Of a stretch of 64,000 nucleotides of DNA, positions 1 through 64,000 are shown in pieces. The translations under genes and the position numbers were made by a program. Every line of letters begins with the position of its first letter. The stretch's first letter is position 1. Source of the DNA: Symbiodinium natans (Eukaryota; Sar; Dinophyceae; Suessiales; Symbiodiniaceae); the NCBI GenBank assembly GCA_905221605.1, contig CAJNDS010000191.1, forward strand, positions 298,501-362,500, in the 5' to 3' direction. Under the pieces are notes generated by a model. The model made no database searches. It saw only the letters and a list, made by a program, of their open reading frames with translations, and was not told the DNA's origin.

Positions 1-299
1 CTCCGACTCAGGGTTTTGGAGTTCTGCCTCGTTTCAGGGTTGAAGGTTCGGGGGGTTTAGGGCTTAAGGGTTAGGATTCTGGGGTTGAGGGCTTTGGGGC
101 TTCTGGGGCTCGATTAAGGTTCTATAGGGCTTAGGCTTAGGAGCTTCTTTAGCTCTACTTCGCTGGGGCAAACGGCACGATCGCATGAGGCCTTGGGCTT
201 CGGGCTTTGAGTAGCGAGGGTTTCGCACACGAGCCCCAACCCAAAAAACCCTGAACCCTGGAACCCCGCAAAAACGCCCTTAGCCCTTCACAAAACAAG

Positions 300-343
300 C
301 CTCAAAACTAAACCCTAAACCCTAAACCCTAAACCCTAAACCC
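300..343. repeat. Interstitial telomere-like tract, CCCTAAA orientation
   Basis: Four to five nearly perfect CCCTAAA units inside a longer zone of degenerate units (about 1-350). The first 300 bases are mostly drifted TTTAGGG-like words with no recognisable gene. Confidence 0.9.
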
Positions 344-377
344 CAAACTTGAAAAACCAGAAGGGCAGCTCTCTAAA

Positions 378-445
378 TCAGGGTCCCTGCTTGGGATCCC
401 TTGTTTAAAGGGTGCCGCCTCATAATTGGTACCCCAAAAAAGAAC
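378..445 (+). repeat. Family H inverted-repeat fragment
   Basis: The segment runs from GGGTCCC through GTTTAAAGGGTGCC to GGTACCCCAAAAAAG. The same word order occurs reverse-complemented at 13,942-14,006, and parts occur near 26,130 and 36,830, so this is a dispersed family. It lies directly beside a family A element. Confidence 0.5.
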
Positions 446-453
446 CCTAATTT

Positions 454-564
454 TGGGATGTTCCCCAGTAGACTAACAGTCTTTAATAGGGATTATGATA
501 AGGGCGTAATCGGGGGTACTATAATCCCTATTCCGGACTGTTCGTATAAGGGAGAAACATCCCA
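454..564. repeat. Family A short inverted-repeat element, copy 1
   Basis: A 111-bp foldback. It opens with TGGGATGTTCCCC, passes through ACTAACAGT and AGGGATTATGATA, and closes with the inverse (ACTATAATCCCTATT, GGACTGTT, AACATCCCA). The structure is that of a MITE or foldback element without coding capacity. Related copies lie at 5,155, 8,416, 25,350, 38,144 and 52,345. No target duplication is visible at this copy. Confidence 0.75.
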
Positions 565-1887
565 CCGCAAGCCGGGGGCCTCTCTGCCTCGATTGCCTCA
601 ACCACCCGATCGCCCAGGCAGTTCATGAAGCTCCTCGAGCTTGGGGTTTAGGGTTTAAAAAGGGTTTGGGGTTTGGGTTTTGGGCTTAGAGTTTGGGATT
701 TACGGTTCCGCAGGGAGTGGTCATTTGGCGAAATGGCATATAGTGTGGGAACCCACCCCCCCCAACAAAAAAAAAAATTAAAAAAAAAACACTTAGTATA
801 GTTGGCATATACACTCCTACCCCCAAACCCCTCTTTTTCAAAGTGCCCATGTGTAAAAATGATGGAGGGGGGGGGGGCAGCTGAACCCCTCAGAATTAAA
901 ACGTGGTCAGTCGTGCTTGGATAGGTCGCGCTTGCCGCTCACTTCGCAAACATCGCGGCGGTTTCTTTTGGCTCTGGATTCAACACATACTATTGGGATT
1001 GAGTCTCGCGTGGCACAGTCATGAACATCCGCCTTCTCCTGCACCTCACATGCTAGATCAATTGAGCTAACAAAACTTACCTCCCACTTGGAGTTTCATG
1101 GGTAGAGGGTTGTAAGTATGGCAGTCATACTTATAACCCCACTTAGGGCACTTATAATCCTACTTTTTACTACCCATGAACCTCCAAGTAAGCCACAACC
1201 CCACCGAAAATTCCTGATGAGGGCCCTTGTGGGAGCCATATTCAACAACTCCTTCGAGAGCCCTGCTGCACCAGCCTCGAAACCGGCCCTCGACTCCCAC
1301 ACAGAGGGCCGTGACAACAACTGATAAAGGAGCGAGCATTTTTTTTGTCAATTTTTCTGGTTCTTTTTTGTGAATTTTCTTGTTTTTTCTTGCTTTTCCT
1401 GTGGTTTTCAGAACATGCCCTCCTGGTTCTGCCTGTCGTCCTCCTCTGGTGGGAATTATTTTCTGTGCATTTTTCTGGTTTTTTTGGTGAATTTTGCTGG
1501 TTTTCAGCTTCCGATGGCCTCTCAGCGGCACCGCGTGTCCGGAACAGGTCCAAATCTCAACGTGCTACAACAACACATTACGTCCAACCCTTCGTCCTTT
1601 TGCAACTCGCGCTTGGAGCGTCGGGGCGGCCATCGTTGGCCCCGACAGGACTCAACAGCTAGTTAACGTCCGGGGTTGGTTCACGAGGAACCTCGGATGC
1701 TTCAATCTGAAACTTTGCTTCGGTTTAGGGCTTACTGCGCATGTAGGCCGCAAACATTCTATCAGGATTTGCGGCTTATGGTGGACGGTTTGGGTCTTAT
1801 TAGGCTCTACGGTTTGCGGGGTCAAGGTTGCTCCTCGTATCATTGCCCCTTCAGTCCGGAACTACGGCTTAGGGTTTAGGGTGTAGG
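565..1887. other. No gene recognised
   Basis: This holds degenerate telomere-like words at 640-700, A- and G-homopolymers near 765-875, an inverted motif around 1,110-1,170 (AGTATGGCAGTCATACTT is a near palindrome) and a T-rich stretch at 1,335-1,505. Reading frames here are short, overlap on both strands and match nothing I know. Confidence 0.6.
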
Positions 1888-1897
1888 GTGTGTTGCG

Positions 1898-2272
1898 GGA
1901 AGCGGGGGGTTGGGGGGGGCGCAGCCCCCCCCATTTGCAAACACGATTCTCGCATGATGGGTTTCCGAAAATGTGTGCATATGGCATATGCTTTGAGGCA
2001 AGCTTGCACGGCTTGAGAAAGCGGGGGGGTTGGGGGGGGCGCAGCCCCCCCCATTTGCAAACACGATTCTCGCATGATGGGTTTCCGAAAATGTATGCAT
2101 ATGGCATATGCTTTGAGGCAAGCTTGCACGGCTTAAACGCGGGGGGGTTGGGGGGGGCGCAGCCCCCCCCCCCCATTTGCAAACACGATTCTCGCATGAT
2201 GGGTTTCCGCAAAAGTGTGCATATGGCATATGCTTTGAGGCAAGCTTGCACGGCTTAAACAAAGCGGGGGGG
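1898..2272. repeat. Tandem ~120-bp repeat with GC hairpin (module D), three copies
   Basis: Three near-identical units have a period of 120-122 bp, measured at ATTTGCAAACACG (1,933, 2,053, 2,175). Each contains a G run, then CGCAG, then a C run that would fold as a GC hairpin. After it come TTTGCAAACACGATTCTCGC and a tract ending AAGCTTGCACGGCTT. The hairpin plus ATTTGCAAACA part recurs at about 41,020 and 41,410, so the module is dispersed. Confidence 0.9.
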
Positions 2273-2276
2273 GGTA

Positions 2277-2552
2277 TTTATTATTCTTTATTTCATTCTT
2301 TCTTTCATTCTTTCTTTCTTTCTTTCTTTCTTTCTCTCTTTCTTTCTTTCTTTATCTCTTTCTGTTCTTTCTTTCTGTCTTGCTTTCCTTCTTTCTTTAT
2401 TTCTGTCTTGCTTTCCTTTATTTATTTCTTTCCTTTCTTTCTTTCCTTTCTTTCTTCCTTTCTGTCTTTCTTTCTGTCTTGCTTTCCTTTTTTTTCTTTC
2501 TTTATTTCTTTCTTTCTTTCTCTCTTTCTGTCTTTCTTTCTTGCTTAAAAAA

Positions 2553-2606
<54 letters not shown>
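2277..2606. repeat. TTTC microsatellite followed by poly-A tract
   Basis: About 270 bp of imperfect TTTC/TTTG repeats is followed by roughly 50 A residues from 2,557. It sits directly downstream of the module D tandem array. The A tail could be the end of a retroposed sequence or simple microsatellite growth, and the sequence does not decide between them. Confidence 0.9.
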
Positions 2607-2609
<3 letters not shown>

Positions 2610-4522
2610 ACCCACTGATAAACCACCAAGTCACGAGGTTGGCCTCATTCCTTACCACAAGTAGTTCTGATATAATATCGCTCTTTCAACCCTAGACCCT
2701 TAATACTCTAAACGCTAAACCCTTTAAGAGCCCCTCCTAGACTCCACGCGTCCGAGCCGCTTGAAAGTGACGAGGCCCGTCTTCGACACGTCGATGGAGC
2801 GGAAGATCGCTCCAGCATCCTGCGATCTTCTTTCTTGCTCCGCGTTTAGGGTTTAGGGCTTAGGATTTATAGAAATTGTATAGGGTTTGGGTCCCAAAAA
2901 GTTTTGAGCGAAAGTTCTGACCGAAACGAACTGAATGTTCGGCTTGCCAAAAGCGATTTGCACTAATTTGTTTAAACTCGGCTTGTCAGCTGTTGAGTGT
3001 CTGCGGGTCTGCGGGGGTTTTGAATTGAAGTGAACTGAAGTGAACTGAATGTTCGGCTTGCCAAAAGAAGTTTGAACTAATTTCCTTAAACTCGGCTTGT
3101 CAGCTGTTTCGACGAATAACATGGGAAATTGAGAATAATATCACATACAATTTCGATTTATTTCGTCTTTAGGGTTTAGGGTTCAGGGTTTAGGATACTG
3201 TAGCTAAACTTCAATAATAGCCTCCATTTGGGTGAGCCAAGAAAGGCCTGAGATCCTGAGCGCAAAACAACCCTGCAGATTGCCGTCCACCACCCTCCAT
3301 AAACTCTAAGCCCTAGACCCTGATATCTCCCAACAGCCCGGCCAATTCCAACACCCCACTGGCCCTCTTCGATCCTGAAGCCCTGAACCCTAAAAGCCCA
3401 TGATTCCCTATACACAAAACAATCCAAAACGCCCTCGGACCCTAAAGCGCAAACAAAAATCCTGACTCCGCAAAAACCCTGTAAGCCTTATAGCCCGGGA
3501 ATCCCTACACCCACCAAACCGTCGTTTGGGGTTTAGGGCCAATTAAGCCCTAAAAAACCTGTACTCCACCTAACCCCAGCAACCCCTAAAGCTGGCAAGC
3601 CTTCTCAGCGCACGATCCTCCACCCAAGCCCAACAACCCTAAACCAAAAGCCCTACCCTACCACACAAGCCATCTAAGCCCAAACCCTTCTGCCCTAAAC
3701 CCACCTAAGCCCCTAAACCCTAAACCTGAAAGCCTGAACTCCGATTCTCCACACCTCCGTGTAGCCCAGCCGCTCTAGGCCCTGAGACACGGGCAACCAT
3801 CTTGGCTTCTTTAAGGTTTACCAGGATGGGCTATAGGGCATAATAGCCCATGCTGGTAGGAGTTTGTTTAGAAGGCTGTAGTAGCTCAAGAATTGTGGGT
3901 TTAGGGATGGGCAATGGAGTGTTTTTTGCAGCCAATGCTTGGAGTGGGTTATCTCGATGTCGTTAAATGGCTGCATGCCTTCGCCTGTGACGAGAACATC
4001 AAGAAACTGAAGTAATTTGTTTAATGTACGCGATATTATATTCTTGTGATCAGCCTTCACGAAATCGTCGCTCGTGAGCTGTCCGACATCGTGGCTGTCA
4101 AGCTCATTGAAGGCAGCCTGGCAATCGTCAAATCACAAGCAACTTAGAGCTTCCTGGCGCACAAACTCACACAGCCAGATGCTCGGCTCTGGAAGTAGCA
4201 TGCTCCTTACTATAAATCCCAAATTGAGGGAAACTACCACAGGGTCAACCGTTACCTACTGCTCTCCGTGCCTTTTCAAATCATGTTACGCTTTTTGAAG
4301 CACGATTCCCCGCCAGCTACTGAGAGCCCAGCAGAATCAGTGCCTATTAGACCCCAAACCCTAAACCGCCTCAAACCCTTTAAGCCCCACAATCCCTAAA
4401 CCTTAAAACCCTATGAGCCCTAAACCCTAAACCACTATAAGCCCATTAGCCCCTAAGCCCCTCAACCCCACACCTGAAAAAACCAAACTAAACCCCATTA
4501 ATCAGCCTCAAAACCCTCAAAA
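2607..4522. other. No gene recognised; contains a 114-bp tandem duplication
   Basis: This is mostly degenerate CCCTAAA-like text. At about 2,906-3,116 the sequence around CTGAATGTTCGGCTTGCCAA and AAACTCGGCTTGTCAGCTGT occurs twice, 114 bp apart, with several substitutions. No coding region is supported. Confidence 0.6.
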
Positions 4523-4650
4523 GCCCCACATCCATGGCACCTTCAAGCTTCCGCAGCGGCCTGGGAAGAACAAAAAACAAGTTTAGGCCGACGTTTAGGG
4601 GGTTTAAGGGGGAAGGGTAAGGGTTGAGTAGCCTGGCTGGAGTTTGGGAG
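4523..4650 (+). repeat. Module F, longer copy
   Basis: It begins GCCCCACATCC and ends near CTGGAGTTTG. A shorter copy lies at 6,092-6,180. Relative to it, this copy has about 44 extra bases between GGCACCT and AGGCCGACG, so either an insertion or a deletion happened after duplication. Confidence 0.7.
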
Positions 4651-5154
4651 CTTCAAGGCTTCGGGAGGCGGCGTTAAGGTCCAAGCAAACTTGTCAGTTG
4701 AAGGGCCGGTGCAACGCATGAGTGCAGCGATTGTCAAAGCTAGTTTGACGTGTTTAGACTTGCGCCCGTTCGCTAACAGGATCCATGATACCACAAATTT
4801 CTGCAAACATCGGGCCCGCAACATTGCTGAGATCCTTGCTGCGCAAAAAGGCTTGTAAGCCAGCCATCTCATTGCCACCAAGCACAGGGTCTGGCAAGCA
4901 AACGGTGGGGTCGGAGGAAGGCTTGCACAGGCTTGCCGTCAAACGTTCAAAGCCGGAGTTGCGCTTTAATGCGAGTCGTGCCTGAACCTGCTTCAGCCCT
5001 AGACGAAGAAAGCCTTGAGCACCAAAGCCTCAAAGCCGTGCTAGGTGATAGGACATAGGAATCAGAAGTGCGGGGTTCGATGCTTGCGACTTCAAAGCTC
5101 CCAACCACGAAACGTTCCGGACACCCCATGTTTTCGCACTCAACACTATACTCT
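4651..5154. other. No gene recognised
   Basis: This is non-repetitive at the scale I can read. Short frames overlap on both strands with no conserved motif. Confidence 0.5.
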
Positions 5155-5265
5155 TGGGATGTTCGGATGTTCCCCCTTCGACTAACAGTCCTTAATAGGG
5201 GTTATGATAGGGGGGGTACTCTCATCCCCATTAAGGAGCTGTTAGTATACGGGGGGAACATCCCA
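5155..5265. repeat. Family A short inverted-repeat element, copy 2
   Basis: A 111-bp foldback from TGGGATGTTC to GAACATCCCA. Both inner arms (ACTAACAGTCCTTAATAGGG and CCCCATTAAGGAGCTGTTAGT) are well conserved. The inverted repeat extends slightly into the flanks (ACT before, AGT after). This is one of the best-preserved copies. Confidence 0.8.
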
Positions 5266-5466
5266 AGTATATATACACCTTCGAACCCCAAAAGCGGCAA
5301 CCTCTGCGGATGGGCGCCCCCGGCTGGCTCTGCAGCTGTGGGGACTGCATCCACCTCCGCGCTGAGAAGCTGTTGCATTCTAAGAAGGCTCTTGAAAGGT
5401 TCGACGGCTTTGTGGGTTTTCAGGGCTGATTGCGTCTGCTAGGGGATGTAAAGCTTTAGAGAAACC

Positions 5467-5561
5467 TATACTCCCCTTAGAGCCTTAATAAAAACAACAG
5501 TTTTAATGTCCTCTTGGGTTTTATATAAACAAAAATAGAAAATAGTTCCAAGGGAGGTATA
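5467..5561. repeat. Family B short element, copy 1
   Basis: About 95 bp from TATACTCCCCTTAG, through CCTCTTGGGTTTTATATAAAC, to CCAAGGGAGGTATA. The ends are imperfect inverted repeats and the middle is A-rich. Copies lie at 35,141-35,240 and 61,973-62,062. It is non-coding and its structure is MITE-like. Confidence 0.75.
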
Positions 5562-5592
5562 GAAAACATCTGGCCAATGTAAGCATTGATGC

Positions 5593-6020
5593 AGGCCTGG
5601 AGCCGGGGTTTGGCGCGGCCAAAAAAAGCTGCACAAGCCAACCGCCCAGTTTGAGCCGGAAAGCTTTGCGGAAACATGGCTGACAGGCTGAGTGCATCCA
5701 AGGGTGTTGATTTTTGTGGTCTAAGCTGGAATTATTGGCCCGTCCTCCCCCCCCCCCCCCCCCGGCAGCCCCTCCATGAACCTTTTAAGCAGCTGCAGCT
5801 GCGCTTCTCTCTCCTTCCCACCGCCACTTTGCTTCGCAAGGGCTCAGCTGATAAATATGACCTGACATTTCGCCGTGGACAAGGGCTCGGGGAATTGGGG
5901 GTGCTGGGGTCCAGCTTTTGGCAAACGGATACTCGCTATTGATCTCACATCGAAACTGGCGCCGACAGAAATGAATGCCATGCGTACATTTTACATGAGA
6001 GAGCCCAACAAAGTTCTGCA
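5593..6020 (+). repeat. Diverged duplication, first copy
   Basis: It matches 6,258-6,747 in the same order and orientation. Shared landmarks are AGGCCTGGAG, GCACAAGCCAACCGCC, a C homopolymer, CACTTTGCTTCGCAAGGGCT, TTTCGCCGTGG and GAAATGAATGCCATGCG. Many substitutions and indels separate the copies. No shared open frame was found, so it reads as non-coding or long decayed. Confidence 0.75.
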
Positions 6021-6091
6021 TGAATCCTGGAAGTTCTTGACTAGACCCAAAAGTAACCTAGGAATAAAAAGGGCGCCCTTTTTGGTTTTCA

Positions 6092-6180
6092 AGCCCCACA
6101 TCCGATGGCACCTAGGCCGACGGCTAGGGGGTTTAAGGGGTAAGGGTAAGGGTTTAGTAGCTCGACTGGAGTTTGTAGCA
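6092..6180 (+). repeat. Module F, shorter copy
   Basis: A homologue of 4,523-4,650 without its ~44-base central segment. It lies between the two copies of the ~0.45 kb duplication. Confidence 0.7.
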
Positions 6181-6257
6181 TTTTGTAGCCACAGCAAACC
6201 CTAAACCTTGAACCCAAGTCCCTAAACCCTGAACCTTAACAAATGTGGAACGGAAGG

Positions 6258-6747
6258 AGGCCTGGAGCAGGGTTTCTGCACTGCCAAAAAAAGTTGCACA
6301 AGCCAACCGCCTAGTTGGAGCCGGAAAGCTGTGAGCGGCCCAAAAAAGGGCTTTTGAGAAAAGGGTTTAGGTGTGAATATACGCCACGTTTAAAGGGTAT
6401 CTACTCAGCTAGTAAGGGAAACATCAAAGTACAGGTTGAATGCATTCAAGGGTGCTAGATTCTATGGCTGATGGCGCACGCTGCATTTTTTGGTCCGTCC
6501 TGCCCCCCCCCCCCCCCCTCCGTCCATGAAGAGCCGCTTTTCGCAACCGCAACTGCGCTTCTCTGGCCCACCACCACTTTGCTTCGCAAGGGCTCAGCTG
6601 GGCATAAATATGACATGAAATTTCGCCGTGGTCCAGTTTTTGGCAACACTGATCCTCTGTTTAATTTACATCCGAAAACTGGCGGCGACAAAAATGAATG
6701 CTATGCGCACATCTGACATACATTGAGAAAGCCCAAAGCCTTGCAAC
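6258..6747 (+). repeat. Diverged duplication, second copy
   Basis: Partner of 5,593-6,020. It is longer because of an extra ~60 bases near 6,340-6,430. The C run at 6,484-6,498 lies at the same point as the C run in the first copy, so homopolymer growth either predates duplication or recurred at the same place. Confidence 0.75.
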
Positions 6748-8415
6748 AATTTCACGTTTAGTTCAACATGGAAAAACCTAAAGGCTTGACATCCGAACCG
6801 GAAAAGCCCATGAACGCGCTTGCTCTCGCAAGGAACGCGCTCCCTCAGCCGAATGCTTTCCACCTCAGCTCCGCGATGCTCCGCGTCAGCTCAATAAGTT
6901 TGTGGCTTCAACCTTCAACTCTCAACACTAAACCCCAAAACCCAAGTTGCAGAAACTTCCGGGCAAACCTGAACCGTGCTAAGGCCTCAAGGCGACCTCA
7001 GCCGCAGCCTCTACACTCAAGACCAAAGGACCAAAACGCAAAAAACAAAAAAAAACGGGCTCTGCACCCTGGCAACAACGGGACGCTTACAGCCTGGGGC
7101 TCCCGGCGACCTCAGGTTGCCTGCAGGCATTTACTTTTTTGATGTTCTTTCTTCTTTTGTAGACAAGTTTTTTTATACTTACGAAAATGTCGTTGTGCTT
7201 TGGGTTTAGGGTTTAGGGTCTAGGGTCTAGGGTCTAGGGTTTAGGGTTTAGGGTTTAGGGTAGAGTTTAGGGTTTAGGGTTTTGGGGTTTGGGGTTTAGG
7301 GTGCGTAGCGAATTGATTTGTTGTCGCACAAACCCTTCATGACTCCGGACGCATTATTCGTCGAAGGATCGTTCAGGGTTTAGGGTTGAGGGGCGCTGGG
7401 GTCTAGGGCTTAGGATTTTGGGTTCGAGGTTTCGGGTTTTAGGGTGTAAGGCTTCGGGGGTGGAGCAGGGCTAGGTGGTGTAGGAGCTTGGGCAGGGTTT
7501 ATAAGGCTTGCTGGGATGTCAGGTGTTGCAGGTAGCACAGGCAGGTCATTGACCCACCACTGTCATAGATCATTCCAAGCTCATGCTCAGACTTTGAAGG
7601 CGCGACGCTCGCCTAGGCAGAACGTGGAACCCCAGCAAAAATTATCTTTTTCGCTTCTTAGGAATGAAGGTACCCAAAAATTAAAGACTTTTCCCAGGTA
7701 TCCCTAAGTAGCTACCAGCGTTTGTGCACTGCTACGCTGCTTCCCGCCTGTCACCTCATCTGCACCCGTTCCAGGTCGGCTTGTTGGAGGGGTCGCCTCA
7801 ATAATAATCATACTAATAATAGGAATAACAGTGATAATAGCAATAACAACAACAATAGTAATAACAATAATGATTATAACAATATAAAATTGTAATATTA
7901 AAGCTGCAGTCAAGGTGGAAGATTACCGGCTCCAGAGTTCAACTTCCACCGGGAACAAGGCAAAGCCTGGCACTTTCTCAGGAACGAACGTGCACGAACC
8001 GAACACGAAGTTGGCCAGACGTGTCTGATGTGAGCTGAAACAAAGCCCATGTCTCTGACATGCGCGACTGCAAAACCTCACAACAACTCAAAAGGGCAGG
8101 CAACCTACATCAGGGTCCAATGTGCGCGCTGGCCTTCTGCAGCGTTTGTCTTTCACGAGTCTTGTCAAGCACTCCGAGCAAGCGTGACCAAGGCACTGGT
8201 GATGGACAAAAATGTCTACAAAACCCTATAAACCCTTAAACCCTATAAACCCTAAACCCTGAATTCAATCCCGTGAGGGCGGGATTTACTTAGGATGGCT
8301 CCTGTCCAGCTCATCCTTGGTTGTTTTCAGGCCTCCCGCTTTGGATTTCTAGCTCCGTGAGGTCGGCTTTCATCAGTCACCACAATCCGGCCACTTTCCT
8401 AAACCCCAAACCTGA
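6748..8415. other. No gene recognised
   Basis: Unique-looking text with a telomere-like array at 7,202-7,302 and an AT-rich AATAAT-type patch at 7,798-7,890. Short frames only. Confidence 0.55.
7202..7302. repeat. Interstitial telomere-like array, TTTAGGG orientation
   Basis: About 13 units of TTTAGGG with a block of TCTAGGG variants in the middle. Confidence 0.95.
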
Positions 8416-8477
8416 GGATTATAGTACCCCTAGTATGATCCCTACTAAGGACTGTTAGTACAAGGGGGAACATCCCA
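8416..8477. repeat. Family A element, 3' half only (copy 3)
   Basis: Only the central and right part is present (GGATTATAGTACCCC, GGACTGTTAGTA, GGGGGAACATCCCA). The left arm is replaced by telomere-like text (CCTAAACCCCAAACC), so the break point lies at a telomere-like tract. Confidence 0.65.
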
Positions 8478-8901
8478 ACCTAAACTCTTCTTGGGGTAGC
8501 CTTCTCGAGTTTGAGCTTTCGAAAGTTTTGCCTCTCAAATGCAATAGTCATTTGTTCAACTTGCTTGAAGCCCTACAGCCAGCGGGCAAGAGTTGTTTGT
8601 TCACAGTGTCTGTTCCAGGGCAAGAAGGAACCCTCAACCCTTTGGCGGCAGGCTTCGGAAGACTCTCGCCTAGTCGGTGGGCAGTACAGTTCACTGAGCC
8701 CTACCACGACAAGTCGGACACACCTGTTCTTCTGACAGTGCAACCAACCGCGCGGCACTTGACTTCAAAATCTGGTTGTAAAGGCATACGAGAGCCAAAG
8801 CCCTTAACCCTAAACCCTAAACCCCAAACTTACGAGAGCCGAAGCCATACTGGGACACCGGCAACCTTCGCGGGCTCTTCGGGCAGCGCTCCGCGAGCCT
8901 G
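8478..8901. other. No gene recognised
   Basis: Frames of up to 125 codons exist on the plus strand (8,528-8,905). They run into CCCTAAA text at the end and carry no recognisable domain, so I do not call a gene. Confidence 0.5.
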
Positions 8902-9000
8902 GTAGGGTTTAGGGTTTAGGGTCTAGGGTCTAGGGTGTAGGGTGTAGGGAGTAGGGTGTAGGGTGTAGGGTGGAGGGGGTAGGGTTTACGGTTTAGGGTA
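8902..9000. repeat. Interstitial telomere-like array with TGTAGGG variants
   Basis: TTTAGGG units pass into TCTAGGG and then a block of TGTAGGG units, about 14 units in all. Confidence 0.9.
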
Positions 9001-10519
9001 GGAAGGCTTGCAACTTTCGGTTCGGTGTTGAGAGGACTCAGTGCTTGTTGAGCAGCTCAGAGTCTAGGGTATTCAGGGCTTATGGTTCTGAAGCGTTGAG
9101 GCACAAGTAAGTGGAGCCTACAACAACCCCCAAACACTTTCAACGGCCCTGGAAGTCTATAACCTACAAACAACCTTGATTCCCCGCTACGGTACAAGCT
9201 GATGAGCTTCCAGCATCACGTGTGTCGGTTCCCCCTGAGAAAACCCTTGGCCCTAAGAAGGCCAGGCCCTTGCATCTCTCATTCGACATTTAGCAAGCTG
9301 TATATGGACCATTTTAAGATCCTAATACAGAGAGAATTCGGGTCCACGATAGTTTTGGGGTCGTTTAGGTTTGCTTGCTGGCCTTCCTTGGGGTAGAGGG
9401 GTCATTTAGGCATAAGGACTTTTAAGGCCATGTACAGCGGGCTGAAATGTGTCGCTTCGAAGGGGGGCCTGGGGATGCGTCCAAGAGAGGACGCACGCGA
9501 TGTAGGCCATGCAAGGTTCCCACAATGTTGGGTTTAGGATTTGGGGTTTAGGTTTAGGGTTCTGGGTGATCCAGGGAAACTAGCAAACCCTCACGTACCC
9601 GCCGGGCGGTAAACACGGAATTCCTAGCCTAACCAGCCTAAACCTCTCTGACTGCAGTTCCTGTAGTTCCCTTCGGGGAAACCTGCGCAACTTAAGGTAC
9701 AATCGAATATGAGAACTAGGTGCCACCAAAACCCTAAAAGCTGAACCCTAAACCCTAAATCCTAAACCTTAAACCCTAAACCCTACACCCTTTTGCAACA
9801 GGCCCTAAACCCTAAACTAGTAAAATTAGAACCCTAGGTGGCGGAGAAGACATGGCCGGCCGTGGAGATCGCCGGCAGCTTGACCCAGTCTGCTCCTAGC
9901 CTGGTCGTCTGGGCAAGCTGGAACCGCATTGGGGCTTAGGGTTTAGAGCTAGGGTTCAGGGTTTAGGGGTTCGGGTTTGGGGTTTAGGGCTTAGGGTCTC
10001 TGCAAGTCTAACAGAGCAACCAAAAGCAGCCAACCCAAAGATCTCGATTGATAGTTTCACAGCTATCATTGAACTGAAAACCCCCAAAAAAATCTCGAGT
10101 CCAGAACCCAGAGGCTTTGATTTGGGCTCCGTTTCAGAGAAACGTGGCGTTGCGCAAAACAAGGACACGAAAGATTGGAAGAGCAGTCCACTGACTGTTG
10201 CACAAATATTTTGCTAGCGCCTGATAGATTTTGTCAACAGCTGACTGTTCGCGCACCATCTACCCAAACTCAAAGAGCTCCGTCTGGCATGGCAGGTGTT
10301 GACACTGTGTTGAGAGTGCTTCTACACCTGCTGTACATTACCTTAACATCATTCAGCGGCGTATCAGAATGCAGCAATAAATTGTGGTTGAGGGCAGCCC
10401 CGGCTTGCAGAGCATTGCAGTGTCTATGGCCAAAACATACCACCTCCTCAACTATGAAGTCTGTAAAGTGCCATGCTCAAGCCGGGAGTGAGGCTTGATA
10501 GCACGAGGTCGAACCCTAA
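9001..10519. other. No gene recognised
   Basis: Contains CCCTAAA-like tracts at about 9,730-9,817 and TTTAGGG-like text near 9,940-9,995. The rest shows no motif I can name. Confidence 0.55.
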
Positions 10520-11008
<489 letters not shown>

Positions 11009-13941
11009 AAGCAAGGAAGCCGTCTGCCAAGACTCGCGCTGCTCTTGCTTCAGGAGTCGAGTTCCTGGCGCCACTTTCTTTGGCAATTCGGGCAGGGGGC
11101 TAGGCTGGCGCAGCAGGCATTCGGACCACGAGCCGCGAACACAAAGCAAACCTTCACAACCCTCCGAACCCGTGACGCTCGGAGAGGTCGGGAAACTGGG
11201 GAGGGTCAGGGAACGTAGGTGTACTTCTCAAAACCGTATACACCCTAGCAAGGTTCCCTTGATAAGCAGCTTTTCGAACAGAATCCCACAAATTGTAAAC
11301 AAGGACCCGCCATGAGGGACCCTGAACATCTGAACAACCCCGGCACATATGTCTACAGGCACACTTCTCTGCAAAAATCCGGCCTTCCTCATTTTGCGGC
11401 CTGGCGGCACAGGAGTAGCAGAGCCTATGAGGCCTTTGACTCTCCAGCTCCCATCAAAAGAGTCCAGGCTTGAAGTGTTTTCCAGTACCGAGAGGGTATG
11501 TTTTTCATGTTTGGAATTTTGAAGGTGCGGAGTTTACAGGGTTGAGGACATCAGCCGAAAGCCCAGGCTGATGCAACTGACCTTTTGAGCCGGCGCGTAT
11601 GGCGATCCGTGTCCTAGGCGTGAGCACAGCCAATGCCCTGGTCGTGTCATCCCGGACGTGTCACCTGGAGGCGCATGGGGTCACACGACTTCAGGGCGGC
11701 TCGGCTGCTTGCCCCCACGCGAAGCTAGGGTTGTCCAAAGCTGGACTGGACAGATGATTTGGGCACATGCCAAGATTCTAAGCCCTAAACCCTAAACCCC
11801 AAACCCCAAACCCTAAACCCTAAACCCTAAAACCCTAAAACCCTAAAACCCTAAAACCCTAAAACCCTAAACCCAAGCTAGCTCTGCTGGAGCTTGGGTG
11901 TTCGAGGGCCTTTCCCCCGCTGTGCGAAAGCGTGCTGGAGGCAGCGCAGAAGACAAAAGCACTTGAGGTGAATGCCGGGATGCCTACTCATGCTTAGTTG
12001 GGCATATGTATATGCATATATGGTAAGTATCAGCCGAATATGAGGAACTATTCATACAGAGCATTAGTAATTCTACCAGCTTAAAACAGTATTACTTTTA
12101 ATCATAGCAGTGCGACAACACTAATTGACCCTCGGCCGGTTGACGGCTCAGGGGCTCTTGGACGGAGGCTCACTTGGCGAACGCGTCCTCGAGCGGAGGC
12201 TTGAACTGCCGAGGCCACCAATTCCTGGGTTGAGGGTTTCGTGGCTTATAAGGGGTTTAAGGGTTTAGGGTTTCTAAGGGTTTAGGGGCTGAAAAGGGGT
12301 TTAAGGGTTTAGGGTTTAGCACACCTCAATGAGCCTGAGCCCTGAACCCTCCAAGGCCAGCAGTTTCTGATTTAGGGGTTTGGGGGTTTCAGGCACAAGG
12401 CATCTACTTCACGTTCACATGCAAGGGTTGTTCTTGGTTTTCGGGCTTCGGGTGTAGAGAACCCTGGTGGATTTCTATTGCGTTTGAGCAGGGCAGGGGA
12501 GGGGGGGGGGGGGGGCTCTGAGCTCGGCTCGGTTTAAACTTCAGAAACAGTTGGGCGTTTTTTTTAATGGTGATAGAACACACGCGAACTTCTTTCTCAA
12601 CTTAGGCTTTGGGGGGGGGGGGGGGTTACACTGGGAAGTAATGCCGGCAACCCCATACTTCTGCATCCCGAAATTTCTTAACTAGCAAAAGTTGCACAAA
12701 TAAGTTCTCAGCTCAAAAAGCAAAGCTGCTCAAGAAAGCCGAGCTTCAGCTCACCCAAAGCAGCGGTGAGAGCTGGCGTGACCACAGTGCGAACCACAAA
12801 GGTGTCCTTGGTTTTCGGGCGTCTGTCCTTGCTTTCGGGAAGTTGCCGAGGTTTAGGGTTCAGGGTTCAGGGTTTAGGGTGAGCTGGATCCCAAGCTTCA
12901 AGACACAGAGCGCCAGGCCCTCAATGGCCCGCAAACCCCGAATGTTCAAGCAATGAACCGCGCTGCGAGCCCTGGGCCGTGGGCACATGGGTGTCTGTGA
13001 GTGGGTGAGTGAGGGAGACCGTTAAGTCAAAGAGTCCAGGAGAACTGCCATAACGAAGATCCAGGACGCCTGCCGCATGGAGGGCACCTTAGGTGGCTGC
13101 GATTGTCCAGGCTGCATATGTCTTTGCTATATGTCAGCGGACCAGTGTGGAAGAGGGTCTGTGACGCAAGAATAGAAAGGACCCAGCAACCTCCCTGGCG
13201 GAATCCTCCCATAGACCTCCACATCTGAAAATATCTGCCGTTAAAACACTTAACCTCACACAAATCAGACAGAGCTCCGGTAATGTACCAGTACCTACAC
13301 ATCCTAAACCCCTAAACCCCACTCGACAAAAGCTGTCCCAGCCCCGTGATGGCTTTTGGGAAAGTTGTTTTCGCGTCGGGTCGCAGCCAGACATTTTGCG
13401 GTGTTAGCACAAGCCTTGTTTTGGGCTCCTAAATCCCAAATCCGAAATCCGAAACCCTGGCGACTCCAAAGCCCCAGCAACCCTAAACCGAGGCACTTCC
13501 GAAAGGATCATGCCCCCGAAAGCGATGGCCATCATCATCCCTCCGCGGATGCTCCCGTAAGATTCTTGTTGAAACCCCCTCTTCCGAGCCCCGAATATAC
13601 TCAGAGAAACCGTTAGTTAGGGAACCCAATCTTGAAATGGGATCCTGGAATAAGGGCCCCCAAAGGCCTCCAGGTGCATTCTACGGGAATTCGCAGCTGC
13701 AGCTTAAGGTGACTTTTTGCGTGCGAGTTCGAGTTGGGTGCTGCTACTCCTGCTATTCTTTCCACAGATTTGTCGACAAAACCCTGAACCCTAAACCCTC
13801 AACCCTAAACCCTAAAGCGCACCGGAGTTTGGCGAAGCTGCAGCCTGGGGGGTAGGAGGGGCGTATGTACCCACTCCACAGACCCATTGGCAACCTCCCT
13901 AAGCCTTGAGAGTCCAAATGGGTGGTTGTCAACATTGTGCT
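11009..13941. other. No gene recognised
   Basis: Holds a CCCTAAA/CCCTAAAA array at 11,781-11,873, TTTAGGG-like text at 12,240-12,320, and G runs near 12,500 and 12,610. Frames of 70-90 codons on either strand show no domain. Confidence 0.55.
11781..11873. repeat. Interstitial telomere-like array with an 8-base variant
   Basis: CCCTAAA units change part way to a block of five CCCTAAAA octamers, then return to CCCTAAA. Confidence 0.95.
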
Positions 13942-14006
13942 CCCTTTTGGGGTTTTTGGGGTACCCTAAATTTAAGGTGCCGGAATAATAGGGATCCAAA
14001 AAGGGA
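13942..14006 (-). repeat. Family H fragment, inverted relative to 378-445
   Basis: The reverse complement reads GGGTCCCTTTTTGGATCCC, then GGCACC and GGGTACCCCAAAAA, in the same order as the copy at 378-445. Confidence 0.5.
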
Positions 14007-14332
14007 CCCGAATTTTGACAGCCACCCCAAATGCAAACGGAAACCTTGCAGTACACGGAGCCCGTGACCGTCGCGAAAGGTCCAGGGGTTAGGGTTTCGA
14101 GTAAATAAAAACTGTTGGGAGGAAGCTGTGTGCGTGGAGGGTTTTGGAAAGAGAGGGTTGAAGGGTCTAGACTCGACCTCTTTCACATATGTTAAGGGGA
14201 TTCGACCGACAGCTCCTCCCACAAGCAAACCCAAAGAATCATCTCCCCTTCCGGTCCTGCGCAGGTGATGACGTGGCCAGTTTGCGCCACACCATCAGCT
14301 ACCTGAAGCATAGGATTGAGGGGGGGGGGGGG

Positions 14333-14413
14333 TTAGGGTTTAGGGTTTAGGGTTTTTTTGGTACAGGGTTTAGGGTTTAGGGCTTAGGGTTTAGGGTCTA
14401 GGGTTTAGGGTTT
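14333..14413. repeat. Interstitial telomere-like array, TTTAGGG orientation
   Basis: About ten TTTAGGG units directly after a 14-base G run, interrupted once by TTTTTTGGTACAGGG. Confidence 0.9.
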
Positions 14414-14513
14414 CCGCATCCTGAATTCCAGGCCCAAGAACAGTTCTCCGCTTCGTGGAAGTGCCGTATGCCTACAAGATCCCCAGACTGTTTTTCACCT
14501 GTGAAGGAAACTT

Positions 14514-14622
14514 TCCCAAAGAGCCCAATACCCCTTAATTAAGGAATATTCCTTAAAGTATATAGGGATCCTTAATATGATTGAGGCATATTCCTTAATT
14601 CAGGGGTATCGGGCTTTTGGGG
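14514..14622. repeat. Family C short inverted-repeat element, copy 1
   Basis: Inverted arms cover GCCCAATACCCCTTAATTAA on the left and TTAATTCAGGGGTATCGGGC on the right, about 26 bp with two mismatches including the inner GGAATA. Similarity extends outward through CCCAAA/TTTTGGG. Copies lie at 18,870-18,972 and 38,603-38,670. Confidence 0.75.
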
Positions 14623-17598
14623 TTATCCTTCAGCCTGGCTAACTGGGTCGCCTTCCAACATGTACATGCCCCCGACATTGTTCTGAGTCACAAAGTGCTC
14701 ATGAAAAAGCACATACACGCCTATTCTCAACCTGCTGTCAAAGAAGTTGCTTTCACTGATAGCCCGGGAATGCTAACTTCTTGCCATGTGTCGGGTGCTC
14801 TTATTGAGTTAGGAGTCCTGAGGCCTCTTATATACAAGCAAAACTTCAAGGTTTCAAAGGGTGTCTTCACTAACCCCAAGCCCCTTTCCAAGGCGAGCGG
14901 CTGCATCCAGGGTGGAAAAGCCACGCTCACGCAGCTCCGACATTCCTCATTGCTACGTCTGCTGCGTTCAGGGTAATAGGCTGTGCTTCAAACTTTGTGG
15001 ACCGCCGCCGCAGTACTGAGCGCTTGAGTCGTGACCAAAGACCCTAAACCCTAAACCCTTCTTGAACATGGACTGAGGTCGGCGCCAGCACGCTGAAAGA
15101 TGGAAACCCTAAACCCCAAATATCCCCAAATTCTGAATCCTCCGCGGCACGCCCCAGAAGGAAGATGTCATAGTCCAGGGCGAGTCCTAGCACCTTGGCA
15201 GTAGAGGCCAGGCTCCCTCAGGGCCTCAGGGTAGCTACATGGTCCCTTCATGTGGGCCCTTAAAAGGGGACCACTTATATACCCCTTACATACCCGATAC
15301 AACCCAGAGGCCCATATCATACATCAAGGGTAAGGGACCATGTTCAGGGACCATGACACTACCTTTAGGGGCTCCAAGTTTGAGGAAGCCCATGAGACCT
15401 CACGGCTAAGACTCGAGCCCCTGAACAGTTTTCGGGTCTTGGGCTGTTGCATTTGAAGAACATCCTTTAGGGTCTTGTTTTTGGGGCCTCTAAGGTTCTG
15501 CAAAAAGAAGCGCTGACTTCTTTCCGTCTCCAAGGGGCGATGGTGAAGGTCGTCACGGGCACCTGTGCGCAAAGAGCACCCAGAGTCGCTTCATCGCTGC
15601 TGACATCGAAAGCAGAACTCTTTAAGGTGAAGAGTTGGGCTTAAGAGATATTAAGAGTCTTAGTGTGGACTTGGAGTTTCAGACTTGTTCTAAGTTAGGC
15701 CCTGGCTGCCGCAAGCATGCGCCCCAAGTCCCATCTCGGACCCAAAACGAGGTGTTTGTTTTCCCTCCAGGGTTTAGGGCAGGCAAAGAAGTGCTGCCGT
15801 CTCCCCTCACCGGCCCGCATTCTGCAGCAGCCAGAACACTGGAAGGCACGCCCTTCTGCCAGAAGCCCCTGCTCCCCCCTATAGACCGTAAACCCTTCTT
15901 GCCGGGCGTTGCTAATCAGGGACATGGAAATCCGGGAACGTCCAGCACTTTTCGTGGCTTTCTGCCGGTCTTCGCGATAGGGATGCTGTGCTACAAGACT
16001 TTTCCAGGAACTAAGGATCTCAGGTAGGCAAAGACGCAGATGTGCGCTGAGGATCGCACCATGAAGAAGAGTCCTGCCAAGTATGCCATCCCCAAGCTAC
16101 TCAAGTCAATCGGTCGGCATGTGTATGTCTTCAGGCCAAGAAGAGTTAGGACAGAAGTCCCCATTCTTCGACGGTATGAATGTCTGCAAGTATCTGCAAG
16201 TCTACTATGGCTGCAACTATGTTCTTCCCTGATCGTCTGACTACCGTTGAGGGCAGACCCGCTTTGTAACCAACACTCGCCAACCTCGGCCCGAATACCC
16301 CAAGAAGACCCAAATGCAAAGCTGCCAGGGGCAGGTCAAATTTTACAAACCGTTTTTTGAGTGGCTTTCATACATGCAAAAGTCCCTGTAAACATAAATT
16401 GGACTTGATCACTTTAAACTAAAACGTGTCTCTCCTTGAGTGCCGCCGATTGGGATGCCCAAGTCGCGCAGCGTGCCGAGCTGGAACATGCAATGAGCTG
16501 CCTGGGGAAAAAGTCCATGATGAACGTGTGCTAGTTTGCATAAAGCTGGGCTTGGCGGCTTCATGTCCAAACCCTTTTTTTCGGCTAGGACTGCTGCACT
16601 GCCTGCCTGGGACGAAAACCATACCATGCGCTCATGTCCAAACCCTAAACCCTAAACCCTACATCCTAAACCCTAAACACGGCAAAACCACCTTCTGGAA
16701 GGGCCGAGCCATGAAAAGCGGCATGCCAAGCAAAGCCCATCGCTAGGGATAACATCAGACAGATTCCAGACAGCTACACAAGTGGAGCCTGCAACCGTGC
16801 CTCCCCCCCCCCCTTGAAGAAGGTATCTCAAACCCTAAACCCTAAACCCTCAGAAACCGACTCGCCGCGTATGCTTGTTCAGAAATGTATGCCATCTCAG
16901 GCCAGGGCCATGTAGACAACAGCCTGCCACATCCCAAGCAAGAGCCCCCAGGCCCTTCATGGAGAGTCATATGGGAGTTGATGCACAGCCTAAACTCTAA
17001 ACCCATATTCCGAAGCCCTTGTTGCATCCGGACGTGAGCATTCGGCCGGGAATGCAAGTTGAAAGCCTAGACCCTAAACCCTAAACCTACTTCTTTACAT
17101 TGCACCCCTAAACCCCATATTTTCGATCAGCCCGCGCAAAAAAGCAGAAGCAACAAGTCCCGTGACTATAATTCTTGCTGCCTTAGGAATTGCAGGGCCT
17201 TTGTTGCGACGTCATAAGGCTTTGTGTTGAGTGACGTTAAACAAAATCGGCGCCGCATTCGTCGCTGCTTTCCGAGCGGCTAGGGTGAAAACGATCGTAA
17301 CGAGTCCTCTGACTGCGATCATGACCTTGGCTTTTGTTTGATGTCGTTTTGCCACCTAGGCCTGATGTTACTTGATTTTATTGCTTTGTTTTTTTTTTTT
17401 TTTTTTAAGGGGGGGCGGGGGTTAGGGTATTTACTCGGTTGAAGGTTTTGTTGCCGCCCGCCTAGCAGTCCGAAAGATGCACCGGTTTAGGGCTCACGGT
17501 TTAAAGCTTGTGGGTTCAAGACCTTGTGGCCTGGCCGAAGGACAAAGCACATCATGACTCGACACGGGGGAATACACTTCTACCATCACTTTGAAGGT
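14623..17598. other. No gene recognised
   Basis: Largely unique text with brief CCCTAAA tracts (15,040, 16,640, 16,835, 17,070) and a T run near 17,390. The longest frame is about 130 codons (15,635-16,027) and carries no recognisable domain. Confidence 0.5.
15237..15343. repeat. Foldback element with perfect 12-bp ends
   Basis: ACATGGTCCCTT at 15,237-15,248 is the exact inverse of AAGGGACCATGT at 15,332-15,343. The ~107-bp size matches the other small inverted-repeat families, but I found no second copy in the window. Confidence 0.6.
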
Positions 17599-17691
17599 GG
17601 GCGTTTCCGAAAAAAGGAGTACCCTTTTTTGGGGATTCCTTTAGAGGATTATAGTATGCTAGGGTATTTAAGGGTACCCCTAGAAATGCCC
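17599..17691. repeat. Family H inverted-repeat element with GTACCC arms, copy at 17.6 kb
   Basis: The left end GGGCGTTTCCGAAAAAAGG followed by AGTACCC is an imperfect inverse of the right end GGGTACCCCTAGAAATGCCC. The inside is AT-rich. A related copy is at 34,960-35,049. Confidence 0.65.
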
Positions 17692-18465
17692 AAATGGATT
17701 CGTCTGGCGGCCTTTGACGCCTTATGCTGGAGGCGGGCGAGCTGCGGAGCGGAAGAGGAAGCCCATCATCAGGAGGCAGCCGATGAGGCTGAAAAGGACG
17801 AGATGCGGCACACGGCCGAAAACTCCTGGCGTGGCACGGGCCCTGAACTTTAGCCAAGTCACTCTCAGCCCCACGGGGCTTTCGAGAACAATGTTGCGAG
17901 AAGCAACGAGCAAAGCTTTTCAAAGCTCGAGGTCAGCTAATTAAGTCCCTGAACTTGATTCTGTAGAGTGGGTGGGGGTGGGGGGGTGTTTAGAAAATGG
18001 GAGGGGGGCCCTTGTTGGGTAGTCCGGATTAACTGCTGGTAAACCACTTGGCCACACGAAGATGGCGGGTTGGGAGGGACATGCGGCCTCGGGCTATGGA
18101 GGAGCCAATCGGGCGTCCCGCCTTCCTCAACATCCATCATGGCGTTGGTCTGTGAAACCATATACACATCGACGGGCGACAATGCATTAGCATTCCTTGG
18201 ATTCTCCATGCTTCTCCGTTCGTCAGAAACAGGACGACACCTCCACGCCCCCCAAGCTATCCACAGGGCACATCTGCAGGAAGCAGACAGCTGCTTAGAG
18301 TCAATGCTTGCTGCCAGGCTCAACCTCTGCCCGAAACCTGAAGCTTATCTTGTGCGGCCAGGGTACTGAACCCGAACGATGTCTCGAAGTTGCCTGACAA
18401 AAGGTAGCTGTTTTCGGCCCGGTTTAGGGTTCAAAGACAGGGCTCTTGGATGTCTGGCGATCTTT

Positions 18466-18496
<31 letters not shown>

Positions 18497-18869
18497 TTGA
18501 TGCATTTTCTTCCTAGCGCTGTGCTGTGGGTTCTGATGTTGGGGGTTCAGGGCCTTTCAGGCTTTAGGGTTCGGGTGGAGGTCAGTTCAAAGGCTCAAAG
18601 GGAGGAGGGAGAAGTCACCATGTTAAGAAGAGCACCGCTTCCAAGTTTCGAGTCCAAAGGCCCACAGAATGGGGGTTTAGGGTTTAGGGTTTTAGGGTTT
18701 CAGGGTTTCAGGGTTTCAGGGTTTTACAGTAGGGTTTTAGGGTTTCAGGGTTTTAGGGTTTCAGGGTTTAGAACACAGATCGTCGGAATCAGTGGCGGCG
18801 CCTCGTCCATGCGATGGCCTCTGGCGATGTCATTCCTGCAACGCCGTATGCAGCATTGACATAGCCGGA
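17692..18869. other. No gene recognised
   Basis: Includes a GCT microsatellite at about 18,468-18,492 and a telomere-like array at 18,674-18,771. Overlapping frames of about 100-128 codons have no recognisable domain. Confidence 0.5.
18674..18771. repeat. Interstitial telomere-like array with TTTCAGGG variants
   Basis: TTTAGGG units alternate with TTTTAGGG and TTTCAGGG octamers. Confidence 0.9.
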
Positions 18870-18972
18870 GAGACCAATGCCCCATAATTCGGTAATCTAC
18901 CTTACATTGTATAGAGATCCTTCACATGACTTAAGGTATATTCCTTAACTAAGGGGTGTTGGGGCTCTTCGG
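18870..18972. repeat. Family C element, copy 2
   Basis: It runs ACCAATGCCCCATAATTCGG, GTATAGAGATCCTT, then TATTCCTTAACTAAGGGG. This is the order of family C copy 1, with weaker arms. Confidence 0.6.
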
Positions 18973-21130
18973 GTAGGGTTTCTGAGGGGCACGGGGGGTC
19001 GAAAAGGGCTTTTGGCCATCCCAACGCTTCGAGGTAGCACCAAGCCACCAACTGGGTTGAGGGTCTAGGGCAGGGTTTAGGGTTTAGGGCTTATGGCTTG
19101 GGGCTTGGGGCATCGGGCTTCGGGTTTCCGGAGGAAACCCTCCAAATGCAAGGCCAAAGATTCTGACATCTGGCGTTACCATGGCCAAGGAGGCTGTTCC
19201 TCAGCTTGGGGGCAGTCACATATTCTCACAACATCCAAGGGGGTCCTTCCTCTCCTTAAGACCTTAAGAAGCTCATTACATTTCAAGGTAGCCAACGCCC
19301 AGGTAAGAGCCCGCCTCTCTTCTGCCGGATGAAAACTCGAACAAAAACATGAGCCAGCAAATGCCGAGAATCTGTCTGAATTCAGCATCTGGCCGAGGAT
19401 ATACTTCAGCTCCTGCAGGCTAAAGGAAACCCTAGAGCCATAACCCCAAACCCCTTTACCCTCAGCTGAGGGCTTTGGGTTCGGAAGTCATAGGGCTTAG
19501 GGTTTTGGGGCTTTCTCCCCTCCCCCCCCCCCTCCCCCTCCCGGCGTCCTGCACCTGCACCATGGTGATCATCGTGAGCTGCATCTGGTCCGCGTTCGTG
19601 GCGTAGTCGACGGGCACTTCAACCGGCGACTGACCGTGGCCTTAAAGGGGATCGGGAGGCTGGCGGCTTAAGAGCGGACCTCTTCAGCATGATTCATCAT
19701 GGCAAGAGTGCCCCCTTCAGCATGGAAAGCTGAAGAAGGCCTAGCACTTCTCTGCGAAACTTTCTTCCCCATCTTCAGTACTCGGATAGCTAGGGATCTT
19801 TATGGAGTCGGGAGGCCCGCTTTTGCCAGCACCGGCTCTTCGGATTTATAACTTTGGGCTTGAGTGCTCGCCCTTGCTTCCCTCACCCCCAATCTTCTTT
19901 TCCTTTGAAAAGCCCTGCAGTACTCACTACGACCAACATGCGCTCAAACCCGATCTAGCTTGACCGAACTGCATCTCAGAGAGCTGCTAGACATGGAGTC
20001 GAAACCCTGAACCACCCTAAGCCCTAAACCCTAAACCCTAAACCCTGAACCCTAAACCCTATCTGGGCATCCGGCTGCTCAGGTACATGGGCGATGCAAT
20101 GGAGCCAAGCTTACCTCAAAGAGGCCCCCGAGCTGGGAGACTGATATGACCCAGGAACCTCTTCACACACAGTTTTTGTGGGTTATGCCTACTGACTAAG
20201 GGTAGTTACTACTAACCTGTAGGACAGATATAGGTCTACACTTAGGGTTTAGGGCGTTGGAATCCAGGTCTGTTATGCCCAAAGCTTCCGAGCTGAACGA
20301 GCTCTTATAGCCCTGGAGTGCCAATGGACTTACTCCACATGACATGCGCGTCCGGACCCCTAAATTTCCGCTTTGGACACGGTTTAGGGTTTAGGGTTTA
20401 TAGGGTTTAGGGTTTAGGGTTGCGATCCCCAAGCTTGCCATCTAAGCTTGCCACCACCATCCAGCAGCTCCTTCTCGATGAACTTGAGCATGAAGGTACT
20501 TGGCCGAGGACGCGAACCCAGGTTGCTTGAGAATCTCAAGGGGCATCTTGCAACGTGAGCCGAGAGAGATAAAGCTGTTTAGGGCTCTTCAGTGAGGCCC
20601 AAGTTCCTACTGGTCTAAGTGGGAAAAAACATCTTTTGACCCACTTGTGTTCTGCTGAAACCCCAGCAGAACTGCTCAAACACTGCCGATCACAGTGACA
20701 CCCATACCTTAATTCATTCAACAGAAAGATAACAACACATAGCGCAATAGAAACGCAGAACGTCATGATATCCTTTTGAATACTGGGTTACACCCGCAAC
20801 CTGAAGCCCTAAACCCGAAGCTCTGCACCCGAAGAAGCTAAGGATGCACTCTTAGGGTTTAGGGTTTAGGGTTTATCTTTGAACTTGCTTCTTCAGCCCT
20901 GGCCTCCCAACCCCCCCAAGCGGTGCAGGGCTGAGGGAGGCTTTTGGGTTTAGGTTTACAAGTTTTCGGGGTTTCGGATAAGTTATCGGGTGTTGGGGTT
21001 TTAGGTGTTACGGTTATCGGCTTTTGAAGGTTGAGGTGTCGCACTTTAAGAGGCAAGGGGCATGCTCTTCCACGCCTCTGGTTTGTAGATGGCGCCATGC
21101 TCGACCTAGAACATAAACGGAGGAAACAGG
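18973..21130. other. No gene recognised
   Basis: Unique segments joined by short telomere-like tracts at 19,070-19,090, 20,015-20,062, 20,383-20,422 and 20,850-20,876, plus a C-rich tract near 19,520. Confidence 0.55.
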
Positions 21131-21238
21131 AAACCCTAAACCCTAAACCCTAAACCCTAAACCCTAAACCCTAAACCCTAAACCCTAAACCCTAAACCCT
21201 AAGCCCTAAGCCCTAACCCTAAACCCTCAACCCTAAAC
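21131..21238. repeat. Interstitial telomere-like array, CCCTAAA orientation
   Basis: About 15 units, the first ten or so perfect and the last drifting through CCCTAAG and CCCTCAA. Confidence 0.97.
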
Positions 21239-22069
21239 CCAAAAAAACGGAGGCAAGCGAGGCAACCCTAAAACTCCTAAAAAGCCGGGGCTCTCCTAAT
21301 GCCGAATTCTAGAACCCGTGGTCAGCCTGAGGCCCTAACACCTAAACCACCTGGGTTTAGGGTTTAGGGCTTAGGGCTTAGGGTTTAGGGTTTAGAACTG
21401 CATATATCTTGCCGCCCTAAACTCTAAACCCAAACCCCTTGAACTCAGACTGGGACAAGCCCCGTTTGCATCCGGGCTTGGGACAAGCCCCTAAACCCTA
21501 AACCCTGAACCCCGCACCCTACAGCCAAACCTACAGCTTAAACCCTAAACCCGAAACCCTAAACCCCTGCCGCCCGCATACTGGGGGGTGGCCATCTGCT
21601 GGCTTAGGCGAGCTTGTGCAACGAGCTTGTGAGTTCCCACCCGGCGTGACTCCCGGCTTGACCCCCGGAAGCAGCTGTACTGCCCAGACCTAAAACCTGA
21701 ACCTTTTCGAACCTGGAAGCTATATATATACATATGTATACATACATATATTTCATATATACATAGATAGATATATATATATCTATGTATATACAGTGAT
21801 ATGGTTCTCTCATATACTAATATTGACTTAGGTTATAGCAGAACATCTCATATTGTACAGTCATGATGTTTTCGATTGTCCAATGCGTATGCCTCATGCC
21901 AGGATGAGGCACCTCGCCACCCTAAACCCTAAACCCTAAACCCTAAACCCTAAACCCTAAAGCCAACACCAAGCTGCCTGAAGGGAGCCTGACCCCCTGG
22001 CCGCGAACATGATCGTGGTGGGACCCATGATGCCTTTGGAGAAGTCCTGGCCATGGTCTGCAGGCGCTG
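21239..22069. other. No gene recognised; TA-rich patch and a further CCCTAAA array
   Basis: TATATA/CATATA microsatellite at 21,720-21,800 and six CCCTAAA units at 21,919-21,961. Confidence 0.6.
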
Positions 22070-22187
22070 GGTTAGGGTTTATCGGGTTCAGGGTTTATAG
22101 GGGTTAATGGGTTTATAGGATTTATAGGGTTTATAGGGTTTATAGGATTTATAGGGTTTACAGGGTTTAGAGGGTTCATAGGGTTGT
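22070..22187. repeat. Telomere-like array dominated by a TTTATAGGG variant
   Basis: About 12 units, mostly the 9-mer TTTATAGGG rather than the 7-mer, in the TTTAGGG orientation. Confidence 0.9.
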
Positions 22188-24490
22188 AAGCTGCGAGCGA
22201 CCTGAAGACTTCAGAAAGAAGGCAGCCAGGGTGCCGCTTGCCGTCGGATGGGGTCCGAACTGATTTGCCATTTTGGACAAGGGCTCTTGCTTAACACCAC
22301 AACCCTTCACCCTAAACCCGGACCCTGACAACCCTAAACCCACACAAGCTGACGATGCAGCCCAATCATGACAAACCTCCCCAACCCCCTTTGTGGCGCG
22401 GCGGCTCCTGCCCAATGCGGTCCAGGGTCTCCTGGTGGCTTCGACTCTCACAGACAATACGGGCGAGGCTTCCGGTAGGACAACAGGAGGCAAGAGCCAC
22501 GGTAAACCCTATTAAGCCCCATTGAGGCCCACTCATGCCCTATAAACCCGGTGCAGCCGCATTGAGCCCAGAGAAGCCTTATGAGACCTCCGAAACCCCC
22601 GCGGGCTCCAGCGTCTCGGAGCCCTCAGGGCCGAGAAGGGCGAAGTCCATCGTCACCTGCGGGCTTCTGGGTTTCGGGTGAGTTCAAGCATCCTCATAGG
22701 GCGACCTCGGTCTTCTGACCGAATATCATGGTTGGAAGTGATCGTAGCGTGAGAGTTTCAACTGTGCATTGTTCTCTGCTGGGCAAAGACAGGATCATGG
22801 CTCTTGGAGGTGTAGCGGTACGCCTTTATAGGGCTTGTTCTCCCCAAACCCCAAAATGCAAGCAGGGCTTCAGATTCAGAAGCACAGTGCAACTCAGTTC
22901 TTTTAGCAGTGGTCAGCGAATGAAGTTGCGATGCTGAAATGTCATGTTCTGCTGTTTGCTTGCTTGGCTGCATCAAGAATCCAAGCTACGGAAGCGGACT
23001 GCGCTGCAAGAAGGTTGCACAATGAATGTTCAATCCCGTTCAACCGTGGTCCTGGGTCAAGTTCAGGTGGATGGCAGTTGAGCCAGTCAGCGCCATGACG
23101 CAGGCCACGATCACGACCAACATCACGCAAAAGGAGCACTGCGAGGATGTGCAAACCCGAGACCACCACCTAATTGAAGGATGAGTGCAGCCCGCAATCG
23201 TTCCGGTTTAGGATCTAGGGAAGCATCCTTACATAACAAGGTGCCTCCGAGTCGCACAATTGTACGTGCCCTGGCTGTGGGCTGATTGCATTTTCCTAGT
23301 CTCTGTAAACCAAAGCCCTTTTTGCATCCGGACCAAAACCCTAAAACCCATTCCCGGGCAGCACCTAGTGCAGCCGAGTTTGCCTCCAAAAGCCGGATAC
23401 ATTCCTGTGCGGTCTGTGGCGCTGCTAGGCGCATCCCAGCACGGTTGACGTAGTAGCATCTGTTTCGGCTACTTCACATTTTCATGAACGTCGAGTGCAG
23501 CACTGAAAGCAGTTCGCTCAGAAAATTGAACCCTCTGGAGCCTCTTGCCTATACCCTAAAGAACGATAGCCGGCTTTTCATGACCTTCCCTTTGCCTAAA
23601 AGACAAGACAGACCGCGGCGCTGCCTCTCCCGAACGGCTTCAGTTGGCCACTTCCACTGTCAACGTGTGGACATTTCCAAGAATGGGTAGGTGTCCCGCT
23701 CATGCACCACGAAACAGTAGAATCGTCCTTATAGGAACCCCCTAAACGGGCACCCACTTTCTTCGGAAACCCAAAGTGTACCCTCAACCCTAAAACCCTA
23801 AAATCCCTAAATCCCCTCAACCCTAAAATCCCTAAATCCCTAAACCCCAAACTTTCCCTAACCCCCCCCCCCCCCCTAACCAATGTGCAGCAACAAGCGA
23901 ATGCGTTAGCCAGGGCTCTGCTGTGCCAGTGCCCTTCGCCGGAGCTTGCCCTCCGTCTGGGAACGGCTTGGGCCAACCTTGAGGGCTTAAGGTGAAGAAG
24001 GGTTTAGGGTTTAGGGTTTAGGGTGAAGAATTTTCATGTCATTCACAGTAACCACATCCGCAAAACCCCGAAACCCAAATGCCCAAGCGCCATCACACAG
24101 CGCCGGCCTCCAGGTCCTCCTCCGATGTGGAAACGTATGCGTTTTCATCCTCGGGTGGGCTTAAATAGCTTTTGGGAGCAAGGATGACCGATGTTCGAAG
24201 GCTCAGGGCATGTTACCCTGTGGCAGCAGCCCCAACCTGAGTTGAAGCCCACGGCCGCGATGTGCTGTGTAGACACCACAGAGCCCAGATTTCGCAGGCT
24301 CAGCTAGAAACGCTGCACCCTAAACCCTTTTTTTGAACCCAGACCCTAAACCCTCAACCCTGCACCCCATCAACAAAGCAGAGCCCTGGGTGCAGCTCGA
24401 AGCGAGGGGCATCGTTGCTCTCAAAGTCGTAGGTCCGACTGTGTTCTTGGCGAAGGACTCCTAACCTGCAAGCATCTGCACACGGGGGAG
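22188..24490. other. No gene recognised
   Basis: Unique text with CCCTAAA-like patches near 22,310, 23,785-23,850 and 24,315, and a 16-base C run at 23,862. Frames up to about 126 codons overlap on both strands without domains. Confidence 0.5.
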
Positions 24491-24584
24491 GGGTTTAGGG
24501 TTTAGGGTTTAGGGTTTAGGGTTTAGGGTTTAGGGTTTAGGGTTTAGGGTTTAGGGTTTAGGGTTTAGGGTTTAGGGTTTAGGG
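24491..24584. repeat. Interstitial telomere-like array, 13 perfect TTTAGGG units
   Basis: One of the longest homogeneous arrays in the window, with no variant unit visible. Confidence 0.98.
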
Positions 24585-25340
24585 ACACTAGATTTTTATC
24601 CAGGGACTGCCAGTTTCTGATAGCTTTGGGGTTTACAAGGCTAAGGTGTCCAGGTTCCGGGGCGGCCAACAGGAGTCAGAGGCCTCAGTTTCACGCACCT
24701 GCCAAGATCTTGGCACAACTACCGCTTTCCTCTATGAGGCTGGTCCAAGAGCGAAAGCATGAAGGTTTCTTCTTGTCTCCCGCTAGCTGAACGGAAGGCC
24801 ACATTGCAGGGCATATCAAGGTTTACAGGGTTTAGGGTTTGGGTTCAGGAATTAGGGGCTGGGGTTAAGCAAGATTCGAAACCTTGAAGCCTGCGACCAG
24901 CTGGACCCTGTAGTGGCCGTTCCAACTTAAGGCCCACTCATAAACCCCCGTCAGAATGAAACACCGCCTGAAAACAAGATAAAACAAGACCCAGAAGACA
25001 GACCCTGATTTTCAGCAACCCTGCGCGTGCAAGGACTTCGCGCGGCCTGCTTGCAGCAGCCATCATGATGGTCCCGCTGGTATGCTCATTGCACTGGGGC
25101 TTGCCTTCTTCAGTGTTCTCCTGCACTTGGAAACACAGTCGTGACTGTGCGAAGCCAATTCTTGCGACCCGCAATGTCCCCCGAAACTAATTAAGCCCCA
25201 AGCCACCACAGACATCATGACATAACTTGCGCCTCTGGAACCCAATAGGCCTAGAAGCCGCAAACCCCAGGAGCCAAGTGCACCACTAATGCCTGAGATG
25301 CTTGCCACCAGCTACTGTGCCCACATTACCTCCAGATGCG
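24585..25340. other. No gene recognised
   Basis: Unique-looking text between a telomere-like array and a family A element. Confidence 0.5.
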
Positions 25341-25468
25341 CACCATCTCTTGGGACGTTTCCCATTCTTATCAGTCCTTCATAGGGATTATAATAGGGGG
25401 GGGGGGGGGGGTACTACAATCTCTATTCAGGAGCTGTTTGTATCAGGGGGAACGTCCCACACCATCTC
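25341..25468. repeat. Family A element (copy 4) with 9-bp target duplication
   Basis: The element at 25,350-25,459 opens TTGGGACGTTTCCC and closes GGGGGAACGTCCCA. It is flanked by CACCATCTC at 25,341-25,349 and again at 25,460-25,468. That is a perfect 9-bp direct repeat, the expected footprint of transposition with a 9-bp staggered cut. The centre contains a ~20-base G run. It has no coding capacity, so a transposase encoded elsewhere would be needed. Confidence 0.8.
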
Positions 25469-25625
25469 CTTCAGCATCGCCTCCCCACGCAGTGCTCCAA
25501 ATGTGAGGAACTCTGGGAAGGAGAGGAGGACGGCCGGCGTGACAAACATGTTCACAGCCATAGCGCACCTTGGGATTCGCATTTGGTTCAACGAAAGCTC
25601 CCTAATACTCTGCCGATTTGTACAG

Positions 25626-25686
25626 TAGGGTTTAGGGTTTAGGGTTTAGGGTTTAGGGTTTAGGGTTTAGGGTTTAGGGTTTAGGG
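25626..25686. repeat. Interstitial telomere-like array, TTTAGGG orientation
   Basis: Eight to nine perfect units. Confidence 0.97.
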
Positions 25687-26315
25687 TCTGCTGAATGTGC
25701 GAGTCCTACGAGGCTGAACCACGCATTTAAGGCTGCCGCAGGATCGCGATGAGGATGCCTGTCCGGCGCTAGCAACTTCCCAACTCTCAACATCCAAACT
25801 CTGCGTCTCACAGAGGAAGACTGGCAGCAGCCTACCTGAACGTGCTACTATGACCCTCGCTCTCGAACAGCGACCTGACTGTCTTGTGGATGATGCAGTC
25901 AATGCTTACACGCGGGCTTGGTAGTGAGGGAACTTGTGACCGTAGGCACAGAGTCGACGCACCAATCAAAAGCGACGCAAGAAACAAGCATAGAATCTGA
26001 GGATGTTCAGAAAAGCGCGCACGGCCACAGCTGTCTTGAAACATCTGAACTTGCAAACTCCTCGACTTCAAAAGCCGCCATGAACGGTCAGATTCAGTTG
26101 GGGGGTATTCCGAAAAAAACAAAATGTGCCCGTTTAAAGGGTGCCTTTATGGAGGATTCGGCGCTATCTCGGGTGCCTACATTAAACCCAGGCCGGAATT
26201 GTTCAATGTAAACCCACACAAGGGCACCCCACAGTTCGGCACCCGTAACTAAGTCCTGACAGACGTGCGATGAAAGGCTGAGAAGGCTAGGATCCCGAAT
26301 CCTAGCTGAAACGGA
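25687..26315. other. No gene recognised; possible family H relic
   Basis: At 26,108-26,200, ATTCCGAAAAAAAC, GTTTAAAGGGTGCC and GCCGGAATTGTT resemble family H pieces with weak inverted ends. Confidence 0.45.
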
Positions 26316-26358
26316 GGTTTAGGGTTCAGGGTTATCCTAAACCCTAAACCCTAAACCT
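26316..26358. repeat. Head-to-head telomere-like junction
   Basis: Two to three TTTAGGG-type units run directly into CCCTAAA units on the same strand (GGTTATCCTAAACCC at the turn). Confidence 0.85.
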
Positions 26359-26388
26359 TTAACTGGGTAAGAGGGAGGCAAGGGCCAG

Positions 26389-26451
26389 CCCTAAACCCTA
26401 AACCCTAAACCCTAAACCCTAAACCCTAAACCCTAAACCCTAAACCCTAAA
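26389..26451. repeat. Interstitial telomere-like array, CCCTAAA orientation
   Basis: Nine perfect units, about 30 bp after the head-to-head junction. Confidence 0.97.
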
Positions 26452-29400
26452 CGCCCCGAAACGCCTGAGTCCCAAGCCTTGCCTATGCTGAGGCAGTGGG
26501 ACTCTTGCAGCGGCAGCTGCTGCACTGACAATGAGCAGTAGCACAGGGTGAAGCCAGATCCCAAGATCACCTAGGGTTTAGGGTTTAAAGTTTAGGGCAG
26601 TTTTAGGTTGAAGATGAGTGGTTCTAGGCAATTCGGGGTTTTTTCGGGCTTCATGGTTAGTTGTAGGGTTTCTGACTGCTTGTTTGGTGCCCAGAATTGG
26701 CGTTTATTCTTTCTTTCATTCTCTGATTATTTCCGTTCTGCCTGTCTTTCTGTCTATCACAGGAACTCTTGATGAGTGAGTGAGTCGGGTGAGAAGCTTT
26801 GTTTCTTCTTCTCAGGGTGCAACAGCGACATGGAGAGCTCATCATCTACTTCTCTGCAGATCCTCTCTGAGGTTCAGGGCTTTTTGGGTGGGCAAGGCTT
26901 CTAGGACGCAGGGCTGCAGAACTTCCGCTGCGTTCGAAAGTGGAATCCGCCTCTGTCAAGTGATGGCTGTTGAGTTCAAGAACACCACTCGAAACCCTAA
27001 ACCGTAAACCCTAAACCCTAAACCCTAAACCCTAAACCCTAAACCGCACTAGACTTGGCATCCTTAGCTTCGGCTTTGTTGGCCATCTTTCTCTCTGTCG
27101 CGCTCCTTCTGGCTCGGCGCTCACGGACTACTAGGCCACCCCCTTCACTCCAAAACCAGCTTTGGGCAGGAGTTATCAAGCTCGGCCGCAATTACAACAG
27201 TCTCTCTAGGGTTTAATTAGGGTTTAGGGTTTAGGGTCTGCAGAAGTCGAGCGGCATGTCCGCTTCGCCGGATGGAGGCCTTGGGTAAACACACCAAGGG
27301 CTTCAGGATGTGTAGCGAGCCTACATCATTACCCGTAGAGTTACAAGGTGCCCAATTGGGGCTATGAGCAGTATCAGTATGATTCTCACTTACAAACAAC
27401 CCAAGATACATTCAAATTGCAAACCCTAAACCCTAAACCCTAAACCCTAAACCCTAAACCCTAAACCCTAAACCCCATTAAGGGCTGCTACATGGACAGA
27501 ACAGGAAGGGTCCTGGTGCCAACCTCTAGGCCATCCCTTTGGGTCCTTGCAAGTCCTAGTGTATTCCAAGAAAAGCTCCTGGTGACAGCTATCAGCTCGA
27601 CGAAAAGTAAACGAAACATGGAGTAGCAACGGATGATCACAATCATGTACCCCAAGTTGAGCTTTAATGAAAACTTGGACAGCCGGAGCTGCACAAACCA
27701 TCCAAGACCAAAAGCCAGAAAACTACAGCCTTGAATCAGACATAAGAAAAAACTCTAAATCCCCAAAGCAAAAGCTGCCATGAACTGGCTGAGAGGCTAA
27801 GGCCGCAGATCTGCCAAACCCTGACCCCCCAAACCCTCAAGAAACTAAAGCTCTGAACTCTACTACGGAGAAGCAGCCAGGACGCAAACTGTAAGCCTTG
27901 AAGCCCTCAACCCTCTTGCAAAAACACGGACTCCCTAGCATACCCTAACAGACTATAAAACCCTTAAGGGGCTCAACCCCCAAACCTTCAATCCAAGGGT
28001 CGGCGACAGCCTGCTTCAGCTCAGCACCCAGTGAGAGCTCTTCTTGAAAGCCTTGGCTCGCAAGTCAGCACCCGAAAGCCCCTTAAGGCCTAAAAGGCTC
28101 AGGACATGGATTTGGATTTAAAGGCTTTGAGCCCTTAAAGGAGTAGGGCTTCAGAGTGAAGCTTTCAGGCCCTTCGGGCTTGTAGGAGTCAATCTAACGC
28201 TCTCTGAGAGCAAATGGTTCCTCAAGGAGCGGGGAGGGGGGGAAAAGGGGGTGGGGATGTGTAATTGGTGCTTCAACCTGCCCAAGGTCTTCAACCCGAT
28301 GATTCTTTTTAATAGGGGTCAGAGGTCTAATTGCAGGGTCTATAGGGTTTGTATTCGGGCTTACAGAATCTTATACAGGCTTTATGGGGGCTTTGAGTGT
28401 CAAGACCGAGCAGCGGACCAGCAAAAAGAGCGAGTAGTCAAAAGTTAGAGCCATGAGCGTCGACTCCGACATGATCGGCACACCTGGGAAGGACAAAAGT
28501 CCACAAACCCTAAACCCTCAACCCCAAACCCTAAACCTTAAACCCTCAACCCTGAACCCTGAACCCTGAACCCTAATCTGCTTTTCTTGCATGTGACCCT
28601 CCGCGGCAGGGCTGAAGTTGCCACCGATCATGCCGGGCGAGTCAAAGAAAAATGGTGGACTGTGGGTGTTTTTAGAGTTTAGAATACTCCCAAGGCTTTA
28701 TCCAAAGGAGCCAAGTCAACTAGCCCACTGGGAGCAGGCCTACACCGCTTTACTCATCCACCTGCCCCAACGGGCCCCTAAATACTGAATAAGCCCTTCC
28801 AGATTCTTTAAGGTAATCGAGCCCCATGATCACGAAAAGGCCCGACCCCCCCGCCCTGCAGGAACGTAACTGTCCTGGGTCACAAACAACCCTAAGCACC
28901 CCTAAGTCTCAAACTCCTACAGTTCTCAACCTCTTCAAGACCTTCTTGCGTCCTTGGCACTTGTCGACATGACCCAGCCGGCTTCGGCTAGCCACGTCAA
29001 CGCCGCGAAGCACAAGGTGTTGGCGCAGAGCATGCAGAGCAGTGTGATCCTCAATGGAGTTCAGAGTCTGGTTTGGGGTCTTGTTTCCTTGGGCATTCCC
29101 CCACACCATAAACCCCGAACCCTTTTTCCATCTATTAAGAAGCTCCAAGCCCGAAACCCCCGAAACCAGGATTACCACTACTCGGGAGTCTAGCACAGGA
29201 GGCCCGCCCAAAAGGGCCATGATCCGAAAGAACCCGCCTCTCCATAACACCTCAAAACCAAAGCGATGGCCCCAGGTCCAAGCATCAGCATGAGACGCCA
29301 GGATTGCACCTGAGGGCGTCTGAAAAATAACGCATCAGATGTAACAGCCTAGCTTTCACATGTCATCTCGGGCCTTGGGAATTCAGAGTTCATATGACTC

Positions 29401-29626
29401 GGCCGGTTAATGACAGATGGCGGCTGCTTACTCACAGGCTGTTTGGTTCGGGGGTCGTGCCCTCAGGCGTCAACCACAAAACTTAGACCATGGCTCCTAA
29501 GTTTCGGAACCCCCCCCTCATCATCCTCAAAGAAACCATGCACAAGGCTCTGCGGCCATGCTTCGACCGAGGCCAACACGGCAAAGCCTGGGATGGGGTT
29601 TTGTGGCTAGGCTAAGGTTTAGGGTT
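26452..29626. other. No gene recognised; several telomere-like arrays
   Basis: Arrays at 26,993-27,047, 27,205-27,237, 27,420-27,476 and 28,500-28,575 are separated by unique segments. Frames of up to 113 codons overlap on opposite strands with no domain. Confidence 0.55.
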
Positions 29627-30330
29627 TGGGGTGTTTTTAGATGTTTTTAGGCGGGTGCGTGGGTGCGTGGGGGCGTGGGTGCGTTCGAGGGTGGGCGGGT
29701 GCATGTGTGGCTGGGTGCGTGTCTGTTTGTGTCTCCGTGTGTTTCTGTGGATCTCTGTGTGTCTCTGTGAGTCCCTTCTGTCCGTGTCTCTGTCTGTCTG
29801 CATCTGTGACGCCGTCCCCGTCTGCGTCTGTATCTGTGTCTGCGTGTGCTTTGCACATGTTTGTTGCAAGCCGAGCGATCGATGGGGAGACTGTGCATGC
29901 AGATGTGAGTTGTCGTTCCTGTATGTGCTCTTGCAAGCGCAGAGATGGAAAGATGGCGAACCCTTTCGGGGTCAGCAAGTGTGTGTGTGTGTGTGTCAGT
30001 GTAAGCGAAACTCACTCTGTCTGCCTGCCTGTCTGTCTTTGTGTCTGCCTCTCTGTTTCGTCTCTCTGTGTCTGTCACTCTGTGTGTGTGCGTGTCCCTG
30101 TGTGCATCTCTGTGTGTGTGTGTGAGTGTGTGTGTGTGTGTGTGATTACATATGCGTCTGTGTGTATGTGTGTGCCTTGTGCGTGGGTGCATGGGTTCTC
30201 CTGTGCGGGGGTGCGCGTGAGAACCCATCTGTGTTCATACGCGTGTGCGTGTGCACGCATGTGCATGTGCGCATGTGCGTTTGCGATTGCATATGCGAGT
30301 GCGAGTGTTGCGTGCGTGCGGGCGTGAGTC
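29627..30330. repeat. TG-rich degenerate microsatellite
   Basis: About 700 bp of alternating TG/TC text with GTGCGT, TGTCTG and pure TG stretches (29,980-29,995 and 30,111-30,143). Open frames of up to 228 codons here come from the dinucleotide bias and give Cys/Val/Ser-rich or Thr/His-rich nonsense. Confidence 0.95.
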
Positions 30331-32927
30331 TTATGGCCCTCTCTTTTTGCGGCTCGGACACAGAGTGGGATGCAAATGGGATTGCTCCTGGCCAGATCGC
30401 GTGCGGCGGACTTCGTGCCGTCGACCTTGCACTTTAGCCTTTAGGTAGTCATGGGATGAGGATGCAGCTGATCGAGGTCCTTCTTACGACAAAATGGCTT
30501 TCTAGTGAACGGCTTTTCATGACCACGACAAGCATCAGACTAGGCTTCCTCGACTTACAGACGGGAAAGAATCCCAAATGACAGAACAGCCAGCTTGTCG
30601 CTTGGGAGTGCTCCCTCGTTGAGTACTCGTTGAGTACTTTACATTAACGAGAGTAGCTTCGGAATACTGCACCTAAGGCTCAACAGCCCGAAGGCCTTGG
30701 GCCTTAAACACTAAGGGTCACTAAGGGTGACGTACTTCTAGGCCGCGAGTCTGTTCATCTACCCTGAAGCCCCTAATCCCGATAAGCCCTAAACATCCCT
30801 AAACCTACCGTCAGAGTTCCCGACCACAAAGGGAGCAATGCCAGCAAGGCCGATGTAGCTTATCGACGCCTGGCCTGAACAAAAGCAGTTGGGGGGGGGA
30901 CGTGGACATTGCTAAGGGTTTTTCATACCGAAAAAACTAGTTACAGGCTACCCACCCAGCATCTGAGATTGTATGATTGGGTTTGGGGGTTTAGGCTTTA
31001 GGGGTACATGTGTGTAAAGGATGTCGGGGCCCATAATTCCCAGACTCAGGCCTGTCATGCTCCTGATCTAGCACGCCTGATGCAATTGGCAATCTCTCCG
31101 ATGTGAATCTCGAGAGCAAGAACCTAAATACCCTTTCTGCAACCGGTTTCTATCCGCCATGTCACCTAAGCCCTTGCTTTCTACTAAACAATAACTCCTC
31201 AACCACAGCTCATGGAAACTCGGGTCGGGGCTTCAGTTCTTCGACTGGGGCACCTTTTCTGGGTTGGCCCTTACACCGAATGAACAGTGTTCATGTAGAG
31301 GGTCCCGCATAAACCCATATAAGCAAAAGCAGCCAACCGAGTTTTAATCCTCAAATGCGGCAGCAAGGCCTCCAGCAGCCGCGTTTCCCAAGAAAAGTGA
31401 ACCTCAGCAGCCACATGGGGGGCTTGATATTTAGAAAAAAGAAAAAGACCTGAGGCTCCTCTTCGGGGCAAGTTAGGGATGAAGCCTTGCTAACGCGCGA
31501 GGCACGCCAGGGATTTTGAGGTGTTTTTGTGGTTTTTTGTGGTTTTCTTTGCGGCGACTGAGGGTTTTTTGCTGTAGGGCTTTGGGTTCATGGCTGTGGT
31601 GGGCTTCAACTCACCGAAGGCGAAGGGAAAAACTTCGTGATTGCTGTTTTGAGTGCGCTTGCGCGCAGCTTCGGGATCAATGGCCCTGGCCAAGAACATG
31701 TTACCTATATCATGCACACACATTCACATACGTAAGGTTAATTGTCCTCGCATTGGTTCGAAGGAGTGTGATAGGGGGGAAGGGGTGGAGCCCCATGCCA
31801 TCGGATCTCCCCCAAGTATTCCAAGCTCGTCCGAGGACCCTTTTTAGAATCACGAAACGGGTTCGCACCCTTTTGCAACGGGACTTATCCGACTTTCACC
31901 TGGCCTCGTACCCCAAACCCTAACCCTTTGCCATCCGGACTACCCTCTACCCTCTACCCTGAACCCTAAACCATCTAGCCCCCCAACAGCTTCGGCCTGT
32001 ATCGCCTCAGCCTTACCCTATATTCGCTGCCCATGCCAAGTGTCGAAGCTCGCTGACTAATTCGTTCTCGGCGTTCCCCACCTCGGACTGCTTCTTTGGG
32101 GTGCATTTTTGCCGCCACGTTGGAGGACTGCCATTTGTGCAGGCTCATCCCCCCCTCCCGTTCCGCCCACCCAAGGCACCCGCAATGGCCTACATTTCAT
32201 GGTGGCCGCCGTACCGGGCCATAGCTTAAGGGTTTAGGGTTTAGGGTTTAGGGTGAGCGGCTCAAACTTTAGGCTGGTAGGCTGCAGCGTGTGTTGATTA
32301 TATTATCTCGGGGTTGATTTGTCAAAATAGGGTCGGAATAATTGCTAATGGTGTTCCGTTATGGTTCCTTTATAATTATACTATAATAAGCCCCAAACCC
32401 GATTCTAAATATCAAGGCCCCTATATTATACGGGGCAATGACGGCCAGCTCTGGCGAAAACAAACAGTCCTACCACACGCTCATTGTCACTGAAAAACCA
32501 TCCCTCAGCAAACCTTAGGTGGAGCAAAAATGTTTTCAACCCGGACTCAGAGCATAGACCTAAACCCTAAACACTGAACCTTGAGCCCTGCGAAACCCAA
32601 GAGGTGCAACTCTTCTCTTCGCGGCTTCGCGTTCAGAGTTTGGGGGGATGCTTTGTGGGTTCTTTTCAGCGGCCCGGGTTGTTTCGGTTCTCCTGGCCGC
32701 CCATGCTGGCACCGGATTTCGAGCTTAAAGGGTTTGACCTCTTCCGCTGCGAAAGCGAGGGCAAAGTAGATGCTTCGGGCACGCCCCTCAGCACTCGAAA
32801 TTTGTTGCCAGGGAGCCGTCTTGTTGATGGGAATCCCAATTCGCCGAAGCACGAGCATCGAAGATCTCCTGTGGCGGCTCAGAGGGCGAAAAGCGAAGGA
32901 GAGTCAGAAAGTGTACCGGACCTGTAA
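30331..32927. other. No gene recognised
   Basis: Unique text with small telomere-like patches (31,915, 32,228-32,255, 32,560). An AT-rich inverted patch around 32,290-32,445 (CGGGG and CCCCGTATAATATAGGGG-like words) may be another small foldback. Confidence 0.5.
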
Positions 32928-33024
32928 ATATGGGGCTTTACGATATTAAGGGTACCTTTTGGGGTCCTTATGATAAGGGAATCCTACTATTTGGGGTCTA
33001 TTTTAGGGGTCCCCGCCCCCATAT
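32928..33024. repeat. Short inverted-repeat element, family H-like
   Basis: It starts ATATGGGGCTTTACG and ends GGGGTCCCCGCCCCCATAT, with inner GGGTACC and GGGGTC words. A second similar segment lies at about 33,107-33,200 (GGGATACTCTTTGTGGGGG to CCCTTTTGGGAAATATCC). Confidence 0.5.
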
Positions 33025-33485
33025 CTAGCCCGGTATGAGGCCATGAGACGAAGATCCTTCACGGCCCCCGGTGTAGGATGCAAGCCTGATGGAGGTTGCC
33101 CCACCTAGGGATACTCTTTGTGGGGGTCCTAGAATTTAAGGATTGCAGATTAGACTATTTTGGGGGCAATAATCCGGGAGCCCCTTTTGGGAAATATCCT
33201 TTTTCAGAACAAGCACACAGTGTGCCATGGAAGTAGCAGCTCTGTCTGACAGCCCATGGCCGCCTGTCTGCGGAAATCAGCTGCGAGGCCACGTTCGGCA
33301 GGCCCTGCGCTGAGGAACTTGAAAACCGAATTGCTCGGTACATCTCTCTTGTTAAGCCCGAAAGCTTGGTCTGAAGAAGCAAGCTTTCGGGTTTAGGGCT
33401 CGACAAATATAGTCAAGTATCATGCGAGAGGTGTGTTTTCACGTCAAATTTTCAGAGAACTAATGACACGAAAGAGAATCGGACC
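33025..33485. other. No gene recognised
   Basis: Apart from the family H-like segment at 33,107-33,200, unique text without features. Confidence 0.45.
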
Positions 33486-33640
33486 CGTCCAAAGTGGGGC
33501 ACGTGAGGCAGGTGGGGCAAGTGTGGCCAATTCAATTAGCTCTTCCAAGCCAGCAAGTGGGGCAAGTGAGGCAAGTGGGGCAATGGCATTCCTGAAAGGC
33601 AATTGGCAAGTGGCGCAAGCATGGCAAGTGAGGCAATGAA
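33486..33640. repeat. 10-bp minisatellite, GTGGGGCAA/GTGAGGCAA type
   Basis: Roughly ten imperfect copies of GGCAAGTGGG-like units, interrupted by unique text. Confidence 0.75.
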
Positions 33641-34959
33641 CGATGGTGGTTACCGCGGGCGCTTCGCAATGAAAGGGCGCCCCTCAGTCACATCTAGACA
33701 CCCTGCTAGGACCGCGTCAGAGTGCTGTCTTGCTGCACGACTTAAGTTCTGCAAACGGCCTCAGCTGTATCTGCAAACCCGCACCCAAATCTGTAGAGTA
33801 GCCGTGCAGACAGCACCGAACCGTAGAGTCGTCGGAAGTAAACCCACACATCAAGGAAGCTTGAATTAAACAAATGCAGGCCCAACCGTCCTGTCCCTCC
33901 AGGCCAATGTAGCTGTCAACCTCCTGGGCAGCAGGAAAACAAGGGTCTCGGCAGACCCCACTTGGCAAACACAGCGCAAGACAGAGAGTCGCCCTTGGAA
34001 ACCTAATGTAGTGCGGACGCAGGCTGGTGGTGACTGCTGCACACAATTAGTCCGGGAGTAGGGTGTTCCAGCAACTCCTGAACTGCAACTCGCTTGTACA
34101 AAGCATGCAAGCTGGGAGCAATGTCATAAAGACCGCGCTCCGTCAAAAATTGCCTCAGTTGGCGCTCGGTGGTGGCGACATCAGTGCAGTCAGTCACATC
34201 ATGCCGCATCTGCTTCATAAAACAGGCTGCTTGAGCAAGCCAGTCTGGCTAGTGCTAGCATTGTATCTGACTGTTTCCTTTTTTTCAAGCGCGGACCTCC
34301 GATTGTTTCCCAAACCCTAAACCCTGACTTCAACTTATTGCTGCAAGGCATCTCTGTCTTTGCAGTGACCGCTGCCAGCAGTCCAGATTTCAGCAAGTCG
34401 AGCTGTTCAGCGAAACTGCCCTGCGGGGGCCAAACGTCTGCTGCAACGCGCGTATCATGGGTTTTGTCGGCACGAAGATACACCAGAAAATGAAGCGAAA
34501 AGTGCCTCCAAAGCAACCGACGACATGCTGCTGCTCATGGAAAGGGGCCTTGCTTCTAGTGAGCGCCTCAACTAAAACACTTGGAACCTTTACTGCGAGC
34601 AGGAAGGGTTGGCGTTGCAGGTGCGGAGGGGAGCGAGATCCTTCGACTGTGACCCCCCCCCCCCGGCCCCTGGCCTTGCCACAATCATGATGCAAGAGGC
34701 GGGGTGAGGGGGAGGCGGGGGCAGAGGAAGACAGAGAAGAACCCAGCAGTGCCCACGACCTTTGAAGTCTCAACCACAGCTAATACAGGGGTAGTTTTCC
34801 CTTAGGGTCCCTTCATAAATATACCATATTAACTCCCCCAAAACCCTGTTCTAATTCCTCGACAGCGCCGTGTGCTTAAGGACCCCGCAAGCCTCACGGG
34901 GCTGCTGTACCAGGATCACATCGCCTGAAAGGGGTAACTTGTGTGGATGAAGTGGGGGC
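33641..34959. other. No gene recognised
   Basis: One of the longer segments almost free of telomere-like words. Frames of 70-127 codons overlap on both strands, so no call is possible without transcript data. Confidence 0.45.
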
Positions 34960-35049
34960 TTCCGAAAAAATGGGTACCCTTTCTGGGGGTTCCCATAATA
35001 AAGATTAAGAGTATTCGGGGGCTATAGTAGGGGTACCCGATTTTGGGAA
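34960..35049. repeat. Family H inverted-repeat element with GGGTACCC arms
   Basis: The left end TTCCGAAAAAATGGGTACCC is an imperfect inverse of the right end GGGGTACCCGATTTTGGGAA (about 20 bp). Compare 17,599-17,691. Confidence 0.7.
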
Positions 35050-35140
35050 CACTCAATCAGGGGCAAGTAAGCTGTCCCAACTCGACCTCCTGCGAACAAC
35101 ATGCAGGTCAATGCAACGGGGATTGAAGTGGGCACGGTAC

Positions 35141-35240
35141 TATACTCCCCTTAGAACCTTAATAAAAATAATAGTCTTGATATCCTCTTGGGCTTTGTAT
35201 GAACAAAAATAAAAAAACAAAAACCCCCAAGGGGGATATA
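35141..35240. repeat. Family B element, copy 2
   Basis: From TATACTCCCCTTAGAACC to CCAAGGGGGATATA, sharing ATCCTCTTGGG and GTATGAACAAAAAT with the other two copies. GGTAC lies just before it and GTAC just after, but I do not count this as a secure target duplication. Confidence 0.8.
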
Positions 35241-35590
35241 GGGTACACTCAGCATGCAGTCAAGCGTCACTCCGGTGGCTCGTGGCCGAAGTACTGCCTC
35301 AGCCAAGATCAAGAATATTACATTTAGGGTTTTTTTTTAACGTGAACAAAAACCCGATTTTAGGGCTTTTGAACGTTAAGAAAACCCTAAAAGTTACAAT
35401 CGGCTTGAAATTTTCCGGCGCCGTCGCAGCTCCTCCCTGCACCACGAAAGAGGGGAGAAGAATCTGGGCCTTGCCCTCTTCTTTCAAGATCAACGGCGGC
35501 GTCTTGAAGCGTTTTAAAGTTTAGGAAAACCCCAAATACAAAGAAAAGGGCTCCTAAACCCTCTAAGCCCCCAAAACCCTGAACCAACGC
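35241..35590. other. No gene recognised
   Basis: Overlapping frames of 64-80 codons on both strands, with no domain. Confidence 0.45.
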
Positions 35591-35661
35591 CTAAACCCTA
35601 AACCCTAAACCCTAAACCCTAAACCCTAAACCCTAAACCCTAACCCTAAACCCTAAACCCT
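35591..35661. repeat. Interstitial telomere-like array, CCCTAAA orientation
   Basis: Ten units with one CCCTAA six-base unit near the end. Confidence 0.97.
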
Positions 35662-35802
35662 ATAATAAGCCCCCACGCCCCTAAACCACCTAGTGAACTC
35701 TTGCGCTCCGGTGCCGGAGGTGTTCTCGCGCGATGGCCGATGGGGAGCCAGCAACTTCGCTGTAGATCTTGGCCACGTGGTTTGGGGCTCATGAACTGAA
35801 TA

Positions 35803-35955
35803 TACATGTGTATGTATATATGTATATATATATATATATATATACATACTTATACATATATCTGTATATATATATATACATATATCTAGAAATATGTATA
35901 TATATATATATATATACATATGTGTGTGTGTGATTATATGTGTATATATACACAC
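35803..35955. repeat. TA-rich microsatellite
   Basis: TATATA and CATATG words with a short TG run at 35,920-35,931. Confidence 0.95.
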
Positions 35956-37255
35956 CTTCAGAACATTGTATTCAGGACAGCTGTTCCAGTCGCTCGAAGT
36001 TTAAGGTCTAGAACGGCACCCCCACATGCATCAAGAAGGAAGGAACGGGAATGATGCGGGGAGCTCCTAAAGGATCAAAGCGCCCAAAGCAGGGACCTGT
36101 CTCCACCAGCAACGATTGCTGGGGGAGCAAGTCTGTGCTCACAAAAAGAGCTAACCGTGCAGGCAGGGCTCATTCTGTGTACATGACAGAAACCGCGCTG
36201 CTGCCGGCACGCCTTGCACGCGAAACTCATCTTGGCTTGAAGACTTGGGGGCTTGGGAGGCCAGATCCATCAAGTCAAAGCTGCAAGATAAAAGGCTGCC
36301 GAGTTTCGTGTTAGTCTTCTGCCACTATTGGTGATGCCGACTGCTTGGGTCGCAAGGGTGCACTTTGGATTGCGAGCCTCTCCAACTAGTCATCACGCAG
36401 TTTGGTGCCAAAGGTGCCAAGATGTGTACTGCTGCCGGGCCACAACACAAAACGAACAGCGATACCGCTAGCAGCAGCACCTGTGGACATGAAGCCAAGA
36501 TGTCCTGGGAAGCAAGCGCTTGCAGCTCTGCACAAGTTGTTGGTTGATGTCGTCCGGGCTAAAACGACAATCGCGCTGACGCAGTTGCAGTCCCACACAC
36601 GGCAAAGAGTTCAGTCAGCGCAATTTCGGCTGCTGCTTCTGATGTCTGATATGTTCGGGGTTGCACACGAGAGCCCTGCAGGGCCAAGTGCTGATAAAGC
36701 CTGGCAGATTCACAACGTCGCAGCCGAGGATCCACGTAGTGTTTGGCGACACGCCATTTCGACATCGTCTCATGAAAAGTGTCGTGTCTTCACGCTCCCA
36801 AGCCCTAGGACAATTGGGTTGTTTTGAATTGGGGTCCCTTGTTGGAACATCTTGTTTAAAAAAGTTGTGTTTTCGAAGAAGCTAAGATAGGAATGGGAGT
36901 GCTCTTTCGGAAGCTTGTTTGGTCGGCTAAACATGCCTCAGCAACAAGACGTGCTGCTCTCGGTGGGCTTTATGTTTAGTAGCTCTGCTGCAGCTGCTTT
37001 GGTGTCCGCACTGCATACTGTCTCAACAGCCACCACTTACCGACATTCAGGCTAAAACTCTAAGTCCTGCAAGGTCAAAGTATTTTACTGCATCTGTGCG
37101 AGCCTGGCGGCTGACGAAAACGAAGAATCACCATGCAATGGCAACTTCGTGTAATACAGGGGCCTGAATACTCAGAATACGGTTTTGGGGGTTATGATAA
37201 GTATGACTACAAAGGGACCAGAAGGGAAGAGGACTAGTAACTTCTTCCGACTCCC
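35956..37255. other. No gene recognised; longest telomere-free unique segment
   Basis: A 141-codon frame (36,402-36,827, plus) has no ATG start and no recognisable domain. A family H-like scrap (GGGGTCCCTTGTTGG, CTTGTTTAAA) sits at 36,830-36,860. If a host exon exists in the window this is a reasonable place to look, but the sequence alone does not support one. Confidence 0.4.
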
Positions 37256-37318
37256 CTAAGCCCTAAACCCTAAACCCTAAACCCTAAACCCTAAACCCTA
37301 AACCCTAAACCCTAAACC
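37256..37318. repeat. Interstitial telomere-like array, CCCTAAA orientation
   Basis: Nine units. A second array of six lies at 37,432-37,480 and a short one at 37,590. Confidence 0.97.
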
Positions 37319-37959
37319 GGTAGGGACTCAGGAGTCCATGGCAGAGCTTGCGCAACGCGAACTCCAGGTCGGGATTCTCCGGCACTTGAAACGACAGGCC
37401 ACCTACTCATCCGCCCGACAAGGCCCCCCTAAACCCTAAACCCTAAACCCTAAACCCTAAACCCTAGACCCTAAACCCCCTAAGCTTCGCACCATCCAGG
37501 TTGCCACGTGGAATTCAGTGGCTGGGTTGGATTGCCTGAGTGTCTCGCTTCAGGTCTTATACTTTACTCTGCGGAAATTCAATCCACATAAACCCTAAAC
37601 CCTAAACCCAAAGAAACTTCTCAAACCGACCGACTTGACCAAACCACTCCCGAAGCTGTCCTCTTGAGGACGACGTCGGGTTGCCAACTGTGTGCCTAAA
37701 ACTCTGCAAATCCGCAGCTTGACTTGAATCATTTGGGGTTTAGGGCTGTAGTCCAGATACGTGTCCCAGTGACTGGCAACGAAGAATCCGAACTAGCCGG
37801 ATGCGCCCAAGCTTGCCTTTTTCAAAGCAGAAGTCCTACGAAATTTCCAGGGTGTAAACTCTTTTACTGTTTCTATAAAAACCCTCAAAGAAACCACTGC
37901 TTTCATATGGCCCTGATACGTCGAACCAACTCAGGCAAGCCAAACCTTCAACTACCAGC

Positions 37960-38055
37960 TAAGCCCTAAGCCCTAAGCCCTAAGCCCTAAGCCCTAAGCC
38001 CTAAGCCCTAAGCCCTAAACCCTAAACCCTAAACCCTAAACCCTAAGCCCTAAAC
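37960..38055. repeat. Telomere-like array, CCCTAAG block then CCCTAAA block
   Basis: Eight to nine CCCTAAG units are followed by four CCCTAAA units, one more CCCTAAG and one CCCTAAA. Confidence 0.95.
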
Positions 38056-38143
38056 CGCAAGCCCTGGGAGCCAGGCCGCCGTGACCGCGCGACACACGCG
38101 CAGATTGGCTTCCGGAATGCCTTGGAGAGCCTAAACCCTAAAC

Positions 38144-38271
38144 TTGGGGATGTTCCCCCCTTAATACTAACAGTAGGGTTTATAGGGTTTAGGGTTTAGG
38201 GTTTAGGGTTTAGGGTTAGGTATTCTATAGGACCGCCTATTATAATCCCTACTGATGGACTGTTCGTATAC
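38144..38271. repeat. Family A element (copy 5) interrupted by telomere-like repeats
   Basis: The left arm (TTGGGGATGTTCCCCCC, ACTAACAGT) stops at 38,174. A TTTAGGG array follows at 38,175-38,219. The right part (CCTATTATAATCCCTACT, GGACTGTTCGTATA) then resumes. Intact copies at 454 and 5,155 lack these repeats, so the telomere-like tract is a later replacement or insertion within the element. Confidence 0.75.
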
Positions 38272-38379
38272 CAACCCTACACAACATGAAAGGGCTGTCA
38301 ACGCCCCCGAGAGGCACTCAGAGAGGCACGCAGCGCGTGGTTTTGGATGGTTCAGGGTTTAGGGTAACTTTGACCCTGA

Positions 38380-38960
38380 GAAAGTTGAAGCTTCCGAGTT
38401 TGAGAGCTTATAGGTTTGAGGAATGAACTAGACAAACGAGATGGAGTTGGAAAGTTCGGAGTTCGAAAGTTTGGAGATTGAATTTTAGCAAGGCGCGTAG
38501 TTGAATTTGAATCGGGAGGAAATTTGGAAGTTTAAGAGCTTCAGGATTGAATCATACACGCATGAGAGCAAACACGGCGGAGCCGGCTTTCGAGCTCAAA
38601 AGTTCAATACCCCGTAATTTGAATTAAAACAGGGTTTCTTAAATGTGATTAAAGGAATATTCCTTACTTAAGTGTCAAGTTTGGAGTTCGCGAACTGTTC
38701 GAGCTCGAAGTTTCGATGTTTGACAGCTCTCAGGATTCGACTTGATCAGGCGTTTGAGTTTGAGACCTCGCGAGTTTAACAGTTTGAAGCTTCGAACTTT
38801 GACGCTTGACGATATTCGAGCTCGAATATTTTGGCACTTTGAACGTGTCGGAGATTCACAGTTTTGCAACACTGTGAGTTTGAAAGTTTGACAGCAGTTT
38901 GAAACAGACGATCTGGAGTGCCGGGAAAGAAACGAAGTGTGAGCCTAGACCCGAAATGCT
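38380..38960. repeat. Cryptically simple region of degenerate GTTTGAAG/GTTCGAA words
   Basis: About 580 bp with many overlapping short words of the type AGTTTGAG, AGTTCGAA and GAGCTTC, in no fixed period. A family C-like segment (ATACCCCGTAATTTGAATTA to GGAATATTCCTTACTTAAG) lies at 38,603-38,670. Confidence 0.6.
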
Positions 38961-39569
38961 GGGCCCCAAGCCCAGAATATCCCATCATACCCTGTACTGC
39001 CAGGACATTAAACCCTAAACCCTATACCCTTAACCCTAAACCCTAAGCCCTGCAAACCCCAAGGTTGAGCCCGTGAGGAATGTGCATCGAGGCCGACCAC
39101 ATTCGATCTAAGGCGAGATCACAAGCACTACGCACAGACCTTTCCACAATTTAGGTGAGGGAGAGCTTTTGGTTTAGGATCTCTGCTTGGCGAATGTTTC
39201 TACGTGCATGGGACGCCTTGAAAGTTTGGATCTCTCGACTCCCAACGTTTAAGGTCGGGAAATCGGGGAATTTGGGCCCTATGTATGTACACTTTGAGGG
39301 ATCTCTATACGGCCCTAATTCCCCCATTCCCTAGCAAGAACCAGCCAGAACCCCGAACCTTGAGCCCCAGATTGCCCCAAGTCCTCACACCTTCCCAAAT
39401 ACTCTTCACCGTCTTGGTAAAGCCTCAGGGTTTAGGGTTTAGGGTGCAGGGTTTAGGGTTTAGGGGCTCATCGTAGCCAATGGCGAAATTAGGGTAAGAG
39501 CCCCGGGCTTCCCGGCCCCTTTGGGAACTTCTGCTCGGTGCCTTCCCTTGCCAGGTTCAGCCTCACGTT
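38961..39569. other. No gene recognised
   Basis: Short telomere-like tracts at 39,009-39,050 and 39,425-39,466. Otherwise unique. Confidence 0.5.
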
Positions 39570-39622
39570 GGGTTTAGGGTTTAGGGTTTAGGGTTTAGGG
39601 TTTAGGGTTTAGGGTTTAGGGT

Positions 39623-39675
<53 letters not shown>

Positions 39676-39709
39676 GGTTTAGGCGCGGAAGGGGGGGGGG
39701 GGGGGGGGT
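39570..39709. repeat. TTTAGGG array switching to TTGAGGG, then a G run
   Basis: Seven TTTAGGG units are followed by eight TTGAGGG units, with a sharp change at 39,621. A run of about 20 G follows near 39,688-39,709. Confidence 0.95.
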
Positions 39710-40618
39710 GGAGGAGGGCGGCTGGGATGGACGGGGTTTTGGGGTTCAGGGCTTCATAGATGTTGAGGCCGATTCAAGAGACTTGCAGATACATTTGCAA
39801 AGTTAAAGCTCGCTCGGTCCAGCCCCTGGGGCGACGACACTGCTGACGAACTGAACGAGGTGCTCTGCCTGGCCTTGAAGTGCTGCGTGGATTTAGACGT
39901 ATTGGGAGTCTTTGGATGCGTCAGGGCTCATGGAAGGTCGAAGGGGGTTTGGGATATCCATGGGCCGAAAGGGCTCTCTGCCCAGAGCAAGACCTCCTGA
40001 CCGAGCCACTTTTGCACCTGAGCCGTCGGCGTGGGGCACTCGGCCCTCCTTCTGCCTCAGAGCGCGGGTTCGTGTGCAACGGGGCGCGCGCCGCGCATAC
40101 AGCGAGACAGCATCGCTTCTGCCGAGACATGCTTCCGCAAACCCTTAGGCTCTTTCGCATCTTTCTGCGGCCGGCGTCCCTTTCGGTGGGTTCCCAAAAA
40201 CATTTCCCCACCTACCTAAAGTTGCGCCTCCGAAAACACGGCCGCCGCTACAGTATGGCGGAGGGATCCAACTCTGACCCTGCTAAGGTGTGGGCTTAGG
40301 AGGGTTCTCCTTCTTATGTGCAGACCAGAGTCTCAAGAAAGAAAAACACAAGCGGTGCATATGTGATTGAGGGTGAGACCGAAGCTATCTGTGGAAAAGA
40401 ACTATAAAAATGAAATGCCAGGGTTAGCTGTCAAACGTAGGCAGGAAGTATGTGTCATATATGTGAGCTTGAGCGTCCCACGTTGCAGAGTTCGGTGTGA
40501 TGATCTTTCCGACCTGCGATCTTCGCGGGAGAGATGATGGCTTCGCTGGCTTGGCCTATAGGTTTAGGGTTTAGGGTTTAGGGTTTAGGGTTTCTGCAGC
40601 ACCATCTCCAAAGAGCGA
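39710..40618. other. No gene recognised; left flank of the large insertion
   Basis: Overlapping frames of up to 139 codons at 39,880-40,299 on both strands without a domain. A five-unit TTTAGGG array at 40,561-40,592 precedes the insertion. Confidence 0.5.
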
Positions 40619-40628
40619 ATATCGGGCG
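40619..40628 (+). repeat. Left copy of 10-bp direct repeat ATATCGGGCG
   Basis: Identical to 50,373-50,382. The two bracket the inverted A/T-rich ends. Confidence 0.6.
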
Positions 40629-40704
40629 GGTGAAGGATCAAAAAAAAAAAATTAACCCCAAGGGATCAACAAAAAATAAATAAGCATCAAAAAAAAATTA
40701 ACCC
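40629..40704 (+). repeat. Left inverted terminal region
   Basis: GGTGAAGGATCA with an A run, GGGATCAACAAAAAATAAAT, AAGCATCA with an A run, then TTAACCC. The reverse complement of 50,287-50,372 has the same unit order. Confidence 0.55.
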
Positions 40705-40723
40705 ATTTTCCTCTTGGAATACA

Positions 40724-41020
40724 GCGGGGGGGGGGGGGGTGGGGGGGGGGGGGGGGGGGTGGGGGGGGGGGTTGGGGGGGGGGGGGTTGGGGGGGTGGGG
40801 GGGGGGGGGGGGTGGGGGGGGGGGGGGGGGGGGGTGGGGGGGGAGGGGGGTGGGGGGTGGGGGGGGGGGTTTGGGGGGGGGTTGGGGGGGGTTTGGGGGG
40901 GGGTTGGGGGGGGGGGGGGGTTGGGGGGGTTGGGGGGGTTGGGGGGGTTGGGGGGGGTGGGGGGGGGGGGTTGGGGGGGTTGGGGGGTGGGGGGGGGTTT
41001 GGGGGGGGGGGGTTGGGCAG
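40724..41020. repeat. G-tract minisatellite
   Basis: About 300 bp of almost pure G on the plus strand, broken by single T or TT (GGGGGGTT-type units). There is strong potential for G-quadruplex, and assembly length may be unreliable. Pro-rich or Gly-rich frames here are artefacts. Confidence 0.97.
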
Positions 41021-41690
41021 CCCCCCCCCCCATTTGCAAACACAATGCTCGCACGATGGTGGTGGTAGTGGTTGGAAAACCTTCCATTTTCTCGATCTTT
41101 TAATAGGAAAACCTCTATTTCTTCATATTCCCACAAGAAAACCTCTATTTTCTTCACGTTTTCATAGGAAACCTCTATCATCTCTATGTTTCCATCGGAA
41201 AACCTCTATTTGCATGTATTTTAAGAAAAACTTAAACTTTTTAGTATCCCAATGGCTTCAACAAGATTCATAAAGCACGCTTTGCAGTGGCACAGCTTGA
41301 TAAAAACGCGGCGGGGTTGGGGTTGGCGCAGCCCCCCCCCCCCCACACACCCCCCCACTTGGCTTTGCAGCACGCTTTGCACAGCTTAAAAAAAACAGCG
41401 GGGGGGTTGGGGGGGGGCGCAGCCCCCCCCATTTGCAAACAATGTTCGCACGATGCGTAGAAGTGGTGGTAGTGGTTGGAAAACCTTCTAGTTTCTCGAT
41501 CTTTCAATGGGAAAACCTCTATTTCTTCATACTCCCACAAGAAACGTCTACTGTCTTCACGTTTTCATGAGAAATCCTATATTATCTCTATGTTTCCATC
41601 GGAAAAACTCTACTTCTACATGTTTTAAGCAAAAAACTTCCATTTTCTTTGCATTCCAATGGCTTCAAAGAACAATATATAATACATACT
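41021..41690. repeat. Two diverged copies of module D with an AAAACCTCTATTT ladder
   Basis: Each copy begins with a C run plus ATTTGCAAACA (41,030 and 41,430) and continues with GTGGTAGTGGTTGGAAAACC. A ladder of GGAAAACCTCTATTT-like words follows every ~30 bp. The second is preceded by a G run, CGCAG and a C run (41,400-41,430), the same hairpin as at 1.9-2.2 kb. Confidence 0.8.
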
Positions 41691-41887
41691 ACATAAAATA
41701 TAAAATATACTATATAATGAATAATAAATAATAAATTAATTAATAATAAATAATATTATATATTTTATATATTGTATATTATGTATACAGTATATATTAT
41801 ATATTATATACTTTATATTATGCATTATATGCAGTACATAATATGCAATATACAATATATGATATGCCATATATGACATATAATATA
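41691..41887. repeat. AT-rich microsatellite, left of the Copia element
   Basis: ATATAATA/TATATTATA words. Together with 49,182-49,970 it formed one AT-rich target region before the retrotransposon inserted. Confidence 0.9.
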
Positions 41888-41890
41888 CCG

Positions 41891-42093
41891 TGTGAGCTGA
41901 GGGAGCTCCCACGGAGGCGGAGCTTACCGACTCTTTTACACGCCACACAAAGAACTGCGTAGTCTCAGGGATTGGTGCTGAGCACAGGTGCTTTGGCTAT
42001 ACATCTCGATTTTAAAGATGCCTGGCACAGCCTCCTACACAAAAGAGTCTCGAGCGGAAGGCCGTAGGCATCGAGATCACACTTGTCAACACA
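41891..42093 (-). repeat. 3' LTR of the Copia element
   Basis: 203 bp. Read in the element's direction it begins TGTGTTGACAAG and ends CAGCTCACA. It matches the other LTR except for two substitutions and the absence of five bases (AGAAG) near 41,942. Confidence 0.95.
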
Positions 42094-42095
42094 CT

Positions 42096-42104
42096 CTCCC
42101 CCTC
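42096..42104 (-). promoter_or_regulatory. Polypurine tract of the Copia element
   Basis: GAGGGGGAG on the minus strand, immediately upstream of the 3' LTR. This is the expected primer site for plus-strand synthesis. Confidence 0.8.
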
Positions 42105-42191
42105 GGTAGGCGCTAGTTCGCCTGACGATCACAGTGGATCCTGCTGTAGGATCCTTGGGAGAAAAGTCAAAAGCGCCCCCAAAACAGGGTC

Positions 42192-45100
42192 TTACATGCC
42201 TGTCCGGAGTTGCCTCCGCTGTTCATCGGCCCTTTGTATGAGATCAGCTCGGTAACGCGGGTTCAGCAGATTAAGATCAATTTCAAGTTCAGTGCGACCG
42301 CGCCATTGGCGATCTAAGTAGGCTTGACCCGCGCCTGGCACTCGCCAGTTGTCATCTACGATTTGTGTTTCCATGTCAGCATACATCAGAAGAGTCCTCC
42401 TTCTTCCGGTGAAAACACGAAGCTCGTAAGCACTATTTGTCCTCACTGGGGAAAACATCCTGCTCCGGGGACCAATATGCCACCGGACGACCACAGTGGA
42501 CCTCCCGCCCGACGGAGTTTCGTAAAAATCATCGCCGCCTGCAGGCGGCAAAAGAAACAGCGCACTTTCAGGCCCTCCCCACCCCGATCTCACCCTCTCG
42601 ATCTCGACCAGGGACATCTGTACAGGCACCGGCCAACCGTGGCGAAGGCGGAGTGGAGGATCCGGAAATACTACAGGGTCGAGGTAAGCAACGTCATCGA
42701 CGTACCTAAACTCTAAAGGTTCGCCCTGCGGTACAGCAGCATCATGGGCATTCAGCTGCGCTGCTTGAGCATCTAGCAACATCGCCCACTCCCGATCCCG
42801 AGCAGCTGCATAAGCATCACGTTCAGGCTCCGGCTCTGGAAACCTAACGGGCATGGGGGGTCGGTGTGGGGGCATAGGAGGTGGCAGCAACTGCTCATCG
42901 TCAGCGTCGTCCCTCGTAATCTCTGGTCGGCGATGGACCTCAAAAGGGAGATTATCCTCCTCAAGAGGTTCAAACTCTGGAGGCTCCGATTCTGGATCCG
43001 ACTCAGGCTCTCGCGCGGGCCTTGTAGTAAAGTAAACCCAAGCATGATCCGCAACCCTCCTAACTACCTCCCACACAGCAATCACTGAAATTGTCCACAA
43101 AATCAAAAGCAAGTAAAGGGTCCAATTGTCTGAGTCGTTAGACTCCGTCACCTCGACAACCTCACGGCTGCCCTCAGAAGGATTCACACAGAGCGAAATC
43201 ACCATGGAGCCCAAGATCTTAGCCAACCTTTGAACCTTGGAAGGCAAAACCGAGCCCTTAGCGGAGCCCATCCCAAGCAAACCCCGAAGCAAGTCCAGTC
43301 GCGGAGCTTGGAGAGGCTTGGTTCCAATATCCGCAGTATTAGAAGCACCTTCTAGGTGCATCACCTCCCATTGGAATAAGGCGACCTTTTCCCTTAACGC
43401 TCCTGCTCGAATTTTTAAATGTCTCGTCCGCCATGAATTCGTGTCAGCCGCCAGGACGCCAACAGCTGCTGAGTTGTCGTTCAACAGCACTTTCCGGTAG
43501 CTGCCTGCGGGATAAATCTCATCAAGAAGACAAGCTATGGCGTCGCCCATGTTGTGTCCCTGAATGGTGGAGATTAACTCCGCTTCACATGTCGATTGGG
43601 CAATAAACGGCTGACGACTCGACACCCAGGACACGCAACAACCACGCCAGTAAATAATCACGCATTCTTGAGACCTCGACCCCTCCGGGGCGAACCCCGC
43701 GTCAGTGTGAACCTCTAAAAGGCCTCCGTCTTGCAAAGCCTTCTGAATCTCAGCCCTCTTCTCAGGGAGGGTCATCGAGAATCTCAATCCCAAGGATGAC
43801 GTCGTGGCAAGGTAACCCAGGACTCCAAGCGCCGCCTTGCACGCTTCACGCGGCCTCCTTGACATAACAGACGCTATCCTTGAGCAGGAATACGCCACGT
43901 CAGGGCGGGTACGCACAGCAATCCACAAGAGTTCGCCCACCAGCTGCTGGCATTCTTTCAACGCATCGCTGTCAGGCTCCACCTCGCCCTCCTGGGGCAA
44001 ATGTCGGGCCAACGGCACCTGCTGCGGTACCACGTCAGAGTGACGATCCAACATGCCGCGGACATACGACGTTTGATGCACACACAACTCCTCACCCTTC
44101 TCATCCCAATGCAACTCCAAACCGTCAAAACGAAGCGGCTCACTTTCTCCAATCCTACCTACAAACTCAACAGCGCCGCAATCCCAAGTCTGCTTGATAC
44201 ACCCGTAGATCGCTGTCAAATACGGTTTTCGAGTAGCTGCCAAAAAATCATCTACATAAACAGCCAGCCAACCAACCAACACTCCGGTTTCAACAGCGTC
44301 CTCAGCCGAATCCACCAAGAAGATCAGCCAAACGCTGGAGTCAGACACACAGGCCTTGAAACGCAAAGCGCCCGCCTCAACCAGAACAACCATGACCCTC
44401 AAGGTATCATTGCGATGCAACGACCAATCGCGAGGGCTAGTATCTAGCCCATACACCGCCAACTCAACCTTCCACTTTTCGCGAGCTGACACCAGGCCCT
44501 TTCGAACCAACGATCGCGGCGGGACAGGGATCACAATCTGGGTCTTACCTCTTGCTGCAGCTCGAAGATCACGGGGCCGTGCCGGGGCATTCAAGAAGGC
44601 TGTTGACACATCCCACGTCGCAATGTCATGCTTGTGGAAAACAGCTTCAGCAAGCAGAACCCGGAGAAGACTCACGTCCACTCCTCCCGCGTAAGTAGCC
44701 ATCCGCCGCTCCAAACTGCTCTCGCCCACATTTGGCAGCGCATTGCCGCACACCACAATACGACATTTGTAACGGCCGCTCACGGCCTTTCGCGTGAAAA
44801 CAGTTTTTGACGGCACTTGAGTGACTTCCGCTCCCGACGCAACCCACGCAGCAATCGTGTCATCGTCCACCCGAATCAAAGCCTTCTTGGTCTCTAGCAA
44901 CGACGTTAACTCGGCTTGTGTAGCCCTTTCCCAATTTTCATCCCACTCGGCCATCACCTCCTCATTCGTGAACGTTCTGGTTTGTAGAAATTGAGGGAGC
45001 TCACAAGCATTCTCATCAGCATCGCTCGTGCTGGGGATCATTTGGCCTTCAAGTTTACAAGCACGCAACCAAGTCAGCTCTTGCTCAATCTGTTGCATCA

Positions 45101-45353
45101 CCTCAGTGACACTGGTCATTAGCTGGGCCGTCTCAGCAGCATCTGTGGAATTCTCTCCTCCACTTAGTTCTCCCTTAAGCTGCCTTGCTTCACGGCTGAG
45201 CAGCGCCTTCAAACCTCGCTGGCACAAGTCCGCATCAACCAACACGTGACCGCTATCCAAGCAATCATCAGACGGGGCTCTCAACGGCAGCTCCGAGGCG
45301 ATCATCCTACTTTCAACATCACACGTATCAACACAAGACAACGGGCGAAGCAT
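42192..45353 (-). CDS. Copia reverse transcriptase-RNase H with long C-terminal tail
   Basis: 1,053 codons from ATG at 45,353. About 128 residues of linker come first. The reverse transcriptase follows (~130-400), with the first catalytic Asp in WDVSTAFLN (D248) and YVDD at 366-369. A Copia RNase H follows (~545-681), with acidic residues D551, E590, D626 and D675 and the hallmark ending ADIGTKPL. All catalytic residues are present, so an active polymerase is plausible. After RNase H the protein continues for 372 residues: a hydrophobic segment at about 744-764 that looks membrane-spanning, then a Glu/Pro-rich stretch (~780-845), then about 200 residues I do not recognise. It overlaps the upstream integrase frame by 52 bases in the -1 frame and may be expressed by frameshifting or reinitiation. 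A sequence indel in the TTTTT run at about 45,371-45,375 is an alternative. Confidence 0.93.
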   Translation of the reverse strand: MLRPLSCVDTCDVESRMIASELPLRAPSDDCLDSGHVLVDADLCQRGLKALLSREARQLKGELSGGENSTDAAETAQLMTSVTEVMQQIEQELTWLRACKLEGQMIPSTSDADENACELPQFLQTRTFTNEEVMAEWDENWERATQAELTSLLETKKALIRVDDDTIAAWVASGAEVTQVPSKTVFTRKAVSGRYKCRIVVCGNALPNVGESSLERRMATYAGGVDVSLLRVLLAEAVFHKHDIATWDVSTAFLNAPARPRDLRAAARGKTQIVIPVPPRSLVRKGLVSAREKWKVELAVYGLDTSPRDWSLHRNDTLRVMVVLVEAGALRFKACVSDSSVWLIFLVDSAEDAVETGVLVGWLAVYVDDFLAATRKPYLTAIYGCIKQTWDCGAVEFVGRIGESEPLRFDGLELHWDEKGEELCVHQTSYVRGMLDRHSDVVPQQVPLARHLPQEGEVEPDSDALKECQQLVGELLWIAVRTRPDVAYSCSRIASVMSRRPREACKAALGVLGYLATTSSLGLRFSMTLPEKRAEIQKALQDGGLLEVHTDAGFAPEGSRSQECVIIYWRGCCVSWVSSRQPFIAQSTCEAELISTIQGHNMGDAIACLLDEIYPAGSYRKVLLNDNSAAVGVLAADTNSWRTRHLKIRAGALREKVALFQWEVMHLEGASNTADIGTKPLQAPRLDLLRGLLGMGSAKGSVLPSKVQRLAKILGSMVISLCVNPSEGSREVVEVTESNDSDNWTLYLLLILWTISVIAVWEVVRRVADHAWVYFTTRPAREPESDPESEPPEFEPLEEDNLPFEVHRRPEITRDDADDEQLLPPPMPPHRPPMPVRFPEPEPERDAYAAARDREWAMLLDAQAAQLNAHDAAVPQGEPLEFRYVDDVAYLDPVVFPDPPLRLRHGWPVPVQMSLVEIERVRSGWGGPESALFLLPPAGGDDFYETPSGGRSTVVVRWHIGPRSRMFSPVRTNSAYELRVFTGRRRTLLMYADMETQIVDDNWRVPGAGQAYLDRQWRGRTELEIDLNLLNPRYRADLIQRADEQRRQLRTGM

Positions 45354-48262
45354 CCCAACTCGCCAACTCCAAAAACTCGATCAAACCAATCCGGACCAGC
45401 GCTAACGTCATGCCCTTGCACGGCTTGAGCTGTTTCGGCTGAGCCATCGACGACCCAAGTAGGAGCTTCAATGAGTCTCCCCCCATCCAAGGCGCAAAGT
45501 CGCTCTCCGGGCTTTAGCATATCGGCTGCTACGTACTCCCCTTCGGGGCTCGCAGCAAAAAATGGCATACACTCCACGCAGCCTCGATCCATACACGCAC
45601 ACGCTTGAACCCTGAACCAGGTTTTGCTTATCGGAGGGTGACGTGCTTCGAAAACAGAATCATGGTTCCAGGTTTTGCTTATCGGGGGGTGACGTGCTTC
45701 GAAAGCAGAATCATGGTTCCAGGTTTTGCTTATCGGGGGGTGACGTGCTTCGAAAGCAGAATCATGGTTCCAGGTTTTGCTTATCGGGGGGTGACGTGCT
45801 TCGACATGACGCGCTCCCTCCTCCAGCATACCACCCTCTCCCCCCTGATGAGCATCATCAGCATCGTCCTCAGAAATGGCAAGGCACAACTGATTGGCCG
45901 AAGGCCCAGGAAGCACAAAACCAAACTCACTCAACGTGGCTTTATGCTCTGCTGTAGTTTTGTTTATTGCTAGCAAACTGTAAGAGACCAACAACAGAAC
46001 CCGGGACTGACCAAGAACCTGGGCCGAATGCCAGGATTTCGCATTGAGCTGAAGCGGCTCACGCTCCCGCAACCAACGCACCTGTCCAGCTTGCAACTCG
46101 CCGCCGGGCACCGCCCGAACTTCTACAGGTCCTGACAACTGATCACCCATTTGTAGCTGCGACCAAACGTACATCCCTGGTTTGGGAAGGCAAATTGGAT
46201 ACAGAACGTTGGAGTTGGGGATGTTATTGATGTCGCGGTGCGGGCCAACGTTTCCTTGCGTAAATAGGGCTACGGTGGTAAACGAAACCCCTGGCGCTAC
46301 GGTCCGGATGACAGCAGCCAGTAAGCGGGCAAACCCAGGGAGTCGTGTCATGTTTGTCAGTCCCACCTGCCCTCCATGCCGAAAGAGTCCCCAGGTACCC
46401 TGCATCCCATCCCTTGTAGTGGCAGAGCAACTCGCCTTGGATTTCACCCACGCTGAGGCCTTCAGGAACTCCAAAGCTCGATTGAAGGCAAAAGGTTGCG
46501 TGGCAGCTATCACTGCAGCATGTTCATCTTCAGACAAAAAATGGCTATGCAGACGGGCTAGCCTCGTCTTCAGCCTTATCCGTCGAGCGGGCTCCCTCTG
46601 ATGTGTGGGAGCCGCTGGGGCATCCGTAGACAACGGCGATTGAGCGCTGTGGGTGGTGGCAGCGGGAACATACGCTGGAGGGTTGGGGCACGTGAGAACG
46701 TCCCTAAAGATTATCGTGGTAGCAAAAAACTCCCCCTCATCTGTGCGAATCACCCACGCTTGCGGCACCCCATAAACGGGAGCCAGCACCACAGCTGGCA
46801 CCACCCGCTCTGACCACTGGTTTTTCAGCCTCCAAGATCTCTGACGCACATACACCTTGCACCCAAATGGCACCATCGGCACCACCGTCTGACCTAACCT
46901 TTTTAGGCCCTCCCGTAGCCGATGTTCTGTGGCCCAGCGCCACGCCAATGGCCACAAGTCCTTATCCAACTTCGTGGCCAAAAGATGGGTCCTAGTGAGT
47001 TGCTTGGCCATCGCAATGGAGCGTTCAGCACGGCCGTTGCTGCGCCAGTTATCCCCCAACGTGTTTGACAGCAAAATCTGCCGGGACGCCGCCCACTCCG
47101 CTAGGTGCTTGTTTTGAAACTCCAACCCTGCGTCCGAGTGGATACGTTGCACTTTGAAACCCAAAGAGTGGATTCTTGTCTCTATTTTTCGAATAGCAGT
47201 AAGAACTTCCTTTGAGGCTTTGGATTTCAGGGGTTCGCAAAAGGTAAGCTCAATCACCGGCAACTCGCTAAGGAGATGAACCCCTGCATCATCCATAGGT
47301 TTTGGGGGTCCTTTGGATTCAGGTTTTTCCTCCCTCTCGTCATCGCTGACGCCAAAAATATCATCCTTGTCCTGGTCCCCAATGAGATCTTGTACCCCTT
47401 CCTCACTATCGAGCCGCTCTGGCAAAGAACTCAAATCCTCACCAACACCAACCGGGCTCAGCCGCACCTTACGTACCCGCGAGGGGACCTCAAGTTCCTC
47501 ATCGCTAGTGGGAGCATAGGAAGGTGAACTCAGGATAGCGTCAGCACCTGATGCAACTGTAGCTCCTGGGTTCTGGAGACCTCCAGCTTCTGGGTTTTCA
47601 TGGCCTTTTGGGTCCTGGCTTTGGTCTCTGGTTTTCAAGGCCTTGAGGTCTGGGAGGACAAAAACTGCTTGCAGCATGTATTTCACTTTACTGATACGCT
47701 CGTCGTACCCCGACCGGAACAAACCAGCCAAATCAATCGCAAGCACGTTGACATCCGGGATCATCCCTCTACAGTGACGCTTGTCCCTTGACCTTCCCTC
47801 AACACAAGCCCGACATCGTCGCCAGTAAGGGACATGACCCTGCTCCAAGTGGCGTCTCATCGCCTCTTCATCCGAATGCTTTACCGCCTTTATTTGGACA
47901 CACTGGAAATCCTTGTCGAGGGACTCTTGAAGGGCCTCAACGATCGATTTCACCAAACCTGGAGCCCAGGCTCCCCACTCCCTTGAGTCCTCACTATCCT
48001 TGGTCCACGAGGCCTGGACGCCTGAAGTCGCAACTGTGAGCCACTGCAACGGGAGATTCGTTCCGATAGTCGTGGGCTTTACCCGCGTATGTCCCAGCGG
48101 ACCTTGATTGAGGTTTACCTTAGACCATCCGAGGTAACCTTGCAAGTCCTTCCACTCCTTAGTAGCAAGCAAACAAGGGCATCGACGATGATCCTCAATC
48201 TGGCGATACTCTACCGCGTCTCGAGGCTGCTCTACAAGGCCATACAGGGATCCCATGCCCAA
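45302..48262 (-). CDS. Copia integrase with an added 2OG-Fe(II) dioxygenase-like domain
   Basis: 986 codons if counted from a TTG at 48,262; no ATG is implied, and the frame is open further upstream, so it is probably entered from gag. Zinc-binding residues are H138, H143, C150 and C153. The integrase triad is D177, D377 and E413, with the usual 35 residues between the last two; about 120 acidic, low-complexity residues separate the first two more widely than normal. Around residues 590-770 is an extra domain: HRD at 675-677 in GPHRDINNIPN, a distal His in SWHSAQ (H745), and Arg in SRVLLLVSYSL (R754). This is the metal and 2-oxoglutarate pattern of Fe(II) dioxygenases, and the spelling resembles the TET/JBP group. 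Four 17-residue repeats follow (821-882), then a Cys-started segment (895-940) faintly like a Hint domain. The 3' end is in a different frame from reverse transcriptase. Confidence 0.9.
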   Translation of the reverse strand: MGMGSLYGLVEQPRDAVEYRQIEDHRRCPCLLATKEWKDLQGYLGWSKVNLNQGPLGHTRVKPTTIGTNLPLQWLTVATSGVQASWTKDSEDSREWGAWAPGLVKSIVEALQESLDKDFQCVQIKAVKHSDEEAMRRHLEQGHVPYWRRCRACVEGRSRDKRHCRGMIPDVNVLAIDLAGLFRSGYDERISKVKYMLQAVFVLPDLKALKTRDQSQDPKGHENPEAGGLQNPGATVASGADAILSSPSYAPTSDEELEVPSRVRKVRLSPVGVGEDLSSLPERLDSEEGVQDLIGDQDKDDIFGVSDDEREEKPESKGPPKPMDDAGVHLLSELPVIELTFCEPLKSKASKEVLTAIRKIETRIHSLGFKVQRIHSDAGLEFQNKHLAEWAASRQILLSNTLGDNWRSNGRAERSIAMAKQLTRTHLLATKLDKDLWPLAWRWATEHRLREGLKRLGQTVVPMVPFGCKVYVRQRSWRLKNQWSERVVPAVVLAPVYGVPQAWVIRTDEGEFFATTIIFRDVLTCPNPPAYVPAATTHSAQSPLSTDAPAAPTHQREPARRIRLKTRLARLHSHFLSEDEHAAVIAATQPFAFNRALEFLKASAWVKSKASCSATTRDGMQGTWGLFRHGGQVGLTNMTRLPGFARLLAAVIRTVAPGVSFTTVALFTQGNVGPHRDINNIPNSNVLYPICLPKPGMYVWSQLQMGDQLSGPVEVRAVPGGELQAGQVRWLREREPLQLNAKSWHSAQVLGQSRVLLLVSYSLLAINKTTAEHKATLSEFGFVLPGPSANQLCLAISEDDADDAHQGGEGGMLEEGARHVEARHPPISKTWNHDSAFEARHPPISKTWNHDSAFEARHPPISKTWNHDSVFEARHPPISKTWFRVQACACMDRGCVECMPFFAASPEGEYVAADMLKPGERLCALDGGRLIEAPTWVVDGSAETAQAVQGHDVSAGPDWFDRVFGVGELGCFARCLVLIRVMLKVG
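45617..45805 (-). repeat. 51-bp in-frame tandem repeat in the integrase-oxygenase frame
   Basis: Copies start at 45,617, 45,668, 45,719 and 45,770. Each encodes 17 residues (ARHPPISKTWNHDSAFE type). The copies are almost identical, so expansion is recent. Confidence 0.95.
45955..46495 (-). other. 2OG-Fe(II) dioxygenase-like domain inside the polyprotein (TET/JBP-like)
   Basis: This covers residues ~590-770 of the integrase frame. HxD (H675, D677), a distal His (H745) and an Arg nine residues later (R754) are in the order and spacing of a double-stranded beta-helix oxygenase. The Asn after the HRD motif (HRDINN) and the pattern R-V-L-L-L-V-x-Y after the distal His are also seen in TET/JBP enzymes. 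Family placement is from memory of motifs, not from a search. AlkB-like or other 2OG oxygenases are alternatives. Confidence 0.6.
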
Positions 48263-48945
48263 AACCTCGTTAGAGTCTTTGGCGGCATGCAGAAGCGCGG
48301 CGGTCCTGACCCACAGTAAGAGCTCTCCAGCTTGTCTAGCCTCTGACTCAGCGATGACGTAGCTTCTAGCACACGATCCAACACAGGCGCCATCTGTACC
48401 TGCATGAGCTGACTCATCAACGCGCCCAAGGCCTGAGTGTCAATTTGAACCCCTTGGTGCTGCATTGGGAAGTTCATTCCCAAGACCGGGCTTTCCGCAG
48501 CCATAGAGGCCACCCGAGCTTCCATATCGCTCTGCCGATCATCTGCTACAGCTTGCTCTCCCGCAGCAGATGCTCCTGTTGGAGCGCCCAGCCTAGAGTA
48601 GTCGGGAATCAACTCTTCAGCTGACGACTGCTCGTTCTCCCTGAATTGGACAACACGCTCCGCAGCCACGCCAGCCATATCAACTGCAGGCTCCCTGGCA
48701 CTGGGTCCCACCTCACCAGCTTCGGCTTGAGCCATTCCACTCCTCTGAAGATCATTATTCGTAACTTCGGTTGCCTCGTCCCCACCCTCCATCTGATCAT
48801 AGTTCGGCTCCAAAGACTGAGCAGAGAGCTCACTCGAAGCTCTACTGGCAGCCCCTGACTGAGCCCTTCGGAACTCCTGCTGCACTGCATCTGACCAGAA
48901 CGGGTTTGGCTCGGCTTGCGCTCCAGATCCAGGAGATTGTTCCAT
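48232..48945 (-). CDS. Copia gag N-terminal region
   Basis: 237 codons from ATG at 48,945, about 26 bases inside the 5' LTR. It is rich in Ala, Ser, Glu and Gln and begins with a PFWSDAVQQEFRR stretch (15-27) that I associate with gag starts of dinoflagellate Copia elements. A helical, likely coiled-coil segment follows near the end (about 185-216, LMSQLMQVQMAPVLDRVLE). No CCHC zinc knuckle or protease motif (D-S/T-G) is present before the frame stops, so the distal gag and protease region seems to be missing. It overlaps the integrase frame in the -1 register, and that frame is open for at least 170 bases upstream of the gag stop. Confidence 0.75.
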   Translation of the reverse strand: MEQSPGSGAQAEPNPFWSDAVQQEFRRAQSGAASRASSELSAQSLEPNYDQMEGGDEATEVTNNDLQRSGMAQAEAGEVGPSAREPAVDMAGVAAERVVQFRENEQSSAEELIPDYSRLGAPTGASAAGEQAVADDRQSDMEARVASMAAESPVLGMNFPMQHQGVQIDTQALGALMSQLMQVQMAPVLDRVLEATSSLSQRLDKLESSYCGSGPPRFCMPPKTLTRFWAWDPCMAL

Positions 48946-48955
48946 TGCGTCAAAG

Positions 48956-48970
48956 TTGGGCTCCTAACCC
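48956..48970 (-). promoter_or_regulatory. Primer-binding site, half-tRNA type
   Basis: On the minus strand, GGGTTAGGAGCCCAA lies one base inside the 5' LTR. Its complement, GGGCTCCTAACCC, matches the eukaryotic initiator tRNA-Met anticodon arm (GGGCTCATAACCC) except at one position. Drosophila copia primes with a cleaved initiator tRNA-Met half at the same arm. A tRNA-Arg with anticodon CCU would match the loop exactly and is the alternative primer. Confidence 0.65.
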
Positions 48971-48971
48971 G

Positions 48972-49179
48972 TGTGAGCTGAGGGAGCTCCCACGGAGGCG
49001 CAGCTTACCGACTCTTTTACACAGAAGGCCACACAAAGAACTGCGTAGTCTCAGGGATTGGTGCTGAGCACAGGCGCTTTGGCTATACATCTCGATTTTA
49101 AAGATGCCTGGCACAGCCTCCTACACAAAAGAGTCTCGAGCGGAAGGCCGTAGGCATCGAGATCACACTTGTCAACACA
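48972..49179 (-). repeat. 5' LTR of the Copia element
   Basis: 208 bp with TG...CA ends, containing the five bases missing from the other LTR. Promoter and polyadenylation signals are presumably inside it, but no TATA box is evident, as is usual in dinoflagellates. Confidence 0.95.
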
Positions 49180-49181
49180 CT

Positions 49182-49553
49182 ATATACAATATGCGATATA
49201 TATATATATATGTATATATATCTATTTATTGATATTTATATTTACATTTATATACATACACATATCATATAATGTACGACAATATGAAAATATAAACATA
49301 AATATAAATGATATATATATATGTGTATATATATATATATATATATAAGTATAAGTGTATATATATATACACATGATATAATGTTGAATATAAAATATAT
49401 AGACATATATATAGTATAATATAATATAATATCTATATATATATATAATATATATATAAATATATAAATATATATATAATATATATATAATAATATATAA
49501 TATAATATATATATATATATATATTATATATAATATCTATAATATATAAATAT

Positions 49554-49587
<34 letters not shown>

Positions 49588-49970
49588 ATATATAATACAT
49601 AGTACATACGCATTAAAAATATGAACATAAATACATAATACATAACACATAATACATAATACATAATACAGAATACATAATATAAAACATATAATATATA
49701 ATTCATAATACATAGTACATAAAACATAAAACATAATATAGAATTCATAATACATAATTAATACATAATACATAATACATAATACATAATACAGAATACG
49801 TAATGCATAATACATAATACATAATATATAATATATAATATATAATAATATATAATGTATAATGTATAGTATATAATAGGTAATGTGTAATGTAATGTGT
49901 ATTATGTAATATGTATATATATATATATATGTATGCACATACATACATACATATATATATATATACACAC
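49182..49970. repeat. AT-rich microsatellite, right of the Copia element
   Basis: Nearly 800 bp: TATATA blocks at 49,195-49,590, then ATACATAAT-type units at 49,595-49,810, then TATAATGTATAATG text. Open frames here are artefacts rich in Tyr and Ile. Confidence 0.97.
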
Positions 49971-50067
49971 ACGTTGACCTTCACTATCGTGTGTATATAA
50001 TATATATTTATATTTATTGATTTTTACTTATTTGTCTAATTTAATTATTTATTTATACGCATAGGAC

Positions 50068-50275
50068 CCGCAGGACCAGGCGGACAGACAAGCAGACCAG
50101 AGGACCAGAGGACCAGGGGACCACAAGACCAGGGGACCACGGGACCAGAGGACCACGGGACCAGAGGACCACGGGACCAGAGGACCACGGGACCAGAGGA
50201 CCACGGGACCAGAGGACCACGGGACCAGAGGACCACGGGACCAGAGGACCACGGGCCAGAGGACCACGCAGGTGG
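50068..50275. repeat. 16-bp minisatellite, GGACCAGAGGACCACG type
   Basis: About 12 copies. The middle seven or eight are near-perfect (50,145-50,260) and the edges are more degenerate. It lies just inside the right inverted end of the large insertion. Confidence 0.95.
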
Positions 50276-50286
50276 GCCGGATGGCT

Positions 50287-50372
50287 TATTTTTTTTTGAT
50301 GCCTATTATTTTTTTTATTGATCCCTATTAGTTTTCTTTTTGATGCTTATTATTTTTTTTGATGCCTATGCC
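50287..50372 (-). repeat. Right inverted terminal region
   Basis: The reverse complement begins GGCATAGGCATC with an A run, then AAGCATCA, GGGATCAA and GGCATCA units, mirroring the left end. Confidence 0.55.
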
Positions 50373-50382
50373 ATATCGGGCG
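50373..50382 (+). repeat. Right copy of 10-bp direct repeat ATATCGGGCG
   Basis: Identical to 40,619-40,628. Confidence 0.6.
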
Positions 50383-52344
50383 CCAACGTGAAACACGAGT
50401 CTGCACCGCAAGCCCAGGACACCAAAACCCCAGGGTTTAGGGTTTAGGGTTTAGGGTTTAGGGGCAACGACCGCGCCGCAGCGGCTGCTGCCACAGCACT
50501 GTCTACCTTCGCAACTACACTCTTTTGTGTCGCCCCCCTGTTGCCTCACGATCATCCTACCTGCTGTCGACATTACTATGGCTGTCGTGTTCTAAACTCC
50601 ACGTCTGATCTTGGCATCCGGGCGTTGGTACTTGCCGTATCTGCCTTCGGCAGCGGGCCCTTCTCATCCCCGTTCGCAAAGGCTTGCTGCGCCTGGCAAA
50701 ACGGCATCTATGGAATCTATACATCCCGGGTTTAGGGTTTAGGGCTTAGGGCTTAGGGTTTAGGGGGGTTGGGGTTTAGTCAGGGGTTGCGAATCGACGC
50801 GTATTGTAGGTCGCCATGAAGATGCGAGTGACCTCGAGCATCGTTCGCCAGCATCGTACCCATGCTGCTATGCTCTGGTGCAGAGATAGAAGGCAAACGA
50901 TCACCAACCCTAGCGAAAACGGTCCCATGGCCCCAAAATGACAGTCCCTAGAACATACCCCATACCTGCCTTTTGCAGAAGCCTGCTGTGCAGAATGAGG
51001 AGGTCCCGGCCTGAAGGGCAGTGTTCTCCGTGGTTCTCAGTGAAACCTCGGCCTGAAGCCTTCAACCCATAGACCCAAGAGTCACCTCTGAATGGGCTTA
51101 TAAGGGAACCCTAACCCGAAAAAAACGAATAAGGACTCCTCGGGGTCCTAGACCCCGAGCCCTGAGGAATTCCTAACCTGGCAATCCAAGAGCTCGCCGA
51201 GAGCACAAGCTTAACCCGTGCAGGTGCTAAAGGGGTGCAGGGTTGTCGGTTACAAGTACCCTATAGCTATACTCCCCAATAATTGTTTGGTGTATAAACT
51301 GTATAAGCCCTAGACCCTTACTTAAGGCTGCCATTTCGGCATCCCGGCGATCGAAGGCGTGACCGCTGAAGTGGACCTGCCCCGGCTGATAGCCAGAACC
51401 TGGGCTCCTAAACCGAACCTTTGTAGCACTGAAATATACACATACAGTAATACGGTCACATAGATATAACAGTATAAGCATATACGAATATCATGACACC
51501 TTACAAATATGCGAACATATTCATACAAGAATACAAAAATACCTTGTCGAGCTTCAGAGGTCCGGAGTCTTAGCGGCTCAGCATTATCATAAGAATGAAG
51601 GGATGCGCACGGGATTTTCATTGATTAAGGTGTATTCAGAAGCACTTATGTTGGGCCTTATACCCCGTCTTACTTTTTCCTGGTTCATTATGCTATTAAA
51701 AATCATGCTCATTCTTTATCCGATCTTATTCTATTACATGGTCTTTTTCATAAATCCAATACTATATGATAATGCATAGCACAAGTGATCTTACGTGTGT
51801 GTAGATATGTGATTCTCTCTTCTGTCTGTTTTGTATATTAATAGTGTGGAAATGATACATTGCATTTTGCACGCTACACAGTATACTATAAGCACTGAAG
51901 TTCGGTCTGAAAACAGAAGTGGTGTATATCATGTCACGGAATGTATACCAGTATGCAAACGTCTGGTGAAAACCTACTGAAACCAAATCAGGTGTCGACC
52001 TGGCCATTTGCCCAAATAGTGCGCCACGCACATGGAGATATCGCAAAAGATGCATGCGTCAACTGGTCACGTTGTCTTCGCCCCAGGTAGGGAATGGCAG
52101 GGACACCTCCTGAGAGTACCCTGCTGCAGACCTTTTACAGGCTCCACCCTGGAGCATTTCTGATTGTTCGCAAGCTCCAAATTCTGTCAATTACAACATT
52201 TGGAAGTTCTGGCATCTATTGCATTTCGCGAAGAAACGAAGCTTGGCTAGGCTGATGCCTGGCTTTACTTTGACATTGCCTTGGCTTTGCATTTGCAAAC
52301 ATTGCTTGGTTGAAGCCCGGTTTCGGGTTTAAGGGTACAGGTTT
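50383..52344. other. No gene recognised
   Basis: Telomere-like tracts at 50,432-50,462 and 50,729-50,780. On the minus strand around 51,310-51,425 a frame reads GYQPGQVHFSGHAFDRRDAE and then meets GTAAGGG, a possible 5' splice site. This is too weak to call an exon. 51,600-51,880 is AT-rich. Confidence 0.45.
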
Positions 52345-52438
52345 GCATGTTCCCCCTTATTAGACTAACAGTCCTTAATCGGGAATATAGTACCCCCTAT
52401 TGTAATCCCGATTAAAGACTGCTAGTATCAGGGGGATC
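52345..52438. repeat. Family A element, copy 6
   Basis: GCATGTTCCCCCTTATTAGA, CTAACAGTCCTTAATCGGGA, TAATCCCGATTAAAGACTGC and TAGTATCAGGGGGAT. The inner arms are the best inverse match of any copy; the outer ends are eroded. Confidence 0.75.
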
Positions 52439-52991
52439 CTAAGGTATAGGTTTTATGAACCCCAGACCCTTCCGGCCGGATATGCCAAACGCTGCAGCTG
52501 GGCTCCAGGCGCATCAAGCCTGCTGAAGCTCCGTGGTTGAACAACGTATGGATGTCAGGTGAAGTTTAAGGCTTCGGGGTGTTAACTCAGGGTGAAACCC
52601 GGCATGGAAATTGAAACAGGCTGAGAGTTCAAGACGGGCCCGGCGAAGACTTCAGGCATGCACCATAACTTCGAAAGTTCCCTCTCACCTTTGGAAGGAA
52701 CGCGGAAAAAAAAAAAAAAAACGAATCCCTAATCCAAAATCAAGAACAGCGGAATCTGCGGGACTACTGGCCTTTCCGCAGGTCAGTGATCACCTCCTGC
52801 TGAGACACTTCAGGTTGGGGGCCCAACGGAGCAAATCTACAGCAGCCGTCGCCAAGTTGCGAAGTCTGTCTCACACACCCCAGCTACACAAACAGCCAAC
52901 TCCTGAAGTAGTCATAACTTCGAATGCACTCAATGACTTGTGCCAACTCCAGCTCGGGCATTCCAGTACATTTCAACCAGGCTCATGAGTC
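52439..52991. other. No gene recognised
   Basis: A 125-codon frame (52,611-52,988) spans a 16-base A run and has no domain. Not called. Confidence 0.45.
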
Positions 52992-53081
52992 TAAACCCTA
53001 AACCCTAAACCCTAAACCCTAAACCCTAAACCCTAAACCCTAAACCCTAAACCCTAAACCCTAAACCCTAAACCCTAAACC
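52992..53081. repeat. Interstitial telomere-like array, CCCTAAA orientation
   Basis: Thirteen nearly perfect units. Confidence 0.98.
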
Positions 53082-53194
53082 TATAGACGCTGGTTCGGAG
53101 TGGGCTCAGGGGTCCCGCTGGCCCTGAGACATGGCCCTCCCATGACCTTTTCTGGCTCATTCGGTGGACCCTCGGGTGCCTTCAGACAATCAGA

Positions 53195-53385
53195 ATACGA
53201 ATAAGAGTAATAATACTAAAACTACGAATATTAATAATTAAATTAATAATAATAGCCTTAGTAATATTGAGAGTATGAATAAAAAAACACTAATAAGCTT
53301 AATAAGACTAAAAATACTGATATTAATAAATATTACTATTAAAATAATAATAATAATAATAATAGTACTAATAATACTAAGTATG
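53195..53385. repeat. AT-rich AATAAT-type microsatellite
   Basis: Degenerate AATAATA/ACTAATA words over about 190 bp, similar in type to 7,798-7,890. Confidence 0.85.
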
Positions 53386-53930
53386 GATTTGTTGTACCTT
53401 GAACCAACCCCTCGGCAGGGCTGTATGCAAGGGCTTCTTCGTCTCAGGCCCTTTTGCTCCTCCATCCTCGCGTTCTCACCACTCCGTGCTTCAACCCCCT
53501 GATTCCTTCCGGCCTCCTGTGGCCGAGCTCTACAGAAGAGACTTACCCGACTCCACTGCCATAAACTCAACCCCACTGCAGGCACTCACATTAAGCATGG
53601 AGGCGCCCCCCTTCACAGCACCCCTCAACCCTAACCCCCTAACCCCTAAGACTAAGGCACCAACCCCTGGTTTAGGGGATGCACCAACTCACAATTAGCC
53701 TTAACTATAGTTCAACAAACTAATCAAGACTCTGTCCCGGCTCCGTCGTTGGCGGCGGGTTCAAAACGGCCCTCAAACACTTCGATTTCTTTGGCACCCT
53801 GTGCAACAATCAATAGCTCCTCCTGCTAAAGCAGACTGAACTCAAGCCGCCCCGCTAGCTTTCAGATGGGGGTGTACGAAAGTTAGGGGAACCCCAATAG
53901 AGATCCCACACAGTAGGGTTCCCTTATTTC
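53386..53930. other. No gene recognised
   Basis: Short frames only. The segment ends at the satellite with no obvious junction repeat. Confidence 0.5.
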
Positions 53931-56900
53931 AGCAAGGGGCCAGCTGATGCTATTGTGCGGCTCAGGCGCAGCAACGGGCCCAACTGATGCTCATGATGCT
54001 CGCCTTGTCGGGCCGCTCAGGCCAAGCAAGGGGCCAGCTGATGCTGCCGATGCTCGCTTTGTGCGGCTCAGGCGCAGCAAGGGGCCCAACTGATGCTGAT
54101 GATGCTCGCCTTGTCGGGCCGCTAGGCCCAGCAAGGGGCCAGCTGATGCTGCTGATGCTCGCTTTGTGCGGCTCAGGCGCAGCAAGGGGCCCAACTGATG
54201 ATGCTCATGATGCTCGCCTTTTCGGGCCGCTCAGGCCAAGCAAGGGGCCAGCTGATGCTGCCGATGCTCGCTTTGTGCGGCTCAGGCGCAGCAAGGGGCC
54301 CAACTGATGCTCATGATGCTCGCCTTGTCGGGCCGCTCAGGCCCAGAAAGGGGCCAGCTGATGCTGCTGATGCTCGCTTTGTGCGGCTCAGGCGCAGCAA
54401 GGGGCCCAACTGATGCTGATGATGCTCGCCTTGTCGGGCCGCTCAGGCCCAGCAAGGGGCCAGCTGATGCTGCTGATGCTCGCCTTGTCGGGCCGCTCAG
54501 GCCCAGCAAGGGGCCAGCTGATGATGCTTACCTTGTCGGGCCGCTCAGGCCCAGCAAGGGGCCAGCTGATGCTACTGATGCTCGCTTTGTGCGGCTCACG
54601 CGCAGCAAGGGGCCCAACTGATGCTGATGATGCTCGCCTTGTCGGGCCGCTCAGGCCCAGCAAGGGGCCAGCCAATGCTGTTGATGCTCGCTTTGTGCGG
54701 CTCAGGCGCAGCAAGGGGCCCAGCTGATGCTGATGATGCTCGCCTTGTCGGGCCGCTCAGGCCCAGCAAGGGGCCAGCTGATGCTGCTGATGCTCGCTTT
54801 GTGCGGCTCAGGCACAGCAAGGGGCCCAACTGATGCTCATGCTGCTCGCCTTGCTCAGGCCCAGCAAGGGGCCAGCTGATGCTGCTGATGCTCGCTTTGT
54901 GCGGCTCAGGCGCAGCAAGGGGCCCAACTGATGCTGATGATGCTCGCCTTGTCGGGCCGCTCAGGCTCAGCAAGGAGCCAGCTGATGCTGCTGATGCTCG
55001 CTTTGTGCGGCTCAGGCGCAGCAAGGGGCCCAACTGATGCTGATGATGCTCGCCTTGTCGGGCCGCTCAGGCCCAGCAAGGGGCCAGCTGATGCTGCTGA
55101 TGCTAGCTTTGTGCGGCTCAGGCGCAGCAAGGGGCCCAACTGATGCTCATGATGCTCGCCTTGTCGGGCCGAACAGGCCCAGCAAGGGGCCAGCTGATGC
55201 TGCTGATGCTCGATTTGTGCGGCTCAGGCGCAGCAAGGGGCCCAACTGATGCTCATGATGCTCGCCTTGTCGGGCCGCTCAGGCCCAGAAAGGGGCCAGC
55301 TAATGCTGCCGATGCTCGCTTTGTGCGGCTCAGGCGCAGCAAGGGGCCCAACTGATGCTGATGATGCTCGCATTGTCGGGCCGCTCAGGCCCAGAAAGGG
55401 GCCAGCTGATGCTGCCGATGCTAGCTTTTTTTGTGCGGCTCAGGCGCAGCAAGGGGCCCAACTGATGCTGATGATGCTCGCCTTGTCGGGCCGCTCAGGC
55501 CCAGCACAGGGCCAGCTGCTCGCTCTGTGCGGCTCAGGCGCAGCAAGGGGCCCAACTGATGCTGATGATGCTCGTCTTGTCGGGCCGCTCAGGCCCAGCT
55601 GATGCGGCGCAGCAAGGGGCCAACTGATGCTGATGACGCTCGTCTTGTTGGGCCGCACAGCCCCAGCAAGGGGCCAGCTGATGCTGCTGATGCTCGCTCT
55701 GTGCGGTTCAGGCGCAGCAAGGGGCCCAACTGATGCTCATGCTGCTCGCCTTGTCGGGCCGCTCAGGCCCAGAAAGGGGCCAGCAAATGCTGCCGATGCT
55801 CGCTTTGCGCGGCTCAGGCGCAGCAAGGGGCCCAACTGATGCTGATGATGCTCGCCTTGTCGGGCCGCTCAGGCCCAGCAAGGGGCCAGCTGATGCTGCC
55901 GATGCTCGCTTTGTGCGCTTTGTGCGGCTCAGGCGCAGCAAGGGGCCCAACTGATGCTCATGATGCTCGCCTTGTCGGGCCGCTCGGGCCCAGAAAGGGG
56001 CCAGTGATGCTGCTGATGCTCGCTTTGTGCGGCTCAGGCGCAGCAAGGGGCCCAACTGATGCTGATGATGCTCGCCTTGTCGGGCCGCTCAGGCCCAGCA
56101 AGGGGCCAGCTGATGCTGCTGATGCTCGCTTTGTGCGGCTCAGGCGCAAGGATGCTCGCCTCGTCGGGCCGCTCAGGCCCAGCAAATGCTCGCTCTGTGC
56201 GGCTCAGGCGCAGCAAGGGGCCCAACTGATGCTCATGCTGCTCGCCTTGTCGGGCCGCTCAGGCCCAGAAAGGGGCCAGCAGATGCTGCCGATGCTTTGT
56301 GCGGCTCAGGCGCAGCAAGGGGCCCAACTGATGCTGATGATGCTCGTCTTTTTGGGCCGCTCAGGCCCAGCAAGGGGCCAGCTGATGCTGCTGATGCTCG
56401 CTTTGTGCGGTGCTCGCCTTGTCGGGCCGCTCAGGCCCAGCAAGGGGCCCCAGCTGATGCTGCTGATGCTCGCTTTGTGCAGCTCAGGCGCAGCAACGGG
56501 CCCAACTGATGCTGATGATGCTCGTCTTTTTGGGCCGCTCAGGCCCAGCAAGGGGCCAGCTGATGCTGCTGATGCTCGCTTTGTGCGGCTCAGGCGCAGC
56601 AAGGGGCCCAACTGATGCTGATGATGCTCGCCTTGTCGGGCCGCTCAGGCCCAGCAAGGGGCCAGCTGATGCTGCTGATGCTCGCTTTGTGTGGCTCAGG
56701 CGCAGCAAGGGGCCCAACTGATGCTGATGATGCTCGCCTTGTCGGGCCGCTCAAGGCCCAGCAAGGGGCCAGCTGATGCTGCTGATGCTCGCTTTGTGCG
56801 GCTCAGGCGCAGCAAGGGGCCCAACTGATGCTGATCTGATGCTCGCTTTGTGCGGCTCAGGCCCAGCAAGGGGCCCCAACTGATGCTGATGATGCTCGCC

Positions 56901-57793
56901 TTGTCGGGCCGCTCAGGCCCAGCAAGGGGCCAGCTGATGCTGCTGATGCTCGCTTTGTGCGGCTCAGGCGCAGCAAGGGGCCCAACTGATGCTGATGATG
57001 CTCGCCTTGTCGGGCCGCTCAGGCCCAGCAAGGGGCCAGCTGATGCTGCTGATGCTCGCTTTGTGCGGCTCAGGCGCAGCAAGGGGCCCAACTGATGCTG
57101 ATGATGCTCGCCTTGTCGGGCCGCTCAGGCCCAGCAAGGGGCCAGCTGATGCTGCTGATGCTCGACTTGTGCGGCTCAGGCGCAGCAAGGGGCCCAACTG
57201 ATGCTGATGATGCTCGCCTTGTCGGGCCGCTCAGGCCCAGCAAGCGGGCCAGCTGATGCTGCTGATGCTCGCTTTGTGCGGCTCAGGCGCAGCAAGGGGC
57301 CCAACTGATGCTGATGATGCTCGCCTTGTCGGGCCGCTCAGGCCCAGCAAGGGGCCAGCTGATGCTGCTGATGCTCGCTTTGTGCGGCTCAGGCGCAGCA
57401 AGGGGCCCAACTGATGCTGATGATGCTTGCCTTGTCGGGCCGCTCAGGCCCAGCAAGGGGCCAGCTGATGCTGCTGATGCTCGACTTGTGCGGCTCAGGC
57501 GCAGCAAGGGGCCCAACTGATGCTGATGATGCTCGCCTTGTCGGGCCGCTCAGGCCCAGCAAGGGGCCAGCTGATGCTGCTGATGCTCGGTTTGTGCGGC
57601 TCAGGCGCAGCAAGGGGCCCAACTGATGCTGATGATGCTCGCCTTGTCGGCCGCAGGCCCAGCAAGGGGTGCTGATGCTGATGTGCAGGCGCAGCAGGGG
57701 CCCAACTGATGCTGCTGATGCTCGCTTGTTGGCAAGCACTGATGCTGCAATTTTGTGCGGCTCAGGCGCAGCAAGGGGCCACTGATGCTGATG
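53931..57793. repeat. 106-bp dimeric satellite, about 36 copies
   Basis: Each unit has two related halves. The 55-bp half starts GGGGCCCAACTGATGCTGAT and contains CTTGTCGGGCCGCTCAGGCC. The 51-bp half starts GGGGCCAGCTGATGCTGCTG and contains TTTGTGCGGCTCAGGCGCAG. The halves descend from one ~53-bp monomer. The period is not a multiple of three, and every unit brings stops, so the many short Ala/Arg/Gly-rich frames are artefacts. Several copies lack part of a half (54,850, 55,510-55,610, 56,150-56,190, 56,400), and both ends decay (57,640-57,790). Confidence 0.98.
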
Positions 57794-58370
57794 CCCTAAA
57801 CCCCTAAACCCCAAACTCTGCAATCTCCATCTTTACCCCCCCCCCCCCCCCGGCAGTCCGACCAGTCACGACGCTGGGGATCCTGCAGCTCGTGGGCTTT
57901 TTGGGATGCTCAAGGACTTCCGAGAAGTTCTAAACCCTGAACCCTAAACCCGAAGCCCCGAAACCCGAAACCCTAAGCCCTAGGCCCTGAACCCTGCTCT
58001 TCGCCCGAAGGAGTCCCAGGAAGCACAAAGTCGAGGCTCTCCCTGAGACCGGCTCGCTGTCTCCAATGGAAGGCTCGGCACCCACTACAGCAGGAATTTC
58101 TATGAGAGGCTACCTGCAGATTATTACATATCATATGCCTATTACGATATTTTAAAGTATTTTTTGTACAAAATACTATTGTACATCAGTATAAACATTT
58201 TTGACATATTCATAGATTCAACCCTAAGCCTAAACCCAAGACAATTCCCCTTCGATTCGTAATTGGTTTCCTCCTTGGCTTGCCGCTGCTTCTCCAACTC
58301 AGACGGCTTGAGAGGCCTGAGGCCGCAACATGGAGTCCCCACCCTAAACCCTAACCTCTCTTACTACATA
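57794..58370. other. No gene recognised
   Basis: A C run near 57,834-57,852, CCCTAAA-like scraps and an AT-rich inverted patch around 58,145-58,190. Confidence 0.5.
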
Positions 58371-58458
58371 TATGTATATTGTATATATATATATATGTAT
58401 ATATATATGTATATATATGTATATATATATATGTATATATATATGTATATATACATAT
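58371..58458. repeat. TATATGTA microsatellite
   Basis: About 90 bp of TA/TG alternation. Confidence 0.95.
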
Positions 58459-58465
58459 CTAAACC

Positions 58466-58795
58466 CTAATGGGCCGGGTTCGTCGGCATAGGCCCAAGCC
58501 TTCGTGGGCATAGGCACAACCTTCGTGGGCATAGGCACGCTGTGCCTATGCCCAAAGTTTGTGCCTGTGCCCACGAATGGGCACAAACCTTCGTGGCACA
58601 GGCACAAACCTTCGTGGGCACAGGCACGGCGTGCCGATGCCCACGAAGGTTTGTGCCTAAAATCTGTGCCCGGCAGCCCATTTAGGCACAAACCTTCGTG
58701 GCCATAGGCACAAACGTTCGTGGGCATAGGCCCAAACGTTCGTGGGCACAGGCACAAACGTGGGCACAGGCACAAACCTTCGTGGGCTTAGGCCG
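58466..58795. repeat. 22-bp repeat array with internal inversions
   Basis: The unit is GGCACAAACCTTCGTGGGCA plus two bases, present about 14 times in both orientations. Orientation switches form palindromes: perfect 12-bp arms at 58,527-58,538 and 58,542-58,553, and 27-bp arms with two mismatches at 58,601-58,627 and 58,631-58,657. Open frames on both strands are by-products. Confidence 0.93.
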
Positions 58796-61107
58796 AACTT
58801 TGCCCGCCCCCACCCAGCCCCCCCCCCCTAAACCCCCTCCCCTACCCCCCCACACTTCACACCATCTTCGAATGTTCAGGCGGGTTTTGTGGTATACTTT
58901 GAGGCTCAAGGCGTAGGGTTGAAGATGCAATTTGTATGGTCCTAGTGCTGTGGGATTCTCTGGGTGGGTGGGTACTTCGCCATCACACAATGAAAAAGCT
59001 CGACTAGACCCTAAACCAGGTACCTTGGACCCCTATAATCCTTGACAGAGACCGCGTATCGTCCATCCGGGAGCCCTGGAGGTTTTTAAGGGTTCTTATG
59101 AGGGTTACATTAAATTAGGGCTACTACTCTATCAGGGGCTTTTAGGGCCCCTCTTTGGAGGGAAGTCGAGGCCCAACGCTTAACATTGGACACCGTCTCA
59201 TCTGGGGGCCCCGGACTCTGCAGGAGGCGGCCGCTCCGAGGGGAAGCACACCCACCCTGGGTACCGAAGGCTCATGCGCCAGGGGTTTGGGGTTTGGGGT
59301 TTAGGGTTTAGGAGTGGTTGAGGGTTTAGCGGTTTAGGGTCTAGGGCTTATCGGGGTTTTAGGGTTTTGGGGTTTAGGTTTATGAACCCTTAACACTTGG
59401 TTTTTTGCCTCTCGCGGGTCTACATACAAATAGGCATTCAAAGTGTGTGTGCGTGTGTATAATTTGTATATTATGTAATGTAGGCTCCCGTGTTGCTTTT
59501 TTGTGGGGAAAAAGGGGGTGGTTTGGCACTTTTGCCTACCAACGTTGAAGCCAAGAACAGCTTGGCAGCTTGGGGCTGCTTGCTGTGTGGACTTTCCTTG
59601 GAATAGGTCAGATCGACGTCTTTGCTGGCATCAGTAGAGGCCGCGTGTTCTAGTCGCATGCCAATGGACACCACTTTCAAGCAAACCCGAACACAACTCA
59701 AACCCTTTTCAACCTGAGCCGGCTGTGCGCTTTATCGAGGGGACGTCTAACGAGCCGACTTTACTGACTGCAACAGACAGCGCCCTGTCGCTGATTTGAC
59801 CCGAAGGCCGAGAAGAATTTCTTCAAAGTACTCTGGGGCAGGGAGGCATATTTGGAGAACTTGTTGCAGTAGTTCATGCACATGGCAAGGAGCTGTCACT
59901 TAGCTGTGGCGGGGCCTTGCTTTCAAACAGCGCAGATCACCTGAACCTTGAAGGATAAATGCTCCCGACACAGGTCTACGCACGTTGAGGCCTAGATAGA
60001 CGCATGCAGCAGTAAAGGTCGCTCAACAACGCAGTGGCACATCAGCGGCCCAGCACGAACACAACGCAGGCCATCCGGTCTACACATTGTTTAGGGTTGA
60101 AAAAAGCCCGGCAGATCACCTATCTCGTCCAGCAAGGTAGTTGGAGTCCGCCCTCTCAGGGTTTAGGGTTTATCTGAGCCCAGGACATCCCAACCAAAAC
60201 ATGGAAAACCTGAGACCCACATGTCAAGATTTCTTCAGGTTTGAGGAGCTCAGGAGTTGTGACAGGGGAAGCAAACCAGTGAGCCTCGAGTCTTCAAACG
60301 TGCTTTGCCGCGGCAACCCATAACCAGGAGATGAAACCTTAGGATCTTGAGCGTTAGGGTTAAGTTGAGGATTTTGAGTGTGAGGTTCCCCATCTCCCTC
60401 AAACCCCCTCACCCACGATGCTGATAAGTTAATTTCTGTGACCTCTAGTGATCAAAGTTCTGGGCTTTCCCAGTTGTGCTCGCCGAAACCGGTGAGGGTC
60501 CACTGGATGTGAAAAGCCCTCCGCCCAAGCTTGTCGAGGATGGGCGTGACGCGGTTAATTTGAATGCTGGGGCGCGGAAGGGAGTCGAGAATTCTGCCGG
60601 AGCATCAAGTGCTACCTACAAGCAGCAAACAACGCAGTGGACCCTGATGGACACTGCACTCCTTCCTGCTTCAAAATAGCAAAGCTGGCACTTCGAGTTC
60701 CGTCCGTGTCCTAGCTGTCCTAGCTTCCTAGATTCCGCCTCTACGGATAAACAAGTTGTGTGTGTGGCTAGTTTAAAGCCCATGAAGACATTTCCGAGAA
60801 AATTGGAGACCACAGAGTGGGAGGTTGCCGGTTTAAAGACTTCGAGACGCTAGTAATAGAACTACTTATCAATCACAGTGAGAAGTGCTACGCAACAGTA
60901 AGAAGAACCAGAAAACCATGATGCTCTGCGGCATGTATGAAAGGCTGTAAAGAAAAACAAGCAATAGCAAAACTCACCACACTAGCGTTCTAAAAAATGT
61001 CTTAAGAACAGCAACAATAGCAATAAGAACAATACCAGAAAAAAGAAAATGAGCATGCCCTGGGAATGAGAATGCCCTAAACCCTACAGCAAACGCCCCC
61101 AAACCCA
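58796..61107. other. No gene recognised; one weak exon candidate
   Basis: Telomere-like text at 59,280-59,380 and a short TG run near 59,444. On the plus strand a frame at about 60,474-60,679 follows TTTCCCAG, a possible 3' splice site, and reads protein-like residues such as GPLDVKSPPPKLVEDGRDAV up to a stop. It matches no family I know and is not called as a gene. Confidence 0.4.
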
Positions 61108-61124
61108 GTTTAAAACAAAAAAAA

Positions 61125-61166
<42 letters not shown>
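61108..61166. repeat. Poly-A tract
   Basis: About 55 A residues with a few C interruptions at the start, between CCCTAAA-like tracts. Confidence 0.95.
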
Positions 61167-61167
<1 letters not shown>

Positions 61168-61972
61168 AACACCCTAAACCCCTAACCCCTGAACCCTAAA
61201 CCTTAAACCCTTAGCCCCTAAACCCTGAACACCTGAGGCCACTGAGAACTAGATGCTCTTTGCCAGTTCAGGCCTCCCTCCTCATGCGGCCGTGGCAGAC
61301 TCTGCGGAGGGGTTTGGGTTCTTTTTTTTGGTTGGGGTTGTGCCATGCAGGTGGTTTAGGGTTTAGGGTTTGGTGGGATACAATAGGGCTGAGTGGGCTG
61401 TGGGGAGGAGTGGGGGAAGGTATTGGGGTCCCTCAACCATAAACCCTGGAAACTGAAGGAAAGTCTACCTTGCCCTATTGGTTTGAGGGCTTAGGGGTTC
61501 AATGATCTGATGAATTGCCAAGGCACTCGTATGTTCAGCGAAGATCACCAAGTCAGGCGATGTTCTACGCTTACCGGAACAACGTTGACCCATCATCACC
61601 TAGCCTATGGTGAGCCGCTCGTAAGAACCTATATAGCAGGCCCCAAACTGAGACTCGCCGTTTCCCGAAGTCGCTGAGCCCCTACGGGTTGAGGTATTTT
61701 GGATTTCTGTGAGCTTACCCACTCCTCCGCAGGGTCAAGAAAGTAGACCCTTCTTTGAGTCAGCAAGTGACTCGGCCAGGTAATATCGACAAAAGGCCTG
61801 TGACATCTCTACAAGGGAGGGAGCTGTGCCGACGTACTGAGCACGCACTCTGCAACCCTCCACAGGGACTTTCAGAAAATGTTTTCGCTGGGAGTTTCGG
61901 CTGGCTCGGCAAAATGGGGTAGTGGGCGAGGCTTAAGATCAGTAGCTTCCAGACTCAGGACCTACACACACC
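61167..61972. other. No gene recognised
   Basis: Telomere-like scraps at 61,170-61,230 and 61,350-61,370, then unique text. Confidence 0.5.
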
Positions 61973-62062
61973 TAAGCTCCCCTTAGAACCTCACTAAAAC
62001 CAATATGTTTAACATCCTCTTGGGTTTTGTATGAACAAAAAATCATTCCCACGGGGGATATA
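61973..62062. repeat. Family B element, copy 3
   Basis: TAAGCTCCCCTTAGAACCTC, ATCCTCTTGGGTTTTGTATG, then CACGGGGGATATA. The order matches copies 1 and 2. Confidence 0.75.
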
Positions 62063-64000
62063 GACATACGCTCATGCCTGAAAGCTGCGGGGCATCCACA
62101 AGCCCAACACGGAACAAACACGCAATGAGGCTAAAATGTATGTGCCATGTGGCATGCCATGCACACACGCACATCTTGTAGCCAATGCTCATCTGCCACT
62201 TTCAAGCCCCTAGTCCAGACACCTAAACCCTCAAGGTTCAGATCACACCCACCGCCTTTTCACACTTTGCAGGGCTTTTAGGGTTTAGATTAGATGATGA
62301 GAGGTGCTACAAAAGGTGCTATATGGCATTCTGACGCCTGAGAGCACTTCATTCCAAACCCCGAATAACCCGAAGCCAATACTCGAATTGCAAGGACCTC
62401 TTAACCTGGATTGGCAACTTGGTTCGAGCGCTTCCACTCCCGCACTGCCTTCAAATAAACAAGACCGGCGGCGCGCAATCCGCAGGCAAAGGCTAAAGGC
62501 GCTTGGAACCCACCATGTGGGGGCTGTTCTATATGGCCCTGCGGACCCGCTTTCAACAAGACGTACAAAGAAGGCCCTAATTTAGAACAATCCCCATCAA
62601 GGGCGGAAGCAGCATGAAGGCTTATTTTCTGTTTGGGCACTCAATGCCAGGAGCACCTGACTCTTGAAAACATTTAAAGTTCCAACACCACAAACTAGAA
62701 TGGGATGATAGTACACTACTTGCGTGACCAGTTTCGCAGGGGAGCTGAAGGCGATAACCCTTCGGGGCTCTACCACAAAAAAAAGGGTTGTGTGCGCGAC
62801 AACTCGACCGTGAGCCCCTGCCTGGGAAGTCTGCTGCTATCCGACTACGATGCCCAACAAGCGTGCCAGGACAAGGAGCCAAGAGCCGCCCCTACTGTAC
62901 GGGGCAAAAGCAGGATGGCTCCTTGATTCAAGGCAAAAACTCTTGGACGTCCTTCGCTCTTCGTTTCTACTAGCCTGCTGCCCTTAGGACATCGGGGAAG
63001 GCATACCAAGCCCCTAAACCCTAAACCCTAAACCCGAAACCCTAAGCCCCTAAGCCCTAAGCCCTAAACCCTAAACCCTAGCCCTAAACCCTAAACTCAG
63101 TGGGTTGGATGGGCTCAGAGGCTTGGGGGATGTGGATTCCCGGCCTCCCAGAACCTTCGTGAAGCATCGGGGAAGGCACAGCAAGCCCCTAAACCCTAAA
63201 CCCTATGCCTACACCATACACTTTGAACACTGCCCACGGCAGCAGGCTCTCCACGCGGCCGGGCTCTTGTGCAAGGGGTATTAGGGTTTTAGAAACAGCC
63301 ACTCACAAGAGAAAAAGGCTTCGCATTCTCATGTGGGGGGTTTCCGACTTCTTGGGGTCCTTCTTGAAAGGGGATCCCAGTATTTGGGGGGGCTGTAGTC
63401 AAACCTCAGCACGGCCACCGAGACTCAAGTCTCGGTCTGTCGGAGGACGCCTCTCAGGCAGGGGTTCCTCTGACGACATACCTCACAACCCTGGGCGCTT
63501 CTGGCTTGTGAACTTGTAAAACCGTAAAGGCATTAACTTTGGTGTATATGGGCTGATAAGGCATACATCTTCAACCCCTTTGTATCAGGCGTAATCTCGC
63601 CGCCCTTTTTGAACCCAGGTTCGGACCAGCTGTGGCGAGACCTAAACCCTAAACCCCAAACCGCAGTTTGCCAGGATGAACCTCTGCAAAGGCGAGAGTC
63701 TCTCTTTGATTGAGGGCGAAGCCACTACCCATAGTTGTAAATCGAACCCTGTCACGACACAAGGTCTGCACTAGGGCCAGTTGACACTTGAAGTTTCCAC
63801 ATGCCTGTGTCCATATAGACATGTAGATGTCAATGTAACAAACTCTTGCAGATCTCTGGCAAATGATGCTTCGAACCCCTGCTCAGAATGATGGAGGCGG
63901 AGAGAACGTGAAAACAATAGCGTAGCCATGCCACCAAAGAATAGCCTCTTGCTCCCTTGAGCGCTATCCTGATTCCGGCCCGAATGAGCGCTCCTCAACT
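62063..64000. other. No gene recognised
   Basis: Telomere-like arrays at 63,014-63,095 and 63,187-63,203. A family H-like scrap (TTTCCGACTTCTTGGGGTCC, GGGGATCCCAGTATTTGGGG) lies at 63,339-63,390. Frames of up to 104 codons lack domains. Confidence 0.5.

Follow-up and report, generated by a model that had tools for sequence, protein, structure and literature searches.

A putative TET/JBP-like 2OG-Fe(II) oxygenase domain in the polyproteins of LTR retrotransposons from the dinoflagellate Symbiodinium natans

Does the stretch between the integrase and the reverse transcriptase of a dinoflagellate LTR retrotransposon encode an oxygenase and, if so, on what would such an enzyme act? The question arises from an element on the minus strand (49181-41888) of the window, a 64,000-nucleotide stretch of Symbiodinium natans contig CAJNDS010000191.1, in which a preliminary description had recognised a TET/JBP-like 2OG-Fe(II) dioxygenase domain from the residues H675-R-D677, H745 and R754. 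All of these stand at the claimed places in the translation of a 986-aa frame that is open without a stop, and the domain lies, as described, between an integrase upstream (a weak rve match) and a reverse transcriptase downstream (RVT_2) in the next, overlapping frame. The analysis presented here supports that description as largely right: the domain is a 2OG-Fe(II) oxygenase, probably one that acts on nucleic acid, carried by LTR retroelements and nearest to TET/JBP.

The element and its oxygenase-like domain

The window copy has the parts of a Copia-type element, namely LTRs and an integrase that precedes a reverse transcriptase of RVT_2 type (Table 1), with the matches to RVT_2, to rve (E 0.0088, Pfam, residues 342-400) and to IS481 (5.6e-5, NCBIfam) all below cut-off. 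The TATAT on both sides is a possible 5-bp target duplication, the site itself being an A+T repeat. The gag-like frame had no Pfam match, and the copy is without most of the zinc-finger gag, protease and methyltransferase-like stretch seen in a related protein, P0005 (parts read by eye). The frame encoding the reverse transcriptase ends in a tail of approximately 350 aa (42195-43247) with a hydrophobic segment, recognised by eye, for which the only Pfam match was UstYa (0.024, below cut-off). The oxygenase domain had been placed at 45955-46495; it is present there, but the modelled unit is larger (Table 1).

Table 1 Features of the minus-strand retrotransposon in the window
Feature	Position	Strand	Basis or remark
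5' LTR	48969..49181	-	206/208 aligned bases identical to other LTR, plus one 5-nt indel; TATAT flank
3' LTR	41888..42095	-	purine-rich tract (GGGGGAGAG) before LTR; TATAT on far side
Gag-like frame, 237 aa, shortened	48232..48945	-	ORF and comparison with relative P0005
986-aa open frame, integrase and candidate domain	48262-45302	-	ORF without internal stop
Methyltransferase-like segment, C-terminal end (LVEQPRD...NQGPLGHTRVKPTTIGTN)	48014..48262	-	matches P0005 and L087; name from motifs only
Integrase (zinc-binding part by eye, and catalytic core)	46688..47881	-	rve, IS481
Putative TET/JBP-like 2OG-Fe(II) dioxygenase domain, residues 559-789, 231 aa	45896..46588	-	family alignments, AF2 model, fold matches
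H675-x-D677, iron ligands	46232..46240	-	H in 75/75, D in 75/75 unique copies
N680, first His +5	46223..46225	-	N in 74/75 unique copies
H745, distal iron ligand	46028..46030	-	72/75 unique copies
R754, candidate 2-oxoglutarate anchor	46001..46003	-	71/75 unique copies; register one residue off in window lineage
51-bp tandem repeat, 3.7 copies, in frame	45617..45804	-	repeat count
Reverse transcriptase - RNase H frame, 1053 aa	42192..45353	-	RVT_2 E 1.8e-6 (Pfam), below cut-off; RNase H by eye

On its own, the motif set supports such a domain only weakly. Defined as HxD, then a His 40-110 residues later and an Arg 8-14 residues after that His, it turned up in 861 of 20,000 shuffled versions of the domain and, when the whole frame was shuffled, in 3,064 of 5,000. 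The claim that all candidate residues are kept is thus true but has little weight by itself, and it is conservation across a family that carries the case.

Conservation of the domain and architecture of its carriers

Among the scored candidates of a search of 5.8 billion proteins (4,157, 3,400 and 7,995 candidates sharing short words), the only relatives recovered were P0001 (97% identical), P0002 (covering 40% of the domain query), P0004 and P0005. The nearest named relative is P0004, an integrase-domain-reverse transcriptase protein of Symbiodinium necroappetens named 'RE1, partial', which aligns with 97% of the query region at 47% identity and in which PHRD, W-H-x-A-Q and SRVLL are identical to those of the window domain. 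Viral contigs scanned with the domain, the integrase, the reverse transcriptase and a three-row domain alignment yielded no relatives. The S. natans assembly (759,417,921 bases or 759 Mb, in 2,543 contigs) yielded 1,148 candidate places, of which 150 were scored; all 150 matched at E<=0.01, 148 of them without an internal stop in the match. Approximately half (74 counted) lie in open frames of more than 2,000 aa, the longest reaching 3,587 aa. In all, 87 loci were assembled from this and further genome searches, some of which are the same places (for example, L004 and L005 overlap), leaving 75 unique domain sequences including that of the window.

The HxD, distal His and Arg were kept in 71 to 75 of these 75 unique copies, in line with the preliminary description. 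The distal His is substituted by Arg in L012 and falls in gaps in L004, which diverges from that point on, and in L073, where the domain was cut early and both His and Arg are present further along. An aromatic residue or His stands six residues after the Arg in 65 copies and seven after it in six. The Arg of P0004 and of the window lineage sits one residue nearer the His side, so that the distance from Arg to Tyr is 7 instead of 6, and because of this shift in register its role as 2-oxoglutarate anchor is less sure in that lineage. Columns invariant among 26 diverse members are G67, G72, G73, G76, H117, D119, W142, G168, H187 and F224 (domain numbering), of which G67, G72, H117, D119, G168 and H187 are invariant among 39 members. 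As the residues are kept both in the 47% identical P0004 and in the unique copies of the genome, the domain stands above chance.

The surroundings of the domain were compared in 47 loci with enough flanking sequence (L001-L030, L051-L065, L086 and L087), using profiles of the window and P0004 integrase and reverse transcriptase. In L001-L030, the frame of the domain also encodes an integrase upstream in 27 of the 30 loci and a reverse transcriptase downstream in 23, with both present in 20 and at least one in all 30; in the three loci without integrase, the open frame begins only 28-90 residues ahead of the domain. Among the remaining 17 loci, L054, L056 and L086 have both. Altogether, 33 of the 47 loci have integrase or reverse transcriptase in the domain's frame; in the other 14 (L051-L053, L055, L057-L065 and L087) these profiles found neither, so that Copia-type identity is not established for every carrier. 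The fullest arrangement is that of L086, where zinc-finger gag, protease, integrase, domain, reverse transcriptase and RNase H share a single 2,964-aa frame (integrase and reverse transcriptase by profile, the other parts by eye, the zinc knuckle having a sub-cut-off Pfam match as well). No additional DNA-binding domain was recognised.

Substitution patterns show that the oxygenase domain is under purifying selection, its function retained as the lineages diverged. Ratios were computed for 66 of the 87 loci (leaving out L004, L005, L071, L073, L051-L065, L086 and L087), where 1,611 of the 2,145 pairs had no finite dS and pairs beyond a dS of about 1.5 were unused. Among pairs whose synonymous distance could be used, dN/dS was 0.04 for L039-L082 (dS 0.51), 0.08 for L079-L080 (dS 0.66) and 0.07 for L047-L080 (dS 0.73), the latter two pairs not being independent. 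It was 0.30 for L048-L077 (dS 0.21), and the median over 105 very recent pairs (dS 0.02-0.1) was 0.27.

Fold and nearest enzyme families

The AF2 model built from the 39-row alignment is confident (pLDDT 92.4, pTM 0.88) and supports the double-stranded beta-helix of the oxygenase fold; a model from the single sequence was poor (pLDDT 33.8). No unrelated fold came ahead in structural comparison, where the matches were 2OG oxygenases with TET enzymes first. Foldseek placed CcTet, the Coprinopsis TET, in the lead (TM-scores by query length of only 0.16-0.43 among the 50 matches listed), with a proline 3-hydroxylase within the first 13 matches. VIA-align placed NgTet1, the Naegleria TET, first, 0.9 Z ahead of FTO, a tie by the rule of that tool, and 1.1-1.2 Z ahead of ALKBH5, ABH2 and AlkB; its 50 best matches were all 2OG oxygenases and nearly all nucleic-acid oxygenases.

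Matches to the Pfam family Tet_JBP (PF12851), which the preliminary description had proposed as a check, are present in the genome but short of the threshold: none of 27 reached the cut-off (best 26.7 bits versus 34.9), and the window's own domain alone had no Pfam match. As a control, one of 14 named genomes (E. coli) had a sub-cut-off match to Tet_JBP. Among the family, L051 and L053 matched Tet_JBP at E of about 4.6e-5. Of 26 members compared with Pfam, five matched Asp_Arg_Hydrox (best 9.6e-5), which groups protein hydroxylases of the 2OG oxygenase superfamily and also matched L006 at residues 570-689 (E 0.0012), and three matched Tet_JBP (best 1.4e-4). AlkB-type families were absent from the 14 Pfam families matching any of these members, in a search where HMMER filters drop weak matches. 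Membership of AlkB is not favoured by sequence, and the fold does not separate it. When the PDB was searched with the family alignment, all profile matches were TET2; a 26-row profile gave TET2 (0.54) and then isocitrate dehydrogenase kinase (0.91), and a profile of three close sequences gave only weak sulfotransferase matches (E 0.19 and above).

The alignment with TET2 pairs the HxD region with HRDLHN, in which an Asn stands five residues after the His, as it does in nearly every family member (Table 1), and which we take to be the base-contacting polar residue of TET2. Similarly, the aromatic residue after the Arg presumably corresponds to the base-stacking residue of TET2 and NgTet1. In CcTET, Gly331, five residues after His326, is described as acting in 6mA recognition (PMC12730594).

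Methyltransferase-like segments

Several carriers have a further segment near the oxygenase. P0005 and L087 share one with conserved GPPCRTxSVxR, EQP and KPTTI motifs (34% identical to each other) that lies between protease and integrase, parts being read by eye; the integrase of L087 was unconfirmed by Pfam and by the window and P0004 profiles, and the only Pfam match of P0005 was zf-CCCH_4 at E 0.51. The window copy retains only the end of this type of segment. In L051 and L053, a different segment with LPCTKWC immediately precedes the oxygenase and is followed by a region that looks integrase-like by eye (in L051, the only Pfam match there was DDE_3 at 0.038), while in L057 the oxygenase is followed by a segment with LFAG...LPC...ENP. 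By motif, we take all of these segments to resemble C5-methyltransferases. Those of P0005 and L087 matched no Pfam family at E<=10, DNA_methylase included, and neither the two-row P0005/L087 profile nor the L057 segment had a match in the PDB. If the orders read by eye hold, the oxygenase would have been captured or shuffled more than once.

Possible function and alternative readings

The reading we prefer, to which we give a probability of approximately 0.55, is that a large set of LTR retrotransposons carries a working oxygenase near TET/JBP, delivered together with Pol, that hydroxylates a pyrimidine methyl group in the element's own DNA. Starting from the computed fold, iron ligands, Arg, TET-like Asn, purifying selection and place in the polyprotein, the oxygenase would enter the particle together with integrase and reverse transcriptase and, in the particle or at the insertion site, act on the element's own DNA or cDNA. 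There it may convert thymine to 5-hydroxymethyluracil (5-hmU) or 5-methylcytosine (5mC) to 5-hydroxymethylcytosine, and new copies modified in this way could evade host silencing or adjust it. Published data supply both substrates and a reason for such an activity: two Symbiodiniaceae have been reported as uniformly rich in 5mC and, in Breviolum minutum, most repeats are reported to be enriched in 5-hmU, Copia and Maverick being among the least accessible (PMC11071213).

Alternatively, the substrate may be the genomic RNA of the element, with the enzyme serving as an RNA demethylase or base oxygenase; orchid Gypsy elements, whose AlkB domain acts on RNA in vitro, would be a precedent. The PDB profile matches to TET2, the lack of any AlkB family among the Pfam matches of the 26 members and the agreement of the Asn with TET2 all speak against an RNA substrate, which we regard as rather unlikely. 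It is quite unlikely that the domain is a protein hydroxylase of aspartyl/asparaginyl or prolyl type acting on capsid, reverse transcriptase or a host protein: the matches of five members and of L006 to Asp_Arg_Hydrox and the proline 3-hydroxylase found by Foldseek agree with such a role, but the VIA-align matches listed are nearly all nucleic-acid oxygenases and the profile matches are to TET2.

A domain that had lost catalysis and persisted as a structural or nucleic-acid-binding relic could account for the shifted Arg register of the window lineage and for the Arg in place of the distal His in L012. This is very unlikely, given that 72-75 of the 75 unique copies retain the iron ligands at an identity of about 25% and that dN/dS is 0.04-0.08 in three unsaturated pairs. 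Finally, the frequency of the motif set in shuffled domains and the poor single-sequence model would also be expected if HxD/H/R had arisen by chance in a linker that joins integrase to reverse transcriptase, but the conserved genome family and the confident model, together with the TET2 profile matches and the oxygenase fold matches, rule it out, and its probability is negligible.

Beyond an action on the element's own DNA, it is conceivable, if unlikely, that retroelement TET/JBP-like oxygenases, some paired with a methyltransferase-like segment, write 5-hmU (or oxidise 5mC) on repeats and so form a main source of modified bases in dinoflagellate DNA; a base mark of dinoflagellates would then be made by the transposons themselves. 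The family provides candidate enzymes for the unusual bases of dinoflagellate DNA, and by supplying them it turns the identity of the 5-hmU maker and self-marking by elements into bench questions. In the text of the B. minutum study, neither 'JBP' nor 'dioxygenase' occurs, and thymidine hydroxylases are named in the reference list only (PMC11071213).

Relationship to known systems

What appears to be new is a TET/JBP oxygenase, or a very near relative, in the Pol of LTR elements, with many divergent and intact copies under selection in one genome; a search of mostly open-access literature, with preprints outside its scope, returned no report of a TET/JBP-like domain in a retrotransposon. The domain resembles the TET/JBP enzymes (NgTet1, CcTet, TET2 and JBP1) in its first structural matches, among which NgTet1 ties with FTO, in the HxD, distal His and Arg and in the TET2-like Asn. 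It differs from them in that the family falls below the Pfam cut-off and in being compact (231 aa) and embedded in the polyprotein of an LTR retrotransposon. In fungi, mobile elements of several lineages likewise carry TET/JBP-type oxygenases, but there the genes ride DNA transposons and Helitrons rather than LTR retrotransposons, and the 2025 survey describing them notes that such an oxygenase was found in no retrotransposon (PMC12730594). Dinoflagellate retroelements with captured base-modifying enzymes are also described, as SymbioLINE and SymbioDIRS of Symbiodinium carry DNMTs; these are methyltransferases in LINE and DIRS elements, and Copia elements are said there to lack a DNMT domain (PMC5890265). 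The closest parallel in element type comes from the orchid Phalaenopsis, whose Ty3/Gypsy elements carry an active AlkB (2-ODD) domain and so combine an LTR retrotransposon with a 2OG oxygenase, for which a role against host surveillance has been proposed (PMC9289625). That domain is of AlkB type and occupies an additional frame in 25-kb elements of two orchids (PMC9289625), whereas the family described here is TET-like, lies within a Copia-type Pol and extends over divergent lineages.

Domain arrangements at other loci

Seven places in the window's own genome assembly (L057-L063) gave an identical Tet_JBP score of 21.7 bits (curated cut-off 34.9 bits), in frames of 1212-1299 aa. In L057, the one of these that was read, the oxygenase is followed by a methyltransferase-like LFAG...LPC...ENP segment, and a zinc-knuckle frame, recognised by eye, lies upstream of the oxygenase. 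At two further loci of this assembly, L051 and L053, other frames have an LPCTKWC segment immediately upstream of the oxygenase, and an integrase-like region (by eye) follows the oxygenase rather than preceding it. In one copy, L012, the distal iron-binding His is replaced by Arg in an otherwise open frame.

A different methyltransferase-like segment, with GPPCRTxS, EQP and KPTTI motifs, lies upstream of the integrase, as read by eye, in two related elements (locus L087 and protein P0005); searches of Pfam and PDB returned no match to it.

Frame organisation of the window element

Features of the window element (minus strand)
Feature	Position	Remark
C-terminal end of methyltransferase-like segment	48014-48262	sole part retained in the window copy
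51-bp tandem repeat EARHPPISKTWNHDSAF	45617-45804	within polyprotein frame
Overlap of domain and RT frames	45302-45353	52 bases, different reading frames
Tail of ~350 aa with hydrophobic segment	42195-43247	after RNase H; hydrophobic segment by eye

The tail gave no Pfam match above cut-off; a hydrophobic segment likewise lies downstream of RNase H in L086 (by eye). Elsewhere in the window, G+C reaches 0.64-0.65 at 54001-58000, against 0.38-0.55 in the remaining 2-kb steps, and a 258-aa frame within this stretch had no Pfam match above cut-off.

The tandem repeat comprises approximately four units in the window and in the related protein P0002, and three in P0001. P0002 also ends in the same C-terminal residues as the window's domain frame. 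In P0004, from Symbiodinium necroappetens, a single frame is present, whereas the window element has the domain and RT split over two overlapping frames.
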